Shown: piece by piece, positions 1 to 64,000 of the stretch | Position numbering within the stretch: the stretch's first letter is position 1 | How the letters are laid out: each line of letters opens with the position of its first letter | Assembly (NCBI GenBank): GCA_030616775.1 | Contig: JAUWWQ010000017.1 | Location: 1 to 64,000 of the forward strand | Direction of reading: 5' to 3' | Origin: Planctomycetota bacterium | GTDB lineage: Bacteria > Planctomycetota > Phycisphaerae > UBA1845 | DNA length: 64,000 nt | Made by a program: the position numbers and the translations under genes | The notes under the pieces: generated by a model | What the model saw: only the letters and a program-made list of their open reading frames with translations | Database searches by the model: none | Told to the model about the DNA's origin: nothing

Positions 1-116
1 ATCAGTTCCGCCGCCTCCGCGTCCGGTACGAACGCCGCGCCGACATCCACGAAGCGTTCATGACACTCGGCTGCGTCATCATCTGTTGGAGAACCCTACG
101 GAACTCGTTTTGTTAG
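1..116 (+). mobile_element. C-terminal fragment of an IS5-type transposase (cut by window edge)
   Basis: An open frame enters at base 3 and stops with TAG at 114-116. It encodes 37 residues beginning QFRRLRVRYERRADIHEAF and containing LGCVIICWR. This is the typical C-terminal tail of IS5-type DDE transposases (RRxRVRYERRxDIHEAFLxLG). The rest of the gene lies upstream of the window, so I cannot say whether it is intact. The right terminal inverted repeat should lie shortly after base 116, but I could not identify it without the left end. No start codon or catalytic residues are visible in this fragment. Confidence 0.7.
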
Positions 117-164
117 ACGGTCTTAGTCAGGAATGGTTGGCAAGACGCCTCTCCGTTGGACGCT

Positions 165-632
165 TCAGCGATCGTCTCCCGCATCGTTGCCCATCTTGGT
201 GCGGAGATCTTCCAGCACCTTGGGGTAATTGAAGCGCAGGAACTCGGCGGCGTCGATTGGCAAGTTGTGGTCGATCGGTCGATCGTGAAAGCACTGTATC
301 CATACGGAGGTACCTGGAGCGACGAGCGGGAACTTGAAGCCCGAATATCCAACCGAGGAGGAACGCGTACGCTCCTTCTCCCACAAGACCACAAAATACT
401 TGAACCCGTGTTCGAGCGTTATCTCGGAGGCCCGCCGAAGAAGATACTTGTCGACGGTCTCCTCGCGGGTACTGGTGTTGCCTCGAAAGCTCACCGCAAA
501 GAGGTCCGTGGAAACGCGATAGTCGGAATAACCATCACCCTTACTTGCTGATTGATAGGGTGTCGCACAGCCTGCTGTAAACACGGGAATAGGCAGCAAG
601 CACCAGGCAACCAACAGTCTTTCACCGGCCAT
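165..632 (-). CDS. Small lipoprotein, CC0125/CC1285-like family
   Basis: A protein of about 155 residues with an N-terminal hydrophobic signal and a lipobox (VFTAGC), so it is probably a lipid-anchored envelope protein. The mature part carries TPYQ, GYSDYR, VSFRGN, a TREE block and YLLRRASEITLEHG. This pattern matches the CC0125/CC1285 family of small lipoproteins, whose function is not established. The ATG at 632 is preferred over a TTG two codons upstream because AAGGA precedes it at good spacing. It is divergent from the SEC-C gene. A shorter plus-strand frame over it lacks family features and looks like a shadow. Confidence 0.72.
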   Translation of the reverse strand: MAGERLLVAWCLLPIPVFTAGCATPYQSASKGDGYSDYRVSTDLFAVSFRGNTSTREETVDKYLLRRASEITLEHGFKYFVVLWEKERTRSSSVGYSGFKFPLVAPGTSVWIQCFHDRPIDHNLPIDAAEFLRFNYPKVLEDLRTKMGNDAGDDR

Positions 633-638
633 CGCCAA

Positions 639-1037
639 CTTCCTTAAATGTCACAACGTTGACCAAGTGCCTTCTGCGGAAGCGCTGAGAAGGCGTGCCG
701 CCCACAACTCGAGCGCCACAGGTCGAAGTCCGACCGTCTACTATTCTACCACCCTACCGGCTCGAGGAAAGGTCACCAGGGATGACTTGGGCTGCCCCCG
801 GCTGCCCGGACATACGAGCAAAGCTGCTTGAGGTCTCAGAACGTCGAAACAGGCCATACGGGTGGGACCGTTCATGTGCCTGGCGCCGGGGGTGACCTAC
901 GGAGACCCGAATCATCAGGATGGTCCGGCACCGGCCTCTCCAGTGAGATTCCGGTAAAAACGCCCTTGCCTTGTTCGGTATGTGCGAGTTTAATAGCCGC
1001 GGCAAGGAAGAACTACACAAAGCAGGAGGCTGACCTC
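639..1037. other. Divergent intergenic region, no gene recognised
   Basis: About 400 bases separate the minus-strand lipoprotein gene from the plus-strand SEC-C gene. Both genes must be transcribed outward from here. I see no clear -35/-10 pair and no RNA gene. An open frame continues upstream of the SEC-C start, from 828, but its translation has no recognisable domain. Confidence 0.5.
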
Positions 1038-2495
1038 ATGTCAACGTTACCCGATGCTCTACCCTGGTCTTCCATACAGTTGAGCGAACCCGAAATCCCC
1101 TGGGCCGACTTGCACGCCTTCGCCGCCGCCGCCGCCGGTTCGAGCGAGGTTCGTAGCCGGCTTATGACGGAAGTCAACCAGCTTCTGGACAGACGGCATG
1201 CAGGTGACGAAGCCAGTTTCCCCAACCTCGCTGATTTAGCGGTGCCGGCCATCTTCGCTTTAGCAGCGGAACGGTTCAACGATGAAGGCCGGCGGGAGGT
1301 GGCCGAGTTCTTGATCCACTTGCTCTACCGGGCCGGCGAGGCTGACGATGATTTCTTGCTTGAAGTGATCGAGCAGGCAGCCGGCCGGCTGGGGCCGGCA
1401 TTGATCGAACCGGCCAAGAAGCTCATTGAGACGAAAGGTTATGACCTGGAATGCTGGTTTCACCTGTTTAGTCTGCTGGAAGTCGTACGGGATGTGGATG
1501 GCCCGACGAAGGAGGGCGTCGTGCGACTTTGCCGCCGGGTGATCCGCGAAGCTCCGGATCGGTTTGAGCCTTTCTCGTCGATAGAACCGGCGGCCTGGGT
1601 GCTGGCATCGCTGGGCGACGCGGGTTCGCTTCCATTGATCCGTTCAATCTATGAAGTCTCCCAAAGCGGCGATCTTGAGGAAGTGATCAAGGAGCTGGAG
1701 GGCAAGGGTAGCCCTTTTGAGCGGGACCGGTTGCGGTCACGGACCAAACCCGTGGAAATATGGCTGCCAGAGCGCGTTGAGCAGGTTCGTTCCTGGCTCG
1801 AAAGTCGAGAGGCTGATGATGAAGATGCTGTGGACGAGGAAGACGAACCGGAATCGGCCTACGATCGCTATGGAGACTTGCTTGATGACTTCATGGTGTC
1901 ACAGACCTGCGAGGCGTTGCCTGAGACAGTCCGGGAGGATGCCGGTTTCGCGGTTAGCACGTTTCTGATTTATATGTGGGAGTATCTGGGCACGCCGCTC
2001 GAGGAGCTGACACCCCTCGACGTCAACAAAATCCTGCTCGATTACTTTCCACGCAAGATCACCTCGGAAAAGGAGTTCTTCGAACACGCCCCCAGGATTT
2101 TAACCACCTTTCTCAAATGGTTGGGCGAGAAGGGGAAGTTGGCTGATCCTGGTCCATTGTGCGCCGAAGTGAATAGTACAGCCAAGGACATGCTGCGCCG
2201 CTCGCAGGATCCGGGCAACTGGGGCATGGCCAAGTCGTTCCACATGAAGGCCGAGGCCGAGGGCGTGGACACAACAGATCCAACGGCCATGGGGCGCTAC
2301 ACACTGCTTTACAATCTGCGCAATCTGTTCACGGCTGCTCGCAGGCCCCAGCGTGATCCCCAATACGCTCCCGACGATCCTGATAATGACGAATACATCA
2401 CTCAGCCGGTTGTGCGCGAATCCGCCAGGGTCGGCCGAAACGATCCCTGCCCCTGCGGAAGCGGGAAGAAATACAAGAAGTGCTGCGGACGATAA
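1038..2495 (+). CDS. SEC-C metal-binding domain protein
   Basis: A 485-residue protein ending in a zinc-binding SEC-C motif ([19 protein letters not shown], about residues 465-484), the same module found at the SecA C-terminus. The body is largely helical. It has an acidic stretch near residues 255-275 and no other motif I recognise. The start at 1038 is chosen because AGGAGG lies at 1024-1029, and the longer in-frame extension from 828 has no homology-like character. SEC-C modules often act as accessory zinc or protein-binding domains, so the role here cannot be assigned. It stands alone, convergent with the radical SAM gene. Confidence 0.8.
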
Positions 2496-2560
2496 CTGAG
2501 TCCCCTCACTCTCCCGGCCGCTACGACTGAAGCTCGTCGCAAGTTTCAGGTGCCGCTGGG

Positions 2561-4396
2561 TCACTGGGCCATAGCCGCAGATGGATTCGTGGTTGGCTTG
2601 CGCGCGTTGAGCTTGGCGAGTAGGTCCTGGTATTGGCGTAGGAGGTATTCGCTCGGTGGACCGGCGCGGAGGTGAGCCCAGGGGAAGATCTCGCGGTAAG
2701 CCCTTTCGCGGTGGGCGTAGAAGGCCGGGTCGATGCCGGTGGCATCAAACGCTCGTTCCCAGATCTCCGGCTTAAAACATTCGTCCCATCCATCAAAGCG
2801 TGCATCATTCTTATAGGCATACTCAATGGCATCGGCCAGTTTGCGATCGCCGCGAGCGAAGACGGCCTCGAGGATCGAGCGTTCCACCGAGTGCGTCTTG
2901 ATTCTGACGGGACCACGGTTTGAACCTCTGAGGCCCAGAAGGCTTGTCATGCGTCGACGGACTTCGTGGAAATATACCGCGTCGGGTTGGGCGGCCCACT
3001 GAAGCGGTGTGTGTGGTTTGGGCACCAGCCAGGCGACGGAGGCTTTGACCCGGGCGGGCCCCTTGCCAAATTCCCGGCGGATTTCACTGACCTGGCGTGA
3101 CAAGTGCACGATGCCGTCGATGTCCTCCGGCCTTTCACCGGGGAAACCGCATATAAAATAGAGTTTTATGGTCTGCCAGCCGGCTTTGTAGGCCTCCCTG
3201 ATGCCGTCGAGCAGGTCGCCGTCGGTGACGCGCTTGCCAATGGCGGTCCGCATGTCATCGTCGGCAGCCTCGACAGCCATGGTCAAACCGCTCTTGCGGA
3301 CCGTGCTGACCATCCACGGGATATCGTGAAGCATCTTGTCAACGCGGAGCGAGGGCATCGAAATGTTCACGCGCCGCGGGGCGAACCGCTGGTTAACCCG
3401 TTGCGCCAACTCTCGCAGACGGGGATAGTCGGCTGTGGACAGTGATAGCAGGCCGAGTTCGCTCATCCCCGTGGACCGGTACATCACCTCGGCCATGTCG
3501 AGGATCCTGTCGACGCTGCGCCATCGAAGAGGTCGCTTGGTATAACCGGCGTGGCAGAAGCGACATTGCTGTGGGCAGCCACGCATGATTTCAATCGCCA
3601 TCCGATCGTGCACGACCTCGACGTGCGGGACGAGCGGCCTTAGCGGGAACACCGCGCCCTCGAAGTCAGGCGTGTGACATCGTTCGATCATCGATGGAGT
3701 TGCCGAGTCTTCCGGTTTAACAGACTCGATGGTGCCGTCGCTGTCGTACCTGACATCGTAGAGCGACGGCGCATATATCCACTTGAAGCGGTTTGCCATA
3801 GCGCTGATCATGTCGCGCCGCCGCATCCCTCCAGCTTTGAGTTCCTTGTATGCTTGCAGGATCGCGGCCACCGACTCTTCACCGTCGCCGAGGACGACAA
3901 GATCGAGGAACGGTGCCACCGGTTCAGGGTTGTCAGCTTGAGGGCCGCCGGCGATGACAAGGGGGTGGCTGTCGTCACGATCGACCGAACGCAGCGGGAT
4001 GTTAGCGAGATCGAGCAGCTGCAGTGCCGAGGTAAAGGCCATCTCGTACTGGAGGGAAACGGCAAAGATGTCAGCCGATGACACCGGCTGTCGCGTGTCC
4101 CATGTAAATAGCTCGATGTTCTTGTGTCGCATGACTGACTGTGCGTCGATCCAGGGGCAGTAGACGCGCTCAGCACAGCAGTCTGGGGTGTGGTTGACCA
4201 ACGTGTAGAGGATCTGGCAGCCCAGATGGCTCATGCCGATCGCGTAGGTGTCGGGGAAAGCTACGGCGACGCGCACGTCAGCCCGCTCCCAATCGCCTTT
4301 TGAGACAAGTTGATTGATCTCGCCACCGATGTACTGGGCCGGCTGAGATACGAACGGGAGCAGCTCTTCACTGATGCGATCATGTAGAAGCTGCAT
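2561..4396 (-). CDS. B12-binding radical SAM protein, TIGR03960-like
   Basis: A 611-residue radical SAM enzyme. Residues 30-180 resemble a B12-binding-like Rossmann region (AVAFPDTYAIGMSHLGCQIL; VIAGGPQADNPEPVAPFLD; GDGEES). The 4Fe-4S ligands are in RGCPQQCRFCHAG (C274, C278, C281), followed by a radical SAM barrel with LYFICGFPGE. The arrangement fits the TIGR03960 family, often encoded with or fused to a TIGR03936/DUF2344 domain. Here the protein ends after the radical SAM region and no DUF2344 gene is adjacent. The substrate is unknown; a role in RNA modification is only a guess from related families. Confidence 0.85.
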   Translation of the reverse strand: MQLLHDRISEELLPFVSQPAQYIGGEINQLVSKGDWERADVRVAVAFPDTYAIGMSHLGCQILYTLVNHTPDCCAERVYCPWIDAQSVMRHKNIELFTWDTRQPVSSADIFAVSLQYEMAFTSALQLLDLANIPLRSVDRDDSHPLVIAGGPQADNPEPVAPFLDLVVLGDGEESVAAILQAYKELKAGGMRRRDMISAMANRFKWIYAPSLYDVRYDSDGTIESVKPEDSATPSMIERCHTPDFEGAVFPLRPLVPHVEVVHDRMAIEIMRGCPQQCRFCHAGYTKRPLRWRSVDRILDMAEVMYRSTGMSELGLLSLSTADYPRLRELAQRVNQRFAPRRVNISMPSLRVDKMLHDIPWMVSTVRKSGLTMAVEAADDDMRTAIGKRVTDGDLLDGIREAYKAGWQTIKLYFICGFPGERPEDIDGIVHLSRQVSEIRREFGKGPARVKASVAWLVPKPHTPLQWAAQPDAVYFHEVRRRMTSLLGLRGSNRGPVRIKTHSVERSILEAVFARGDRKLADAIEYAYKNDARFDGWDECFKPEIWERAFDATGIDPAFYAHRERAYREIFPWAHLRAGPPSEYLLRQYQDLLAKLNARKPTTNPSAAMAQ

Positions 4397-4599
4397 GAGT
4401 CAACTCTGGCTTTACTGTAGACTGGTAAGCGGTATCATCCGACCATTCTACCCACTCGTACAACCTAAGTGAAACACCCTATTTTAACAAAACGACATGG
4501 GAAGTTGTGGGTGGACGGTCCCGATACAATAATTAAGGGGCGATAGTGTAAAAAAATGTTGCGTTGGGGGCCGAGTGCGGGTATGTTAGCGGGTTGGAG

Positions 4600-5460
4600 A
4601 TGTGTCGATCTGGCAAGCTAATCATAGTTGATATATGCGCCCGATCGCGGCGAGCGGCGACATTAATCGAGTTGCTCGTTGTCATGTCTATGATCGGACT
4701 GTTGATCTCTATACTCATCCCGTCTCTTAAGCAGTCCATGGACTTGGCGGCGGACACGGTCTGCAAGCACAACCTCCGGGAGATCGGTCACTGTCTGGAA
4801 CTGTATCGTACCGAGAATGATGGCTGGCTTCCGACCGCTGTGCGCCCAAAGCTAGAGATCGAAGCGGTCGGGGAGCGCGATCCCTGGTTTCTCAAACTCT
4901 ACCCAACGTACCTCCCCGATCCGATGATCCTAACCTGTCCGGAGGATCCATTCCGGTATCGGATGGCCCGCGCTGGTGTCAGGATGAACGACCCATTTGT
5001 GTCCGAATACGCCAGCTACGGGATCAACCGCTTCATCGTCAGCAGCGGCGATGGGTTCGTGGCTGAGGTGGATCGATATCAACCCACAAAACCGCACGAC
5101 ACCATACTTGTGGCCGACCTCGGCCCCGACAACGCGGTTGGCGGGCCTAAGGTAGAGGGCGTTGTCGGGCCTATTCGAAACGCCAGTCTATTGCTCTGGG
5201 ATGACGGATTCGACCCGATGACCGGGTACCGTTCGCGGCCGTGGCTTACAAAGCGGCACCGGCGCGGCATGAATGTTCTGACACTGGCGGGAGGGGTACG
5301 AGAAGCGCGCACGCTGGAAGTGATGCGACGGGAAATCAACCATTATTATGACCGCTGCTCGGCGGGCGGTTGCACGTTCTGCAATGATCTTCACTTAGCG
5401 CACTACTCGTTTGCCCGGGATCATCTTTACTGGTGGACGGGAACCACACCCTCAGAATAA
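4600..5460 (+). CDS. Prepilin-like (pseudopilin) protein
   Basis: A 286-residue protein with a class III signal. A short basic leader (CARSRRA) is followed by ATLIELLVVMSMIGLLISIL, so cleavage would fall before ATLIE, with Ala rather than the usual Gly at -1. Glu5 of the mature protein is present. The rest is a globular pseudopilin-like domain. It contains RHRRGMNVLTLAGGVRE, reminiscent of the H-x9-DG block of planctomycete DUF1559-type proteins, and a Cys cluster near the C-terminus (C-x5-C-x2-C). ATG 4600 gives a normal leader; an in-frame TTG exists at 4564. It is coupled to the next gene by a TAATG overlap. Confidence 0.82.
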   Translation: MCRSGKLIIVDICARSRRAATLIELLVVMSMIGLLISILIPSLKQSMDLAADTVCKHNLREIGHCLELYRTENDGWLPTAVRPKLEIEAVGERDPWFLKLYPTYLPDPMILTCPEDPFRYRMARAGVRMNDPFVSEYASYGINRFIVSSGDGFVAEVDRYQPTKPHDTILVADLGPDNAVGGPKVEGVVGPIRNASLLLWDDGFDPMTGYRSRPWLTKRHRRGMNVLTLAGGVREARTLEVMRREINHYYDRCSAGGCTFCNDLHLAHYSFARDHLYWWTGTTPSE

Positions 5461-5987
5461 TGCCACCGGTAACACCGCAGCCCCACAGGGCCTCTTCCAC
5501 TCGACGGCGTACTGTGCGCATTGTCAAAAGGCGGACGACGTCTCGGGCCACGACGATCAGTCTGGCACTGGCGGTTGTCGCGGCCCTTTTGTTGCCGGTA
5601 GTTTGGCGTTTATGGCAGAGCGAAGAGGCCGTGCGCCCTCACAAGCGGAGTCTAGCAGACGCAGTGCTTACGTGGAGGTGCGAGAAAGGGCATCTGTTTC
5701 GTGCCAAAGGGCATACATTTGGTGTTGACGGGTTCACTGATGCGAGAATCTGTTGGAGGTGTGGTGAGCCGGCCTATCCGTCCGCCCAGTATGTATGCCC
5801 TGTGCATGGGGCATACGAAGTCACTGTCCGCTTCGCTGAAGGTGAAGATGGTGTCGAGATAGTGTCACAAATTCGATTGACAGGGCGGGAGTGGGTCTCT
5901 TCGGAGGAGGGGGTGCGGTGCCCGCGATGTAATCGCCAGCTCGAATACAGCAAGGATCCGCTGATAGACCTTAGGCGCGGGCACTAG
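5460..5987 (+). CDS. Single-pass membrane protein with cysteine-pair motifs
   Basis: A protein of about 175 residues whose start codon overlaps the stop of the prepilin-like gene (TAATG at 5458-5462), implying translational coupling. It has a very basic N-terminus and one membrane segment (SLALAVVAALLLPVVW). The outer or soluble part carries cysteine pairs: CEKGH, CWRC, CPVH and CPRC, suggesting one or two zinc ribbons. I do not recognise the family. The coupling suggests it works with the pseudopilin, for example in assembly or export, but that is inference. Confidence 0.7.
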   Translation: MPPVTPQPHRASSTRRRTVRIVKRRTTSRATTISLALAVVAALLLPVVWRLWQSEEAVRPHKRSLADAVLTWRCEKGHLFRAKGHTFGVDGFTDARICWRCGEPAYPSAQYVCPVHGAYEVTVRFAEGEDGVEIVSQIRLTGREWVSSEEGVRCPRCNRQLEYSKDPLIDLRRGH

Positions 5988-6148
5988 AAAGGCGGGGATT
6001 AAGGGTCACAGCTGTTGAGCAAGGCGTGGTGCTCATCGGATGGATCGTGAGGCGGACGGGGCTATGGACGGCTGCGGTATGTCTGGAACACCGCAGCCCG
6101 ATGCCTCTGTGCACCGGCCTGCCAAAGATCAACAGTGGGAAGAATAGT

Positions 6149-6835
6149 TCAGCGGCTTTGCTTCTCGATAGGCCACCCTTCTTGCCCAATCAGCTTGACA
6201 AATCGGCATGCCAGCAACGGTGTCTCGGTGGTGCGCTGCCCTTGGCGAACCACACGGACGATGGTCTGCTCCGCACTGCCCCCCACCGGGATTACAAGCA
6301 CCCCACCGTCAACGAGTTGATCGGCAAGGTGTCCGGGAACGCTTGGTGCCGCTGCTGTCACCATGATTCGGTCATATGGGGCGTGCTCTAGTAGGCCCAG
6401 GCTGCCGTCGCCGCAGGACATTGTGATATTGGAGACGTTGAGGTCGGCGAGCCTGGCGGCGGCCTGCTGTTGTAGATGGGCGATCCGTTCCACGGTGAAC
6501 ACGTGCTTGGCTAACGCCGCCAAAATGGCGGTCTGATATCCGGTTCCTGTTCCAATCTCCAAGACTCGGGCATCCGGTGTGACGGAGAGCTTCTCCGTCA
6601 TATAGGCGACGATGAACGGTTGGCTTATGGTTTGCCCGTGCGCAACTGGCAGGGCGCGGTCATCATAGGCGGCGGCCCGGACATGTGATGGAATGAACTT
6701 TTCGCGTGGGACGGCCATCATGGCATCGAGAAGGCGTGGATCACCCACGCCGCGGCGGCGGATCTGTTCGTCGACCATCCGCCGTCTAAGAGCCAGCCAC
6801 TTATCTGCTTGGCGTCGTTCGTTCGACATCGACAT
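6149..6835 (-). CDS. pcm: Protein-L-isoaspartate O-methyltransferase
   Basis: A 228-residue SAM-dependent enzyme that methylates isoaspartyl residues in damaged proteins. It shows GQTISQPFIVAYMTE (active-site loop), VLEIGTGTGYQTAILAAL (SAM-binding motif I) and MVTAAAPSVP. The start is placed at 6835 (MSMSNERRQADKW). The open frame runs 49 codons further upstream, but that extension is Pro/Arg-rich and unlike the family. Length from 6835 is normal for the family. The gene is divergent from the SAM hydrolase gene, with about 255 bases between the starts. Confidence 0.93.
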   Translation of the reverse strand: MSMSNERRQADKWLALRRRMVDEQIRRRGVGDPRLLDAMMAVPREKFIPSHVRAAAYDDRALPVAHGQTISQPFIVAYMTEKLSVTPDARVLEIGTGTGYQTAILAALAKHVFTVERIAHLQQQAAARLADLNVSNITMSCGDGSLGLLEHAPYDRIMVTAAAPSVPGHLADQLVDGGVLVIPVGGSAEQTIVRVVRQGQRTTETPLLACRFVKLIGQEGWPIEKQSR

Positions 6836-7090
6836 GGTACTCGCGGTGCGGCACCTGCGCATCCGCATCGGCGGCCGATATGGCCACCATGGCCTAGTAT
6901 AACCGATTCCCCGGCCACCCGCGACCATATTGGCACCCGAACCGTTCCGCGGGTTCGTTGACTCGTGGGATCGTTGAGACAAGACTGGCGGACAGAACGT
7001 AGGTGTGCGTTGTGCATGCCGGTTGGCCGCGGCACAGACCGATGTCGTGGGTCACTTCCGGCCCACGAGTGTTTTGATAGGAGGTCGCTG

Positions 7091-7876
7091 ATGGCCATCG
7101 TGACACTGATAACCGACTACGGAACGCGTGATTACTACGTTGGCGCTGTGAAGGGCGTGATTCTGGGCATTGCCCCCGATGTCCGCATCGTGGATGTCAC
7201 CCACGACATTGAACCGCATAATGTCCTCCAGGGAGCCTTCGTCCTGCGGCATATCTGGCCCTGGTATCCGCCAGGGACGATCCACGTGGTCGTGGTGGAC
7301 CCGGGCGTGGGCTCCGATCGGCGGATCATCCTGGGCCAGTATGCCGGGCGGTACGTGATCGCGCCGGACAACGGACTGATTACCCTGGTGCATCGCGACA
7401 TCCCTACGGAAGCGGTGCATGTTGTCGAGAACCGGCGCTACTTCATGTCGGAGCCGGCTGCTACCTTTCACGGTCGCGACATCATGGCACCCGTAGCGGC
7501 CCACCTGGCACGCGGCGTCAAGCCCCGCGAGTTTGGCCAGGTGACCGACCGTCTCGAGATTCTGCCGGTAGCCCACCGTGCCGAGGCCACGCGGACGGGC
7601 ATGTTGGGCAGAGTCTTGTACCGAGATCGCTTCGGCACGCTGGTGACCAACGTCTGGCGGGATCAGCTCGCAGGACCGCACGGGTCGCAACGCGATTGGG
7701 AGGTGCTGGTCAATGGCACGTCGATCGGGCCAGTCCGTTCCACCTTTGCCGACGTTCCATCGGGGGATGCGGTTGCGGTTATCGGCAGCACCGGGCTGCT
7801 CGAGATCGCCGTCAACCAGGGCAGCGCGGCTGAGCGATTTGGCCCGCCGGAATCCGTTCGGGTAGAGGTCCGCTGA
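7091..7876 (+). CDS. SAM hydroxide adenosyltransferase (DUF62 family)
   Basis: A 261-residue enzyme of the DUF62 family, which hydrolyses S-adenosylmethionine to adenosine and methionine. The N-terminus (TLITDYGTRDYYVG) and FHGRDIMAP are hallmark motifs. D70 (VVVDPGVG), R77 and H127 fall where the Asp-Arg-His triad of characterised hydroxide adenosyltransferases sits. The loop that distinguishes fluorinase or chlorinase members is not evident. The start at 7091 has AGGAGG at 7079-7084. It is divergent from pcm, another SAM user. Confidence 0.9.
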   Translation: MAIVTLITDYGTRDYYVGAVKGVILGIAPDVRIVDVTHDIEPHNVLQGAFVLRHIWPWYPPGTIHVVVVDPGVGSDRRIILGQYAGRYVIAPDNGLITLVHRDIPTEAVHVVENRRYFMSEPAATFHGRDIMAPVAAHLARGVKPREFGQVTDRLEILPVAHRAEATRTGMLGRVLYRDRFGTLVTNVWRDQLAGPHGSQRDWEVLVNGTSIGPVRSTFADVPSGDAVAVIGSTGLLEIAVNQGSAAERFGPPESVRVEVR

Positions 7877-8204
7877 GGCGATCTGGTTCCGGCACCCTAA
7901 CAGGCTTCCCGGTTGCCGTTGATCGCAAGGCTGCTCTGTTAGGTCCGAGAAAGCAGCAACCCTCGGCGAATGCTCAGCCCTTCGGTCTGGCAATGGGTTT
8001 GTGCTTTGCGCGAGTCAGGTGGGGCCGCGGGTACATGAGGATTTTTCTCATTTAGCTTCAAGGGCACACGTTTTCATCCGATATGCGGGGCACAACGGTT
8101 AGGGTGGGGTTGGCCCACTCCTCTGACAAACAGGCGCCAATTGTCAGTTCCGTAGTTCAGTAACTCGTAGTCTTAGAACCTCTAAACCCGCAAGGAGAAC
8201 ATCC
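7877..8204. other. Intergenic stretch with one long-looped inverted repeat
   Basis: There is no gene here. An 8-bp inverted repeat, CCTAACAG (7896-7903) with CTGTTAGG (7936-7943), has a 32-base loop and no T-run, so it is a weak candidate for a 3' end of the preceding gene. The promoter of the following small gene should lie here, but I see no convincing -35/-10 pair. Confidence 0.35.
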
Positions 8205-8486
8205 ATGACCTCAGCTACCCAGCACACCCCGAACCACCAGGAGGGCACTGTCTGGGGGACGACGATCCCATTCGACAGCGTCCAGGATCCTGGTTGCTAC
8301 ATCTGCAACTGGAGTGGCCATCTGCTGCGCGTGCCTGAAGATGGTATAGCTCCGGGTCGTTCGCCGCTGATCAACATCGTCGGCAACGAGCCCCTGTTCG
8401 TCACCAAGATCAGTGACAACCCGTACATCACGCTGACCAAGGCGAAGATGGTCGCCTCGAATCTGGATTGCTACGTGAACTTCTAA
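8205..8486 (+). CDS. Small conserved-looking protein of unknown function
   Basis: A 93-residue soluble protein with a strong ribosome binding site (AAGGAGAA at 8191-8198) and a strong terminator just downstream, so it is probably a single-gene, well-expressed unit. Readable features are a CYICNWSGHLLRVPEDGIAPG segment in its first half, DNPYITLTKAKMVA later, and a short C-terminus ending CYVNF. There is no signal peptide, membrane segment or known motif. Its composition is balanced, unlike a random frame. Function unknown. Confidence 0.7.
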   Translation: MTSATQHTPNHQEGTVWGTTIPFDSVQDPGCYICNWSGHLLRVPEDGIAPGRSPLINIVGNEPLFVTKISDNPYITLTKAKMVASNLDCYVNF

Positions 8487-8537
8487 CCACATTGACGGCA
8501 TACGTTGGCTGACCACGAAGGTCGGTCGGACGCAGAG

Positions 8538-8581
8538 GCGGCGGCAGGGCGCGAGTGAGTGTGCCCTGCCGCCGCTTGTTT
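8538..8581 (+). terminator. Strong intrinsic terminator
   Basis: A perfect 13-bp stem, GCGGCGGCAGGGC (8538-8550) with GCCCTGCCGCCGC (8563-8575), closes a 12-base loop and is followed by TTGTTT. It lies about 50 bases after the 93-residue gene and separates it from the flagellar locus. Confidence 0.88.
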
Positions 8582-8889
8582 GCGCGGTTTCCGGCAGGGG
8601 CTGTTCAAGTGGATGAGATCCACCGTCCGTGGTCTCGGGCCTGGCGTTCGGGCGTCTGCGGGCCTCTGTCGCCGCCTCGTGCCCTAATGACTTAGCAGGT
8701 CTACAGGGTTGGGAGAGAAGAGGTCGTAGCACTGAGAAGAGGGGCCTACGGTCTGACGCTACCGACGTGGGTGAGATGCTCTCCGTATGCCTCATTGTGG
8801 TCAAGCCAGCCGGGGCGATCTGCCGACATGTTCAGGTACTGCGTCAGGAGGATGCTGCGGATCGTCAGACCGGGCTCAGGATGGGCACA

Positions 8890-11265
8890 ATGTCACATTG
8901 GGGAGATTTGCAAAACCGTGCAGCGGGGAAGTGGCAGATGCCGCTTCTTGCGGTGTCGCTCATCTTATTGGCCGGAGCATTTCTCCGTGCCCGGCCCACC
9001 CCCACCCGACTTCCGTTCGATGAGGCAATCGAGCATCTGGAGGCACTGACATCGGGAGAACTCTATGATAGTGCGATCGAATTCGGCGATTCGCTCCTGG
9101 CCCGCGAAGGGAATACGGAGGCAGATCGCGCTTATGTCCACCTCCAGCTAGCCCGTGCTCGGTTTGGAGAGGCGCAGAGCCGGCGTGTTCGAACCGCCCA
9201 CGTGGGGCAGCAGATCGTCGAGCACTATCGGCATACAACCCCACACGCGCAGTCGCTTACTGCAGTTGACTTTCTGAATATGGGCCGGGCCTTCGAATGG
9301 CAAGGGCAGTTTGCAAACGCGCTGCAGCAATACGAGGAGGCCCTTGATCGCGGCGTCGAGCACCCCCTGGATCTGCGCAAGCACATGCTTTCGCTGAGGG
9401 TGAGCCGGCTAGAGACGCCTCCGGGGCGTTTGCTCGAACTCGTTGATGGTTTGCTGTCCGACGCCGGGAGTCGTCGGTTGGACATAGGGGTCTGGGCGAT
9501 CGAGCAAAAACTTGAACTCCTGGAGATACTGGGCAAACTCGACGAAGCCTCAACACTGCTGACCCGCAACCGGGAACGATTTCGCGCCTCCGATTGGCGT
9601 GATCGGTTTGCCTATCTGGAAGCGTGGCTGCTTTATAAGACGGGTCATTTCGACGAAGCCGAGCGGTATTTGCGTACGGTGCGGAACCGAGTGGATCGCG
9701 AGGATGAAGTCTACGCGATGACCGGCTGGCTGCTGGGTCGCGTGGTGCTCAGTGATGACGGTCCGCAACGACCGCAGGAGGCGTTGTCGTTCTTTTCCGA
9801 TGTCATACAGCACCACCCCGGCGGACCTTACGGGGTGGCAAGCCGTATCGGTTCGGCAGAAGCCCTGGCCATGTTGGCACGTCAAGCTGAGGCGATAGAC
9901 GTCTACCGGGCCGCAATCGAGGACATGGACTCACTGGCGGATCGGCGCCTGGTCAACCCAGGTGTATTGCGGGCATCGCTGGCGGTGATGGCCGAGGCTC
10001 AGCGGCAAGCAGGTTACCTGCGAGAGGCCGTTGAGTACTCCCGACTTGCGGTTGCGCTGGTCGATCCGGAGAGCGCCGAACAGGCTACGGTGTTTCTGCA
10101 ACAACTTGCACAGTTACAATCGCTATTTGCAGCTCATCTCGATGGAAAATCCGTAGCGAAACCCGGACCTGCGGAGCGGGTGATTGAAGCCTCGTCGAGA
10201 GAGGCACGTGGGATGTTCGCCGAGGCCGGTTCAACTCACCTGCAGATTGCACAGCTCAATGCCCTGAACGAGCGGCTTGCCGCCGAAGCGACCTGGCGAG
10301 CAGCCGAGTTGTACGCTCAGGCCGGTGATCGCAACCGTGCCGCGACACTCTATAGGGCATTTGCAGTGGAGCGCCCCCAACATCCGCTGGTACCCCGGGC
10401 TCTTTTGCGGGTCGGGCAGCTCCGACAGGTGTCGGGACAGCTAGATGCGGCCGTTAAAGCGTACCAGGAGTGTTACCGGCTGTTTCCGCGCACGCTCGAC
10501 GGCTCCCGGGCACTGGCCCCGTTGGCTCAGTGCTACCTGGCGATGGGGCCCGACTATGAGGAACTCACGGAGAAAACGCTGCGCGTGGTATTGGAAGGCT
10601 CGGAGGTTTTCACTCCCCGGGCACCGGAGTTTGTCGAAGCGTCATTCTTGCTCGGAGACGTGCTCAACCGGCGCGGTGATTTCGAGCGTGCCATCGCAAC
10701 CCTGGAAGAAGCGTTGGAGCGCTACCCCGACGACCCGCGAGTGTGGCGGGCTCGCTATCTGCTTGCGGACTCATACCGCAAGAGCGGTCTTGCCTTAAAG
10801 GCCGAGATCGCCGACGCCAAGTTCCCCAGCGAGATCGAGCAGATACGCGGTGACTCGATTTCCCGATTCCAGGCCGCGCAAGCGCTTTACCGCCGGTTGA
10901 TCGCGGAGTATCAGCTCCGCGACCCCACGGGGCTGAATCGACTCGAGAGGGTCTACCTGCGACATGCCACTCTCTACGAGGCGGACTGCTACTTCGAAAC
11001 GCAGGACTACCGGCGTGCCCTGAAGCTCTATGAAGAAGCGGCTGGGGAATACAGGGACACCTCCAGCGCCCTGGCGGCGTATGTTCAGATGATCAACAGC
11101 TACGTGTTCCTCGGCCAACCCGAGGAAGCAAGGGCGGCGCTGGCCCGCGCCTTGGTGCTGGTGGACGCCATACCCGATAAGCGCTTTGACACGGCCGTGT
11201 CCCCGGAAACGCGAGAAGACTGGAAACGATACTTCGAATGGCTGGGCCAATCCGAGCTGTTCTAG
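8890..11265 (+). CDS. Membrane-anchored TPR-repeat protein
   Basis: A protein of about 791 residues. A membrane anchor (MPLLAVSLILLAGAFL, near residues 15-32) is followed almost entirely by tetratricopeptide-like helical pairs, e.g. FEWQGQFANALQQYEEAL, FDEAERYLRTV, FERAIATLEEALERYPDDP and YRRALKLYEEAAGEY. It is probably an envelope scaffold. ATG 8890 is favoured because AGGA lies 8 bases upstream; ATG 8881 is nearby in frame, and the frame is open back to 8629 but with no protein-like sequence. It ends 12 bases before the flgN-like gene, so it may be co-transcribed with the flagellar locus. Confidence 0.8.
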   Translation: MSHWGDLQNRAAGKWQMPLLAVSLILLAGAFLRARPTPTRLPFDEAIEHLEALTSGELYDSAIEFGDSLLAREGNTEADRAYVHLQLARARFGEAQSRRVRTAHVGQQIVEHYRHTTPHAQSLTAVDFLNMGRAFEWQGQFANALQQYEEALDRGVEHPLDLRKHMLSLRVSRLETPPGRLLELVDGLLSDAGSRRLDIGVWAIEQKLELLEILGKLDEASTLLTRNRERFRASDWRDRFAYLEAWLLYKTGHFDEAERYLRTVRNRVDREDEVYAMTGWLLGRVVLSDDGPQRPQEALSFFSDVIQHHPGGPYGVASRIGSAEALAMLARQAEAIDVYRAAIEDMDSLADRRLVNPGVLRASLAVMAEAQRQAGYLREAVEYSRLAVALVDPESAEQATVFLQQLAQLQSLFAAHLDGKSVAKPGPAERVIEASSREARGMFAEAGSTHLQIAQLNALNERLAAEATWRAAELYAQAGDRNRAATLYRAFAVERPQHPLVPRALLRVGQLRQVSGQLDAAVKAYQECYRLFPRTLDGSRALAPLAQCYLAMGPDYEELTEKTLRVVLEGSEVFTPRAPEFVEASFLLGDVLNRRGDFERAIATLEEALERYPDDPRVWRARYLLADSYRKSGLALKAEIADAKFPSEIEQIRGDSISRFQAAQALYRRLIAEYQLRDPTGLNRLERVYLRHATLYEADCYFETQDYRRALKLYEEAAGEYRDTSSALAAYVQMINSYVFLGQPEEARAALARALVLVDAIPDKRFDTAVSPETREDWKRYFEWLGQSELF

Positions 11266-11277
11266 GCTTTGCGAGCG

Positions 11278-11766
11278 ATGACTATGAGGTCGGTCGACGA
11301 TACGCCGGTTGATGCGCCGGATCTACCGGATGGAGTCCTGGATCTGCTTCGCGAGCAGGCTTCGCTCTATGCGAAGTTGGAGTCTATGGCGGGGCGGCAG
11401 CGTTCACTGGTTACGGAGGACGATGTCGGCCCGCTGCTCGGGCTGCTGGCGGACCGCCAGAGACTGTCGGCGCAACTGACCAAGCTAAGCACCCGGCTTG
11501 CGCCCGTTCGCCGTGAATGGGAGACGTGCCGCAGGTGTCTTTCGCCGGCCCAGCAGGCCGAGGCGGACCGATTGCTTAGCGACGCCGGTGGGCGGCTGCG
11601 ACGGATTATCGAGAGTGACGAGCAGGATGCCAGAGTGTTGTCCGGGCGAAAGCAGGCCGTCACCACGGCGCTGCAAGCGACGCACTCGACGAATCAGGCG
11701 CTCCGAGCGTACCGGGCTCCGACCGGCCGGTCCGACCGTTTGGATTGCGTCGATGAAGGAGCTTGA
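11278..11766 (+). CDS. flgN: FlgN-like flagellar export chaperone
   Basis: A 162-residue helical protein with the FlgN-type pattern: a heptad-rich helix carrying LLREQASLYAKLESMAGRQR and a second block LLGLLADRQRLSAQLTKL. FlgN proteins hold hook-associated proteins for the flagellar export gate. The family is weakly conserved, so position at the head of a flagellar locus carries part of the weight. An in-frame TTG at 11269 is less likely than ATG 11278. The stop overlaps the region just before the kinase start. Confidence 0.62.
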   Translation: MTMRSVDDTPVDAPDLPDGVLDLLREQASLYAKLESMAGRQRSLVTEDDVGPLLGLLADRQRLSAQLTKLSTRLAPVRREWETCRRCLSPAQQAEADRLLSDAGGRLRRIIESDEQDARVLSGRKQAVTTALQATHSTNQALRAYRAPTGRSDRLDCVDEGA

Positions 11767-11774
11767 TCACGAAA

Positions 11775-12638
11775 ATGCCATCCACTGTCGGGACGGAACC
11801 CGATCTGGCCACAATCATCCAAGCGTACAACGATGTAACTGAGCGTCTCAAGCACTCCCATGAGGCCCTCGCCCGGGAGGTGTGCCGCCTTCGAGAAGAG
11901 CTGCAGTGGAAAAACAAGGAGCTGCAGCGCCGTGAGCGACTGGCATCGTTGGGTGAGATGGCCGCAGGTGTGGCCCATGAAATCCGCAATCCACTGGGTG
12001 GGATTGGCTTGTACGCGTCGCTGCTGGAGCGCGATCTAACGGACAGGCCAAAACAACTCGAGCTGGTGCGGAAAATGTCGGCCGGCATTTCAAACTTGGA
12101 AAGCACCGTGGGCGATATCCTTGCGTTTGCGGGCGATGCCGAGCTGGATGTGCAACGGGTCGTGGTAGGGAAGATCCTGCAAGATGCACTCGCACAGACC
12201 ATGCCTAAGGCGGAAACGTCAGACATTGCGATCGAGATCGACCCGATGCTGCTGTCTGTGGAGTTGCTCTGCGATGCGGGGCAGATAACGCGAGCGATGA
12301 TCAATCTGATACTCAATGCCCTCGAGGCAGTTGAGGGGAATGGGAGTGTCTGGATCCGCCGCGACGATCGAGACGTGGGTAAGGGTCTGCTTCGCGTTGT
12401 CGTGGAGGACACCGGCCGGGGGATCCCGCCGGAGCTGCTCAATCGGATCTTCGATCCGTTCTTTACCACGAAAGACACCGGGACCGGCTTGGGCCTGGCG
12501 ATCGTACACCGGATTGCGGAAGCCAACGGAGGCTCTGTAAGCGCGGGCAACCGCGCTGACGGCGGGGCGGCGTTCGTGTTGTCAGTCCCGCTGGCCGGCT
12601 ACGGGAATGAGACAGACGTTGTGGGAGGGCACGAATAA
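11775..12638 (+). CDS. Sensor histidine kinase, FlrB/AtoS-like
   Basis: A 287-residue cytoplasmic kinase with no membrane segment. A coiled-coil (residues 25-55) leads into the H-box LASLGEMAAGVAHEIRNPLG, with the phosphorylated His at 68. The ATPase domain has an N-box (NLILNALEAV), G1 (EDTGRGIP), F-box (FDPFFTTK) and G2 (GTGLGLAIV). The lack of a sensor domain resembles FlrB/FleS-type flagellar kinases. The gene ends directly against its NtrC-type partner (TAA then ATG), so they should form a pair driving sigma-54 flagellar promoters. Confidence 0.88.
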   Translation: MPSTVGTEPDLATIIQAYNDVTERLKHSHEALAREVCRLREELQWKNKELQRRERLASLGEMAAGVAHEIRNPLGGIGLYASLLERDLTDRPKQLELVRKMSAGISNLESTVGDILAFAGDAELDVQRVVVGKILQDALAQTMPKAETSDIAIEIDPMLLSVELLCDAGQITRAMINLILNALEAVEGNGSVWIRRDDRDVGKGLLRVVVEDTGRGIPPELLNRIFDPFFTTKDTGTGLGLAIVHRIAEANGGSVSAGNRADGGAAFVLSVPLAGYGNETDVVGGHE

Positions 12639-14033
12639 ATGGCCCACATTTGCGTTGTAGATGACACGGAAATCCTGAGGGACTCGCTGTCCGAGGCGCT
12701 GACCCGTGAGGATCACACGGTCAGCACGTTCGGGGATCCGGTGGAAGCGTTAGTGGAGATCAAGGGCAACCGCTTCGACCTGATTCTAGCTGACTTGAAG
12801 ATGCCGCGGATGGACGGACTGATGCTGATTCGAGAAGTCCGAGCGGCTGGGTGCGACACGCCGGTCATCATGATGACTGCGTACGCCACAGTATCGACCG
12901 CGGTCGAGGCTATGAAGCTCGGTGCGTTCGACTATATGCAAAAGCCATTTGACTCCGACACGGTAACCGTTGTGGTCGAACGGACTCTGGAGCACGCCCG
13001 TCTGCGTCGGGAGAACGAAGCCCTCCGGGCGTCAGTTGATGATCTGCGCCGGTATCGCCTCCTCGTCGGATCCGGTTCAGCCATGACAGCGCTGCGACGG
13101 CAACTGGATCAAGTGTCAAAGAGCAACGCAACGGTTTTGATAACCGGCGAGTCGGGCACGGGAAAGGAACTGGTGACCTCGTACATACATGGAAAGTCTC
13201 CGCGTGCGGATAGGCCCATGTTGTGTCTGAACTGTGCGGCACTGTCGACCAATCTCACGGAAAGTGAGCTTTTCGGGCACGAACGCGGGGCATTTACCGG
13301 GGCGGACCGTACGCGGAAGGGCCGCTTCGAACTGGCCGATGGTGCAACGCTTCTGCTCGACGAAATCTCGGAGATGGCCTTGCCCTTACAGGCCAAATTG
13401 CTCCGGGTTCTTCAGGGAAAGGAGTTTGAGCGGGTCGGCAGCAGCGTTACTCGCCGGGTTGATGTTCGTGTGATCGCCACAACGAATCGTAACCTGGAGG
13501 ACTGGGTCGCTCGCAAGCGATTTCGTGATGATCTGTATTACCGTCTTAATGTCTTGCCCGTGTCAGTCCCGCCGCTGCGCGACCGCGCCGAGGACATCGA
13601 GGAACTCGTAGAGTACTTCCTCGAGCAAGCGAGGGTTCAAGAGGGTTGCGGGCCGCTGAAGGTGGCTCCGGAGGCCATGCGGTTGTTGGCCGGCTACAAC
13701 TGGCCCGGCAACGTCCGCGAGCTGGAGAACCTGTGCCTTCGCGCAGCCACTTTGTGCATGAGCGACACGATCACCGCGGAGCTGATCGAGCCGTGGCTGC
13801 GCCTCAGCGACCCATCGTTGGAAGGGCTGGGGCCGTTACGTGAAGGGCGGATGCTGGAAGACGTCGAACGGAGGCTCATCGAGCGGACGCTCGCCAGGTT
13901 CAACGGTCACCGTGCCAAGACGGCCAGAGCGTTGGGCATGGGTGTCCGAACGTTGGGCATGAAGCTCAAGCAGTGGCGGGAAGAGGCTGAGGAACAACAA
14001 CGTACGATGGTGGCAACGGCTGTCGACGCGTGA
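12639..14033 (+). CDS. Sigma-54-dependent response regulator, FlrC/NtrC type
   Basis: A 464-residue activator in three parts. The receiver domain has phospho-acceptor D52 (ADLKMPRMDG). The AAA+ domain has Walker A GESGTGKE (170-177), the sigma-54 contact loop GAFTGA (217-222) and a LLLDEISEM Walker B. A Fis-type helix-turn-helix ends the protein (LARFNGHRAKTARALGMGVRTL). It should bind enhancers and open sigma-54 promoters when phosphorylated by the kinase encoded immediately upstream. The ATG follows the kinase stop with GGAGGG about 9 bases before it. Its position before flgB points to control of early and middle flagellar genes. Confidence 0.93.
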   Translation: MAHICVVDDTEILRDSLSEALTREDHTVSTFGDPVEALVEIKGNRFDLILADLKMPRMDGLMLIREVRAAGCDTPVIMMTAYATVSTAVEAMKLGAFDYMQKPFDSDTVTVVVERTLEHARLRRENEALRASVDDLRRYRLLVGSGSAMTALRRQLDQVSKSNATVLITGESGTGKELVTSYIHGKSPRADRPMLCLNCAALSTNLTESELFGHERGAFTGADRTRKGRFELADGATLLLDEISEMALPLQAKLLRVLQGKEFERVGSSVTRRVDVRVIATTNRNLEDWVARKRFRDDLYYRLNVLPVSVPPLRDRAEDIEELVEYFLEQARVQEGCGPLKVAPEAMRLLAGYNWPGNVRELENLCLRAATLCMSDTITAELIEPWLRLSDPSLEGLGPLREGRMLEDVERRLIERTLARFNGHRAKTARALGMGVRTLGMKLKQWREEAEEQQRTMVATAVDA

Positions 14034-14156
14034 GTCTAACCGCGCCCATGCCGGAGGCCCGCCCTTATCGCGCAAGAATTGCCGATGCGCAAAAAGTGCC
14101 GGTATCACGGTGCACGACCAGGATGTTTTCAGGTTGAAAACGGTGATTGGCGTGGG

Positions 14157-14173
14157 TGGTACAGGCCGTGCAA
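14157..14173 (+). promoter_or_regulatory. Candidate sigma-54 promoter upstream of flgB
   Basis: TGGTACAGGCCGTGCAA keeps the invariant GG-N10-GC spacing of -24/-12 elements and matches the consensus TGGCACG-N4-TTGC apart from three positions. Transcription would start near 14182, about 70 bases before flgB. Support comes from the sigma-54 activator encoded just upstream. I could not identify enhancer sites. Confidence 0.45.
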
Positions 14174-14254
14174 ACAGGGGGTACGCCCTGGGGCTGGTCC
14201 GCACACAGATCGCTGTATTTATGCAGCGAAGTGCTGGTGCGGCTGGAGTTTGGA

Positions 14255-14692
14255 ATGTTCGTGTCGTCCGTGACAGAACGGGGTGCAACGCCCGCGCTGG
14301 TCAAGACCCTGGTTTATAACCAGGCCAGGCTCAAGATGATCGCCGAGAATGTGGCGAACATCCACACGCCCGGCTATCGCGCCAAGCGGCTGGACGCCAA
14401 GGCATTCCAGCGAGCATTGCGCGAGGCTCTTGATGCTCACGGCGGCGACCCGAATAAGCCCTTTGTGGTCAAGGTCGGTGGTGAGGTGCAAACCGACCGG
14501 AATGGACATCTGTGCATCACGCCGACGGAAAGGCCCGTAGAGAACGTTCTGTTCCACGACGGCACCAATATATCACTCGAGCGGGAAATGGCCGACCTCG
14601 CCGAGACAGGAATGACTCATGAACTTGCCACGGCGCTTTTGCGTGATCGGTTCGAGCTGCTACACAAGGCGATTCGCGGGACCGTCGGATAG
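14255..14692 (+). CDS. flgB: Flagellar proximal rod protein FlgB
   Basis: A 145-residue rod protein with the typical N-terminal region LVYNQARLKMIAENVANIHTPGYRAKRLD and a C-terminal helix carrying MTHELATALLRDRFELL. FlgB forms part of the proximal rod in the periplasm and is exported by the flagellar apparatus. The start at 14255 has TGGAG at 14244-14248; an in-frame ATG at 14147 would add residues unlike FlgB and would start upstream of the sigma-54 element. flgC follows 13 bases later. Confidence 0.93.
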   Translation: MFVSSVTERGATPALVKTLVYNQARLKMIAENVANIHTPGYRAKRLDAKAFQRALREALDAHGGDPNKPFVVKVGGEVQTDRNGHLCITPTERPVENVLFHDGTNISLEREMADLAETGMTHELATALLRDRFELLHKAIRGTVG

Positions 14693-14705
14693 TAGGACAT
14701 AGGCT

Positions 14706-15125
14706 ATGTTCGGTGCCTTGGATATTAGCACGTCGGCGCTTGTGGCCTATCGGGCGAACCTCGATGTGATCGCCGGTAACATTGCGATGAAGGACGCCGT
14801 GAAATACGAAAATGGGGAGGCTACTCCCTACCGTCGGCTGGTTGCGCTGTTCGCGCCCGGTGATCCGTCACGCGGCCGGGGTACACCGGGCGTGCATGTG
14901 GCGGCGATCGTTGAAGACCCGTCGCCGTTCGGTTTGCGCTGGGATCCGAGCCATGTGCATGCGATCAAGGAGGGAAAGAATAAGGGCTATGTTCGCGTTT
15001 CCAACGTGGACTATCACACGGAGATGGTCAACGCGATGACCGCCGCTCGGGCGTACGAAGCCAACGTAACGGTGATGGAAATGGCCAAGTCGATGGCGGC
15101 CAGCACATTGAGGTTGATTGCATGA
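14706..15125 (+). CDS. flgC: Flagellar rod protein FlgC
   Basis: A 139-residue rod protein. The N-terminus (ALDISTSALVAYRANLDVIAGNIA) is the FlgC form of the rod signature, slightly divergent from the common NIAN. The C-terminus (VDYHTEMVNAMTAARAYEANVTVME) is canonical. It builds the proximal rod with FlgB and FliE. AGGACATAGG precedes the ATG. Confidence 0.93.
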   Translation: MFGALDISTSALVAYRANLDVIAGNIAMKDAVKYENGEATPYRRLVALFAPGDPSRGRGTPGVHVAAIVEDPSPFGLRWDPSHVHAIKEGKNKGYVRVSNVDYHTEMVNAMTAARAYEANVTVMEMAKSMAASTLRLIA

Positions 15126-15151
15126 ATACACATTTGCATACCGTGCGCCTT

Positions 15152-15246
15152 GAGCCGTGGGCTTTAGAGCAGACTCGGATTTTGTGTATCGCTCGACCCC
15201 CCTCGTTCCCCCCTTGGCAAGGGGGGATGAAAGGGGGGTTCCGCTA
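15152..15246. repeat. Mosaic of dispersed repeats between flgC and fliE
   Basis: Three repeat pieces adjoin here. Bases 15152-15166 match the reverse complement of 47190-47204 (one arm of the cloverleaf repeat) at 14 of 15. Bases 15165-15187 match 39745-39767 exactly, and the similarity continues a few bases. Bases 15208-15226 form a perfect stem-loop (CCCCCCTTG, G, CAAGGGGGG) followed by more G-rich sequence. No open frame spans the stretch. It splits the flagellar operon without an obvious terminator. Confidence 0.7.
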
Positions 15247-15298
15247 CGCGGTATCCGAGAATGCTTTAGCCCCGCGCGGATAGTCATTCACCAGGAGA

Positions 15299-15619
15299 AT
15301 GGCCCAGATGACCGACCCGATCCAAATGCCTAACCCGATCGAACCGGTAAAACCCGCGGCAGCGACACCCCAGGCGATGCCAACCACCGCCGTGGAGGGC
15401 AAGGACTTCAAGTCGATCCTGCTGGACAGTCTGGAAGAAGTGAACCGGTTGCAGACTGAAGCGGATCAGGGTGTTCAGCGATTGTTGACCGGTGAAACGG
15501 ACAACGTGGCGGAAGTGCTCGCAGCGGTGAATAAGGCCGGTGTCGCGTTCGATCTGTTGATGGAGATTCGAAACAAGCTGACCGATGCGTATCGGGAAAT
15601 CAAGGAGATGCGTCTCTAA
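15299..15619 (+). CDS. fliE: Flagellar hook-basal body protein FliE
   Basis: A 106-residue protein with the FliE C-terminal half: DFKSILLDSLEEVNRLQTEA, TGETDNVAEVLAAVNKAGVAF and LLMEIRNKLTDAYREI. FliE joins the MS ring to the proximal rod. AGGAG sits at 15293-15297, too close to ATG 15299, so translation may begin at the in-frame ATG at 15308. The N-terminus is Pro/Ala-rich. Confidence 0.92.
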   Translation: MAQMTDPIQMPNPIEPVKPAAATPQAMPTTAVEGKDFKSILLDSLEEVNRLQTEADQGVQRLLTGETDNVAEVLAAVNKAGVAFDLLMEIRNKLTDAYREIKEMRL

Positions 15620-15728
15620 CCGTAACCGTGTTACGATAGGGGAATCCTACAGGTTTTGTCAACGTGGCTGGGGTGCGGCGCCGGCATTGGAGGGCTGGGC
15701 GCCTCAGCCGACGATGGTGTGATAAGCG

Positions 15729-17414
15729 ATGGATCGACTCCGCCAATTGTTGAATGCCATCTCCACTCAGCTAAGCGTACTTACCGTGTCGCAGCGCTTG
15801 GCAATCGGGCTGTGTGCCGCTCTTGTCGCCGGGTCGCTGCTGTGGCTGGTGCAGTGGTCGACTACGCCCGAGTTGGTTCAGTTGGTCACGCACGATTTCA
15901 GCTACGACGAGCTTGACGCGGCTGAGCAGTCCCTAAAGGCCAACAACGTTCCCTACGACATTCGGGGCAGTAAGGTCTATGTTCGAGCGAGCGAGCGACA
16001 CAATGCGCTGCGCTTGATACACGCTGCGGATGCCCTGCCGGAAGGGAGTCTGTTCGACATGGAGGCGGTGGTTACGGATACGAACCCTTTCCAATCTCCA
16101 GAGGCCCGAGCGTATGCCCAGACCTATGCCAAGGGCAATGAGCTGGCCAAGATCATTGTCACCTCACCGGCAGTGAACAAGGCAGCAGTGATCATCAACC
16201 CGGTGACGAAACGCCGGCTGGGCGGAGTCACCGATGTTCCCACTGCGTCGGTGACGGTCACGCTGGCGAAGGGTAAGGAGATGGTGCACGAGATGGTGGA
16301 GGGGTTTGCCAAACTGGTGGCCGGTGCCGTCGCCGGGCTCAAGCCGCATAACGTCTACATCACGGATGCCCGGACGTTGAGGTCTTACAGCCTGCCTCAC
16401 CCTGACGATGCCGTCAGCTTCAACTTGCTGAGCATGATCAAACGCCGCGAGGAGCACTATCGTTCCAAGATCCTCAGCAAGCTTGCCGACATCCCTGGGG
16501 TCCAGGTGGCGGTCAGCGTCGAACTGGACATGAGCAAGCGCGTAACCCAGAGCATCAAACACGATCTGCCGCAACCCAAGGTGGAGACGTCGACTTCCAC
16601 CGAACAGTCGTCCCCCTTCCAGCCGACCGAACCGGGAGTACAGGCCAATTTGGGTCAGGCCTTGACTGCGGCGACCGCGGGCGAAACGGGGTCGACCGAA
16701 GAGACCATGGTCGAAAACTTCGAACCCAAACTCAGCCGGACCGAAACCGTCGAACAGATGCCGTTTGCCACCACGAAGATTACCGCGGCCATCGGCATCC
16801 CGCGGAGTTTCATCATTGGCGTCTATAAGGCTCAGCATCCTGAAGTTACCGACGACCCCAAGGACAACGATCCGACTTTTGTAGGCGTCCGAGACGCCCA
16901 GGTGGCACGCGTTAAGTCGAGCGTCGAGAAGATCGTCATGGCTAAACGGGCCGAGGATGTGGAAGTCGATGTTTATCCCGATATGGAATGGACCGCAGAC
17001 GGAGGCGTTTGGAGTCGTGCGCCGGGCGAAGTGGCCCGGGCCCAGCAGGGCGGAGAGGGGCTCGACGCTTTGGGGCTCGTGCGTGCATACGCGCCGCAAG
17101 CTGGTCTGGCGACACTGGCGCTGGTAAGCCTGCTTTTGATAACGCGGATGGTCCGCAAATCCTCGGAGATGGTTGCTCCACGCGGGCGGCGTGCGGCAGG
17201 ACCGGTGAAACCGCACGGGGAGGAGCCGCTGCTTGCCGTTGGCGCGGCACCTGTAGGACAAGCAGAGGTCTCGAAGGGCATGCTGGCGGGCAAGGAGGTC
17301 GATGCGGCTACTCTGCGCTCCCAGGATCTAGCCCGCGAAGTGTCCACAATGGTGGAGGAGGATCCGGCAGGTGCGGCGGAGTTGATCCGCCGCTGGGTCC
17401 AGGAATCTCAGTAA
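15729..17414 (+). CDS. fliF: Flagellar MS-ring protein FliF
   Basis: A 561-residue inner-membrane ring protein. It has an N-terminal membrane helix (residues 23-43), a ring-building YscJ/FliF domain (ELVQLVTHDFSYDELDAAEQSL; DTNPFQSPEARAYAQTYAKGNELAK), a variable periplasmic part and a second membrane helix near residues 460-477 (LATLALVSLLLITRMV). The cytoplasmic tail (TLRSQDLAREVSTMVEEDPAGAAELIRRWVQE) is the FliG-binding region. fliG begins 3 bases after the stop. Confidence 0.95.
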   Translation: MDRLRQLLNAISTQLSVLTVSQRLAIGLCAALVAGSLLWLVQWSTTPELVQLVTHDFSYDELDAAEQSLKANNVPYDIRGSKVYVRASERHNALRLIHAADALPEGSLFDMEAVVTDTNPFQSPEARAYAQTYAKGNELAKIIVTSPAVNKAAVIINPVTKRRLGGVTDVPTASVTVTLAKGKEMVHEMVEGFAKLVAGAVAGLKPHNVYITDARTLRSYSLPHPDDAVSFNLLSMIKRREEHYRSKILSKLADIPGVQVAVSVELDMSKRVTQSIKHDLPQPKVETSTSTEQSSPFQPTEPGVQANLGQALTAATAGETGSTEETMVENFEPKLSRTETVEQMPFATTKITAAIGIPRSFIIGVYKAQHPEVTDDPKDNDPTFVGVRDAQVARVKSSVEKIVMAKRAEDVEVDVYPDMEWTADGGVWSRAPGEVARAQQGGEGLDALGLVRAYAPQAGLATLALVSLLLITRMVRKSSEMVAPRGRRAAGPVKPHGEEPLLAVGAAPVGQAEVSKGMLAGKEVDAATLRSQDLAREVSTMVEEDPAGAAELIRRWVQESQ

Positions 17415-17417
17415 GAG

Positions 17418-18461
17418 ATGGCCAGGCAAACAGAAACACGTTCCGAAGGGTCCGAGGCTTCGTCGCTCACGGGACTTACCAAGGCGGCGATCTTGCTCGT
17501 TTCCTTGGACAAGGATTGCTCCGCGAGCGTGCTGCGCGAGCTGGACCAGGAGCTCGTTGAAGAGATCACTCGCGAGATAGCGAAACTCGACCTGGTTGAT
17601 GCGGAACAGCGGGGGCAAGTGATCGACGAGTTCTACAATCTTGCCCTGGCGCGACAGTACTTGAAGCAGGGTGGCATCCCTTACGCCAGGCAGCTGTTGG
17701 AAAAGGCCCTGCCCGCGGATCAAGCCAGTTACATGCTCAAGGCTATCGAGCGTGAAGTCTATAAGAAGCCGTTCTCGTTTCTGGCCAAGACGGATTCCGA
17801 CAACTTGATGACCTTCATCCAGGACGAGCACCCGCAAACGATCGCATTGATCCTCTCGCACCTGCCCGCCGACAAGGCGGGCGAGATTCTGGCCGGGCTT
17901 CCCCTCAACAAACAGCTCGAGGTGGTGACGCGTATCGCCAACATGGACAACACCAATCCGGAAGTCATCAAGGAGGTCGAGAAGGGATTGGAGATGCGCC
18001 TTTCGGGCATCATGACGCAGACGTTCCAAAAGGCCGGTGGGGTCGAAAGCGTGGCCGAGATGCTCAACCTCGCCGACCGCTCTACCGAGAAGGGCATCCT
18101 CGAATCGCTGGAAGCCCAGGACCCGGATCTGGTGGAGCAGATTCGCCGCCTGATGTTCGTGTTCGAGGATATCCTGCTGGTCAACGACAAGGGTATTCAG
18201 CTAGTCCTCAAGGAAATCGAAAACGAAGAGCTGGCCCTGGCCTTGAAGACCGCCAGTGAAGAGCTCCGCGAGAAGATCTTCCGCAATATGTCTGAGCGGG
18301 CCGTTCAGCTTATCAAGGAGGACATGGAGTACATGGGACCCGTCCGCGTCAGTGATGTCGAGGCGGCACAACAGAAAATCGTGGACGTGGTTCGCCGGTT
18401 GGAGGACGCCGGCGAACTGATCATCTCCGGCCGGGGAACCGAGAAGGAGATGATCGTATGA
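17418..18461 (+). CDS. fliG: Flagellar motor switch protein FliG
   Basis: A 347-residue C-ring protein with all three domains. The N-terminal FliF-binding part contains LTKAAILLVSLDKD and YARQLLEKAL. The middle domain has FIQDEHPQTIALILSHLPADKAGEIL, with the EHPQTIAL motif. The C-terminal torque domain has FEDILLVNDKGIQLVLKEI and MSERAVQLIKEDMEYMGPVR. It couples stator force to rotor rotation and switching. It is one of only two C-ring proteins encoded in this locus. Confidence 0.96.
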   Translation: MARQTETRSEGSEASSLTGLTKAAILLVSLDKDCSASVLRELDQELVEEITREIAKLDLVDAEQRGQVIDEFYNLALARQYLKQGGIPYARQLLEKALPADQASYMLKAIEREVYKKPFSFLAKTDSDNLMTFIQDEHPQTIALILSHLPADKAGEILAGLPLNKQLEVVTRIANMDNTNPEVIKEVEKGLEMRLSGIMTQTFQKAGGVESVAEMLNLADRSTEKGILESLEAQDPDLVEQIRRLMFVFEDILLVNDKGIQLVLKEIENEELALALKTASEELREKIFRNMSERAVQLIKEDMEYMGPVRVSDVEAAQQKIVDVVRRLEDAGELIISGRGTEKEMIV

Positions 18462-18525
18462 GCACCCAGACACATGCGGGCTGTCAGACCGGGGCGGGCG
18501 TCTGTGAAGAGGTGAGGGTTAATTG

Positions 18526-19239
18526 ATGTCGACGGTCATCAAGGCTGGAGAATCAGGTCGCATTGTGGGACGACTATCCACCGTCGACTTGGCGGATTAT
18601 CTGGCTGAGGCCCGCGCGGTGGTCGAAGGGGCCCGGCGGCGCGCCTCGCAAATCGTTGCCGATGCCAGGGCACAAGCAGATCACATGCTCGCCGAGGCGA
18701 AGGAGTCCGGCTACGAGTCCGGCCATGCACAGGGTCATGCGGAGGGAGCACAGGCCGGCCATAAGGCCGCGTACGACGAATCGGTCAAACGGTTCGAGCA
18801 ATCTCAGGCCGATGTGGTCGCGGCCATGGAGCAGGCCATCACCGAAATCAACGCCATCAAACAGGATCTGAGGATCGCGGCGGAAAAGGACCTGCTCGAC
18901 TTTGCGGTGCTGATTGCCAAAAAGCTCACCTTTGCCATCGGGCGGTTACACCGAGAGTCGGCGGTGGAAAACCTCGAGCGGGCGCTTCGTCTGGTCGAGT
19001 GTAATACCAACCTGACAATCCGAGTACATCCCGACGACATAGCCTCAATGCAGACCTTCACGGAATCCGTTCTCAGGCAAGCCGATGCATCGCCAGTGGT
19101 GGACATCGTGCCCGATGAGTCACTCGCGCCCGGAGGCTGCAAAGTCGAAAGCCCCGGGACCTGCGTTGACGCGACACTCCAAACGCAGGTCGACGAGATT
19201 GTTTCGCTGCTACTGGGTGAAAGGGCGAGCGATGACTGA
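18526..19239 (+). CDS. fliH: Flagellar export ATPase regulator FliH
   Basis: A 237-residue protein with a coiled N-terminal half containing glycine repeats typical of FliH (GYESGHAQGHAEGAQAGHKAA) and a C-terminal FliI-binding part (LDFAVLIAKKLTFAIGRLH; LTIRVHPDDI). FliH dimers bind and regulate the ATPase FliI and link it to the C ring. The start is ATG 18526, with GAGG upstream. It overlaps fliI by 8 bases. Confidence 0.88.
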   Translation: MSTVIKAGESGRIVGRLSTVDLADYLAEARAVVEGARRRASQIVADARAQADHMLAEAKESGYESGHAQGHAEGAQAGHKAAYDESVKRFEQSQADVVAAMEQAITEINAIKQDLRIAAEKDLLDFAVLIAKKLTFAIGRLHRESAVENLERALRLVECNTNLTIRVHPDDIASMQTFTESVLRQADASPVVDIVPDESLAPGGCKVESPGTCVDATLQTQVDEIVSLLLGERASDD

Positions 19240-20605
19240 TCTGTTTGCCAATCAACGCCGTCTGGTCGAACAGGCCCGGATTTGTCGCACGACCGGCCGG
19301 GTTGTTGAGGTGACCGGACTGACGGTGGTTGCGGCGGGTCTCGCCCTGCCCGTAGGATCACTCTGTGAGATCACGCGCGGTGCCGACGAACCGATCGCCG
19401 CCCAAGTCGTCGGGGTGCGCGGGGATCGTGCTATTCTGATGACATTGCACGAGCCGCTCGGCGTGGGCGTAGGCGACGCGGTGATCAGCTCAGCGGGGAT
19501 GCAGTACGTACCTGTTGGCCGGCAGATGCTCGGCTGCGTGCTCAACGGCCTAGGCCTCCCGATTGGCGGGCGAACCGACTTTACCGTCGAGGCTCACTAT
19601 CCCGTCTACAGCGACGCCCCACCGGCGCTGACCAGAAAACCGATCAAGCGGGCTATTGCCACCGGCGTCCGTGCCATCGACGCGATGCACACCGTGGGGG
19701 GCGGTCAGCGCATGGGCATCTTCGCGGGCACCGGTATCGGCAAAAGCATTCTGATGGGCATGATCGCCCGATATACGGAAGCGGATGTCATTGTTGTGGC
19801 ACTTATTGGTGAGCGCGGACGGGAGGTGGGGGACTTCCTGCGAAAGGATCTCGGCCGGGAGGGTCTTAAACGCAGCGTGCTTGTGGTCAGCACAGCCGAT
19901 GAATCACCGGTGCTGCGGGTACGGGCGGCGTTTGTGGCTACGGCGGTGGCTGAGTACTTCCGCGATCTGGGCCTTGACGTTTTGCTGCTTACGGATTCGA
20001 CCACGCGGATGGCCATGGCCCAGCGGCAGATCGGACTCTCCGCCGGCGAGCCGCCGACCACCAAGGGCTATCCTCCCAGTGTATTCAGCCTGCTGCCCAA
20101 GCTGCTGGAACGGAGCGGGCAAACCAGCCGGGGCAGCATTACCGGGTTATATACGGTACTGGTCGAGGGCGACGATATCGCCGAACCCATCTCCGATGCC
20201 ATCCGCGGCACCTTGGACGGGCACGTTTGGCTATCGCGAGATCTGGCCAATCGCGGCCATTACCCGGCCGTTTCAGTGCTCGAGAGTATCAGCCGGGTGA
20301 TGACCGATGTCATCGACGAAGAACACCAAAAGGCGGCTGCGGTGGTTCGCCGCGTTCTTGCGGTTTGGAGCGGCATCGAGGACCTGGTCAACGTCGGGGC
20401 CTATGCAGCCGGCACCAATGTGGAATTCGACGTTGCCGTGAAGATGAAACCGGCAATCGACGAGTTCCTGCAGCAGCCTATCGAAGAAAGGGCGATCTTG
20501 AGCGAGACACGTGATTCTCTGCTGAAGTTGGCGTCTGAGATTCAGGCGTTGCGTGAGAAGCTCGCGTCCGGAAGGCCCGCAGCGGCGATGAAAAAGGCCT
20601 CGTAG
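19232..20605 (+). CDS. fliI: Flagellar export ATPase FliI
   Basis: A 457-residue F1-beta-like ATPase that powers unfolding and release of export substrates. The P-loop is AGTGIGKS (165-172), followed by Ile where most FliI proteins have Thr. ALIGERGREVGDFL and LLLTDSTTRMAMAQRQIGLS are the catalytic Glu and Walker B regions, and GEPPTTKGYPPSVFSLLPKLLERSG is the family signature. The true start is ATG 19232, inside fliH; the frame is open further upstream only by chance. Confidence 0.95.
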   Translation: MTDLFANQRRLVEQARICRTTGRVVEVTGLTVVAAGLALPVGSLCEITRGADEPIAAQVVGVRGDRAILMTLHEPLGVGVGDAVISSAGMQYVPVGRQMLGCVLNGLGLPIGGRTDFTVEAHYPVYSDAPPALTRKPIKRAIATGVRAIDAMHTVGGGQRMGIFAGTGIGKSILMGMIARYTEADVIVVALIGERGREVGDFLRKDLGREGLKRSVLVVSTADESPVLRVRAAFVATAVAEYFRDLGLDVLLLTDSTTRMAMAQRQIGLSAGEPPTTKGYPPSVFSLLPKLLERSGQTSRGSITGLYTVLVEGDDIAEPISDAIRGTLDGHVWLSRDLANRGHYPAVSVLESISRVMTDVIDEEHQKAAAVVRRVLAVWSGIEDLVNVGAYAAGTNVEFDVAVKMKPAIDEFLQQPIEERAILSETRDSLLKLASEIQALREKLASGRPAAAMKKAS

Positions 20606-20615
20606 GAGATGATCG

Positions 20616-21092
20616 ATGGCTCGGAAGTTCCGATTTCGGCTTGAGACGGTTCGCAGGCTGCGAGAGCAAGCCCGCGATGCCCAGCGACGCGTGGTAGCGG
20701 ACGCGGTGCGGGCCGTCACTCGCGTCGAGGATCGGATCGCCCGCTTGACACGGCAGTTGCACGACACCGTTGACCGATTTCGGGATGCCCAACGAGTCGA
20801 GCGTCTTGATGTGGCGTCACTGCGTGGGCACCAGATATATCGTAGCTGGTTGCATCGCAATATCCTCGAATCCAGTGAAGAGCTCGCCCGGCGGCAAGCC
20901 AAGCTCGATTATGAGCGGGCCAAGTTGGCCGAAGCGTGGAAGCGGGTTAAGGCGATCGAGAAGCTCCGCGAGAGGCAATGGAAGTGCCATTTGACCGAAG
21001 TGGCTCGTGAGGAACGAGCCGCAAGCGATGAGGCGGCGCTGCAGATGTATATACGGCGGCGGGTCGAGCACGAGCGCGAGGCAGTGGCATGA
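20616..21092 (+). CDS. fliJ: Flagellar export protein FliJ
   Basis: A 158-residue, almost wholly coiled-coil protein (RFRLETVRRLREQARDAQRR at the N-terminus; RVKAIEKLRERQWKCH later). FliJ is the central stalk of the export ATPase and recycles chaperones. Identification rests on the N-terminal pattern, its length and its place after fliI. It overlaps the next gene (ATGATGA). Confidence 0.85.
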   Translation: MARKFRFRLETVRRLREQARDAQRRVVADAVRAVTRVEDRIARLTRQLHDTVDRFRDAQRVERLDVASLRGHQIYRSWLHRNILESSEELARRQAKLDYERAKLAEAWKRVKAIEKLRERQWKCHLTEVAREERAASDEAALQMYIRRRVEHEREAVA

Positions 21093-21775
21093 TGAGGGGC
21101 CCCTCCATTTTCAGGCGAGCTTATGACACTGTGGCTCTGTTCGCTCTGCTCAACGTGCTTGCCCTGGGTGGGCTTGGTGCCTATCTCGTTGCCAGTGGTG
21201 CGGTGGATCCCGAGAAGGCCCGCCGAATCGGGGCTGTTCTACGCGGTGAAGATTCACTTCAAGCCCAGGCACAGGTACCTGAAGAGCCGGTGGCAGCCGA
21301 GACAGATACAACCGATTCCGAATCCGGTGGAGATGTCGTGGCCCAATCGCAGATGGAAATGGAGATCCTTCGTCGTGAAGGTGAGCGGATCAAGGCCGAA
21401 CTCGACCAGCGTCTCGCCCTCAATAATAGCATCTTGCTGCGGGTGATGACCGAGCGCGAGCGGTTTCAACAAGAGCGTGACGAGACGGCCCGGCAGCAAA
21501 AGGCCGCTCTGGACATACGCCGCGAGGAGGGCTTTAAGAAGCAGATCGCCATCTACGAATCGCTCGCTCCCAAAGTCGCCGTGCAGCATCTTCTGGCCAT
21601 GTCTGAACCGGACCAGGCTGCCAAGGTCCTGCTGGAAATACAGACCCGCAAGGCCAAGAAGATCGTCGAGGCGGCTAAGCGCGGCGACCAGATGGAAAAG
21701 ATGAAAGCGATTCTAAAACGTGTCCGGGAGGTGGCACCGGACCGATCCGCCGAAATCGAGGCAAACCAACCATAG
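21089..21775 (+). CDS. MotE-like flagellar membrane protein
   Basis: A 228-residue protein with one N-terminal membrane helix (VALFALLNVLALGGLGAYLV), an acidic linker, a coiled coil (residues 88-150) and a C-terminal MgtE-N-like block (LAPKVAVQHLLAMSEPDQAAKVLLEIQ). This is the MotE layout: a periplasmic chaperone-like protein that supports stator or motor assembly. The gene is squeezed between fliJ and fliK with overlapping codons at both ends. Related proteins are sometimes called FlbB or FliG-like, so the name is provisional. Confidence 0.72.
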   Translation: MMRGPSIFRRAYDTVALFALLNVLALGGLGAYLVASGAVDPEKARRIGAVLRGEDSLQAQAQVPEEPVAAETDTTDSESGGDVVAQSQMEMEILRREGERIKAELDQRLALNNSILLRVMTERERFQQERDETARQQKAALDIRREEGFKKQIAIYESLAPKVAVQHLLAMSEPDQAAKVLLEIQTRKAKKIVEAAKRGDQMEKMKAILKRVREVAPDRSAEIEANQP

Positions 21776-23145
21776 TGAGCAACGCCATGATGACAGCCTT
21801 GTCCGCCTTACCGTTCCCGATTTCGCCTCCTTCGGCTGACAACGGGGGTGCGCCGAAGGAAAGGCACGGGGACGGACCGGGCGGCGATGTTGACGGCGGC
21901 GTCACCGACGTGGCGTTCGAGGCGCTTCTGGACGCCTCGCGCATTCTAACGGCCGCAACGCAGGGGCAACATGGTGACCAGACATCGCCGTCGCAGATGT
22001 TCGAGCCGAACGTGGCCGATGCGCATGATCGACGGGAGATGACGCTGAAGGAAGAGTATCGGTCAAACATGAACCGGGCTGGCGATGAACGGCCTGAGTT
22101 GAGCGGTCTTCATGGGCGCCGTGCGTTGCCCACGGGGCGTGCTGGCAGCGGCCAACCCCCGTCGTTCGGCGAAGGTTTCCAGGCATCCGGTATGACTGCC
22201 GGTGCCGGTAGATCATTGACTGGGCCGGATGCAGGTCGACTGGGTAACACTGCAGAGTGGTCGATATTTGAAAGCGGGTCTGCGCGGGTCGGTAGTGAGC
22301 CCGCATCCTCTGCTGATGTGCGTGAGGCCTTCGGAGTCGCCCGGGCGTCTGGTCCGGCTGATACTACCTTACCCGCGCCGTCCGCGAGCGGCGGGTATGC
22401 AGCGGGTCGCGCCGCGGTTGCCTCCGTTGCCCCCACGGGTACGTCGAACGGCTCGCAGGTGCAGACTCCCGCCCAGCAGGTTGCTCAGCTACTTGGTGCC
22501 GGTCGAGCAGGTGAGGTGGAGTCGTCGCGGGCTGCCACTTCCTCTCCCGCTGCTGCTGATACCCGTTCATCGGGCGGCGACCAAAAGACGTCAGAGCGTC
22601 CGTCCGCAGCCCGCCAGAGTCAGGCAAGCCCCTCACCGCGACAAGCTGCCGGCACGCCGGGCAAGACCGAGGGTGCGGCACGGTCGGCCTTCGACCAGCT
22701 TGTTCGTTCGATACGCCTGCACGCCGGTGTGCGACAGTCGTCAGCCCGATTGACGCTCGAACCACCTGAGCTTGGCCGTCTACACGTTAACATTCGCGTT
22801 GAAGGCGACCAGGTGCAGATCAACGTGCGCACGGAAACCGCTACGGCACGAGACCTGGTTTCCGAACGGGCCGGCCAGTTGACGGCTGCCTTACAGCAAC
22901 ACGGCATCTCCGTGGAACGGTTCGAGGTCACCATCGACTGGTCGGGAGACTCTACTTACGCGCCTAACAGCGATGACGTTTTGGACGGGGAAGTGACTTC
23001 GGATCACGAGAGGGATCAGGAGTACGAGGTTTCGCCATCGCGAGCCAAGGTTGTGTCACCGGAAGAGACCGACGCGCCGCTTTCATGGGACGTTAAGTCG
23101 GGGCTAACAGCCGCAGGGGAGACGCGGCTGGATATCCGAGTCTGA
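21775..23145 (+). CDS. fliK: Flagellar hook-length control protein FliK
   Basis: A 456-residue protein with a long Ala/Ser/Gly/Pro-rich region (residues 1-300), as expected for the ruler part. The C-terminal hook domain (SSARLTLEPPELGRLHVNIR; RTETATARDLVSERAGQLTAAL) is the switch that changes export from hook to filament substrates. GTG 21775 overlaps the previous stop (TAGTG); ATG 21787 is an alternative. A palindromic repeat begins immediately after the stop codon. Confidence 0.88.
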   Translation: MSNAMMTALSALPFPISPPSADNGGAPKERHGDGPGGDVDGGVTDVAFEALLDASRILTAATQGQHGDQTSPSQMFEPNVADAHDRREMTLKEEYRSNMNRAGDERPELSGLHGRRALPTGRAGSGQPPSFGEGFQASGMTAGAGRSLTGPDAGRLGNTAEWSIFESGSARVGSEPASSADVREAFGVARASGPADTTLPAPSASGGYAAGRAAVASVAPTGTSNGSQVQTPAQQVAQLLGAGRAGEVESSRAATSSPAAADTRSSGGDQKTSERPSAARQSQASPSPRQAAGTPGKTEGAARSAFDQLVRSIRLHAGVRQSSARLTLEPPELGRLHVNIRVEGDQVQINVRTETATARDLVSERAGQLTAALQQHGISVERFEVTIDWSGDSTYAPNSDDVLDGEVTSDHERDQEYEVSPSRAKVVSPEETDAPLSWDVKSGLTAAGETRLDIRV

Positions 23146-23198
23146 TGTGGGACAGGTTTTCCAGCCTGTCTGAGACCGACTAGAAAGTCGGTCCCACA
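23146..23198. repeat. Palindromic dispersed-type element abutting the fliK stop
   Basis: The outer arms TGTGGGAC (23146-23153) and GTCCCACA (23191-23198) are perfect inverted repeats. Inside are two hairpins, GACAGG/CCTGTC (23151-23156 with 23165-23170) and GACCGACT/AGTCGGTC (23174-23181 with 23186-23193). The element begins on the base after the fliK TGA. It resembles REP-type elements. There is no T-run, so it is probably not a simple terminator. Confidence 0.75.
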
Positions 23199-23265
23199 AG
23201 GTGGTTGCCCGGGGCGTCTGGGCGGAGCCTTCGGCGTCCTGGAACATGCTTACGGAGATCCACGC

Positions 23266-23880
23266 GTGGAAGCGATCAGTAGTCTGTCGTCACCATCACC
23301 ACCGGCCGGCGCAGGGGCGCCAAACTCGTTTCCCGATCTGGGAAGCGAAGATTTTCTGAGGCTGCTGATCATGCAGCTTCGGAACCAGGACCCACTCGAA
23401 CCGGTCGACAATGCGGAGCTGCTGGGGCAGATATCCTCCATTCGGGAGATTGAGCTGTCCACCACTCTGACAGAGTCCTTGCGCCTCTTGACCGGACAGC
23501 AGCGCTTCGCATCGGCCTCTTCGCTTATCGGGCAGTACGTTACCGGCCTGGCAGGTGCGGACGGAATGGCCGAGAGCGGTATTGTCGTGGGAGTCCGATT
23601 CGCCGACGCCGGCCAGCCGATCTTGCAGCTTTCCAACGGGAACGAGATTCCACTTGAACAGGTCAGCACGATCGAGTCACCGCTTCGGGCTGCGGAAGCA
23701 TTGGTGGGTCAGCCGATCGTCGGTCTGGACCGCCGAGATCCCGCCGATCCCCAGGTCGTCGAGGGAATCGTCACGGGCGTTCGGTTCGACACCCAAGGGG
23801 AGGTGCTGCTCGAACTGGACACCGGCCAGGACCTGCGGTTCAGGGACTTTGTTCGCGTCGCCGCAACGGATGCCATCTAG
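23266..23880 (+). CDS. flgD: Flagellar hook cap protein FlgD
   Basis: A 204-residue hook-assembly scaffold. The conserved N-terminal block is present (DFLRLLIMQLRNQDPLEPVDNAELLGQ, residues 29-55), followed by two beta-rich segments (SGIVVGVRFADAGQPILQLSNG; EGIVTGVRFDTQGEVLLELD). The start is GTG 23266, with GGAG 8 bases upstream. It caps the growing hook until replaced by hook-filament proteins. Confidence 0.93.
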   Translation: MEAISSLSSPSPPAGAGAPNSFPDLGSEDFLRLLIMQLRNQDPLEPVDNAELLGQISSIREIELSTTLTESLRLLTGQQRFASASSLIGQYVTGLAGADGMAESGIVVGVRFADAGQPILQLSNGNEIPLEQVSTIESPLRAAEALVGQPIVGLDRRDPADPQVVEGIVTGVRFDTQGEVLLELDTGQDLRFRDFVRVAATDAI

Positions 23881-23922
23881 CGTGATGCAACCAAGGATAG
23901 AAAGGATAGAGGGAAGTCTACG

Positions 23923-25620
23923 ATGTCATTGACTTCGGCCATGCTTGTCGGGTTCACCGGTATCAACAGCAACAGCATTGCTGTCGATACCGTTGGTGAC
24001 AACCTTGCGAACCTTAATACGACAGCCTTCAAGGGCCAGCGCACCTTGTTTGAAACGCTGTTGTACCGAACCATAAGTGAAGGAGAAGCACCTGGTGTCA
24101 GCAGCGGCGGAACCCTGCCGCGGCAGGTCGGGCTCGGGTCCACGGTCGGTTCGATCCAACGAAACTTTCAGCAGGGTGGTTTGGAAAGCACGGGTTTTCA
24201 AAGCGACCTGGCCATCGACGGCGACGGCTTCTTTGTCCTCCAGGCCGGTACGGGTGAACATGTCTACACTCGGGACGGGTCGTTCCGGTTGGACGCGACT
24301 CAGACTCTTGTCTCCGCCAACGGCGCGCCTCTCCAGGTGTTCGCCTCAGACGAGAACGGCAACATTGTTGAAGGTACCTTGTCCAATCTGGTCATCCCGC
24401 TGGGCACCGCCAGTGAGGCGATACCCACCACCGAAGTCATGATGGACGGCCGGCTGGACAGTGCTACCCGCGTGGCTTCCGCTGGTGCCGTCGTTACGTC
24501 ACAAGCGCTGACGACGTCCGCGGGAGCACCAGCGACCGTTTTAACGCCGTTGACCGATCTGGTCGACACCAGTGGTGTGCCGCTCTTTGCCGACGGCGAC
24601 GTAGTGGCCGTGAACGGGGCCAGGGGCGACATTGCCGTCGAAGAATCGACGTTTACGGTCAACGCAACCGGCAGCACCTTAGGTGACTTCGCGAGCTTTC
24701 TCGAAACTATGCTGGGGATCAACACCGATCCTGCCACAGGCGGCAACCCCGGCGTTACGGTATCGGACGGCTCTGAGTTTACAGCGGGTACGCTCGTCGT
24801 ACGTTCCAATTTCGGCGAAGTAAACGCCGTGGAGCTGGATGGCGGATCAATCACCAATACAACCGGCGTTGTCACATCCCCGTTTTCGTTCGCCACGGTA
24901 GAACCGGCCACAGGCGGTGGAGTGACCACCTCGTTCAACGTGTTTGATTCCCTGGGCAACCCGGTCGACGTGCGGTTGCGCATCGCTGTGGAGTCCAAGT
25001 CCCAGACCGGAACGACCTGGCGATTCTATGCCGAGTCGGTCGACGACAGTGATCTGTCACCTATTCTGGGGACCGGGACTGTTACCTTTGACGTGAACGG
25101 CCAGTTTGTCGGTGCTGCCGGTACGGATCTGACCATCGACCGGGAGGGTGTCGGATCGGCGTCTCCTTCGGCGTTTACGTTGGATTTCGGCCAGTTGACG
25201 GGTCTGGCCAGCCCGGACGGTACCTCGGAACTGATTATGGCCAGTCAAGACGGTGCTCCGGCAGGCATTCTCACGGGTTACTCGATCGAAGCCGACGGAA
25301 TCGTCACCGGCACTTTCTCAAACCAGCAGACCCAGGTGTTCGGGCAGATAGCGCTGGCCAAGTTTCCAAATAACGAGGGGCTGGTGGCGCTGAGTGAGAA
25401 CACCTTTATCGAAGGTCCGAACTCAGGTGATGCTACGGTGCTTGCACCCCAGACGGAAGGGGCCGGTGCGGTACGCTCCGCCGCCTTGGAGCAAAGTAAC
25501 GTGGAGATCGCCCGGGAGTTTATAAACCTGATTACGGCATCGACTGGTATTTCGTCCGCCAGTCGGGTCATACGGGTGGCGGATGATCTACTTCAGGAAT
25601 TGCTCCTGATCGCGCGATAG
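23923..25620 (+). CDS. flgE: Flagellar hook protein FlgE
   Basis: A 565-residue hook subunit. The N-terminal rod signature (INSNSIAVDTVGDNLANLNT) and AFKGQRTLFE lead to an FlgE-type D1 domain. The large central region (residues 150-420) is Thr/Ser/Gly-rich and variable. The C-terminus (SNVEIAREFINLITASTGIS; RVIRVADDLLQELL) pairs with the N-terminus in the hook core. The length is longer than in enteric bacteria, due to the central domain. Confidence 0.95.
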   Translation: MSLTSAMLVGFTGINSNSIAVDTVGDNLANLNTTAFKGQRTLFETLLYRTISEGEAPGVSSGGTLPRQVGLGSTVGSIQRNFQQGGLESTGFQSDLAIDGDGFFVLQAGTGEHVYTRDGSFRLDATQTLVSANGAPLQVFASDENGNIVEGTLSNLVIPLGTASEAIPTTEVMMDGRLDSATRVASAGAVVTSQALTTSAGAPATVLTPLTDLVDTSGVPLFADGDVVAVNGARGDIAVEESTFTVNATGSTLGDFASFLETMLGINTDPATGGNPGVTVSDGSEFTAGTLVVRSNFGEVNAVELDGGSITNTTGVVTSPFSFATVEPATGGGVTTSFNVFDSLGNPVDVRLRIAVESKSQTGTTWRFYAESVDDSDLSPILGTGTVTFDVNGQFVGAAGTDLTIDREGVGSASPSAFTLDFGQLTGLASPDGTSELIMASQDGAPAGILTGYSIEADGIVTGTFSNQQTQVFGQIALAKFPNNEGLVALSENTFIEGPNSGDATVLAPQTEGAGAVRSAALEQSNVEIAREFINLITASTGISSASRVIRVADDLLQELLLIAR

Positions 25621-25649
25621 TCGGGAGTGGAGGTGTGTGTTGGAGATGA

Positions 25650-25850
25650 ATGGCCATGATTACGGTCACCAGATTGGATGAACGTGTAGTCGTGCTCAAT
25701 GCCGATCTGATCAAAATGATCGAGTCAACGCCCGACACGATCATCACACTGATCAACGGCGACACCCTGATCGTTCGGGAAACGGTCGATGAGGTGGTGC
25801 GGCGCGCCGTTGACTATCAGCGGCAGGTGCGCGGCTTTCAGGTGGTCTGA
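25650..25850 (+). CDS. flbD: FlbD/SwrD-family flagellar protein
   Basis: A 66-residue protein with MITVTRLDERVVVLNADLI, ESTPDTIITLINGDTLIVRE and VVRRAVDYQR, the pattern of the short FlbD (SwrD) family often encoded between flgE and motA. SwrD increases flagellar torque in Bacillus; the role elsewhere is less clear. It is not the NtrC-type regulator that shares the FlbD name in Caulobacter. ATG 25650 has GGAG 4 bases upstream; ATG 25656 is 10 bases away and gives the usual MI start. Confidence 0.88.
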   Translation: MAMITVTRLDERVVVLNADLIKMIESTPDTIITLINGDTLIVRETVDEVVRRAVDYQRQVRGFQVV

Positions 25851-26011
25851 GGAAGTCGCTTGAGGCGGGCCTGCTGGTCCGGCCAGGTGCGTGCTTAGGC
25901 CGGTATCCATAAGCATATATGACGATGGGAAGCTTAACGGTGGCACCTCGACCAGTCGATATCGAATGGTCGAGGGAGGGTGCGCGCCTGGGCGCCGGCT
26001 GGTAAGAACCC

Positions 26012-26791
26012 ATGGATATCGCTACGATTATCGGGTTGATTTCGGGTACGGCCCTGCTGATTTGGGCCATTACCGGAAAGTCCGATCTTAGTGCCTTTAT
26101 CGACCCGGGTTCGGCCGCGATCGTGCTCGGAGGCTCGGCCAGTGCGGCACTGGTGAGCTTCCCCGTACAAAATCTGCTCGGGGTCGCCAAGGTGGTCAAG
26201 AACTGCTTTTTCAGCAGAACGCGCGACCCCGGCGGCCTGATCGCCGAAATGGTCAAGTACGCCGAGGTGGCCCGTCGCGACGGAATCCTCGCTCTCGAGA
26301 ACGTCACCAGCGACATCAAGGATCCGTTCATCGTATCCGGCATCCAAATGGCGGTTGACGGGACCGATCCGGACCTGATCGAGACCATTATGACCAACGA
26401 TCTAGAGACGGTTGAGGCCCGCCACAGTGAGGGCAAGGCGCTGTTTGACACCATCGGTAAATTCGCACCGGCGTTTGGGATGATCGGAACGCTCGTCGGG
26501 CTGGTCATCATGTTGGGAGCGATGAACGATCCGTCGAAAATCGGCCCGGGAATGGCGATGGCCCTTATCACCACGCTTTACGGAGCAGTGCTTGCGAACC
26601 TGTTCGCCTTGCCGATGGCGGCCAAACTCGGTCTGCGGAGCCGCGAGGAGGTCCTGCTCAAGATGATCGTCATCAAAGGCGTTATGGCCATCCAGTCGGG
26701 GGACAATCCGCGCATCGTTGAGCAGAAGTTGAAGACCTTCCTGCCCAACCGCCTGCGGGCGTCGGCCACACCGGAAGCCAGGGCTGCGTAG
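26012..26791 (+). CDS. motA: Flagellar stator protein MotA
   Basis: A 259-residue stator subunit with four membrane helices: residues 4-20, 33-51, and a pair around 150-200 (FAPAFGMIGTLVGLVIMLGAM; LITTLYGAVLANLFALPMA). The cytoplasmic loop between helices 2 and 3 is the torque region. The overall form is closer to PomA/MotP than to E. coli MotA, but ion choice cannot be read with confidence. It is followed by motB after 11 bases. Confidence 0.94.
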   Translation: MDIATIIGLISGTALLIWAITGKSDLSAFIDPGSAAIVLGGSASAALVSFPVQNLLGVAKVVKNCFFSRTRDPGGLIAEMVKYAEVARRDGILALENVTSDIKDPFIVSGIQMAVDGTDPDLIETIMTNDLETVEARHSEGKALFDTIGKFAPAFGMIGTLVGLVIMLGAMNDPSKIGPGMAMALITTLYGAVLANLFALPMAAKLGLRSREEVLLKMIVIKGVMAIQSGDNPRIVEQKLKTFLPNRLRASATPEARAA

Positions 26792-26802
26792 GTGAGCCGG
26801 CA

Positions 26803-27570
26803 ATGCCAAGAGGTAAACAAAAAGACAAGGTCGAAGAAGGCGCCCCAGCGTGGATGGTGACCTACGGCGACGCCATGACGCTATTGCTATGCTTTTTCGT
26901 GATCATGGTCTCCATGAGCGAAATCAAGCAGAATCAACGCTTTCAACAGGTTATGGAGTCGTTGCGCCGGGCGTTCGGTGGATACCAGGGCTCCGTGGGT
27001 GCCCTCCCAATCGACAACGTCCCCACCAACACCTTGATCGCCAGACTTCTTGAGCTCGAGATACCCGAGTTCGACAAACACAGAGGTGACGCGGACGAGG
27101 AGGGCATTCACGGCAAGAAGTTTCGCGTGACCAACGTGCGCGACGGGCTGGAAATCGTTGTCGGTGGTCGGATCACCTTCGACCGGTTCAGCGCAATCCT
27201 CAAGCCGGAAGCGCGCCAACTGGTCGCCAAGACGGCGGAAGTGCTGCGTGGGTACAACACGAAGATTCTCGTGCGCGGACATGCCACGCGCGAGTCGTTG
27301 CCCGAAGACTCACTGTATGAGGATAGTCGTGATCTGTCGTATGCCCGGGCGAAAGCCGTCGCACTTGAGCTGGAGCGGAACGGTGTTCGCGGCATCCGCC
27401 TGGTACCGGTCGCTGTGGGCGATACTGAGCCGCTGGTGCGGCAGGCTTATACGGACGAACGACGGGCGCTTAACCGACGCGTCGAGATCCTGGTTACGGA
27501 GGACCTGATTGATGACTACGTGGGTTCAACACTGACGGGCGATCTGAAGGAGTCCTCTGATGGTAGTTGA
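26803..27570 (+). CDS. motB: Flagellar stator protein MotB
   Basis: A 255-residue protein with the ion-binding aspartate D23 at the start of its only membrane helix (APAWMVTYGDAMTLLLCFFV) and a C-terminal OmpA-type peptidoglycan-binding domain (ILVRGHATRES; YARAKAVALELERNGV; NRRVEILVTED). It anchors the stator to the cell wall. It overlaps fliL by 11 bases. Confidence 0.95.
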   Translation: MPRGKQKDKVEEGAPAWMVTYGDAMTLLLCFFVIMVSMSEIKQNQRFQQVMESLRRAFGGYQGSVGALPIDNVPTNTLIARLLELEIPEFDKHRGDADEEGIHGKKFRVTNVRDGLEIVVGGRITFDRFSAILKPEARQLVAKTAEVLRGYNTKILVRGHATRESLPEDSLYEDSRDLSYARAKAVALELERNGVRGIRLVPVAVGDTEPLVRQAYTDERRALNRRVEILVTEDLIDDYVGSTLTGDLKESSDGS

Positions 27571-28090
27571 CGAGAGCGATTCTAAACCGACGGGCCCCTC
27601 GCGCGCCAAGGGCCGAATGACGTCGATTCTGGCTATTACCCTGCTTATTGGTGCGGAGGGCGTCGGCGTTTTCTTTCTGACCAAAGCCGTCAGCCCCGAA
27701 CCCGCGTCGGCGCTTGCCTCCCAGGCGGGTGACGGCGAGCAGGACGTGGGCAAAGCGTATGGTCAAGAGTCTGCCGAGATAGAGCTGGCCGACTGCAGAC
27801 CCACCAACGTATTGGCTGGCAAGATTATTACGTTCCATATTCGGGTATCAGCATTGGTATTATCAGCCGATCTTGAAAGGGCTGAGCGCCTGGCACGGGA
27901 CAAGCGGGCCCGGCTGGAAGACGGCGTCAATACTGTTATCCGCAGCGCCGAACTGAGACACTTCAGTGAACCGAAGTTGACCACCATCAAACGTCGCCTC
28001 AAGCATGAGTTCGATCGAATCTTCGAGGATGATCAACTGATCAAGGAAGTGCTCATCCCTCATTTCCTTCAGTCCGCGGTTGGGGTTTGA
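27560..28090 (+). CDS. fliL: Flagellar basal body-associated protein FliL
   Basis: A 176-residue protein with one membrane helix (ILAITLLIGAEGVGVFFL, residues 22-40) and a periplasmic FliL domain (IELADCRPTNVLAGKIITFH; RLKHEFDRIFEDDQLIKEVL). FliL rings surround stator units and stabilise them. The ATG lies inside motB. Sequence identity to the family is modest, but position and layout agree. Confidence 0.85.
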   Translation: MVVDESDSKPTGPSRAKGRMTSILAITLLIGAEGVGVFFLTKAVSPEPASALASQAGDGEQDVGKAYGQESAEIELADCRPTNVLAGKIITFHIRVSALVLSADLERAERLARDKRARLEDGVNTVIRSAELRHFSEPKLTTIKRRLKHEFDRIFEDDQLIKEVLIPHFLQSAVGV

Positions 28091-28152
28091 GTGTCGCCCG
28101 TGCCGATGTTTCTCCGATAATAGCGAGTAACCGATTGATGTAGGCTCGACAT

Positions 28153-28168
28153 TGGCACGGACCAGGCC
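28153..28168 (+). promoter_or_regulatory. Candidate sigma-54 promoter upstream of fliN
   Basis: TGGCACGGACCAGGCC has a perfect -24 block (TGGCACG) and keeps GG-N10-GC, though the -12 block reads AGGC rather than TTGC. It lies about 95 bases before fliN, in the only sizeable gap of the motA-flhA segment, and could drive the fliN-fliOPQR-flhBA export-gate genes. Confidence 0.45.
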
Positions 28169-28249
28169 CGTGGAAACTCCACCCGACCAACAACCGGTAT
28201 CGACCCCGCCGCCAGTGACCAGGCGTTTAACTAAGCCGTAGGTGATGCG

Positions 28250-28792
28250 TTGACCGACAGCACGACAGGCAATGATGTAACCGACGATGCAATGGTCGCT
28301 CCCCAAGAGGCGAGTGACCAGACCCCGACACCAGGACCAGACGTGTCACCGGGAGTCAGCCCGGCCGACGTTGATGTGCCGGCCGGCGGGATCGACCCAA
28401 CCAGCGTGGACGATATGGCTGCTGCCAGGGAGTCGTCACCAACGAGCACGGGTCCCCAACCAGGCGGTCGCCCCACGGATTCCGAATCATTTGACCTGCC
28501 CGAGTTCTCCGTACCTGCGGATTTGAAGGTGGACGGCAAACGGGTCACCATGCTCAATGACGTCAACCTTCGAGTCAAGATCGAACTTGGACGAACGCAG
28601 ATGCTCGTTGAAGATGTGCTCAGGCTCGGAGAGGGCAGTGTCGTCGAGCTGGACAAAGTAGCAGGCGACCCGGTCGACATTTATGTCAACGATCGTCTGA
28701 TCGCACGCGGTGAGGTGCTGGTTCTGAACGATAATTTCTGCGTGCGAGTAAGCGAGATACTGTCACACGATCCGCATCGGGTGAGTATGTGA
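28250..28792 (+). CDS. fliN: Flagellar motor switch protein FliN
   Basis: A 180-residue protein with a long Pro/Asp/Thr-rich, probably disordered N-terminal part (about residues 1-90) and a C-terminal SpoA domain ([57 protein letters not shown]). FliN forms the base of the C ring and docks FliH. Translation probably starts at TTG (about 28250), preceded by AGGTGA. No fliM gene lies before it, where one is usually found. It overlaps fliO (GTGA). Confidence 0.92.
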
Positions 28793-29610
28793 TACCAGAC
28801 AGCAGACTACGGCAGGGAGGCTGTAGGGCTACGACGCGCCGTCGTATCGCCGTGGTTTATGCGGCGGTTGCCTCGCTAAGGGCTGCTTCACTTTGCGCAG
28901 CTAGCGAGGTGTCCGCAGGATCGATCAGCTCGAATGATCCACGCGTTGCCCCCAACGCGAGCGTCGCTATCAATGAGGCCGCTCCGGAGGAGACGGCCAT
29001 CCAAGAGACTACCAGCAAATCGCGTGAGGCCGGGGATCGGCAGACCAAGACCGGCGAGAGGAAACAGACGTCGCCGCTATCTGCGAAACGTCGTGGCGCC
29101 AAGCAGGCAGGGCTGTCCCGTGAGTCCGCCCGACTGTCCGGTAGTCAGGATACGCCCTGGTACCGGACGGGGATTGGAGCCCTTGCAATTGTGCTGGTGC
29201 TGGTCGGCGTGGCGGCCTGGGCCATCCGGCGGTGGATGCCTGCAGCGCGGGGCGGTGAAAGCGGCATTGTTCGGGTTGTGGCCCGCACAAGTTTGTCCCC
29301 CAAGCACAACCTTGCGCTGGTTCGGGTGGGGCGCCGGTTCGTGTTGGTTGGCGTATCCGGCGACAGAGTAAACACCCTTTGTGAGGTGAGTGACCCGGGT
29401 GAGGTGGCTGAGTTGGTCGCCCGCACCGGAACCTCAGGTGGCCTAGCCGCAGGGGATTTTGATGACCGATTGCTCCGCGAGGTCGCCGACTACCGCACGG
29501 TCGCGGAGCCCGAGACCGGGCAAGTGAGATCGACACGGGAAAGACGCGTACGTGCTCGTGAGCCATTGAACGATCTTTTGCGCAAGCTTCGAGCTTTACA
29601 GTCGAAGTAA
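28789..29610 (+). CDS. fliO: Flagellar export gate assembly protein FliO
   Basis: A 273-residue protein. An N-terminal signal-like segment and a charged low-complexity stretch (residues 40-120) precede one membrane helix ([18 protein letters not shown]). The FliO cytoplasmic domain follows ([34 protein letters not shown]). FliO helps assemble the FliP ring. The GTG start overlaps the fliN stop. The N-terminal part is longer than in enteric FliO. Confidence 0.85.
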
Positions 29611-29646
29611 TCATCCCGCCGCATGGAAGCGGTCGGGTAGTGCGCG

Positions 29647-30495
29647 GTGGAGCAGCGCATGACCGGTGAGCATGGATGCTCCTTGGTTGGTCGCCGTCTG
29701 GCGGTCGCCGGGCTGATGGTGGTATTGTGCGCGGGCAGTGCCTACGCGCAGAACCGCGTATCAGCCGACCCTACCACTCTGATAAACCCCGCCAACATCC
29801 CCGACATCAGGCAGCTCCTCCCGCCCGCTACGGACGCCAAGGGCGTCAGCGCCAGCCTTCAGATCCTGGTTCTCCTGACGGTTCTGACGCTGGTCCCGTC
29901 CATCCTCGTGATGATGACGGCCTTTCCCCGCATCGTCATCGTGCTGGCGTTGTTGCGTCAGGCCATTGGCACTCCTCAGCTACCGCCCGGGCAGGTGTTG
30001 CTGGGGCTGTCCCTGTTCGTGACCGTTCTGGTCATGAGTCCGACCTGGCACAAGATCCAGGTGGAGGCACTTACTCCCTACCTTAACAACCAGCTCGGGC
30101 AGAGGGAGGCGTTCGATATCACTGCCGGTCATCTCAAGGACTTCATGCATCGGCAGATCGAGCAGGCCGGCAATTATGACGACGTCTATTTATTTCTCGA
30201 GTACGCCGAGGACCGCCAGATTCCACCGGAGGAGAAGATCGACGTCGAGCAGGTGTCCCTTACCGTGATGATCCCGGCGTTCATGCTCAGCGAGCTCAAG
30301 ACGGCCTTCATCATGGGGTTTCGGATCTATCTGCCGTTTTTGGTGATCGACATGGTAATCGCCACGATCCTGCTTTCGATGGGCATGATGATGCTGCCGC
30401 CGGTGCTGATCTCGCTGCCCTTCAAGATATTGCTGTTCGTGTTGGCGGACGGGTGGCACCTGGTCGTGGAGACGTTGCTGTTCAGTTTCGCTTAG
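29647..30495 (+). CDS. fliP: Flagellar export gate protein FliP
   Basis: A 282-residue gate protein with a cleavable signal peptide (cleavage after GSAYA) and four membrane helices. The family signatures are MMTAFPRIVIVLALLRQAIGTPQLPPGQVLLGL and LSELKTAFIMGFRIYLPFLVIDMV (each continuous in the protein). FliP pentamers form the core of the export channel. GTG 29647 is the longest start; ATG 29659 is also in frame. Confidence 0.96.
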   Translation: MEQRMTGEHGCSLVGRRLAVAGLMVVLCAGSAYAQNRVSADPTTLINPANIPDIRQLLPPATDAKGVSASLQILVLLTVLTLVPSILVMMTAFPRIVIVLALLRQAIGTPQLPPGQVLLGLSLFVTVLVMSPTWHKIQVEALTPYLNNQLGQREAFDITAGHLKDFMHRQIEQAGNYDDVYLFLEYAEDRQIPPEEKIDVEQVSLTVMIPAFMLSELKTAFIMGFRIYLPFLVIDMVIATILLSMGMMMLPPVLISLPFKILLFVLADGWHLVVETLLFSFA

Positions 30496-30528
30496 CTTTG
30501 GTGACTGCGCCTTGTCGCTCAGGGTGAC

Positions 30529-30801
30529 GTGGAGAATGACGTGGAGTTCAATGAAGCGCTCGAGTTGGGGAGGAACGCGTTTTGGATGGCCATGTCGACA
30601 TCCGCCCCGATTCTACTTATCGGGCTGGCGGTGGGACTGCTCATTGCCCTGTTTCAGGCGGTGACTCAACTTCAGGAGCAGACCCTGACGTTCGTGCCGA
30701 AGATCGCCGCCATGGTGGTGGCGGCCTCGATCTTCATTGCATGGATATCGGATCGGATGGTGGCCTTTACACGACAGATGTTTACCACCCTGCCCTGGTG
30801 A
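30529..30801 (+). CDS. fliQ: Flagellar export gate protein FliQ
   Basis: A protein of 86-90 residues with two membrane helices (APILLIGLAVGLLIALFQAV; AAMVVAASIFIAWISDRM) joined by TQLQEQTLTFVPK, the FliQ loop signature. Four copies join the FliP/FliR channel. Both GTG 30529 and GTG 30541 are in frame; the second has GGAG 6 bases upstream and is the likelier start. Confidence 0.94.
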   Translation: MENDVEFNEALELGRNAFWMAMSTSAPILLIGLAVGLLIALFQAVTQLQEQTLTFVPKIAAMVVAASIFIAWISDRMVAFTRQMFTTLPW

Positions 30802-30880
30802 GGGGGCAGGTGGCGACGTTCGATGCCCCGCAAGCCCGGGTTGCTGATCGCGCTGTCGGCAGATTGTGTGAGCTTGAAAG

Positions 30881-31681
30881 ATGCCCTGGCCGTTGTTTGA
30901 CATCCTTTTGGCACTGCCGGTGTACGCCCTGGTGCTGTTTAGGATATCGGGTTTGATGCTCACGGCGCCGGTCTTCGGCAGCCGGGCGATTCCCGTGCGC
31001 GTTCGGGCTGCGCTGACGCTGACGGTGGCTGCGGTGGTTTTCCCTTTGGTGCGCGGCCAGGCACCGGCCGAGATGACCTTGTCGATGGCCTTGGTCGGCG
31101 GTGTAGGTGAAATGATGATCGGGGTGATCATCGGGCTGGCGATGGGCATTTTGCTGATGGGGGCCGAAGTGGCGGGGCTGATCGTGGGCCGCCAGGCCGG
31201 TCTCGCCCTGGCCAACGTGTATGATCCCAGCCGGAACGAGCAAGCTACGATCGTCGGGCAGGTTTACACAATCAGCTTCACGCTGCTGTTTCTTCTGGCG
31301 GGCGGGCATCGCGCAACCATGGCGGCGGTGCTCGATACGTTCGACGTGATTCCGTTGCTTTCGTTTCGATTCGAGGAATCGTTTGCCGTGCTGCTGGTGG
31401 AGATGTTGGCCGCCGCCTTCATTCTCGGGATTCGTCTGGCCGGTCCCGTACTGCTGGCCTTGTTTATGTTGGGTATCGCCCTGGCGTTTCTGTCCCGGAC
31501 CATGCCTCAGCTCAACATCTTGACGGTGGGCTTCACGCTGCGGCTTCTGGCGGCGGTGGCTGTCGCCGGTCTGGCACTGAGCGCATGTCAGGGTGTACTG
31601 CTGGATGCGGTGTGGGATGGTGTAGAGCTTATACGAGCGACCTTCGGGCTTGATCCGAGTGACAATCGTCTGGTGGGCTGA
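30881..31681 (+). CDS. fliR: Flagellar export gate protein FliR
   Basis: A 266-residue protein with about six membrane helices. The FliR patterns RISGLMLTAPVFGSRAIPVRVRAAL (continuous), GEMMIGVIIGLAMGI, GRQAGLALANVYDP and LSRTMPQLNILTVGFTLRL are present. One FliR copy completes the FliP5-FliQ4 channel. Its stop overlaps the flhB start (TGATG). Confidence 0.95.
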   Translation: MPWPLFDILLALPVYALVLFRISGLMLTAPVFGSRAIPVRVRAALTLTVAAVVFPLVRGQAPAEMTLSMALVGGVGEMMIGVIIGLAMGILLMGAEVAGLIVGRQAGLALANVYDPSRNEQATIVGQVYTISFTLLFLLAGGHRATMAAVLDTFDVIPLLSFRFEESFAVLLVEMLAAAFILGIRLAGPVLLALFMLGIALAFLSRTMPQLNILTVGFTLRLLAAVAVAGLALSACQGVLLDAVWDGVELIRATFGLDPSDNRLVG

Positions 31682-32772
31682 TGGCCGGGTACGCTGACGA
31701 AAAGACCGAACCCCCGACTCCGCGACGGCGTAAGGAAGCGCGCCGCCAGGGGCAGGTAGCGCGGAGCCAGGATTTGACGGCGGCTATGCTGCTTTTGGCC
31801 GGCTTCCTCGCCCTGGCCCTGTTGGGGCCGCGTCTTTGGTGCAGTCTGCTTGCCATGACCAGGGCGGGCTTGACCATGGAGTCCGCGGTCCGACTCGGTG
31901 ACATCATGCCCTTTGCCGGGGCTGTTACGGTTGAGGTATTCAAGCGTCTCGCGCCGTTTCTGTTGATCCTGTTTATGGCCATGCTGGTCACACTTCTGGC
32001 CCAGGTCGGCCTTCTGTTCACGTTGCATCCACTCACACCCAGCCTGAGCAAGATCAATCCTTTGAGCGGTCTGAAACGCCTGTTCTCCATACGGTCGATA
32101 ATGCTTGCCGTGACCAGCTTCGGCAAGCTGCTGGTTGTCGGTTTGGTTGCCTACCTTACGCTTTCCGGCAGTGCGGCCGCGATCATTCATGCGTTCATGT
32201 TCGGATTTCGCGATGTCTTTGTACTCGGTTCGACGTTGATGTTCCGGTTGGGAATGCGGATGGCCGCCGCCCTGTTGATCCTGGCCCTTTTGGACTTCGC
32301 CTGGCAGCGCTACCGGCACGAGCGGGACCTGCGCATGACCAAAGAGGAGGTGAAGGACGAGCTGCGAAGCATGGAAGGTGATCCGCAGATCAAGCGCCGC
32401 CGGCGCGAGGTGCAGTTTCAACTGGCCATGCAGCGGCTGAGAAGGGATGTTCCTACGGCCGATGTCGTGGTGACCAACCCGACGCACGTCTCCGTGGCGA
32501 TTCGTTATGAGCCGGAGTCGATGATCGCTCCGAAGGTGGTGGCCAAGGGAGCCGATCAGATCGCCATTCGGATTCGCCAGATCGCCGCTGAGTTCGGCAT
32601 TCCGATCGTCGAGCGCCCACCACTGGCCCGGGCACTGTACGAATCGGTCGAGGTCGGTCAGTACGTTCCGGAGCATCTGTACCGGGCGATTGCGGAGATT
32701 CTCGCATACATTTACGAGCTGACGGGCCGATCACCGGTAACCAGCCGGCCCGTTCCAGTCGCGGCGCGTTGA
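31681..32772 (+). CDS. flhB: Flagellar export switch protein FlhB
   Basis: A 363-residue protein. The basic N-terminus (EKTEPPTPRRRKEARRQGQV) and four membrane helices are followed by a cytoplasmic domain with the self-cleavage site NPTH (266-269), preceded by TADVVVT. Cleavage there allows the hook-to-filament export switch together with FliK. The conserved MTKEEVKDELRSMEGDP linker is intact. Confidence 0.96.
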   Translation: MAGYADEKTEPPTPRRRKEARRQGQVARSQDLTAAMLLLAGFLALALLGPRLWCSLLAMTRAGLTMESAVRLGDIMPFAGAVTVEVFKRLAPFLLILFMAMLVTLLAQVGLLFTLHPLTPSLSKINPLSGLKRLFSIRSIMLAVTSFGKLLVVGLVAYLTLSGSAAAIIHAFMFGFRDVFVLGSTLMFRLGMRMAAALLILALLDFAWQRYRHERDLRMTKEEVKDELRSMEGDPQIKRRRREVQFQLAMQRLRRDVPTADVVVTNPTHVSVAIRYEPESMIAPKVVAKGADQIAIRIRQIAAEFGIPIVERPPLARALYESVEVGQYVPEHLYRAIAEILAYIYELTGRSPVTSRPVPVAAR

Positions 32773-32817
32773 CGGTTTATGGAAAAAACGTTGACTAGAA
32801 CGGTCTTAAGGTGAGTG

Positions 32818-34896
32818 ATGGCGTTAGCTGATGTAGCCAAGCTGCGCGTATCCCGAGCGGTCACAAAGCATTACGGCATCCTGCTGCCGGCAGTGGTGTT
32901 GAGCCTGGTCCTGGTTATTCTCATCCCTTTGCCCACCGGCATAATGGACCTTCTGCTGCTGATCAACATCACCTTGTCGGCCGTCGTTCTGCTGACAGTG
33001 ATGTACATGAAAGGCCCGCTGGAGTTCTCATCCTTTCCCTCGCTATTGCTCGGCCTGACCCTGTACCGCCTGGTTCTCAACACTGCGACGACGCGCCTGA
33101 TCCTCACCAACGGCGATGCTGGTGTGGTCATTGCCACCTTCGGGGGTTTTGTAGCCCGCGGTTCGCTGGTGGTGGCCATCATCATCTTCACGATCATCGT
33201 GGTCATTCAGTTCGTGGTGATCACCAAAGGTGCGACGCGGATCGCCGAGGTGGCGGCCAGGTTCACCCTGGACGGCATGCCCGGCAAGCAGATGGCCGTC
33301 GATGCCGACCTCAATGCGGGGACGGTCACGGAAGAGGAGGCCAAACTTCGCCGGGCCGAGATCACCCGGGAGGCCGATTTCTACGGGGCCATGGACGGGG
33401 CCAGTAAGTTCGTTCGAGGCGATGCCATTGCCGGCATCATCATTACGCTGATCAACATCCTGGGGGGCATCTATGTCGGGTTGGTGGAACTCGATTGGAC
33501 ACTGGCCGAGACGCTGCGGCGGTTCACGATTCTGACAATTGGTGACGGATTGGTGTCACAGATTCCCGCGTTCATCGTGTCCGTCGCCGCGGCCATGGTG
33601 GTTACTCGCAGCGCGGAAAGGAAGAGCCTTGGAGAGGAATTGCTCGGCCAGTTGGTCAGCCAGCCGATTGCCCTGCTGCTTACCGGCGCGTTTCTGCTGG
33701 TTCTGGCGTTGACGCCGCTGCCGAAACCGCCGCTGATCCTGCTGATGGTCTCCTGCTACGGTATGGCATACCTGCTCAGCAGGCACCAGCAGGCGGTAAC
33801 TGCACAGGCTGCGGCGGCCAAGGCCAGACCAACCGGCCCCGAGCGGATCGAACAGCACCTCTCCCCCGATCCCATGGAACTGGACGTGGGATATGGGCTG
33901 ATCTGCCTGGTAGACCGCAAGCAGGGCGGCGATCTGCTTGACCGGGTCACCAATATGCGGCGGCAAGTCGCTCAAGAACTGGGCATTGTGGTGCCGCCGA
34001 TTCGGATCCGCGACGATATTCAGCTTCAACCCAACCAGTTTCGTGTGAAGCTGAGGGGATTGACCATCGGCGAGGCTGAGGTGATGCCCGGTCATCTGCT
34101 GGCCATCGACGCCGGGGCGGTGTCCGAGCGGATCAACGGCGTCGAGACGACCGAACCGGCCTTCGGTCTGCCGGCACTGTGGATCGACGAAGATCAACGC
34201 CATCAGGCCGAGCACCGCAACTATACCGTCGTCGAGCCATCCAGTGTGATCGCCACATACTTGACTGAACTGATCAAGCGGCATGCGGACGAACTTCTCA
34301 CCCGGCAGGAGGTCAACCGGCTGCTCGATCACCTTCGCCAGCAGGCCGGGAAGCTGGTCGAAGAGGTGGTCCCGGAGGTGCTCAAACCGGGCGAAATCCA
34401 ACGCGTCTTGCAGGCCCTGCTTCGGGAGCGCGTGCCCATCCGCGACCTGGAATCGATTCTGGAGGCCATCGCCGATGTCGCATCGCGCACCAAGGATCCC
34501 GAGATTCTCACAGAATACGCTCGTAACGCTCTGGCTCGCACCCTGTGCCATCAATACAGGTCCGATGACGGGCGGATTCACTGTGTTACCTTGGATCCGT
34601 CATTGGAGGAGCTGATCACCAAGGGGCTGGAAAGGACCGAACACGGTGCCGTGTTAACGCTTCCGCCGGCCCTGCAGACCAAGATTGTGGAGGCGATCCG
34701 GGTCCAGGTGGAGCAAAGCACAGCGTCGACTCGCGGTCGGCCGCCGGTGCTTCTTTGCCCGCCGCAGGTTCGCCCGTGGGTGCGCAAGATGATTGAGGTC
34801 CGGCTCCCGTCGGTTGCGGTGCTATCCTACAACGAGGTCGTTCGGGGGTTCGAAGTCGAGTCACATGGCATGGTGGTTTTGAAGGATGAGAGTTAA
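32818..34896 (+). CDS. flhA: Flagellar export gate protein FlhA
   Basis: A 692-residue protein with seven to eight membrane helices in residues 15-320. It carries the FHIPEP signature (ARFTLDGMPGKQMAVDADLN), then a large cytoplasmic domain that receives export chaperones (residues 345-692). It forms the nonameric ring below the FliPQR channel. ATG 32818 is preferred over GTG 32815, with AAGGTGA just upstream. The 3' end overlaps flhF by 11 bases. Confidence 0.96.
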   Translation: MALADVAKLRVSRAVTKHYGILLPAVVLSLVLVILIPLPTGIMDLLLLINITLSAVVLLTVMYMKGPLEFSSFPSLLLGLTLYRLVLNTATTRLILTNGDAGVVIATFGGFVARGSLVVAIIIFTIIVVIQFVVITKGATRIAEVAARFTLDGMPGKQMAVDADLNAGTVTEEEAKLRRAEITREADFYGAMDGASKFVRGDAIAGIIITLINILGGIYVGLVELDWTLAETLRRFTILTIGDGLVSQIPAFIVSVAAAMVVTRSAERKSLGEELLGQLVSQPIALLLTGAFLLVLALTPLPKPPLILLMVSCYGMAYLLSRHQQAVTAQAAAAKARPTGPERIEQHLSPDPMELDVGYGLICLVDRKQGGDLLDRVTNMRRQVAQELGIVVPPIRIRDDIQLQPNQFRVKLRGLTIGEAEVMPGHLLAIDAGAVSERINGVETTEPAFGLPALWIDEDQRHQAEHRNYTVVEPSSVIATYLTELIKRHADELLTRQEVNRLLDHLRQQAGKLVEEVVPEVLKPGEIQRVLQALLRERVPIRDLESILEAIADVASRTKDPEILTEYARNALARTLCHQYRSDDGRIHCVTLDPSLEELITKGLERTEHGAVLTLPPALQTKIVEAIRVQVEQSTASTRGRPPVLLCPPQVRPWVRKMIEVRLPSVAVLSYNEVVRGFEVESHGMVVLKDES

Positions 34897-36103
34897 AACC
34901 TTCCGCGGAAAGACAATGGCTGAGACGCTCAAGCAGGTCAAGCGTCAGTTCGGGCCCCATGCGGTAATACTCCACACCCGCACGGCCACACAAGGTGGGT
35001 TGCTCGGCGTCGGCGGAAAGCCTTGTGTCGAGATCACGGCTGCCAGGCAGATGTCGGACTTGCCGGAGCCCCTTAGGCGAGGTACACTACAAGTCAAATC
35101 GAGCCAAGACGGTTGTGCAGATGGAGCTGCCAGGCCGATGTCCTCATCCACCAAGCTCGTTGCCTCTCCACTGTCCGACACGCTGCTGTCGGAACTTGGC
35201 GCCCTTAGATCAGTTGTGGACGATCTGGTCCGCGAAACACGGCGCTCTCAGGCCGCCGATATGCCCGGCGAGCTGTACGCGATGTACCTCAAGCTCGTGG
35301 AAAATGCCGTGGCAGAGCAGCTCGCCCGGCAACTGATCGCCGAGCTCCGCCGTGAGCTGACTGAGGATCAGCTCCACGATCCCAAAATCGTCCGGGCGCG
35401 ACTTGCTCGTATTGTGGAGTCGATGGTGCCCTCTGCCGGTCCGATTCGAGCACTGCGGCTCGATAAGCCGACTGTGATCGCCCTGATCGGCCCCACGGGT
35501 GTTGGCAAGACCACTACGATCGCCAAGCTGGCTGCGAACCTCTGCCTTCGTGAGCACCGCAAGGTCGGGCTGATTACTATCGATACCTATCGAATTGCCG
35601 CGGTCGAACAGCTCAAAACTTATGCTCAGATTATCGACGTGCCCTTGGAAGTCGTGATGGAGCCGAAAGAGCTTGGCGACGCGGTGGCCGGCATGGCCGA
35701 CCGAGATATGATCTTGATCGATACCGCCGGACGCAGCCAGCGGGACGGATGCAAGATCAAGGAGCTTGGTGAATTCTTCGATGTTGTTCGGCCCGACGAG
35801 GTGCACTTGGTCTTGTCGAGCACCTCCAGCGAGGCGGTGTTGCGAGAGGCCATCCAACAATTTCGCAAGTTGGGCGTGAACCGTGTAATATTCACCAAGC
35901 TGGACGAGGCAATCGGTTTCGGCGTCATCTTGGATTGTCTGCAGAAGGCCGAGGCGCAATTATCCTACGTGACAACCGGGCAGGACGTTCCCGATGACAT
36001 ACAGGTAGGGGAAGGCAAGGCCCTGGCCGGGCTGATTCTTGGAACACGGTGCCCGCGCCGGGACGGCGTTCCGGCGGCGCTATCCAAAGGGGTGCCGACA
36101 TAA
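34886..36103 (+). CDS. flhF: Flagellar placement GTPase FlhF
   Basis: A 405-residue SRP-type GTPase that directs where the flagellum is built. The basic N-terminus (MRVKTFRGKTMAETLKQVKR), a variable middle and an NG domain are present. G1 is GPTGVGKTT (202-210), then TIDTYRIAAVEQLKTYA, DTAGRSQRD (G3-like) and FTKLDEA (G4). It begins inside flhA and is followed by flhG after about 70 bases. Confidence 0.95.
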   Translation: MRVKTFRGKTMAETLKQVKRQFGPHAVILHTRTATQGGLLGVGGKPCVEITAARQMSDLPEPLRRGTLQVKSSQDGCADGAARPMSSSTKLVASPLSDTLLSELGALRSVVDDLVRETRRSQAADMPGELYAMYLKLVENAVAEQLARQLIAELRRELTEDQLHDPKIVRARLARIVESMVPSAGPIRALRLDKPTVIALIGPTGVGKTTTIAKLAANLCLREHRKVGLITIDTYRIAAVEQLKTYAQIIDVPLEVVMEPKELGDAVAGMADRDMILIDTAGRSQRDGCKIKELGEFFDVVRPDEVHLVLSSTSSEAVLREAIQQFRKLGVNRVIFTKLDEAIGFGVILDCLQKAEAQLSYVTTGQDVPDDIQVGEGKALAGLILGTRCPRRDGVPAALSKGVPT

Positions 36104-36172
36104 AGGTCTGCGCGTAGCAGGACTGTCTGCTGATTGCCGTATTTCCGTGAACGAGGCCTAGGGGATTGTCCC

Positions 36173-37045
36173 ATGGCTCAGGGAGGAGTTCGAGCCCATC
36201 GCAAAGACCAGGCAAGCTGCCTGCGGGAGCTGGCACGTCACCATCGGTCTGCCACGACGACGATTGCCGTGACAAGCGGCAAGGGCGGTGTCGGGAAATC
36301 CAATATAGCCGTAAATCTTTCAATTTGTCTGGCTGCGCACGGGATCCGGGTGACGTTGGTGGATGCGGACATGGGACTTGCCAATGCCGATTTGCTGATG
36401 AATCTGCATCCTCGCTACACGGTCTCGCACGTCCTATCGGGGGTGCGCAGCATCGAGGAGGTCTCTATGGAGGCACCGGGCGGAGTGCACTTCATCCCGG
36501 GTGCTTCCGGTCTTCATGAGCTGGCCGATCTATCTGAGTTTGAGCGACAGAACCTCATCAGCCAATTTCAGAAGATGGAGATCAATACTGATATTGCGGT
36601 TTTGGACTGCGGCGCCGGTATATCGCGAAATGTGCTTAGCTTTGCCCTGGCGGCTGATCAGGTGTTGGTGGTGACCACGCCGGAGCCTCCCGCGATAACC
36701 GACGCATATGCCATGATTAAGGCATTGCACCGTGAGGGGTGCCCGGGGCGAATCGGCGTGTTTGTGAACATGGCCAACAGCCGGGCGGAGGCCCTGGCGA
36801 CCTTCCAGCGGATCGCCGGTGTGGCGGAAAGATTTTTGGATTATTCCATTGCGGACTGTGGATATATGTTGCATGATACCGCTGTGGAGCTGGCTGTTCA
36901 GGAGCGATGCCCCTTTGTCATTTGCCACCCAGGCTCGAACGCCAGCGCCTGCATTGCTGCAATGGCGACTGATATGGCTCGGAGGTGTACGGGGCAACGA
37001 CATCGCGGTGGGTTCTTCAGCCGCGTGGCCGGCTTGTTCGTGTAG
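36173..37045 (+). CDS. flhG: Flagellar number regulator FlhG (MinD-like ATPase)
   Basis: A 290-residue MinD-type ATPase. The N-terminal motif DQASCLREL fits the DQAxxLR activator of FlhF GTPase. The deviant Walker A is KGGVGKS (37-43), followed by LVDADMGLANADLLMN. The C-terminal part (FFSRVAGLF) resembles the amphipathic membrane-targeting helix. FlhG limits flagellar number. ATG 36173 has AGGGGA upstream and keeps the DQ motif near the N-terminus. Confidence 0.94.
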   Translation: MAQGGVRAHRKDQASCLRELARHHRSATTTIAVTSGKGGVGKSNIAVNLSICLAAHGIRVTLVDADMGLANADLLMNLHPRYTVSHVLSGVRSIEEVSMEAPGGVHFIPGASGLHELADLSEFERQNLISQFQKMEINTDIAVLDCGAGISRNVLSFALAADQVLVVTTPEPPAITDAYAMIKALHREGCPGRIGVFVNMANSRAEALATFQRIAGVAERFLDYSIADCGYMLHDTAVELAVQERCPFVICHPGSNASACIAAMATDMARRCTGQRHRGGFFSRVAGLFV

Positions 37046-37060
37046 GCTACGTTCTGAGAT

Positions 37061-37101
37061 TGACACCGCGTTTGGTGTCAGACGCCGGTAGGGATACCGG
37101 C
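37061..37101 (+). promoter_or_regulatory. Two tandem hairpins after flhG
   Basis: TGACACC/GGTGTCA (37061-37067 with 37074-37080) and GCCGGTA/TACCGGC (37084-37090 with 37095-37101) are perfect 7-bp stems in the gap between flhG and the fliA group. There is no T-run. They may slow or protect transcript ends, and suggest the fliA group is expressed separately. Confidence 0.4.
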
Positions 37102-37202
37102 CAGGGTTAGTCGGGGCGGATGACGGTGAGCGAAGGAAGCGTGGTCCCTCATCCTGTTGTCTTCCCCATGCAACTAATCACGGCGACAGGGATGTTGCAG
37201 TT

Positions 37203-37508
37203 ATGGTCGCGCGTTTTGCAGGGGCCAGCCTAGGCCTCGTTGCTTTCATCATCACCATCACCGCAGGGCTGCTTACACGCAACCCCGTGGAGGTCACCCT
37301 GTCGCGGAGCATTTTCGCTCTGATTTTGTTTTGCCTTATAGGGCTCCTTCTGGGAACAGCGGCGCAGCTTGTCGTCGCCGAGTACGAGAAGAATCGAGAG
37401 GCTGAGATTCAGAAGCGGTACCGCGACGACTCTGCAGGGACGGAGGGCAGTGGTCCGAATGACGGGGCAAGCGGTGGTGAGGGTGAGTCGATCCACAAGG
37501 GCGCGTAG
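37203..37508 (+). CDS. Small two-helix membrane protein beside fliA
   Basis: A 101-residue protein with two membrane helices (LGLVAFIITITAGLLT; IFALILFCLIGLLLGTAAQL), then a charged helix (EYEKNREAEIQKRYRDD) and a Gly/Ser/Glu-rich tail. I recognise no family. It ends 11 bases before fliA, so the two are probably co-transcribed. A helper of FlhF/FlhG or of FliA control is possible, but nothing in the sequence proves it. Confidence 0.72.
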   Translation: MVARFAGASLGLVAFIITITAGLLTRNPVEVTLSRSIFALILFCLIGLLLGTAAQLVVAEYEKNREAEIQKRYRDDSAGTEGSGPNDGASGGEGESIHKGA

Positions 37509-37519
37509 GAGCAGGTTTC

Positions 37520-38299
37520 ATGCGAGCAACTACGGTAAGAACGGACATCGGCGAGGTGTGGGGCCGGTTCAAATCATCCAAAGATCGATTGTTGCGAAAT
37601 GTTCTCATGGAGAACTACCTCCCCATTGTGAGGTACAACGCTGAGCGCGTCAGCGCCAGGCTGCCGGATGAGATCGATCAGGACGATCTGATCTCAGCCG
37701 GTATCTTTGGCTTGATGGATGCCATCGAGGCCTACGATCTGGGCCGCGGCGTCAAGTTCGAGACCTACTGCGCTCCGCGCATCCGTGGAGCTATCCTGGA
37801 TGAGCTTCGGAGCATGGACTGGGTGCCCAGGCTGGTGCGCAGCCGGGCTACTAAACTGGAGCACGTTGCCAGGCAGCTCGAGTCGATCCTCGGCCGGGCT
37901 CCCGCGGAGGCCGAGATTGCCGAACGGCTTTGCCTCTCCCGGGTGGAGTTTGAGAAGCTAGTGCGCGACGCCACCGCGGTTACCCAAATCTCGCTATCTC
38001 GCAAGTATAGCGATACCAATTCGAACAAGGAGGTTTGCGAAATCGACGTTATCGAGGACAAACGCGGACAAAACCCCATCTCGGAGGTTCAGAAGAAGGA
38101 TCTCAAGGCCCTGATTACCCGTGGTCTGACGCGTGCGGAACGCCTCATCCTGATTCTGTATTACTACGAAGAAATGACCATGAAGGAGATCGGGATGACG
38201 CTTGATCTGTCGGAGAGTCGGGTGTCGCAGATGCACTCTTCCATTCTGATTCGCCTGAAGGAGCAACTGGAGCTGCGTCGGAAAGAGCTTGTGCATTAG
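37520..38299 (+). CDS. fliA: Flagellar sigma factor, FliA/WhiG type (sigma-28)
   Basis: A 259-residue sigma factor. Region 2 has NYLPIVRYNAERVSARLPDEIDQDDLISAG (continuous) and EAYDLGRGVKFETYCAPRIRGAILDELR. Region 3 has LGRAPAEAEIAERL. Region 4 has LILILYYYEEMTMKEIGMTLDLSESRVSQMHSS. It should recognise late flagellar promoters. No FlgM-type anti-sigma gene is recognisable next to it, although an unassigned small gene follows. Confidence 0.95.
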   Translation: MRATTVRTDIGEVWGRFKSSKDRLLRNVLMENYLPIVRYNAERVSARLPDEIDQDDLISAGIFGLMDAIEAYDLGRGVKFETYCAPRIRGAILDELRSMDWVPRLVRSRATKLEHVARQLESILGRAPAEAEIAERLCLSRVEFEKLVRDATAVTQISLSRKYSDTNSNKEVCEIDVIEDKRGQNPISEVQKKDLKALITRGLTRAERLILILYYYEEMTMKEIGMTLDLSESRVSQMHSSILIRLKEQLELRRKELVH

Positions 38300-38322
38300 C
38301 GTCGGCTTGCGGGAGCGTTGCC

Positions 38323-38646
38323 ATGTCGGAAATAGCCCCTGATCTTCCGTCGTCAGCGGCCCAGAGCGGCGTTCAAGCCCGGGAGGTCGCCAAAGAGCGG
38401 GATGCCCGTCGCGCCGGCCAGGCCCACGCAGCTAATAGACAGGTCAAGACCGTGGATGAGGCCGGTAACACGGTCGAAACTACTGATGAAGATGTGGCTG
38501 TCTTCGCCGACGCCGAAGGCACCGGCAGCGAAGGACGGGCGTTCGAGGAAAGCAGCACCCCGGAATCTGAGTCCACTGATCAAGACAAATCCAACGGGAT
38601 CGCCAGAGGGGAGGACGGTCAACTCCACGTGGATCTCGAAGCGTAG
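38323..38646 (+). CDS. Small acidic protein after fliA, unknown
   Basis: A 107-residue, highly charged, probably disordered protein (VKTVDEAGNTVETTDEDVAV; GNTVET repeat-like turns; C-terminus GQLHVDLEA). It has GGGAG about 9 bases upstream and lies 23 bases after fliA. The short C-terminal GxLHVDLxA looks deliberately conserved. It does not show the FlgM helices, so I do not call it an anti-sigma factor. Confidence 0.6.
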   Translation: MSEIAPDLPSSAAQSGVQAREVAKERDARRAGQAHAANRQVKTVDEAGNTVETTDEDVAVFADAEGTGSEGRAFEESSTPESESTDQDKSNGIARGEDGQLHVDLEA

Positions 38647-38690
38647 CTGTCTGCCCTAGCACGTTTAAGGAGCGCAATAAGCATTCAATC

Positions 38691-38705
38691 TGCCCTCTGA
38701 GGGCA
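38691..38705. repeat. Short perfect palindrome before dapF
   Basis: TGCCCTCTGAGGGCA is a 7-bp stem around a single base, in the 170-base gap between the small acidic gene and dapF. It may be an end of a dispersed repeat or a weak 3' structure; no T-run follows. Confidence 0.4.
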
Positions 38706-38817
38706 AGGGTGAGGTATCGCCGGTAGCCCTTGTCGCATCAGAACTCGACTCACATGGCGCGCTTGAACATCGATCCGGCGAATTCCTAGACGGAAGAATG
38801 CGCCGTAGAATCCCGGC

Positions 38818-39747
38818 ATGAAGTTCACGAAGATGCACGGCCTGGGCAACGACTACGTTTACGTCAACTGTTTCTTGGAGCGTGTTGAACACCCCTCGGA
38901 GCTGGCCGGAGCTGTCTCCGATCGCCACACCGGCATCGGCAGCGACGGTCTGATCCTGATTCGCCCATCTGAGACGGCCGATGTCTGCATGGAGGTGTAC
39001 AACGCCGACGGGTCACAAGCTCAAATGTGCGGGAACGGCATTCGCTGTGTGGCCAAGTACGCGGTGGAACATGGCATCGCGGCCGGACCGAACCTTAGGA
39101 TTGAAACCGACGCCGGTGTGAGGACTGCTCAGTGCCACATCTCTGACGGTATCGTACGGTCTGTGCGCGTTGATATGGGTTGCCCGACGCTTGAAGCCAC
39201 TGCGATTCCATCAACCATTCCTGCCGAGCGAATCATCAGCCATCCGCTGCGAATCCACCCCCCCGAGCCGAAGGCGGAACTTGTCCCGATAGAATTGCGA
39301 GCCTCCCCCAAGCCGCAGGCTTCAGCCTGCGCGGAGCCGTCCGTAGATTATGAGGTCACCTGCGTATCGATGGGCAATCCTCACGCCGTCGTTTTTGTCG
39401 AGGATCCCGACGCGGTTGCGCTGGACGTGGTCGGGCCGCGCTTTGAACATGCCCCTCAGTTTCCCGAGCGTATCAACGTGCACTTTGTCCGCGCCGATTC
39501 ACCGGAGCACGTAACCATGAAGACCTGGGAACGTGGCAGTGGAATCACCAAAGCCTGCGGAACCGGCGCCTGTGCAGTGTGCGTCGCCGGTGCGTTAACA
39601 GGCCGGACACGGCGCGTCATCACTGCAACCTTGCCCGGAGGCGACCTCGGGTTGGAGTGGGCCAACGACGACCACGTCTACATGACCGGCCCGGCCGTTG
39701 AAGTCTTCACCGGCGACTGGCGCGATCTGCCCCAGAACCGCCACTAG
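38818..39747 (+). CDS. dapF: Diaminopimelate epimerase with an in-frame insertion
   Basis: A 309-residue enzyme interconverting LL- and meso-diaminopimelate for lysine and peptidoglycan. Both catalytic cysteines are in their motifs (MCGNGIRC near residue 62; KACGTGACA near residue 243), with KMHGLGNDYVY at the start. It is about 30 residues longer than typical. The extra length falls in the middle (RIHPPEPKAELVPIELRASP then KPQASACAEPS), and the latter stretch is encoded by a copy of a dispersed repeat. Downstream motifs (VSMGNPHAVVFVED) remain in frame, so the enzyme may still work. Confidence 0.94.
   Translation: MKFTKMHGLGNDYVYVNCFLERVEHPSELAGAVSDRHTGIGSDGLILIRPSETADVCMEVYNADGSQAQMCGNGIRCVAKYAVEHGIAAGPNLRIETDAGVRTAQCHISDGIVRSVRVDMGCPTLEATAIPSTIPAERIISHPLRIHPPEPKAELVPIELRASPKPQASACAEPSVDYEVTCVSMGNPHAVVFVEDPDAVALDVVGPRFEHAPQFPERINVHFVRADSPEHVTMKTWERGSGITKACGTGACAVCVAGALTGRTRRVITATLPGGDLGLEWANDDHVYMTGPAVEVFTGDWRDLPQNRH
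39311..39337. repeat. Half cloverleaf repeat inside dapF
   Basis: These 27 bases are identical to 47152-47178, the first half of the 54-bp cloverleaf element. The frame through it reads KPQASACAE and stays open. It contains the hairpin AGGC-TTCA-GCCT. Confidence 0.85.
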
Positions 39748-39771
39748 AGCAGACTCGGATTTTGTGTGTCG
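39745..39771. repeat. Dispersed repeat overlapping the dapF stop
   Basis: Bases 39745-39767 match 15165-15187 exactly, and the similarity continues for a few more bases with one mismatch. The repeat begins with the TAG stop codon of dapF. Confidence 0.8.
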
Positions 39772-39942
39772 ACTGCTACACAGAAACAGGTACTCCTTTA
39801 GCCATGCACATTGTTCCTCGGTCAGGTGGGGTAGCCCCAAGACGACGCTCGACAGGCTGACCCGGAGCAAGGGGCTTTCATCCCCATCTACGCCATTCGA
39901 GATGCACTACACCGCTCTCCCTTCTCCCGGTATAAGGGGCCT

Positions 39943-41553
39943 ATGGCAAAGGAGTATGGCGTCGGATCAGAGCAACGGCCAGCGTCTGCGGAGCGGACTT
40001 CCGCCGACGAATCTACAGAGGTGCGGCTGAATGTTCGAAGCCGAGTGGGGCTGATCCTCGGGCCGGTCCTTGCGCTGATCGTTTACTGGCTTATCCCGGC
40101 GGAATCAATCGATGAGGCCGGTGAGTTGATCGGCGGGTTATCGCACCCGGGCCGGGCGGTGGCCGCGGTCGGCATTCTGATGGCCACTCTGTGGGTGACC
40201 GAAGCGCTGCCCATTGCCGCGACGGCGCTCATACCGATTGCACTTTTTCCCTTATTGACCGGCGGCGCGGTAACCGTGAAGTCGGCGACGGCCCCGTACG
40301 CGCACGAGCTGATCTTTCTGTTTATGGGCGGTTTTATGCTGGCTCTGGCCATGCAGCAATGGGGCCTGCATAGGCGGATTGCCCTGCACACCATCCTGCT
40401 TGTCGGCACCCGACCGGTGAGGCTCGTCGGCGGGTTTATGCTGGCCAGTGCCTTTTTGAGCATGTGGGTTTCCAACACGGCCACTGTCGTCATGATGTTG
40501 CCCATCGCCATGAGTGTGGTCGAGCTTGTTCGGCGTGAGCTTCATCGGGCGGGTGATCCCGACGTGCCGCCGGCCGGGCAGCCGTTCAACTTCGCGATCT
40601 GCCTCATGCTGGGCACGGCTTACGCGTCCTCAATCGGCGGGATCGGCACGCTCATCGGAACCCCACCCAATATGCTGTTGGCCGCCTACCTCAAGAGCAA
40701 TCACGGCATCGAAATCTCGTTCGTGCGATGGATGGGTGTCGGCCTGCCCCTGGTCCTGATATTCCTGCCGATCACCTGGCTCATACTGACGAAAATCATC
40801 TACCCGGTTCGCATTCGGCGCATCCCGGGCGGCCGTGAGCTGATTCGCAGGGAGCTCGAGTCCCAAGGGCCCATGTCGCGTGCCGAGCGAGCGGTGCTCA
40901 TCGTTTTTGCGCTCACCGCGGCGGCGTGGATCACACGTCCTCTGCTGGCCAAGATTCAATTGTCGGGCGGGTTTCAACCGCTTGCCGGTCTCAGTGATGC
41001 CGGCATCGCGATCTGCGCAGCCATTGTGCTTTTCGGACTGCCGATTTATCCGAAGCGAGGTGTGTTTCTGCTGACCTGGCGGCAGGCGACGAAGCTACCC
41101 TGGGGGATTCTCATTCTGTTCGGTGGTGGGCTAAGCCTGGCCTCGGCTGTTCAGAGCATGGGCGTGGCAGCGTTCATCGGACGGGGGGTCGGCGGAGCCC
41201 AGGGTGTGAGCATCCCGGTCATGGTCCTGCTGGTCACCGCGGTGATTGTCTTTCTCACTGAGCTGACCAGCAACACGGCCACGACGGCGACGTTTCTTCC
41301 TATCCTGGGCGCTGTGGCCGTCGGATTGGGAGTAAGCCCGCTGCTTCTGATTGTCCCTATGACCATAGCAGCCAGTTGCGCGTTTATGATGCCCGTGGCC
41401 ACCCCGCCCAATGCGATCGTCTTCGGCTCGGGAGAGGTCACCATTCCGCAGATGTGCAAGGCCGGGCTGTGGCTCAACCTCGTCGGCATCACGTTGGTGA
41501 TGCTCCTTGCGTATCTTGTTGTCGTACCGGTGTTGGGGATTGAGCAACTCTAA
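39943..41553 (+). CDS. DASS (SLC13) family anion/dicarboxylate transporter
   Basis: A 536-residue membrane transporter with about 11-12 helices. Both Ser-Asn-Thr motifs of the DASS family are present: VSNTATVVMMLPIA (about residue 182) and TSNTATTATFLPI (about residue 444). Also typical are LWVTEALPIAATALIPIALFP and MMPVATPPNAIVFG. Such proteins usually carry Na+-coupled dicarboxylates, sulfate or phosphate; the substrate cannot be decided here. The first 35 residues are a charged cytoplasmic extension. Confidence 0.92.
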   Translation: MAKEYGVGSEQRPASAERTSADESTEVRLNVRSRVGLILGPVLALIVYWLIPAESIDEAGELIGGLSHPGRAVAAVGILMATLWVTEALPIAATALIPIALFPLLTGGAVTVKSATAPYAHELIFLFMGGFMLALAMQQWGLHRRIALHTILLVGTRPVRLVGGFMLASAFLSMWVSNTATVVMMLPIAMSVVELVRRELHRAGDPDVPPAGQPFNFAICLMLGTAYASSIGGIGTLIGTPPNMLLAAYLKSNHGIEISFVRWMGVGLPLVLIFLPITWLILTKIIYPVRIRRIPGGRELIRRELESQGPMSRAERAVLIVFALTAAAWITRPLLAKIQLSGGFQPLAGLSDAGIAICAAIVLFGLPIYPKRGVFLLTWRQATKLPWGILILFGGGLSLASAVQSMGVAAFIGRGVGGAQGVSIPVMVLLVTAVIVFLTELTSNTATTATFLPILGAVAVGLGVSPLLLIVPMTIAASCAFMMPVATPPNAIVFGSGEVTIPQMCKAGLWLNLVGITLVMLLAYLVVVPVLGIEQL

Positions 41554-41690
41554 AGGCTTCTGCCTCTGGGGAGGGCGCTGGGCTCACTCCCCGGCGCCCA
41601 GCGAATGCACGTGCTGACGGCGCTCAAGCAAGCCGTGGCACAACCCGATAATCCGCACGGACATCGTGATCACTCATGTAAGGACCGGAC

Positions 41691-42383
41691 ATGACCATCG
41701 CAGGATCCGTGCGGCGTCTGTTTCACCGCGGTAGTGGGCAGGTCTTCGCCCCCCAGGATTACTGGGAAGGGCGTCATCGCACGCATCACGGTACCCTCAG
41801 GGCCGTTGGGCACCGGCAGCTCAGCGACGAAGCCAACGCCGAGCAGTACCAGATAAAAGAGTCACGGATCATCGGGATGATCCGGCGCTACGTGCCCGAG
41901 CCTTGCGGCAGAACATTGCTAGATGCCGGCTGCGGGGTCGGCGTGCTGATACCGGTGTACGTTAAACTCGGATTCGCGGTGGTCGGGGTGGATTTCTCCG
42001 AGACGGCGGTCCGCCAGGCCCAGGTTAGCGGCGTAAGTGCGCAATTCATCGTCTCCTCGCTTGCGGGACTGGAGCTGGGGCGGCGGTTCGACGTGATCAC
42101 CGCGATCGATGTGCTGCTGCACATCGTGGCCGAAAACGAATGGGCTGACACGCTATTGTCACTGAGCCGTCATCTGAAACCCGGTGGGGTGCTGATCATT
42201 CTCGACACGTTTACAGACCGCACGGAGGGTTGGTCCAATCATTGTAAGCCCCGCTCGATGGATCGGTACGCCGCCACATTGGCCGATCTCGGCCTGCGAA
42301 TCGTCGAGCATGAGCAATTCAACCTCGAGCATGAGGATGCTATCAAGGACCTCTTCGCCGTTCGCCACGTCAGATCACGATAA
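41691..42383 (+). CDS. Class I SAM-dependent methyltransferase
   Basis: A 230-residue Rossmann methyltransferase with motif I LLDAGCGVGVLIPVYVKLG, VVGVDFSETAVRQAQ, FDVITAIDVLLHI and LKPGGVLIILDT. The N-terminal 65 residues (QDYWEGRHRTHHGTLRAVG) are a cap I do not recognise. Substrate unknown. AAGGACCGG precedes the ATG. It stands between the transporter gene and a convergent radical SAM gene. Confidence 0.85.
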   Translation: MTIAGSVRRLFHRGSGQVFAPQDYWEGRHRTHHGTLRAVGHRQLSDEANAEQYQIKESRIIGMIRRYVPEPCGRTLLDAGCGVGVLIPVYVKLGFAVVGVDFSETAVRQAQVSGVSAQFIVSSLAGLELGRRFDVITAIDVLLHIVAENEWADTLLSLSRHLKPGGVLIILDTFTDRTEGWSNHCKPRSMDRYAATLADLGLRIVEHEQFNLEHEDAIKDLFAVRHVRSR

Positions 42384-42416
42384 ACCTAGGGATGCGTCGG
42401 CGGCTTCAAGATTCTC

Positions 42417-43466
42417 TTACTCGGCTTGGCCTGTGAAATCGAATGCAAGCTGGCCGTGCTGGGGCCTTTGTGCACTGTACGCCCCGCTTGGTGCGGGTTC
42501 GGCGTCGTACGCACCTTTCAGGCCGTAGCGCCTCTTGGATATTGCAAACAAGCTGCGGATGCTTTCCCAGTATGGGCCGTGTCCGCGCATCCGCTCGCAG
42601 AAGCGTGAGTCGCTCAACTGCCCGCCTCGGACATCGCGGAGACGATTGATGATCCGCTCGGCCCGTAGAGGCATCGCTTCGCGCAGGCGCGACAGGAACA
42701 CCTGCTCGACGCTGCCGGGCAGTCGAAGGGCGGTATAACTTGCTGAACGCGCCCCGGCTGCGGCTGCCTGCTCCAAAATCCGTGGGATATCGCGATCGTT
42801 GAGGCCTGCGATGACCGGAGAGATCAGCACGCCCACAGGTACACCGGCCTCGTGAAGCCGTTGGATGGCCTCAAACCGTCGCGCCGGGATCGGGGCCTGT
42901 GGCTCCAACAGCTTGCAAGTGGCCGCATCCGCAAACGGAATGCTCACTAGCACCTGCGCACCGGCGCATCTGTTCAGCTCACCGAGGACATCGGCATCAC
43001 GGACCACCAAAAACCCTCTGGTCACCACCACCGCCGGATTATTGCATTCCACGCAAACCTCGAGACATCGCCGCGTGATCCGGTAGCCGGCCTCGAGCGG
43101 CTGATAACAGTCGGTGATCCCTGAGAAGTTGACGCTCTCGCGCTTCCAATCCCGCCGGCGAAAGGCCCTACGAAGAAGCTGTGGAGCGTTGAGCTTGACG
43201 ATCAGCTTGGTGTCGAAGTCGGTGCCTGCACCCAGGCCCAGGTACTCGTGATACGTCCTGGCATAGCAGTAGCTGCAAGCGTGCTGACAGCCGCGATAGG
43301 GATTGACCGACCAGGTGAACGGCAGATCAGGGCTGTCGTTTTTCGAGAGGATCGAGCCGGATATTTCCTCGTAGACTTCAATGTTGGCCTCCGGCGGCGG
43401 CTCCAGCCACTCGCGATGCTCGCTGAGATATAGATTCGGCGGGTTGTCAATCCGACGCAGTTTCAT
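42417..43466 (-). CDS. PA0069-type radical SAM protein
   Basis: A 349-residue radical SAM protein of the group related to spore photoproduct lyase. The cluster ligands are C60, C64 and C67 (NPYRGCQHACSYCYAR). Further family patterns are FSGITDCYQPLEAGYRITRRCLEVC, VVTRGFLVVRDADVL and SIPFADAATCKLLEPQAP. The C-terminus ends QLAFDFTGQAE, common in this group. Members of this group have no proven substrate. A good promoter lies about 30-65 bases upstream. Confidence 0.9.
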   Translation of the reverse strand: MKLRRIDNPPNLYLSEHREWLEPPPEANIEVYEEISGSILSKNDSPDLPFTWSVNPYRGCQHACSYCYARTYHEYLGLGAGTDFDTKLIVKLNAPQLLRRAFRRRDWKRESVNFSGITDCYQPLEAGYRITRRCLEVCVECNNPAVVVTRGFLVVRDADVLGELNRCAGAQVLVSIPFADAATCKLLEPQAPIPARRFEAIQRLHEAGVPVGVLISPVIAGLNDRDIPRILEQAAAAGARSASYTALRLPGSVEQVFLSRLREAMPLRAERIINRLRDVRGGQLSDSRFCERMRGHGPYWESIRSLFAISKRRYGLKGAYDAEPAPSGAYSAQRPQHGQLAFDFTGQAE

Positions 43467-43503
43467 GCAAAGGCTCTTGCCGTAGCCGGGCCGCGGCTGT
43501 TAT

Positions 43504-43532
43504 ATTATATTCGGGAGATGTTAGGGCGGCAA
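43504..43532 (-). promoter_or_regulatory. Sigma-70-type promoter for the PA0069-type gene
   Basis: Read on the minus strand: -35 TTGCCG (43532-43527), a 17-base spacer and -10 TATAAT (43509-43504). Transcription would begin near 43497, leaving a leader of about 30 bases. On the plus strand the same AT-rich block gives TTGCCG (43477-43482), 18 bases and TATATT, a possible overlapping divergent promoter. Confidence 0.55.
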
Positions 43533-43742
43533 GGTCCTCATGCCGTGGGTCGAGGCAAGTTGTACGCCGGTGGCGGCGTGCGCCAGCATGTGAATCTGTG
43601 AGTTGTTGAGCGTCCGTTGTGTACGCCCCGGTTGCCGTTACGATGACAGTGGATTTCGCGGGTCCCGGACTAAACAGGGTGGGCGGAGTACGTGACGGAT
43701 TTTTGAACGGCGCACTCCAATGACACTCAGGGAGGAGCACAC

Positions 43743-44840
43743 ATGGCAGCCACGCTTGGCCGAATCGTCCAGGGTGATTGTATCAAGAAGCTCAAAACGC
43801 TCGACGCAGGATCAGTTGATCTGGTCTTCGCCGATCCGCCCTTCAACATCGGCTACGACTACGACGAGTACGACGACAAGCGGTCCTGTGAGGACTATCT
43901 GGGCTGGTCCAGACGGTGGATCAGTGAAGTCATTCGCGTACTGAAACCCGACGGCACGTTCTGGCTGGCCATCGGGGATGAGTATGCGGCCGAGCTGAAG
44001 GTGATGGCCACGCGCGACCTGGAGTTGACCTGTCGAAGCTGGGTCGTCTGGTATTACACGTTCGGCGTGCACTGCAAGCACAAGTTCACCCGGTCGCACG
44101 CCCACCTCTTCTACTTCGCCAAGGACCCCAAGAAGTTCACCTTCAATACTGACGATATTCGTGTGCCATCAGCCCGTCAGCTCGTCTACGGCGACAAACG
44201 TGCCAACCCCAAAGGCCGCGTCCCCGACGACACCTGGATCATCCGGCCAAACGCCGAAACGTCGAAAAGTCGAAAAGTCGAAACGTCAAAACGTCGAAAC
44301 GACAGGCAAACCGAATCTCCAATCCCCAATCCGCAGTCCGCAATCCGCAATCCGCAATCCCCAATCCCCAATGGCTGGGTTCTTCGACCGCAGGACGTGC
44401 CCGAAGGCTTCACGGCCGACAGCGACACCTGGTACTTCCCGCGGGTCTGCGGCACGTTCAAGGAGCGTGGGGGCTTCCACGGCTGCCAGATGCCCGAGCA
44501 GCTCCTTGGCCGGATCATCAAAGCCTGCTCCAACGAAGGCGATCTCGTCATCGACCCGTTTGCCGGCAGCGGCACGACCCTGGCCGTAGCCAAGAAACTA
44601 GGCCGCAAGTACCTGGGCATCGAAATCTCGAAGCAATACGTAGCCGAGACCCACACCCGCCTGTCCCGCATCAAACCCGGCGATCTCCTCGACGGCGCCG
44701 AAGATCCCCTAACCAGCGTAGCCAACACCGCCAACGGCATCATCCGTACCCCCGACGGGCGGCGCGTAAAAGGAAACCGAGCACGAACTCGAAGCGGGCA
44801 GCCGTGTCGGAAAAGTGAAGATCCGACGCTGTTCAGTTAG
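43743..44840 (+). CDS. DNA N4/N6 methyltransferase with repeat insertions
   Basis: A 365-residue methyltransferase of beta type, with the catalytic DPPF motif near the N-terminus (SVDLVFADPPFNIGYDY) and the SAM-binding motif near the C-terminus (VIDPFAGSGTTLAVAKKLGR). It probably methylates adenine N6 or cytosine N4. Residues 172-212 (NAETSKSRK... to ...SPIPNG) look foreign. They are encoded by octamer and heptamer tandem repeats and lie between WIIRP and WVLRPQDVPEG, where homologs would be continuous. No endonuclease gene is adjacent. GGGAGGAG precedes the ATG. Confidence 0.9.
   Translation: MAATLGRIVQGDCIKKLKTLDAGSVDLVFADPPFNIGYDYDEYDDKRSCEDYLGWSRRWISEVIRVLKPDGTFWLAIGDEYAAELKVMATRDLELTCRSWVVWYYTFGVHCKHKFTRSHAHLFYFAKDPKKFTFNTDDIRVPSARQLVYGDKRANPKGRVPDDTWIIRPNAETSKSRKVETSKRRNDRQTESPIPNPQSAIRNPQSPIPNGWVLRPQDVPEGFTADSDTWYFPRVCGTFKERGGFHGCQMPEQLLGRIIKACSNEGDLVIDPFAGSGTTLAVAKKLGRKYLGIEISKQYVAETHTRLSRIKPGDLLDGAEDPLTSVANTANGIIRTPDGRRVKGNRARTRSGQPCRKSEDPTLFS
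44253..44300. repeat. Octamer tandem repeat inside the methyltransferase gene
   Basis: Six 8-base units of the form GTCGAAAM: GCCGAAAC, GTCGAAAA, GTCGAAAA, GTCGAAAC, GTCAAAAC, GTCGAAAC. They encode basic, serine-rich residues (ETSKSRKVETSKRRN) and keep the frame open. Confidence 0.9.
44319..44374. repeat. Heptamer tandem repeat inside the methyltransferase gene
   Basis: Eight 7-base units of the form SCAATCC: CCAATCC twice, GCAGTCC, GCAATCC three times, CCAATCC, CCAATGG. They encode PNPQSAIRNPQSPIPNG. The reverse complement family (GATTGCG, GATTGGG) recurs at 58049-58090. Confidence 0.9.
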
Positions 44841-44950
44841 CATAGCTTGTATTGCGGAGTGGGTCCGCCTTTACAGGATGGGGCGGGACACGCGCGTCGC
44901 TTGTATTGTGGAGGGCGCGACTGCGACCGTCAGTCTCCGGGTCTTTTCGG

Positions 44951-45763
44951 ATGACAAGTTCACACGGAAACGAGCAGATTCCTGGGCGCCCCACACCAGA
45001 GCATAGAGACTCAGTGGACCCAAAAGTCGGTAACTGGTGGAAACGAGTGCCCTGTGGAGAGGCGCTAGTTATTGCAGGGGCAACGGCACTCGGTTATTGC
45101 GTAGCTTACCTGTATCAGAAGGGGTTCTTGGCAGCATTTGGCGTTCCCGAAGACTTTGTGTATCTCGGTCTAGCACTGGTCGTCAAGTGTACTCTCGGTG
45201 TAGTAATAACGGTAGCCTACGCCGTTCACACAGCCGCGTTATTGATGGCGTATTTTCAGCAACACGAGCGCGCATTCAAGAAGCTAGAACTCAAACGAGT
45301 CCTCGTGGTATTATTGCTTGTGATCCCGCTCGCAGGGGCATCTATGATGCTCGCGGGTATTGCTCTGACCGTGACACTACTTTGTGCCGCGTCCCTGGTA
45401 GGGATCACATATAAAATTGCAACGGACAAGAAGAGAGAAGGCGCTGTCTTTGCCGTTATTACCGTCTCGCTTTTCGTATTCGTTACAGTTCAGGGTGTGG
45501 AAGCATTCGGAAGGCGAGTTGCTCGACGCCAAACGACGTTTCTTGTCGTTACCCCGACCTGCGAGAGTATTGGAGCACTCGAAGGCGTCGAACCGGCGGG
45601 ACTCGAACAATTCATTGCCGTACAGGTCCGAGGTGACAACTACCTCTGTGTGCGTCTTGACGGAGCGGCCAAGACGCTTCTTCCAACAATACGGGTCATC
45701 CGGGCCTCGTCCCCGGGAGTCTGCGCCGAAGTCAGGGAGATCTCCGGACTGGTGTTAGAATAA
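44951..45763 (+). CDS. Membrane protein of unknown function
   Basis: A protein of about 270 residues with four or five membrane helices (LVIAGATALGYCVAYLYQ; LALVVKCTLGVVITVAYAV; LKRVLVVLLLVIPLAGAS; LAGIALTVTLLCAASLV; AVFAVITVSLFVFVTVQG) and a C-terminal soluble domain with CESIGALEGVEP and YLCVRLDG. I recognise no family. ATG 44951 is chosen; the open frame from 44852 has no extra protein-like features, and no clear ribosome site is visible for either. The gene is visibly richer in A and T than its neighbours, hinting at recent acquisition. Confidence 0.6.
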   Translation: MTSSHGNEQIPGRPTPEHRDSVDPKVGNWWKRVPCGEALVIAGATALGYCVAYLYQKGFLAAFGVPEDFVYLGLALVVKCTLGVVITVAYAVHTAALLMAYFQQHERAFKKLELKRVLVVLLLVIPLAGASMMLAGIALTVTLLCAASLVGITYKIATDKKREGAVFAVITVSLFVFVTVQGVEAFGRRVARRQTTFLVVTPTCESIGALEGVEPAGLEQFIAVQVRGDNYLCVRLDGAAKTLLPTIRVIRASSPGVCAEVREISGLVLE

Positions 45764-45899
45764 CACGGTCCAGGGACACGCCATTGGCCCCACCAGGCTC
45801 TCGGAGGCCGGGCAGCGGCGGTGTGTTTGACGCAGTGGACCGCATGTGGAGGGGATGGGGCACGCATAGTGGGACATCCAGCCCGACGGGAGGTGCTGT

Positions 45900-46253
45900 G
45901 TGGATGATGTGGTCATTAAGCGGTTCGACAAGCCCAATGAGGTGCGGGAGTTTGAGAAGGGGAGGTTCGAGCTGGTGACGATCGGCGGGGTAACCGTCGG
46001 GCGGGCGAGCTATGAGCCGGGGTGGAAGTGGTCGCAGCACGTCGGGCCGGGCGTGGGAAAGAAGAGCTGCGACGTGGATCACGTCGGCCTGGTCCTTCAA
46101 GGGCGGGCTACGGTCAAGATGGACGACGGGCGCGAGTTTGAGCTTACGGCCGGGGACTTCTTCAGCGTCGGCCCCGGACACGATAGCTGGGTGATCGGCG
46201 ACGAGCCGTACGTATCCCTCCATTTTCTGGGAGCGGACACCTACGCGAAGTGA
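45900..46253 (+). CDS. Cupin-domain protein
   Basis: A 117-residue single cupin. It shows GWKWSQHVGPGVGKKSCDVDHVGLVLQG (the metal-binding His-rich strand pair) and ELTAGDFFSVGPGHDSWVIGDEPY. Small cupins of this form bind a metal and may act as enzymes or sensors; no substrate is suggested. The GTG start at 45900 has GGGAGGTG just upstream. Confidence 0.85.
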   Translation: MDDVVIKRFDKPNEVREFEKGRFELVTIGGVTVGRASYEPGWKWSQHVGPGVGKKSCDVDHVGLVLQGRATVKMDDGREFELTAGDFFSVGPGHDSWVIGDEPYVSLHFLGADTYAK

Positions 46254-46669
46254 CTCGCGCTCAACGCCGGTGTGCCTGATCTTCGCCCCTCTTCCAGCCG
46301 ACATGGGCGGCCGATCCGCCGAAAAATCGCCCGGTCGCGTGCTTTCACGCAAAGGGGCCGGGCCTGTCGGGCGGTGGGCGTCATTCCGCACGGGAGCCCG
46401 GTAAGCCAAACGCGCGGTGCCGCGCCGAATACTCACAGGCACTCCGATGGCATGCGTCGCTCCGGTCCCCATGCCCTACCCACTCCGTAACTAGTGCCCC
46501 ACCTGTACCATGCCCGGTAGCGTCTTGCCATCGGTGAGGTAAGATTTGCGGTATAGACGCTCGATCAAATGGAGCTTACTGTTTGAGAGCGCAATGACAT
46601 GTTCGCTTTCTTGTGAATGGGTTCGGGCAACACGGAGCATGAGATAGGCCGTTGAGAGGAGAACAGATC

Positions 46670-47125
46670 ATGAAACTCGAATCTTTGTTGAAGGAACGGG
46701 GGATTGATTACGAGAAGCACAGTCATTCGAAGACGTACACGGCGCAGCGATTGGCCCACGAGGAGGGCGTCTCCGGATACATGGTGGCCAAACCGGTCAT
46801 TGTGAAGGGGGCCTCGGATTTTACCATGTGCGTGGTGCAGGCCCCGAAACATCTTGACCTGCAGCGTGTGGCCGACGTGCTCAAAGAGCCCAAGGTCCGG
46901 CTGGCGACCGAGGCCGAGATGGCCGACCTGTTCCCGGATTGTGAACTTGGAGCGGAGCCGCCGGTCGGCTCGCTGTTCGGCATGAAAACAATCATGGACA
47001 CCCAGTTGCAGGAAGACGACTTCCTGGTCATGCAGGCCGGCAGTCACAGCGAGGCGGTCAAGATACGTCGCGAGGATTGGGAACGGCTCTGTGAGCCGAT
47101 GGTGGCGCCGATCGCAGCCAGTTGA
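46670..47125 (+). CDS. YbaK/EbsC-type aminoacyl-tRNA deacylase
   Basis: A 151-residue protein of the YbaK fold (LLKERGIDYEKHSHSKTYTAQRLAHEEGVSGYMVAKPVIVK, continuous; LATEAEMADLFPDCELGAEPPVGSLFG). Relatives remove mischarged amino acids from tRNA; specificity is not readable. GAGAGGAG lies about 8 bases before ATG 46670; an in-frame ATG at 46652 is less likely. A cloverleaf repeat starts 26 bases after the stop. Confidence 0.88.
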   Translation: MKLESLLKERGIDYEKHSHSKTYTAQRLAHEEGVSGYMVAKPVIVKGASDFTMCVVQAPKHLDLQRVADVLKEPKVRLATEAEMADLFPDCELGAEPPVGSLFGMKTIMDTQLQEDDFLVMQAGSHSEAVKIRREDWERLCEPMVAPIAAS

Positions 47126-47150
47126 CAGGGAGAAGGCACGGCTACGCACC

Positions 47151-47204
47151 GAGCCGCAGGCTTCAGCCTGCGCGGAGCACCGCGCGGGCTAAAGCCCGCG
47201 GCTC
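47151..47204. repeat. 54-bp fully paired cloverleaf repeat
   Basis: The outer stem is GAGCCGC/GCGGCTC (47151-47157 with 47198-47204). Inside are three hairpins with no unpaired junction bases: AGGC-TTCA-GCCT (47158-47169), GCGCGG-AGCA-CCGCGC (47170-47185) and GGGC-TAAA-GCCC (47186-47197). Only the three tetraloops are unpaired. Its first half is present in dapF, and an arm-like piece lies after flgC. Confidence 0.9.
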
Positions 47205-47207
47205 AGG

Positions 47208-47238
47208 TAGTAGCGGGACTTATGAAACACAGTACTAG
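47208..47238. repeat. Dispersed repeat, copy 1 (second copy at 56791-56821)
   Basis: TTATGAAACACAGTACTAG at 47220-47238 matches 56803-56821 at 18 of 19 positions. The 12 bases before it (TAGTAGCGGGAC versus TAGTCGCGTTTA) also resemble each other. It adjoins the cloverleaf element. Confidence 0.75.
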
Positions 47239-47268
47239 GCCGATTCAGACTACCATGAGCATCTTGCA

Positions 47269-48084
47269 ATGACAAAAGCGAAGCATGCGGGACATCGGTT
47301 ACGTCGGGCGATTCTCGTCGCCGGTATCCTCTACGCCATCGCCGCCCTCATCTGGGCCGTTCTGCCGTTCTTCAGCGATCTTCTGTTCGAAGAGTTCGTT
47401 GGCGCCGGGCTCATAGGGACACCGCTCGGTTGGTGGAGTGAGGGCCCGCGAAGCTATGGAGTCAACCTCGCCCTGGTACTCAGTCTGCTATTACTGGCTC
47501 AATGGGCGTTTCTGCGGCCCGGAAGAGCCTGGAGAATGCGCCTCGCCGGCACAGGGCGCCCACTTGCGTCTGCTGTGATCGCCGCAAGTGCCATGGCCAT
47601 GCTTCTTACGGTGAGCGCATTTACCCTTTTGGTGGAGCTGCCCAACTGGTGGGAACCGATCCTGGATAGTGCCGGTGAATGGGGCCCATGGGGCTTGCTC
47701 ATCATCTGGGTTCCGATGCTGGCGCTGTGGGGCGTGTGGGCCTGGATCTTCTTCGTCTATTGGCGACAGGGTGACAGGTACACGCAACTGGGCAGGATGA
47801 TCCGCGGCCTGGTAGCCGGCAGCTTGGTCGAGGCGTTGGTGGCCGTTCCTGTCCATGTTTGGGTGATGCGTCATCGGGATTGCTATTGTGCACGAGGCAC
47901 ATACACGACCCTGGTTATCTCGGGGACGGTTCTGCTGTGGGCGTTCGGGCCGGGAATCATCCTGCTCTACATGCGTGAAAAGTACAGACGAGCACAACTC
48001 TTCCCAATATGCACCAAGTGCGGCTACGACCTGCGAGCCAGCACGGGCGTCTGCCCGGAGTGTGGGACGCCCATACCTGGATAA
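47269..48084 (+). CDS. Membrane protein with C-terminal zinc ribbon
   Basis: A 271-residue protein with about six membrane helices (e.g. AILVAGILYAIAALIWAVLP; ALVLSLLLLAQWAFL; LIIWVPMLALWGVWAWIFFV; GTVLLWAFGPGIILLYM). It ends in a zinc ribbon, CTKCGYDLRASTGVCPECG. This tail is very common in planctomycete membrane proteins and is one of the best taxonomic hints in the window. Function unknown. Confidence 0.82.
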   Translation: MTKAKHAGHRLRRAILVAGILYAIAALIWAVLPFFSDLLFEEFVGAGLIGTPLGWWSEGPRSYGVNLALVLSLLLLAQWAFLRPGRAWRMRLAGTGRPLASAVIAASAMAMLLTVSAFTLLVELPNWWEPILDSAGEWGPWGLLIIWVPMLALWGVWAWIFFVYWRQGDRYTQLGRMIRGLVAGSLVEALVAVPVHVWVMRHRDCYCARGTYTTLVISGTVLLWAFGPGIILLYMREKYRRAQLFPICTKCGYDLRASTGVCPECGTPIPG

Positions 48085-49102
48085 AACGCGTGCCACGGGG
48101 CCGCGTCTACCGCCCTCTAACGCCGGAACAGGCTCTACCAGACCTGAAAATGCTGTGCTGGGCGGTGTGAAATGCCGATGAATATACAAGACAGAAGACA
48201 GCGGCGGGCGCACGAAGGCGGGCGGTCCGGGGCGCGACTGTGGTTATCCCCGGCGGGTATCGACTACCATCCTCGCGGCGCGGCCGTTGGCGATAGACCC
48301 GCCGCCCCAGGAGGACAGGATGTCCGGGCGGCGGGTATTCGATTGCCACGCATGGAGGCGGACCATCACCATGTCCAGGCAATAGTGGTTCGTCGAACGG
48401 TTCGATGTCCGAAGGCACGTCGAAGAGTCCCAGCATTTCAGCCAGCTCGAGATTGAGCGGCTGCACAACGGCACTACTAGGTTCTAGGACTCAACTCATC
48501 GAGACTGAACAGGTGAGCCCTGCAGAGCTACCCTCCTTCCCTGACAAGCACTCTCGCGCACAGCCACCGCACGGACTCGAACCGTCGACTTGCGGTTTAC
48601 AAATACCGCTGCTGCAAACGTGCAACCTTTGACCATCTTGACGACCGGATCACCGCGGAGCGTGTCGTGGTCGTTGCAGTTCTCGTAGCCGGCCAGGATG
48701 CCGTAGATCCTTTGGTGGACCATTTCGTCCGGGCCGTGGTCGGTCAGGTTCGGGTCGCCCGGGTCGTTGAGACAGGCGATGAACCGATCCGTGGAGGCGG
48801 ATCTGGTCGTCGAACTGGCGGATGGGTAGAATTCCCGTGTCGCTGCTGACTTGGACCTCGTGAGGCTCCACTACGAAGGGGAGACGGCAGAAGAAAACGG
48901 AGCAGATTTGAGCTACACTCTGTGCCAACCTGATCGACCTCCTTGTCTTGAGCCAACCCGTTCTGCAACCGTAGGTTGCCTCACAGGGAGGTCGTAAAAT
49001 AGACCCAAGGACAAATAATCCGGGCTAGCCCAACGGCTAGGGCTTATCATAGATCGCAGCTACCTGGGACAGGCCGAGCCCGGGTATCGCATCGTCGCGG
49101 GG
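48085..49102. other. Gene-poor kilobase, possibly decayed
   Basis: No intact gene is supported over about 1 kb. Open frames on both strands are short and overlap one another. On the minus strand, frames at 48650-48928 and 48496-48723 read fragments (GILPIRQFDDQIRLHGSVHRLSQ; MVHQRIYGILAGYENCNDHDTLRGDP) that look like pieces of one frameshifted protein. A tRNA-Thr-like 3' half lies within the second. The stretch reads as an old insertion site. Confidence 0.5.
48563..48625 (-). pseudogene. tRNA-Thr(UGU)-like 3' fragment
   Basis: Read on the minus strand: an anticodon arm GCGGT-(8 bases with TGT)-ACCGC (48609-48592), a variable stretch AAGTC, a T-arm GACGG-TTCGAGT-CCGTG (48586-48570) and an acceptor-like CGGTGGC. 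This closely resembles tRNA-Thr(UGU). However, the anticodon loop has 8 bases rather than 7, the outer T-stem pair is mismatched, and no matching D-arm or 5' acceptor strand follows upstream. It is probably a relic, such as an attachment-site duplication. Confidence 0.45.
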
Positions 49103-49510
49103 ATGGGGATGCCGCCCGACCAACGATTTCAAAAACACGAACGTTTGCGCCGGCGCACCGATTTCGAGCGAGTTTTTGCCCGGAGGTGCAGCGTCGGCGA
49201 CGATGTTTTGGTCGTGTATGTCGCCGAGAATGGTCTTGCCTGGTCCCGGTTCGGTCTGAGTGTGAGCAAGCGCATCGGTAACGCCGTGCATCGCAACTAC
49301 GTGCGGCGGAGAATCCGCGAAGCCTTCCGAACCAGTAAGGCGGACATTTCCAAAGGCTTCGATATCATTTGCGTGGCGCGGTTAAAGGCTGTAGACCGCG
49401 GTATCGATGTGGGCCACTCACTAAGGTTGCTAGTTCCTAAGGCTATTAGCGAGGCAGAGGGTCCAGGAAGTGCAAGCAGACCCCGATCCAATCGGGATAT
49501 GACGAGATGA
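49103..49510 (+). CDS. rnpA: Ribonuclease P protein component
   Basis: A 135-residue protein binding the RNase P RNA for tRNA 5' maturation. The signature GLSVSKRIGNAVHRNYVRRRIREAFR contains the conserved RNxxRRxIRE helix, with an early FERVFARR. ATG 49103 or ATG 49109 could start it. The C-terminal tail after KAIS runs antisense into the end of the lipoprotein gene. The usual neighbour rpmH is not present on either side. Confidence 0.9.
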   Translation: MGMPPDQRFQKHERLRRRTDFERVFARRCSVGDDVLVVYVAENGLAWSRFGLSVSKRIGNAVHRNYVRRRIREAFRTSKADISKGFDIICVARLKAVDRGIDVGHSLRLLVPKAISEAEGPGSASRPRSNRDMTR

Positions 49511-51776
49511 TCCGCCCAAAGTCTGGCGGCTCGACCACCGTCACCAACTTGTAGTATCCAAGACCTCGCGGACAGCCCAATTGATCGCCCTCGGGGAGCT
49601 CGTAAATGATGATCCTCGTGAGGGTGAGCTCTGCCTTCTGGTCCAAGTTGGGGCTCTCGGGCGCACGATGAATAATCCGGTGTGTGTCGTCCTGCACTCC
49701 GTCCTGTGGGACCCTTTCATCATTCGAGAGCCAGAATTGAATGTCCTCGTGGGGTTCTTGCTCTTCAAACCCCCCGCCGTACCACTTGACCTCGAGGCCG
49801 GGACACTGCGCATCCCGACCCTCCCGGCATGTGTAACTGACCACCTCGACGTTGGTCACCTCAACCTCCTGGCGGATCCACACCGAATCCGGGGCAGTGG
49901 TCGAGTACAACGTCCCACATACCCCCACCTCAACCACCAGGTCAAACTGACGAGGCCAGCCCTCGTTTGGGATCACCGGCTCAAACGACGAAATCGCCAG
50001 TACGTTGACGCCGTGGAGGTTGACACTCGCCGTGTGCATTTCAGCAGAGACCGTGCCACCGGAACCAACCTTACTCAGATAGAAACGCACGCCCGCGTCA
50101 ATGGGCACGTCAGACGTCTCCAGCTCAACTTCGATAGTCTCGCCGAGCCGACGCTTCAGCGGTGCATCATCCACAGTCAGGACGAGCTCCGGATCTTGTG
50201 GCATGCAAACGCCGAAGTAGATCAACCCCTCTGCCCAGGCGAACACCTCTGCGATGCCGTCTGATATCGTACCCGCGAGGCGGTACACCCCTTTGGGAAC
50301 CCCTGTGGGAATCTCCACCGTTGCCGTGTTACCAGTGCCAGCCGGGTCTTCGTCCAGTGGCGGCACGAGCAGAACTTCGTCGCCATCGAGCCCAACGCCG
50401 TTCAGGTCCGGATCGAGCAGCAGCAGTATTCGGGCGTTGTCGTTGTCGTCGGAGTCGGTCCAGACCACGTCGAACGAGTCGCCGGGATCAAGCTCGAAAT
50501 CATCAGCAGGCTCTAGGAATGTAAGCTGCGGCTCGTCGTTAAGTATTCGCACAACACCCGCGACACGATGCGCTCCAACCACTCCTCCGACATCGATCTG
50601 GCCGACCAGATCATATAGTCCGGGACGCACACCCGCCATCGCCAGCTCGGCCTGACAGATCCCGTCAGCATCCGGATCGTCACACAATGGGCTGCCGATT
50701 ACGATTGGCTCCTCTGTTCCACCCGTTTCTTCCGCAGTTACGAGGAAGAACGTGACCGTCGCGTGGTCCTCGTCACCTTCAAACCGCCAAGCGATCGGCA
50801 ATACTTCGTCCTCGTAGAGTTCAATCTCTTCCAGTGGAGACAGGATTGTGATGGAGGGAGCGGCGTCGTCGACCTCACTTACGACCTCCACCCACCCTGG
50901 GGCGACCGCGGTGACGGCTTCTGTGCCGTCATTGATTTCGCCCACGATCCGGTAAAGGCCCGGGTCAATGTCCTGTAAAACGATAGACAGCTCGCCGGCA
51001 GCTCCGTCCAAGGCCGCCGCCACGGTGGGGCCGACCTGCGTTCGATCCTCAGTCCCCGTCGCGTCGGCCCGCTGCATGTATATCCGCACAACAGCTTCTT
51101 GTGAGGCAGTCGTGTAGGTCCAACGCACTATCAGCGTCGAGCCGAGTGTCAAGCTGACGTCGCTGCCCGGTTCAAGCATCTTGATCGTCGGCGGCTGGAC
51201 ATCGTCGGGGATCGGTTCGTCCGATGGGGGCTCATCCGGTATGTCGGCCGGAATGATGTACTCAGCCGGCCTGTCCTCATCGAAATCGACCCCGAAGACA
51301 AAGGTAACGCTGGGCAGCACATCACCTGTCTCGTCGAGACCGAACGCTTGCACTATGTCAGCCGATTTGCGGCTCTCGACGGTCGTGATCGTACTCGAGC
51401 GGACACGGAGAAAGGCGCTGTGAGCGATCGCATCGTCGCGAATGAACCGCAGCGTTACGTCAGCTCTAAGTGCGCTCTCATTCCGCACCCGGGCTCGAAT
51501 GGCTTCTTCAGGTTGTGGTTGTGGCCGGGTGGGATTCTGCGTCCCACCTTCCGGGTCGGTGGTTGCATCCCCAGAACCCGGATTGTCATTGCTGTTGTCC
51601 CCGTCGGTGACATCACCAACCGATGTGTCGTCGGATTCGGTATTGTCGTTGGAGTTCGCGTCAGTGCTTGGGTCGACCAGGTCTCCGAAGCCCGTAGCCC
51701 CGGATCGCCCACACGCTACTACAGTGAGGCAACTGATCAAGCCGAGCAGGCAGAGCCATAGATGCCCGTGCTTCAT
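49446..51776 (-). CDS. Large lipoprotein with repeated Ig-like domains
   Basis: A 776-residue surface or periplasmic protein with a lipoprotein signal (lipobox VVAC, Cys at 22) and an Asn/Asp/Gly-rich linker containing two NSNDN motifs, typical of planctomycete lipoproteins. Repeated beta-sandwich units follow, with recurring PSITILSP/PQLTFLEP-type starts and GLYRIVGEINDGTEAV, GLYDLVGQIDVGG and GVYRLAGTISDGIAEV units. These resemble carbohydrate- or cell-surface-associated Ig-like repeats. The 3' end overlaps the rnpA tail by 65 bases. Its ATG overlaps the stop of a short upstream frame. Confidence 0.82.
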   Translation of the reverse strand: MKHGHLWLCLLGLISCLTVVACGRSGATGFGDLVDPSTDANSNDNTESDDTSVGDVTDGDNSNDNPGSGDATTDPEGGTQNPTRPQPQPEEAIRARVRNESALRADVTLRFIRDDAIAHSAFLRVRSSTITTVESRKSADIVQAFGLDETGDVLPSVTFVFGVDFDEDRPAEYIIPADIPDEPPSDEPIPDDVQPPTIKMLEPGSDVSLTLGSTLIVRWTYTTASQEAVVRIYMQRADATGTEDRTQVGPTVAAALDGAAGELSIVLQDIDPGLYRIVGEINDGTEAVTAVAPGWVEVVSEVDDAAPSITILSPLEEIELYEDEVLPIAWRFEGDEDHATVTFFLVTAEETGGTEEPIVIGSPLCDDPDADGICQAELAMAGVRPGLYDLVGQIDVGGVVGAHRVAGVVRILNDEPQLTFLEPADDFELDPGDSFDVVWTDSDDNDNARILLLLDPDLNGVGLDGDEVLLVPPLDEDPAGTGNTATVEIPTGVPKGVYRLAGTISDGIAEVFAWAEGLIYFGVCMPQDPELVLTVDDAPLKRRLGETIEVELETSDVPIDAGVRFYLSKVGSGGTVSAEMHTASVNLHGVNVLAISSFEPVIPNEGWPRQFDLVVEVGVCGTLYSTTAPDSVWIRQEVEVTNVEVVSYTCREGRDAQCPGLEVKWYGGGFEEQEPHEDIQFWLSNDERVPQDGVQDDTHRIIHRAPESPNLDQKAELTLTRIIIYELPEGDQLGCPRGLGYYKLVTVVEPPDFGRIISSYPDWIGVCLHFLDPLPR

Positions 51777-51964
51777 AGCCTCAGCTCCCCGGACTCCTGC
51801 ACATAGACGGGCTTTTCAATCCCCGGCAAGGCCTGCACCCAGCCAAACAGGGACGCCGCACTGCGTTGACGCAGGTCCGGAGCCTCGACGAGGCCAAGAC
51901 CTCGTAGCGCACACTCCACAACCGCAGCGGGATCCGTTCGGGCAAACCACCAGTGAAACGACAC
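51773..51964 (-). pseudogene. Short frame coupled to the lipoprotein gene, possible remnant
   Basis: A 63-codon frame from GTG 51964 (SFHWWFARTDPAAVVECALR; GWVQALPGIEKPVYVQESGELRL) has protein-like composition and ends in ATGA overlapping the lipoprotein start. Just upstream another frame reads INERTAYGQLHLL, as if one gene had been broken by a frameshift. It could be the tail of a decayed gene or a real small coupled gene. Confidence 0.35.
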
Positions 51965-52286
51965 AGGAGGTGAAGCTGCCCGTACGCCGTCCTCTCGTTA
52001 ATAGGGTAGGACTTCGCCTAGAGCGAATCAAATCCTGAGACTACGCACGCGATGGAGCACCTGGCAATGAGAGATGATCGCAGGAGGTGGCCGAGCTTCC
52101 GATAACCCATAGTGCGCTGCACTCAACCAGCGCCCCGTATAGGCACGCCATCCCACGCTCCACCTACCTGGGATGGGGAACGGAGGGGTCGCAGGCGGCC
52201 GGGCATACCGTGATCGTACAGGTCTACCGCGCGGGGCACGAGTGTCCCGCCCGTCCCCCCTTGGAAAGGCTGGGGCACCCTCGCCG
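51965..52286. other. Intergenic stretch with one copy of a 19-base repeat
   Basis: There is no supported gene here. Bases 52204-52222 (CATACCGTGATCGTACAGG) recur with one change at 53335-53353. An upstream TGGGATGG (52169-52176) also recurs at 53309-53316. Confidence 0.5.
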
Positions 52287-52619
52287 TTATCCGGACGCAA
52301 TAACAGTTACGTGTGCCCGTTTGCCTGAGCGAGGTCTTTTCTTGACAACGATTTCGACGTCATGCCCAAGTGCGTTAAGGAATCTGAACAGCCTCTCAGT
52401 CGAGAAGCCAGCCAACCGGCCACGGACAAGAGCCGATACCTTCCCTTGGTCCACGCCCAAGATTTTGGCTACTTCTACCTGCTTCAGACGTCGCGCCCGG
52501 ATGATGTAATCGATCTGACGGGCGAGTTCCGCCTTGGCAAGAGCCGCCTCGGGCTTGGCAACGCCGATGTCGGCAAATACATTACCGCTACTTGCTTCTA
52601 CTTTAGCCGCACCGTGCAT
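52287..52619 (-). CDS. XRE-family antitoxin (HigA-like)
   Basis: A 110-residue protein with a Cro/CI-type helix-turn-helix (LKQVEVAKILGVDQGKVSALVRGRLAGFS, residues 45-73) and a hydrophobic C-terminal helix (RLFRFLNALGHDVEIVVK). It lies 5 bases downstream of a RelE/HigB-like gene. In such toxin-first operons the second protein neutralises the toxin and represses the promoter. It has no signal or membrane segment. Confidence 0.87.
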   Translation of the reverse strand: MHGAAKVEASSGNVFADIGVAKPEAALAKAELARQIDYIIRARRLKQVEVAKILGVDQGKVSALVRGRLAGFSTERLFRFLNALGHDVEIVVKKRPRSGKRAHVTVIASG

Positions 52620-52624
52620 AGCGT

Positions 52625-53008
52625 TTATCCCTGTTCACGTTGTTTGCTCCATTCCGCGTAATGCTTCCGTGCCTGCTTCAACCGGTCCTTGACAAGGTCA
52701 AGATCGTGCTTCGGCGTGGCGATCCCCTTCTTCGACTTCTTTTGAAACGCATGTAGGACATACACCGCCCCTGCCAACTTCAACGTGTAGACGGCCCGAT
52801 AAGTATTGCCGTCATGGTCCTCCACGATTTCCAGCACTCCCGATCCACGAAATCCTCTGAAGGGTTTGGCATCCGGATGCTTGCTACCCTTCTGAGCCAG
52901 ATAAAGCCCATAACCCAGCACCTCACGCACTTCGTCGGGGAAATCCCGCACGCTCTTCCGCGTAGTACCCATCCAGAAAAGCGGTTTCTGCGCCTCGCGG
53001 GTATCCAT
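52625..53008 (-). CDS. RelE/HigB-superfamily toxin (Gp49-like)
   Basis: A 127-residue protein of the phage Gp49-like HigB group. FPDEVREVLGYGLYLAQKG, AKPFRGFRGSGVLEIVED, TYRAVYTLKLAGAVYVLHAFQKKSKKG and a C-terminal DLVKDRLKQARKHY are characteristic. Members cleave mRNA at the ribosome. The order toxin then antitoxin is the HigBA order. The unit is flanked by copies of a 19-base repeat. Confidence 0.88.
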   Translation of the reverse strand: MDTREAQKPLFWMGTTRKSVRDFPDEVREVLGYGLYLAQKGSKHPDAKPFRGFRGSGVLEIVEDHDGNTYRAVYTLKLAGAVYVLHAFQKKSKKGIATPKHDLDLVKDRLKQARKHYAEWSKQREQG

Positions 53009-53396
53009 ATCGATTATACCACAACTGGCATATTAGTCAAGAACAATCTCGTCCGCTGGCACGCGTTTTCGTTTCCGTTCTTGGAGAATCGCCTGTTGGG
53101 CGGCTACCCCATGGTACTCGCCGATCGTTCAGCCCCAAAAGGAGACAAGCGGTAACCCAGGAAGGATGTACAGACGGTCGGACGCAGCCGTGAGGACGAG
53201 GGTAGAAAATCGGCCCCGCAGCGGGTGTCCACAGACCGAGGGTTATTCGGATTTTGTCTGCCGGTCCTGGGGTCCCGAACGCTGGACAGAAGGTGCCCTA
53301 TCCCATCTTGGGATGGAGGATCGAGGCGAGCGGACATACGGTGATCGTACAGGACGACGCGGAAGAAGCGGTGCCATCCGCCGGGGTGCCGACCGG
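53009..53396. other. Intergenic stretch with second copy of the 19-base repeat
   Basis: No gene is recognised here. It holds CATACGGTGATCGTACAGG (53335-53353), the partner of 52204-52222. Read in frame both give GHTVIVQ, and the single difference is synonymous (ACC/ACG). Upstream both read LGW. The two could be relics of related coding sequence. Confidence 0.45.
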
Positions 53397-53750
53397 CTAC
53401 ATACGCACCATCTTTGCGACGACTTTCTCAACGTGGTACTTGTTTCCCTGCAGCTTGATTGCAATCCCGGCATCCTCAAGATGGTTCAGATACCTGAACA
53501 CGGTCCGTCGCGAGCAACGGAGCTTGCGGCCGATGTCGGCTAGGGTGGCCCCTTTCTCCATAAGGCCGATCATCTTGAGCTGCCGACCATAGATGGACCG
53601 TTCGCTTTGGAGTTCCTGGCCCAGCTTCTCAGCCGCTCTGCGCACTGCCGCGTGCTTGTCGTACTGCCTGCTCTTGAGGGCCGCCTTCAGTGCGATGTGG
53701 ATCGCGAAGGTCTCCGTGAAATCCGACCGCGCGCTTAGCTGACTCGCCAT
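53397..53750 (-). CDS. Small helix-turn-helix protein
   Basis: A 117-residue protein. The N-terminal half is helical and basic (LKAALKSRQYDKHAAVRRA). The C-terminal half is a winged helix-turn-helix (LMEKGATLADIGRKLRCSRRTVFRYLNHLEDAGIAIKLQGNKYHV), so it probably binds DNA. ATG 53750 is chosen because GGGAGG lies 6-7 bases upstream; the longer frame to 53876 has no such support. It lies near the toxin-antitoxin unit and may be part of the same accessory region. Confidence 0.72.
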   Translation of the reverse strand: MASQLSARSDFTETFAIHIALKAALKSRQYDKHAAVRRAAEKLGQELQSERSIYGRQLKMIGLMEKGATLADIGRKLRCSRRTVFRYLNHLEDAGIAIKLQGNKYHVEKVVAKMVRM

Positions 53751-53964
53751 AATTGCCTCCCGTACTTGTGTGGTTCGCAACCCTACTCGCACCCAGGTGC
53801 GATTGGCTAACGTTGTTGGAATCGACCGCGATTCCATTCGTGGCCGTACTATAGCGTCACTCTTGTCAACTGACAATGGCTGTCACTACTTTTTTGTGCC
53901 ACCGGCCGGACGCTGGTTCGGGTGACAGCCTGCAGAAAAGCAGTCGGGTTTCCCACTCCTGAGA
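53751..53964. other. AT-richer gap upstream of the HTH gene
   Basis: No gene is supported here. The stretch around 53860-53910 is relatively AT-rich (TTGTCAACTGACAATGGCTG nearby) and may hold the promoter of the minus-strand HTH gene, but I cannot assign exact elements. Confidence 0.3.
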
Positions 53965-54216
53965 TTACGCCCTTTGTCTGTGGCACGGCCAAGAGTCAAT
54001 CGTTGGCTTGTGCCATCCTACCGGCGTTGCTGTACCACTGGCGCGACCAGGTCCCTTGGGTGCGTCTGTCAAGTGACTCTTGAAGTCAGACAAACCTTTG
54101 GCGAGTCGAGCGTCTTTACCACCATAGCCAAACTGTACAGGCACTTTCCTGCAGCCGTGGTCCCCGTGCGGGGCAATCTTCACGAGCCGTGCCGGCACCA
54201 GGCATCTTCCCATCAT
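53965..54216 (-). CDS. Possible small protein, weak support
   Basis: An 83-codon frame from ATG 54216 (MMGRCLVPARLVKIAPHGDHG; QFGYGGKDARLAKGLSDFK). The composition is plausible and its start overlaps the end of the ldcA-like gene, which would fit coupling. There is no known motif, and the codon pattern is not decisive. It may be chance. Confidence 0.25.
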   Translation of the reverse strand: MMGRCLVPARLVKIAPHGDHGCRKVPVQFGYGGKDARLAKGLSDFKSHLTDAPKGPGRASGTATPVGWHKPTIDSWPCHRQRA

Positions 54217-55256
54217 ACTGTGCAAAGCGCGGCGGGCCAGTGAATGGCAAGACTCTCCGGGCCAGTGCGTTCGATCGCCACGAGCACATGCAACGGAAGC
54301 GGTGACATGGGCCAGACGTGCCCCACTTGGCCGGTTACCAGGACCGGAACCGATCGGCTTGGCGGGACATGGAAGCGCAACAGTTCAAGAACTGCCGGCG
54401 TCAGGTTCTCATATCCCTTGTGGAAGTCACCGAGCAGAATCCCTTCGCACGCATCCCAGTACCGCGCCAGCGTCAAATGAGCGAGGAAACGATCGATGCG
54501 TTCCAGCTTGTCGTTGTAGTCCTCGAGGAGGAGCCAGCGTCCCTCCGGCTTGACGCACATTTCATACGGCGATCCCGCCAGCGCTGACAGCACGGTGAGG
54601 TTACCGCCCACAAATGTGGCCTCGCACCGATCCGTCATGGTGCCTCGGGCGACTCGGGCGGTGATCGACCGGCCCGTGCCCCGCCCCTCGATCATGGCGA
54701 TCACATCGCGAAAGAATGCATCGAACTCGGGCCGCAGGCGGGAAAGCATCCAGTCTCGCGGCCGTATTGCTGCCGGTGAGTCACTCGCAAGACGGTTCGA
54801 GGCGTAGTGCGTCAACCCATACGTCAGAAAGGCGGGTCCCATGTCGTAGATGCCCAATCCCTGTTGCGAGGCAGCCACGATATTGACAAGGGCTGTAAGT
54901 TCGCTGAACCCGAACACTGCAACCGGTCGGGTACGGCGGTCGAGCACGGTAAAGTCGATAAGCGGCAGCACTCGCGTGAACCATGCCCCTCCGCGCAACA
55001 TGACCACCGCCACAACGCTGTCATTTTCCAGTGCTTGCCGGATGTCTTCAGCACGCTCCCGATCGTCACATCGGCCTCCGTGAGCTTCATCCTCGTCCGC
55101 TTCGATCAACACTTCGCTTCCAATGACTAAGTACCTGTCACCTACGGCTTCCTGAACGATTGCGATAAGCTCGGCTGCGGATCTGACGCCGATCGCATCG
55201 AAAAATGGTTGGCATGAGCCGGCTGGTGCAATCAGATGAATTGTCGGGAAACTCAC
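54213..55256 (-). CDS. LD-carboxypeptidase-like S66 peptidase
   Basis: A 347-residue S66-family serine peptidase; relatives cut the terminal D-Ala from peptidoglycan tetrapeptides or inactivate microcin C. The nucleophile region is FGFSELTAL (Ser118). GGNLTVLSALAGSP, LLLEDYND (likely Glu) and PVLVTGQVGHVWPMSPLPL (likely His) follow in order. The GTG start at 55256 lies 6 bases after the btpA-like stop, so the groES-like, btpA-like and this gene form one minus-strand unit. Confidence 0.87.
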   Translation of the reverse strand: MSFPTIHLIAPAGSCQPFFDAIGVRSAAELIAIVQEAVGDRYLVIGSEVLIEADEDEAHGGRCDDRERAEDIRQALENDSVVAVVMLRGGAWFTRVLPLIDFTVLDRRTRPVAVFGFSELTALVNIVAASQQGLGIYDMGPAFLTYGLTHYASNRLASDSPAAIRPRDWMLSRLRPEFDAFFRDVIAMIEGRGTGRSITARVARGTMTDRCEATFVGGNLTVLSALAGSPYEMCVKPEGRWLLLEDYNDKLERIDRFLAHLTLARYWDACEGILLGDFHKGYENLTPAVLELLRFHVPPSRSVPVLVTGQVGHVWPMSPLPLHVLVAIERTGPESLAIHWPAALCTV

Positions 55257-55262
55257 CAGACC

Positions 55263-56048
55263 CTACCCCCGCCCGGCGGCCCCGGCGAAGGCCCGTGCAA
55301 GCGCCGGGTCGATCGGATTGACGGCCTCGCCGCCCGCCTTGATCCCGGTTCCAACTATAATCCCGCTGGCGCTGGCTAGTAAGGACCTTACCGTTTCAGC
55401 TTTCGCACCGCTGCCGACGAAAAGACGCCGATCCGGGACGGCCTCCCGCACACGTCGCAAGTCGTCGGGATCGACGGGCTCGCCGGTCGCGGGACCGGTC
55501 AGGATCAAGCCATCCGCAAGCCCGCGATAGGCGGTATCTCTAGCCGCACGGACAATATCCGGCTCACTTATCGGGGTGGCATGCTTGACATGTACGTCGG
55601 CGAGGATGGCGATTCGTCGCCCGAGCTGCTTTCGATACCGCACCGTATTGTCGGCCCGCCCTTCGAGCAAACCCTGGTCCGTCGCACTGACGCCTATGTG
55701 TACGTTTACACGAATGAACGAGGCGTCCACGGCCGCTGCAATACCCAAGGCGGCCAGTGCATCATTGCGAAGGGCGTTGATGCCGATGGGTAACTGCACC
55801 GCCCGCCGCACGTGGTCTGCCACCACCGCCATCGCAGCCACACTCGCCGGCTGCAACGTCGCCTTCGCAAAGGGAACGTCTCCGAAATTCTCGATAATTG
55901 CGGCGTCGAATGCTGCTTCCTGGAGGGTCCGAGCGTCTTTAAGGGCCCGGGCGATGATCTCATCCGTCGAGAGCAGATAAGAAGGGCTGCCGGGAAGCGG
56001 CGGCAAGTGGATCACTCCGATCAAAGCAGGTGATGGAAGATCGATCAT
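55263..56048 (-). CDS. BtpA/SgcQ-family protein
   Basis: A 261-residue TIM-barrel protein of the BtpA family (LIGVIHLPPLPGSP; IIENFGDVPFAKA; ADVHVKHATP; FVGSGAKAETVRSLL). BtpA in cyanobacteria stabilises photosystem I proteins. Family members in non-photosynthetic bacteria have no settled role, and the fold suggests phosphate-bearing ligands. The start is placed at 56048 (MIDLPSPALIG) rather than at the longer 56099, whose extra residues are arginine-rich. Confidence 0.9.
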   Translation of the reverse strand: MIDLPSPALIGVIHLPPLPGSPSYLLSTDEIIARALKDARTLQEAAFDAAIIENFGDVPFAKATLQPASVAAMAVVADHVRRAVQLPIGINALRNDALAALGIAAAVDASFIRVNVHIGVSATDQGLLEGRADNTVRYRKQLGRRIAILADVHVKHATPISEPDIVRAARDTAYRGLADGLILTGPATGEPVDPDDLRRVREAVPDRRLFVGSGAKAETVRSLLASASGIIVGTGIKAGGEAVNPIDPALARAFAGAAGRG

Positions 56049-56102
56049 AGCCCGCCTGAGGCGAGTTCGAGACCCGGCGGCAGAGCGACGTCTGGTCACC
56101 GG

Positions 56103-56423
56103 TTACTTCTTACGGAACACGGCTACCAGGTCATCAACCGGCACCACGTAGAGGTAGTTGTCCGGATCAAACTCCACGGGGATGGCATTCTTGGGATTGA
56201 ACAACACCCGGTCATACTGCCGGATCGGGAAGTCGTCATCGTGCTCCACCTGAGCGGAGACGGCGACGATCCGGCCGGTGATCGTGGGAATCTCGATGGA
56301 ATCGGGGAGTTCGATGCCCCCCTTGGTCACCTTCTTGTCCTCGTCCTTTCGGATGAGAACACGATTCCCCAGCGGTTCCACGGTCTCGAGCTTGCTTTTC
56401 TGTTGCTGGGCCCTATCGGCCAT
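56103..56423 (-). CDS. GroES-family co-chaperonin
   Basis: A 106-residue GroES-type protein (VEPLGNRVLIRKDEDKKVTKGGIELPDS, continuous; GRIVAVSAQVEHDDDFPIRQYDRVLF; YLYVVPVDDLVAVF). The mobile loop region (KVTKGGIELP) is present. There is no groEL next to it, so it may be an accessory paralog. ATG 56423 is favoured; GTG 56432 is also in frame. It heads the unit with the btpA- and ldcA-like genes. Confidence 0.85.
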   Translation of the reverse strand: MADRAQQQKSKLETVEPLGNRVLIRKDEDKKVTKGGIELPDSIEIPTITGRIVAVSAQVEHDDDFPIRQYDRVLFNPKNAIPVEFDPDNYLYVVPVDDLVAVFRKK

Positions 56424-56714
56424 CCGACCCACCTCTCCTGTTCATATGGCGTCGCCCCTGTCGGGCTACTCCGTTCTTATACGTATTGTAGGCAAACTTG
56501 ACGCTTCTGGCCAACCGTCCAGGCGCGGGATTAGGATCGACACCTGGCGCCGCTCGACTTGCGGAAAACGGCACCTGGGGCACTGGTTCGGACCAGCCCA
56601 TTGGCGCGACAGAGCGAGTGAGAACGCCATCCCTGCCCCACCGGTGTCTTCCCGATTGGTAGTGGCATCGTGTTTTCGCTATGCTACCACCCGTGAGGTT
56701 AGGTAAGTTACGCT

Positions 56715-56750
56715 GTGCCGAGTCCCGATGTGCATCGGGATTCTCGGCAC
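56715..56750. repeat. Long palindrome
   Basis: Two stacked stems: GTGCCGAG/CTCGGCAC (56715-56722 with 56743-56750) and CCCGATG/CATCGGG (56724-56730 with 56733-56739), with a 2-base loop and small bulges. It resembles REP-type elements. Confidence 0.8.
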
Positions 56751-56790
56751 CTGTCAGAGGCCCGAGAAGGGATTCTCGGTCCAGCAATGA

Positions 56791-56821
56791 TAGTCGCGTT
56801 TATTATGAAACACGGTACTAG
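56791..56821. repeat. Dispersed repeat, copy 2 (first copy at 47208-47238)
   Basis: TTATGAAACACGGTACTAG at 56803-56821 matches 47220-47238 except for one base. The partner copy adjoins the cloverleaf repeat. Confidence 0.75.
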
Positions 56822-56935
56822 CACAGGCGAGGTTAGGTAGGTTTCCTCGACGATGGGATGACCCGAAAACGGGCAGACAGGCTGTTGAGCAGAGGGCACG
56901 GGATTGCCGTGCAAACGGGAATTGGGGAGTAAATC

Positions 56936-58054
56936 ATGATTGATCCGCGTATGACCAAGCTGGCTGAGCTGCTGGTCAAGTACTCCACCACGCTGAAGCC
57001 GGGGGACAGAATCCTTATCGAGGCTATTGACATACCCACGGAGATGACCTGCGAGTTGATCCGTGTCGCCCGGGATGCCGGAGCTGAGCCGTTTGTGACC
57101 TTAAAGAGCAACCGCGTCAACCGGGCGCTGTTGCAGCAGTGCTCGGAGTCCCAGCTCAACCTGATTGCCGATGCCGAAGTGCTTCGTATGGGCAAGATGG
57201 ACGCCTATATCGGTATGCGCGGCAACCCCAACATCGCCGAGCTATCGGATGTACCGGAGGAGGGCCACAAGCTCTATCAGAACACCGTCTGGCGCCGGGT
57301 TCATCTGGAGATTCGCGTTCCCAAGACGCGCTGGGTGGTTCTCCGCTGGCCCCACGCCTCGATGGCTCAGCAGGCCAACATGAGCACCGAGAGCTTCGAG
57401 GATTTCTACTTCGACGTATGCACTATGGACTACGCCCGGATGTCCAAGGCCATGGGGCCGCTGGTCGAGCGTATGGAGAAGACCGATCGCGTCCGAATCG
57501 TAGGACCCGGTACCGAGTTGGCGTTCTCGATCAAGGACATCCCCGTTATACCGTGTGATGGCAAGCTCAACATTCCCGACGGCGAGGTCTTCACGGCCCC
57601 GGTGCGGGACAGCGTCAACGGAACGGTGCAGTTCAACGCCCGGACCATTTACCAGGGAATCGTCCACGACGACGTTCGTCTGGTCTTCAGTGAGGGCAAG
57701 GTCGTCGAGGCGACAAGCACTAACACTGAGCACCTTAACAAGGTCCTGGATACCGACGAGGGTGCCCGCTACACCGGCGAGTTTGCCATCGGCCTCAACC
57801 CCTTTATCACCAAACCGATGCTCGACACCCTGTTCGACGAGAAGATCGCCGGGTCCTTCCACTTCACCCCGGGACAGGCCTACGAAGAGGCCGACAACAC
57901 CAATCGCAGCACGATCCATTGGGACCTGGTCTGTATTCAGGAAGCGGCTCACGGCGGCGGAGAAATCTGGTTCGACGGTGAATTAATCCGCAAAGACGGT
58001 TTGTTCGTAGTAGACGACTTAAAGCTACTAAATCCTGAGAACCTTAAGGATTGA
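56936..58054 (+). CDS. M29-family aminopeptidase
   Basis: A 372-residue metalloaminopeptidase of the M29 (thermophilic) family. The metal-binding pattern is complete: NIPDGEVFTAPVRDS (Glu), YTGEFAIGLN (Glu), GSFHFTPGQAYEEADN (His) and STIHWDLV (His, Asp). It removes N-terminal residues from peptides in the cytoplasm. The last codons overlap the start of a heptamer repeat, whose first unit supplies the TGA stop. Confidence 0.93.
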   Translation: MIDPRMTKLAELLVKYSTTLKPGDRILIEAIDIPTEMTCELIRVARDAGAEPFVTLKSNRVNRALLQQCSESQLNLIADAEVLRMGKMDAYIGMRGNPNIAELSDVPEEGHKLYQNTVWRRVHLEIRVPKTRWVVLRWPHASMAQQANMSTESFEDFYFDVCTMDYARMSKAMGPLVERMEKTDRVRIVGPGTELAFSIKDIPVIPCDGKLNIPDGEVFTAPVRDSVNGTVQFNARTIYQGIVHDDVRLVFSEGKVVEATSTNTEHLNKVLDTDEGARYTGEFAIGLNPFITKPMLDTLFDEKIAGSFHFTPGQAYEEADNTNRSTIHWDLVCIQEAAHGGGEIWFDGELIRKDGLFVVDDLKLLNPENLKD

Positions 58055-58142
58055 CGATTGCGGATTGCGGATTGGGGGTTGGGGGTTGGTCGGCGCGGCG
58101 AAAACCCAGTGTCTTGGCACTCGACAATCGACAATCCTAAAG
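58043..58142. repeat. Heptamer array within a large inverted repeat spanning two stop codons
   Basis: Bases 58049-58090 are six heptamers (GATTGAC, GATTGCG twice, GATTGGG, GGTTGGG, GGTTGGT). The right arm (58121-58142) is, as reverse complement, very close to 58043-58064 (shared CCTT-AGGATTG-CGATTG). Both stop codons, of the M29 gene and of the PH-domain gene, lie inside the arms. It could act as a two-way terminator by structure alone. Confidence 0.75.
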
Positions 58143-58745
58143 GTTTTCGATGAACAGTGATTTGCGCCGCATTGCACGCATGCGTGTGCGGATCGCCTCG
58201 GCCACTTTTTCCGGCTCGGCAATACCTTCGATCACAATCTCTCGGTCAGTGGCGTCGGTCGAAACAACGGCGACCGAACCGAGCCTGAACATGCGATTAA
58301 GGAAGCTCTTGTGAAGCCTTACATCATCGACGCGGATCAACTCCGTCTGATCAATCGTCCGACTGAGAATGCCCCGTTCGATGAACAGCCGCTGTGTAGT
58401 AAGCCGGTACCGGTGCCTCAAGATGTTCAGGAAGACCCTTCTTACAACCATCTCGAGCCCGAATACCACGAGAATGACCGCGACGATGGCGAACCCCGCT
58501 TTGAACGTGAGCCACTCGACGCGGCGCGCTAGCCAGATGACCAGTACAATCACCGCCAGATTGCCGATGAGCCATAGGGCGAGCCTCCCTGCGTAATGCT
58601 GCCAGTGCGTACGTCCGGTCCAGATGTCGGTTTCCGTTCCCGGATCCAGGGTGGCGCCGTCGCCACCGGCGGCCCCATCCAGGTTGGTCGGGGCGTCGGT
58701 TGGCACCGGTGTGGGATCAGTCCGAGCAGAATCTCCACCGTTCAT
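58137..58745 (-). CDS. Bacterial PH-domain membrane protein
   Basis: A 202-residue protein. An acidic/Pro-rich N-terminus (residues 1-40) is followed by two membrane helices (LALWLIGNLAVIVLVIWL; AGFAIVAVILVVFGLEMVV). A bPH2-type domain follows (RYRLTTQRLFIERGILSRTIDQTELIRVDDVRLHKSFLNRMFRLGSVAVVST, continuous). Such proteins occur in envelopes; the function is unknown. Convergent with the M29 gene. Confidence 0.83.
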   Translation of the reverse strand: MNGGDSARTDPTPVPTDAPTNLDGAAGGDGATLDPGTETDIWTGRTHWQHYAGRLALWLIGNLAVIVLVIWLARRVEWLTFKAGFAIVAVILVVFGLEMVVRRVFLNILRHRYRLTTQRLFIERGILSRTIDQTELIRVDDVRLHKSFLNRMFRLGSVAVVSTDATDREIVIEGIAEPEKVAEAIRTRMRAMRRKSLFIENL

Positions 58746-59021
58746 CGTCTGGTCCTCCTCGCCTTCGGCATCCTGCCACCCGGTGGGGCCTTAACATCCC
58801 CCGTTCGGCAGACCAGGAGGCCGCAAAGGCCAACCGATCCTAACCGATTTCCGCACCCTTCACCCGTAAAAAAGCCCCTGTCAAATCTTGGCTGGTTTCC
58901 CCTTGACGACTGGAGTCTGTTGAATAGACTTTGCCACGTTTTTCTGGACCTCAGCGTTTCTTACGGCCAGGATGACGTGGGTTTGGCCTGAACACCAGGC
59001 TGGGTATTGGAGGCGATGGGC

Positions 59022-59252
59022 ATGACCGTGACCATAGGTGATGCGACGGTGCTCGACGCGGACGATATCGAGCGGGCACCGGGTATGTTCTTCCTTCTTG
59101 CCGACCCCGTGCATGGAGGGGCCGGCGAGTCTGTGGCATCGATCACGGCGGTGGGGGCCAAAGACTTGGACGAAGATGACGACCCCTACGACGACGAGGA
59201 TGAAGACGATGACGACGAGGAGGACGACCTGTTCCCGGACGATGACGTCTGA
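59022..59252 (+). CDS. Small protein with a poly-acidic tail
   Basis: A 76-residue protein with a short globular-looking part (MTVTIGDATVLDADDIERAP; GMFFLLADPVHGGAGESV) and a C-terminal run of about 30 Asp/Glu-dominated residues. ATG 59022 has GGAGG 8 bases upstream; TTG 59007 and ATG 59016 are in frame but worse placed. Function unknown; such tails often bind metals or basic proteins. Confidence 0.65.
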   Translation: MTVTIGDATVLDADDIERAPGMFFLLADPVHGGAGESVASITAVGAKDLDEDDDPYDDEDEDDDDEEDDLFPDDDV

Positions 59253-59387
59253 TCACACTCCGCGCGGCTGCTCCCATCTATACCGATAATCGACCCCGCT
59301 ATTGTTTGTGGCTTAGCAGCGTGGCTGGATTGGTCTCGGCGCGCTACCTATGTCAAGTCGGCTTTCCTTCCGACCGATTCTCTGGAT

Positions 59388-59756
59388 ATGTCTGATGCTC
59401 ATGCAGGGCCGGAACGCCGTTCGGACAGTAGGCGGCAAGACCGACGTCGAAGCGTAGCGGAACGGCGGTCGGGAATGGACCGCCGCCGTGGTCCCGGTCG
59501 ACGGCGTGGCGAAGTTCGCAGAGCAGCCGAAGAAGGCGAGATCAGCGGTGAGCTTCTCGAGTTCATCATGGCCATTGATGATTACAAGCGGATCAATGAC
59601 CGCCCCTTCCCGAGCTGGTCAGAGATCTTTGAGATCATCCATTACCTCGGCTATCGAAAGGTTGCGCCTCTAGCCAAGCACATCAACACGGCAAGCGGCT
59701 CCGAAGCGTTGGAGTCCGTAGCAGGCGCCGCAGCCGCCGAGCGATCGGCGGTGTAA
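59388..59756 (+). CDS. Small basic/acidic two-part protein of unknown function
   Basis: A 122-residue protein. The first 45 residues are Arg-rich with RR-D/S-RR repeats (GMDRRRGPGRRRGEVRR), suggesting nucleic-acid or membrane contact. The second part (ELLEFIMAIDDYKRINDRPFPSWSEIFEIIHYLGYRKVA) looks like a conserved folded domain whose family I cannot name. The last 106 bases overlap, antisense, the end of the glycosyltransferase gene. Confidence 0.65.
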   Translation: MSDAHAGPERRSDSRRQDRRRSVAERRSGMDRRRGPGRRRGEVRRAAEEGEISGELLEFIMAIDDYKRINDRPFPSWSEIFEIIHYLGYRKVAPLAKHINTASGSEALESVAGAAAAERSAV

Positions 59757-60913
59757 CTCCCCAGCCCCCGACAATCGATCCGGCGTGCGGTTTTCTCTGT
59801 GACAGCTTTCTGCGTCAGGCTGTCATACAGCGAGGTCAGGTCACGTTGAAACCGCGCCAGGCCAAATCGCTGTACAGCCAGGGTACGCGTGGCGCGGGAC
59901 ATGTCTCGCCGGTTCTGATCTTCCGTGGCCAGCCTACGCATCGCCCGGGCAAGCAAGTCGGGACGGCGCGGCGGCACTAGCAAACCGTGTCTCCCGTCGT
60001 TGACCACCTCCGGTACGGCCCCAACATGGGTTGCCACAATCGGCAACCCGTAGGCAAGGGCTTCCAATAGTGCGATCGGCATGCCTTCGTGATGGCTTGG
60101 CTGGACATAAGCATCAGACGCGGCAAGGAGATTCGACTTTGCCTCGCCGTGGACCGGGCCCACGTACCGAACCATGCCCGCAAGGTTGTGGGCGCGGATC
60201 TTTTCATGGATTACGGTTGCGTCCCCGGCTGTTCCGGATGGACCGGCGAGCACCACTTCCACGGCGACCCCTTGACGGCGCAGGTCGGTGCAAGCATCCA
60301 GCAGATCGTCGATGCCCTTCCACTCGTCCATTCGGGCAAGGAGCAGGAAGCAGCATGGGCCGTCCTGCCGCCGCTTTGGTGTGACTGAAGGGATTTCGAC
60401 TGCATTCTCCACTATATCCACACGTGCGTTGGGGGCCATGTGGTGAAGCTTGTCGCGCCACCGGCTCGACAACGCGACTACCCGATCCGCCCGTGCGAGG
60501 GACCGTGCTACAAGCCGCCGTCGCCAGAGAGGCTCGTGGGCATAGAACTTGTCAAACTTGGCCCCGTGGATGTGCAGAATCACCCGGCAGCCGAGGTGCC
60601 GCCCGATCATCATGTCCACAACGGATCGATAGAATGAGAACCCGCTGCACGTGTGGATATGGACAATTGACGCGTTCGTGCGGCGTATGGCGGTTCGCAA
60701 ACACCGCACCTGACGGATGTGCCGAGCGATTCTACCGTAAAGTGGTTCGCGCGGGCTCTGTGCGAGTGTTAACGGGAGCAATTCGATGCTGTACCGACCT
60801 GCAAAGTCGAGAGCGATCATCTGGCCGACAACGGTGGCCATTCCGCCGAGACTCTCCGGCGGCGGACCAACGACGATGATCCTAGTCCCAGGGGATTCAG
60901 CGCACGGTGACAT
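59651..60913 (-). CDS. GT4-family glycosyltransferase
   Basis: A protein of about 420 residues with a GT-B fold. The N-terminal domain has VVGPPPESLGGMATVVGQMI and VHIHTCSGFSFYRSV. The C-terminal domain has FLLLARMDEWKGIDDLLDAC and the nucleotide-sugar motif PSHHEGMPIALLEALAYGLPIV (EX7E). It probably adds a sugar to a surface glycan or lipid. ATG 60913 is preferred over TTG 60937. The C-terminal 40 residues past the core overlap the convergent gene and look poorly conserved, so the true protein may have been shorter before a stop was lost. Confidence 0.87.
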   Translation of the reverse strand: MSPCAESPGTRIIVVGPPPESLGGMATVVGQMIALDFAGRYSIELLPLTLAQSPREPLYGRIARHIRQVRCLRTAIRRTNASIVHIHTCSGFSFYRSVVDMMIGRHLGCRVILHIHGAKFDKFYAHEPLWRRRLVARSLARADRVVALSSRWRDKLHHMAPNARVDIVENAVEIPSVTPKRRQDGPCCFLLLARMDEWKGIDDLLDACTDLRRQGVAVEVVLAGPSGTAGDATVIHEKIRAHNLAGMVRYVGPVHGEAKSNLLAASDAYVQPSHHEGMPIALLEALAYGLPIVATHVGAVPEVVNDGRHGLLVPPRRPDLLARAMRRLATEDQNRRDMSRATRTLAVQRFGLARFQRDLTSLYDSLTQKAVTEKTARRIDCRGLGSYTADRSAAAAPATDSNASEPLAVLMCLARGATFR

Positions 60914-61063
60914 CTCTTTGGCACTCAATGGCGACAACGTCCTGGTGCCTCGTCACGAAGCCGGAGCGGAGCCTCCTTTCTCCCGACACCGGTCAGTAGG
61001 TCTGTCGGTTTACCGGACGTACCACTTAAGGTGATACTGGCTTACCTACTGAGCATGTGTCAG

Positions 61064-61543
61064 TCAGTTGGTTGGTGCCAGGGCGGTGTGGAACAAGACT
61101 GCGAACGTATAGGCGACCGGCAAGGCGCTGATGACGACGGAAGCGGTAGCCAGTTTTCGCCCCGTGGGGTTGTGGCGCCGGCCGAGGATCTCACAGATAA
61201 CGATCACCAGCACGATCAGTCCGAACTTGAACACAATCGCCCAGAGAAACCCCATGTGGTCGATGATCGCCGCTGCAATCGGGTTGACCTCATACCCTCC
61301 CCACAGGTAGAGCACGAACATGGTCAAAAGCAAATCCAGAACTGATACGAAGACGAGCCAGACGTAGGTGTTCTGGTAGCGCATTTGCGGGAGCGACAAG
61401 AACCGCGGTTGGTCACGATCATCGTCGGACGTCACCACCTCCGCACCACATTCATGGCATCGCCCGTCGCGCGTGACGTGCAGCACGTGGTGGCACGACG
61501 GGCACGTACGGGTCTGGTCGCGATGGTGAGTCTCGGACACCAA
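61064..61543 (-). CDS. DUF5658-like membrane protein with zinc ribbon
   Basis: A 159-residue protein. An N-terminal zinc ribbon (CPSCHHVLHVTRDGRCHECG, residues 14-33) precedes four membrane helices (TYVWLVFVSVLDLLLTMFVLYLWGG continuous; VNPIAAAIID; AIVFKFGLIVLVIVICEIL; ATASVVISALPVAYTFAVLF). EVNPIAA is characteristic of DUF5658-type proteins. GTG 61543 is the start. Function unknown. Confidence 0.75.
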   Translation of the reverse strand: MVSETHHRDQTRTCPSCHHVLHVTRDGRCHECGAEVVTSDDDRDQPRFLSLPQMRYQNTYVWLVFVSVLDLLLTMFVLYLWGGYEVNPIAAAIIDHMGFLWAIVFKFGLIVLVIVICEILGRRHNPTGRKLATASVVISALPVAYTFAVLFHTALAPTN

Positions 61544-61563
61544 GTACCGGATGCCAAATTGCC

Positions 61564-61593
61564 GAAGCCCACGGGACGCTACCCGTGAGCTTC
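61564..61593 (-). terminator. Hairpin downstream of mdh
   Basis: GAAGCCCACGGG (61564-61575) pairs with CCCGTGAGCTTC (61582-61593) at 11 of 12 positions around a 6-base loop. It lies about 65 bases after the mdh stop on the minus strand. Only a short AT stretch follows, so it is a weak intrinsic terminator at best. Confidence 0.45.
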
Positions 61594-61658
61594 GACGGAA
61601 CGTTTCAGATCATGCGCCGCCACACATGCTGGAAACCTGTGCCGCGCCGCTTATATTA

Positions 61659-62603
61659 CTACCCTTTCAGGAATTTATCGGCGATGCCGGCAAGCTCCTT
61701 CACGTGAGCGATGCTCTCGTCGAGTGCCTTCCGTTCCTCAGCGTCCAGCTCAACCTGGATGACTTTCTCGACGCCGTTGCGGCCCAGCATGCAGGGAACG
61801 CCGACGAAGTAACCGCCGACGCCGTACTCCTTCTCGCAGAAGGCCGCACAAGGCAGGATGCGCCGCTTGTCCTTGACGATGGCCTCGACCATCCGAATCG
61901 TGCCGGCTGACGGAGCATAGTAAGCGCTGGTGCCCATAAGCTTGACGATCTCCCCGCCGCCCATCCTGGTCCGCTTGATGATGGGATCCAGGCGGTCTTT
62001 CGGGATCAACTGTGTAATAGGAATCCCGGCCACGGACGTATAGCGCACCAGCGGCACCATGTCATCGCCGTGTCCACCCAAGAGCAGCGCCGTTATATCC
62101 TCGACGCTGCAGTCCAGCTCCATGGCGATGAACGTTCGGAAGCGGGCGATGTCCAGGCAGCCGGCCTGCCCAACGATGCGGTTCGTCGGGAAGTCGGTAG
62201 TCTTCCAGGTCGTGTAGACCATGGCATCCAGCGGATTGGAGACAACAATCAGGATCGAGTCGGGGGCGACCTTGGCGATCTGCTCCGAGACCGACTTGAC
62301 AATCTTGACGTTGGTCTGGATGAGATCATCCCGGCTCATGCCTGGCTTGCGGGGGATGCCCGCAGTGATGACGACCACGTCGCTGCCCTCAGCGGCGGCG
62401 TAATCGCTGCCCGCAGTGAATTTGCAGTCGAAGCGGTCGACGGGCCCACATTGAGCGAGATCGAGCGCTCGACCCTTGGTCCGGTCGGCCATCTCGGGAA
62501 TGTCGATCAGGACGATGTCGCCAAGTTCTCTCTCCGCCGCCCAGACGGCACAGCTTGCACCGACGTTGCCGGCTCCCACGATGGTAATCTTCGCACGTTT
62601 CAT
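61659..62603 (-). CDS. mdh: Malate dehydrogenase
   Basis: A 314-residue NAD-dependent dehydrogenase of the LDH-like MDH type. The Rossmann motif (ITIVGAGNVGASCA), the mobile substrate loop with paired arginines (AGIPRKPGMSRDDL), IVVSNPLDAMVYTTWK and the catalytic His region (LLLGGHGDDMVPLVRYTSVAGIPI) are present. It oxidises malate to oxaloacetate in the citric acid cycle. ATG 62603 is chosen: AGGGGA lies upstream, and the 67-codon upstream extension is not protein-like. Confidence 0.95.
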   Translation of the reverse strand: MKRAKITIVGAGNVGASCAVWAAERELGDIVLIDIPEMADRTKGRALDLAQCGPVDRFDCKFTAGSDYAAAEGSDVVVITAGIPRKPGMSRDDLIQTNVKIVKSVSEQIAKVAPDSILIVVSNPLDAMVYTTWKTTDFPTNRIVGQAGCLDIARFRTFIAMELDCSVEDITALLLGGHGDDMVPLVRYTSVAGIPITQLIPKDRLDPIIKRTRMGGGEIVKLMGTSAYYAPSAGTIRMVEAIVKDKRRILPCAAFCEKEYGVGGYFVGVPCMLGRNGVEKVIQVELDAEERKALDESIAHVKELAGIADKFLKG

Positions 62604-62809
62604 ACCGTGTCCCCTTGTCTGTTGAATGACTGTACGAACAACAATTGACAGACCGCGATCATACTGCCTGGGATCGTGGACGCCAAGATGCCTTGCAAGC
62701 CGTGTGCCGCACAGCCCGAAAGCCGGCCTTAAGTCCCCCGGGGCGGCAGCACTGACGAGGAAGGAGCAGGCGGCTCCCACGGAGACTCCGTCCCGGGCGG
62801 ACACTGTCC

Positions 62810-64000
62810 TCAGCGTGTCCCACCATCCGCACCGCCAGCGATCCCTGGATGGACGGTACCTACGGCGAGGAACGCCTGGTCATCGCCGGGCTTTGTGAAC
62901 AAGTACTGATGCTTGTACTGCTCGTTGGCTGCACCGCCGCGCCGAAGCCGGTCCGCATCATCGAGCCGGGCCAGCGTCCCAGGCAGTAGGGGATTCAAGA
63001 CGATCGGGCCCAGACGGCCCGAGGACCGCTTCGATGCGTACTCCATGTTCATCCGCGATAGCTCCTCGTCGAGGAGCATCGCCACACGGCCGGGATCACC
63101 GACCTCCACGTCCAGGTGTAGGCGATAGAACGGAGGATCAGCCCATACCGGCGCTATTGAAAAGTCGGTCAGGCTGAGGCCCAACGCCCGGCTGACACGC
63201 AGGAAAGCAGCCGTCACCTGCCATTCGGTCAGCTTCTCGCCGGTCACCGAGCTGACGTGGGCGCCTCTGTGCAGAAACTCGATGACCGGCGCTTGGCCCA
63301 CGTAATCACAAGCGCGCACGTAGTCGCCAAGGTCGTAGCGATAGAACCCCGCTGACGTAGTCATGATCACCCGGTACTCCCCCCCGGGGGTGAGCTCATC
63401 GCACCGGTGGATGGCAGCCTTGTCGGTGGCGTCGGCCTCGGCGTCGACAAACTCGAAGAAGCTGCCAGTCACATCGAGTACGCCGGCCGCCGTTCCATCC
63501 GTCAGGGGGATCGACACCCGCCCTTCGGTCGCCAACAGGCCTATATCCCGCACCGGCGTGTACCCGAAATAGTGCGGAAAATGTTGCAGGTGCAACCTCA
63601 ACGTGCCCCCGGTCCAGTTGGACAGGAACGCAAGTTTCCAACAGTGCTTCGGCAGCAGCTCCCCGTGCTTCGCGGCGACAGCGCTAAGCCGTCGGGCCGC
63701 CTCGCGGTCGGGCAGAAGCTTGCCGGCGATCGCGTGTCGCGTGGCATCCGGGAGCTCGCCGGGTGCTTGCAGCGTCCCATCGTGGATATCTCGAATGAGT
63801 CGTTCCGCGTGCCTAGCGCCCACATAGCCCAGCTTTACTTGCGTTGCGGGGCTGGCGGTGATCATCCAGGACACGTCCCGGGATAACGCCAGGCGCATGA
63901 TTGTGTAATATCGCGCGTCGGGGTCCGCGATCCGTCCGGTTGCCCGCGGACACACGTAGTACTTGCGCACCAGACGCTTCTGCGTAGCGGCGAGCAGGCC
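62810..64000 (-). CDS. GH3-family protein (5' part beyond the window)
   Basis: At least 396 residues of a GH3-type adenylating enzyme; the frame stays open to the window edge, so the N-terminus is missing. Visible parts include YYTIMRLALSRDVSWMITASPATQVKL, the nucleotide region MTTSAGFYRYDLGDYVRACDYVG, FLHRGAHVSSVTGEKLTEWQV and a C-terminal domain ending LFTKPGDDQAFLAV. Plant GH3 enzymes join acids such as auxin to amino acids; bacterial members have unknown substrates. It is upstream of mdh with a 206-base gap. Confidence 0.85.
   Translation of the reverse strand, partial: GLLAATQKRLVRKYYVCPRATGRIADPDARYYTIMRLALSRDVSWMITASPATQVKLGYVGARHAERLIRDIHDGTLQAPGELPDATRHAIAGKLLPDREAARRLSAVAAKHGELLPKHCWKLAFLSNWTGGTLRLHLQHFPHYFGYTPVRDIGLLATEGRVSIPLTDGTAAGVLDVTGSFFEFVDAEADATDKAAIHRCDELTPGGEYRVIMTTSAGFYRYDLGDYVRACDYVGQAPVIEFLHRGAHVSSVTGEKLTEWQVTAAFLRVSRALGLSLTDFSIAPVWADPPFYRLHLDVEVGDPGRVAMLLDEELSRMNMEYASKRSSGRLGPIVLNPLLPGTLARLDDADRLRRGGAANEQYKHQYLFTKPGDDQAFLAVGTVHPGIAGGADGGTR

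Follow-up and report, generated by a model that had tools for sequence, protein, structure and literature searches.

Two families of short tandem repeats in a variable loop of a planctomycete DNA methyltransferase

A DNA methyltransferase gene of a Planctomycetota bacterium contains two tandem arrays inside its reading frame, one of octamers and one of heptamers. Repeat-driven phase-variable methyltransferases are well known (PMC11868660), and the original prediction, made from a 64,000-nucleotide stretch of DNA (the window), proposed that changes in repeat number could switch this enzyme on and off. The locus thus raises the question of whether the arrays form such a switch or lie in the gene for another reason. 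The answer reached here, which is held to be likely, is that dispersed 7-8-bp arrays came to lie in a tolerant loop of the methyltransferase, where they turn over within the limits set by the reading frame.

For decades, dispersed heptamer arrays have been known from several phyla with no established way of spreading. Where one loop carries different families in close relatives, with collinear flanks and a record of the reading frame, it becomes directly visible how arrays are gained, lost and replaced. The locus also cautions against taking every repeat inside a methyltransferase gene as a sign of phase variation.

The enzyme and the arrays in its loop

The protein is, judged from its sequence, a beta-class N6-adenine-type methyltransferase, and adenine methylation is predicted. 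Its nearest solved relatives are M.BceJIV, CcrM, M.MboIIA and M.RsrI. The DPPF motif lies N-terminal to FxGSGTT, the fold is like that of CcrM, MboIIA and RsrI, and both motifs are invariant or nearly so across the homologue alignment. The gene was matched in 99 of 100 related genomes and occurs throughout Planctomycetota; its named homologues come from planctomycete or Phycisphaerae metagenome-assembled genomes, except for one record titled only 'bacterium'. No obvious restriction partner was seen among the checked genes beside it, and the enzyme looks like an orphan. Comparison of the source genome (G000) with its sister species G002 gave dN/dS values of 0.11 and 0.19, which indicate purifying selection on the methyltransferase in this pair.

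Table 1. Features of the methyltransferase locus and of a second repeat site in the window
Feature	Position	Strand	Evidence or remark
Beta-class N6-adenine-type DNA methyltransferase gene, 365 aa	43743..44840	+	Pfam N6_N4_Mtase E=9.4e-59
Variable loop between W165 and W212	44238..44375	+	Linker lengths in homologues, low pLDDT
Octamer array, six units GTCGAAAM	44253..44300	+	Decayed seventh unit at 44245-44252
Spacer between octamer and heptamer arrays, 18 nt	44301..44318	+	
Heptamer array, eight units CAATCCS (GGATTGS on - strand)	44319..44374	+	Ends in CCAATGG
Second GATTGNN-family heptamer array	58049..58089	+	Overlaps stop codon of + strand ORF
Three GATTGNN-family units	58116..58136	-	Directly after stop codon of convergent - strand ORF

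The six octamers and eight heptamers were found again, in frame, by re-reading the sequence and by TRF, which scored the octamer array at 78 (period 8, 88% matches) and the heptamer array at 76 (period 7, 90% matches). The octamer units read, in order, GCCGAAAC GTCGAAAA GTCGAAAA GTCGAAAC GTCAAAAC GTCGAAAC. Both arrays are imperfect: the longest exact repeat stretch is 24 nt at period 7 and 23 nt at period 8, so that exact tracts amount to about three units each. At the threshold used, no period-7 or period-8 array appeared in block-shuffled sequence from 456 kb of the source genome. The ORF is open throughout, and the 42 residues counted between WIIRP and WVLRPQD agree with the approximately 40 extra residues noted earlier. 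No inverted ends were seen at the limits of the loop, both arrays being plain direct repeats. An assembly chimera is unlikely, as the flanks on both sides are collinear with the sister species at 90-92% identity.

The AlphaFold model of the protein has a mean pLDDT of 63, and only its catalytic core is predicted with high confidence. The model is poor throughout residues 140-247. Within them, residues 171-210, which the arrays encode, form blocks of 32-35 pLDDT, the lowest values in the internal part of the protein, consistent with a loop that is probably disordered. The octamer part of the loop encodes a Lys/Arg-rich segment, ETSKSRKVETSKRRN. The residues on either side of the loop, T164, W165 and L214-D218, are invariant in the alignment.

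The loop among homologues and between sister species

The linker between DTW and LRPQD measures 1 residue in 51 homologues, 11-12 in 10, 17 in 11 and 21-72 in about a dozen, in a set that is biased towards in-frame genes since extraction required both motifs in one frame. All ten linkers of 11-12 residues (e.g., IIRPSPHDDWV) have the WIIRP...W(V/I/L)LRPQD boundary without any repeats, and the duplicated boundary is therefore probably a short protein insertion older than the arrays. An origin of this pair of motifs through the repeats is ruled out by the same ten homologues, which also provide the case, same linker but no repeats, that the original prediction had named as one that would refute it.

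Short-period arrays in the loop are confined to long-loop relatives. Nine of these long-loop homologues were read separately, and all nine proved to be in frame and full-length with a normal C-terminus. Alignment stops at three loci (L065, L067 and L069) were considered as off states and ruled out, each stop falling after a normal C-terminus.

A subgroup of six carries loop arrays of at least four families. The source genome has GTCGAAAC plus CAATCCG, the sister species has a GAATTCA heptamer, G024 has a decayed GNCGAAAC (z 4.9), G040 has GTTTGGAC, which is the octamer in reverse orientation (z 4.3), and G033 has GGGACNNA. The TCATTCG/TAATCCG units of G001 are recognized by eye only and are not significant over the whole loop. 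The encoded composition is unrelated between the sisters, being basic in the source genome and IQNSEFGIQNS in G002. In a tree built without the loop the six array-bearing relatives form one weakly supported group (83/84). Because they group together, if weakly, a single ancestral long loop with later turnover would fit these sequences as well as repeated invasion.

The sister species is about 90% identical to the source genome at the DNA level, and its methyltransferase loop is replaced and 81 nt, or 27 codons, shorter between collinear flanks. Orthologous intergenic arrays of the two species differ by 35 (5x7), 32 (4x8), 14 (2x7) and 16 nt (2x8). The in-gene cases are the methyltransferase, two linkers of a UvrA-like protein and a B12-binding radical-SAM protein. 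Two internal linkers of the UvrA-like protein are occupied by octamer arrays or by repeats of another kind, which are in frame in both species (L104:16614-20000, L105:1-800, contig C36 of the source genome); a 24-nt difference in this gene corresponds to three octamers, and one of the linkers consists of octamers in the sister species and of other, non-octamer sequence in the source genome. The radical-SAM protein contains an in-frame heptamer array (NPQSPIPNLQSPIRF, around position 1501 of L009) of equal length in the sister species. Length differences within genes are thus 81, 24, 3 and 0 nt; all four are multiples of three, compared with 2 of 11 intergenic differences (Fisher p 0.011), in a comparison that comprises four in-gene cases and in which part of the intergenic totals also takes in changes beyond the array proper.

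Dispersed families and their placement

Both repeat types of the methyltransferase recur far from it as 7-8-bp head-to-tail units at many unlinked sites, beside unrelated genes and mostly intergenic. Across the 4.45-Mb source genome, where genome-wide statistics come from a 456-kb sample together with pattern matches, a 19-mer pattern of the heptamer matches at 41 places and one of the octamer at 48, and the reversed patterns match at none. The octamer family is present in 30 of 114 genomes of the order and the heptamer family in 9 of 51 genomes of the family. The GGGACNNA octamer is likewise dispersed, with 34 matches in G002 C1 and 13 in G033, and is nearly absent from the source genome (2 matches) and absent from G001; as judged from these counts, the set of repeat families is sharply different from one sister species to another. 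Matching by exact pattern showed no dispersal of GAATTCN in G002, and GAATTCA was found there at the methyltransferase loop only. For that family, this restriction would fit local growth better than copying.

Outside genes the arrays favour a particular place. Among about 28 arrays other than the in-gene cases, 15 begin 10 nt or less from a sense stop codon, compared with 2.8% of random intergenic positions (binomial p ~1e-16); the count is approximate, as ORFs were called by length only, and strict arrays were inspected. Among the array loci of the source genome (L003-L060), examples of sense-orientation arrays within a few nucleotides of stops are L033, L037, L043, L044, L047, L058, L060, L006, L010 and L021, and several octamer arrays have a TAG stop in or beside the first unit (GTAGAAAC). 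The window itself contains a second site of this kind, where two heptamer arrays form an inverted pair (Table 1). Convergent genes, each with its own array, explain at least this pair.

Explanations weighed and comparison with known systems

In the favoured account the methyltransferase loop would be permissive and probably disordered. Whole arrays may reach new sites as copies of existing arrays, as their shared consensus suggests, and units would then be gained or lost by slippage or unequal recombination, to which the whole-unit differences between orthologous arrays point. Inside genes only variants with a frame-keeping net length would survive. The methyltransferase should then be constitutively active, and the sequence of its loop neutral or nearly neutral and fast-changing. 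Some of the traces expected from copying between sites would also be left if each array had grown independently from a short seed.

A bolder form of dispersal, given an outside chance, is that an unrecognised activity copies 7-8-bp arrays whole to preferred sites, behind stop codons and into protein loops. The methyltransferase loop would then be a recurrent landing site, receiving different families in different lineages.

It is improbable that the arrays are instead kept as a means of adjusting target recognition or DNA binding through loop length or composition, changed by frame-keeping three-unit steps. The loop lies in the poorly modelled stretch that separates the two halves of the catalytic core and is the expected place of the target recognition region; the octamer part of the loop is basic, and arrays occur only in long-loop relatives. 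However, the loop composition is unrelated between the two sister species, and most homologues have no loop while the residues on both sides of it are invariant.

A very small chance is left to the on/off switch, in which slippage at the octamer or heptamer array would alter methylation genome-wide. The arithmetic of the original prediction stands: neither 7 nor 8 is a multiple of three, both arrays are read in frame, and one or two units more or fewer would cause a frameshift, with products of 276-363 aa that lack FAGSGTT, the SAM-binding motif near the C-terminus. At sister arrays elsewhere in the genome, species do differ in unit number. Phase variation of the methyltransferase is in this sense arithmetically possible. 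The switch itself finds no positive support in the comparison between species. The units are imperfect, with exact tracts of some three units in place of a long near-perfect tract, and the reading frame is kept in every long-loop homologue read separately. Purifying selection acts on the gene in both sister species, and in the UvrA-like gene a length difference measures exactly 3x8 nt. Short-linker homologues do without repeats, and the same repeat families recur across the genome at dozens of sites with no relation to one another, next to unrelated genes. The gene resembles the phase-variable Mod methyltransferases (phasevarions) in being an adenine methyltransferase gene that holds a tandem repeat with a unit length not divisible by three. 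It differs from them in its imperfect units and in the genome-wide occurrence of the repeats, and no off state was seen in the nine related species with long loops.

An origin of the arrays on the spot, by replication slippage acting on short seeds and unconnected to the dispersed copies, is highly improbable: slippage generally gives rise to tandem arrays, bacteria have an excess of heptameric arrays (PMC4692102) and GAATTCA is confined to the loop in the sister species, but both consensus units of the source genome are exactly those of genome-wide families, and an independent origin of two unrelated consensuses less than 20 bp apart is improbable.

The favoured account, dispersed arrays turning over in a tolerant loop, has its closest parallels among the G-rich heptamers of Xanthomonas and Nostoc, GGGAATC and GGGGA(C/T)T (PMC4692102). 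These are also dispersed 7-bp units, mostly non-coding, that lie on the sense strand within 50 bp of stop codons and occur in the same gene context with another unit number in sister species; the GGGGATT unit is found among the planctomycete units as well. In contrast, the planctomycete units are mostly GCGGATT or NNCGATT, with broken G-tracts, and are accompanied by a second, 8-bp family and by in-frame arrays inside conserved proteins. G-quadruplexes built from four G-tracts are a mark of the G-rich heptamer type, and in several planctomycete units, GCGGATT, the G-tract is interrupted. The P6b loop of the Nostoc tRNA-Leu intron (PMC4476775) is likewise a variable loop of heptamers in which families, Class I (TDNGATT) and Class II (NNTGAGT), have replaced each other repeatedly. 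It is an RNA stem-loop, however, whereas the planctomycete loop is part of a protein and under frame constraint.

In Geobacter metallireducens (PMC2700814) both unit sizes, hepta- and octanucleotide, occur in one genome, some as inverted pairs, and the GGACCGG heptamer element lies within genes as well as between them. The consensus sequences are unrelated to those described here, and the elements were proposed to bind regulators or to act as regulatory RNAs. In Beggiatoaceae and cyanobacteria, the TAACTGA repeats (PMC4679880) are 7-bp direct repeats, mainly intergenic, with a few in ORFs or over stop codons. They differ in lying mostly just upstream of start codons and, when inside ORFs, at protein ends and not in an internal loop. 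Rickettsia palindromic elements (reviewed in PMC10969869) are dispersed repeats that lie in frame inside unrelated conserved proteins, but they are palindromes of about 150 bp with a conserved peptide, and the methyltransferase site has no terminal palindrome. The literature searched held no account of repeats of this kind from Planctomycetes. To that extent two things appear to be new: the pair of octamer and heptamer families in a planctomycete, and repeat families that turn over within the loop of one conserved enzyme.

Further repeats were seen around some arrays of the source genome. The flanks of the octamer arrays at L043 and L060 contain another heptamer-like family, TCAGTTA/TCAGCCA, the reverse complement of which resembles the TAACTGA repeats of Beggiatoaceae (PMC4679880). 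A separate dispersed element that contains a palindrome, TTTCTCGGCACCTG...GAGGACCGAGAAGGGATTCTCGGTCC, is common to the unrelated loci L047 and L058; the L058 copy is kept in the orthologue of the sister species and the L047 copy is not. A palindrome of the GCGGGCT(A/G)AAGCCCGC type occurs in three different contexts, one of them within a gene: the flank of L014, the flank of L005 and the second linker of the UvrA-like protein (contig C36, about 100600-100820).
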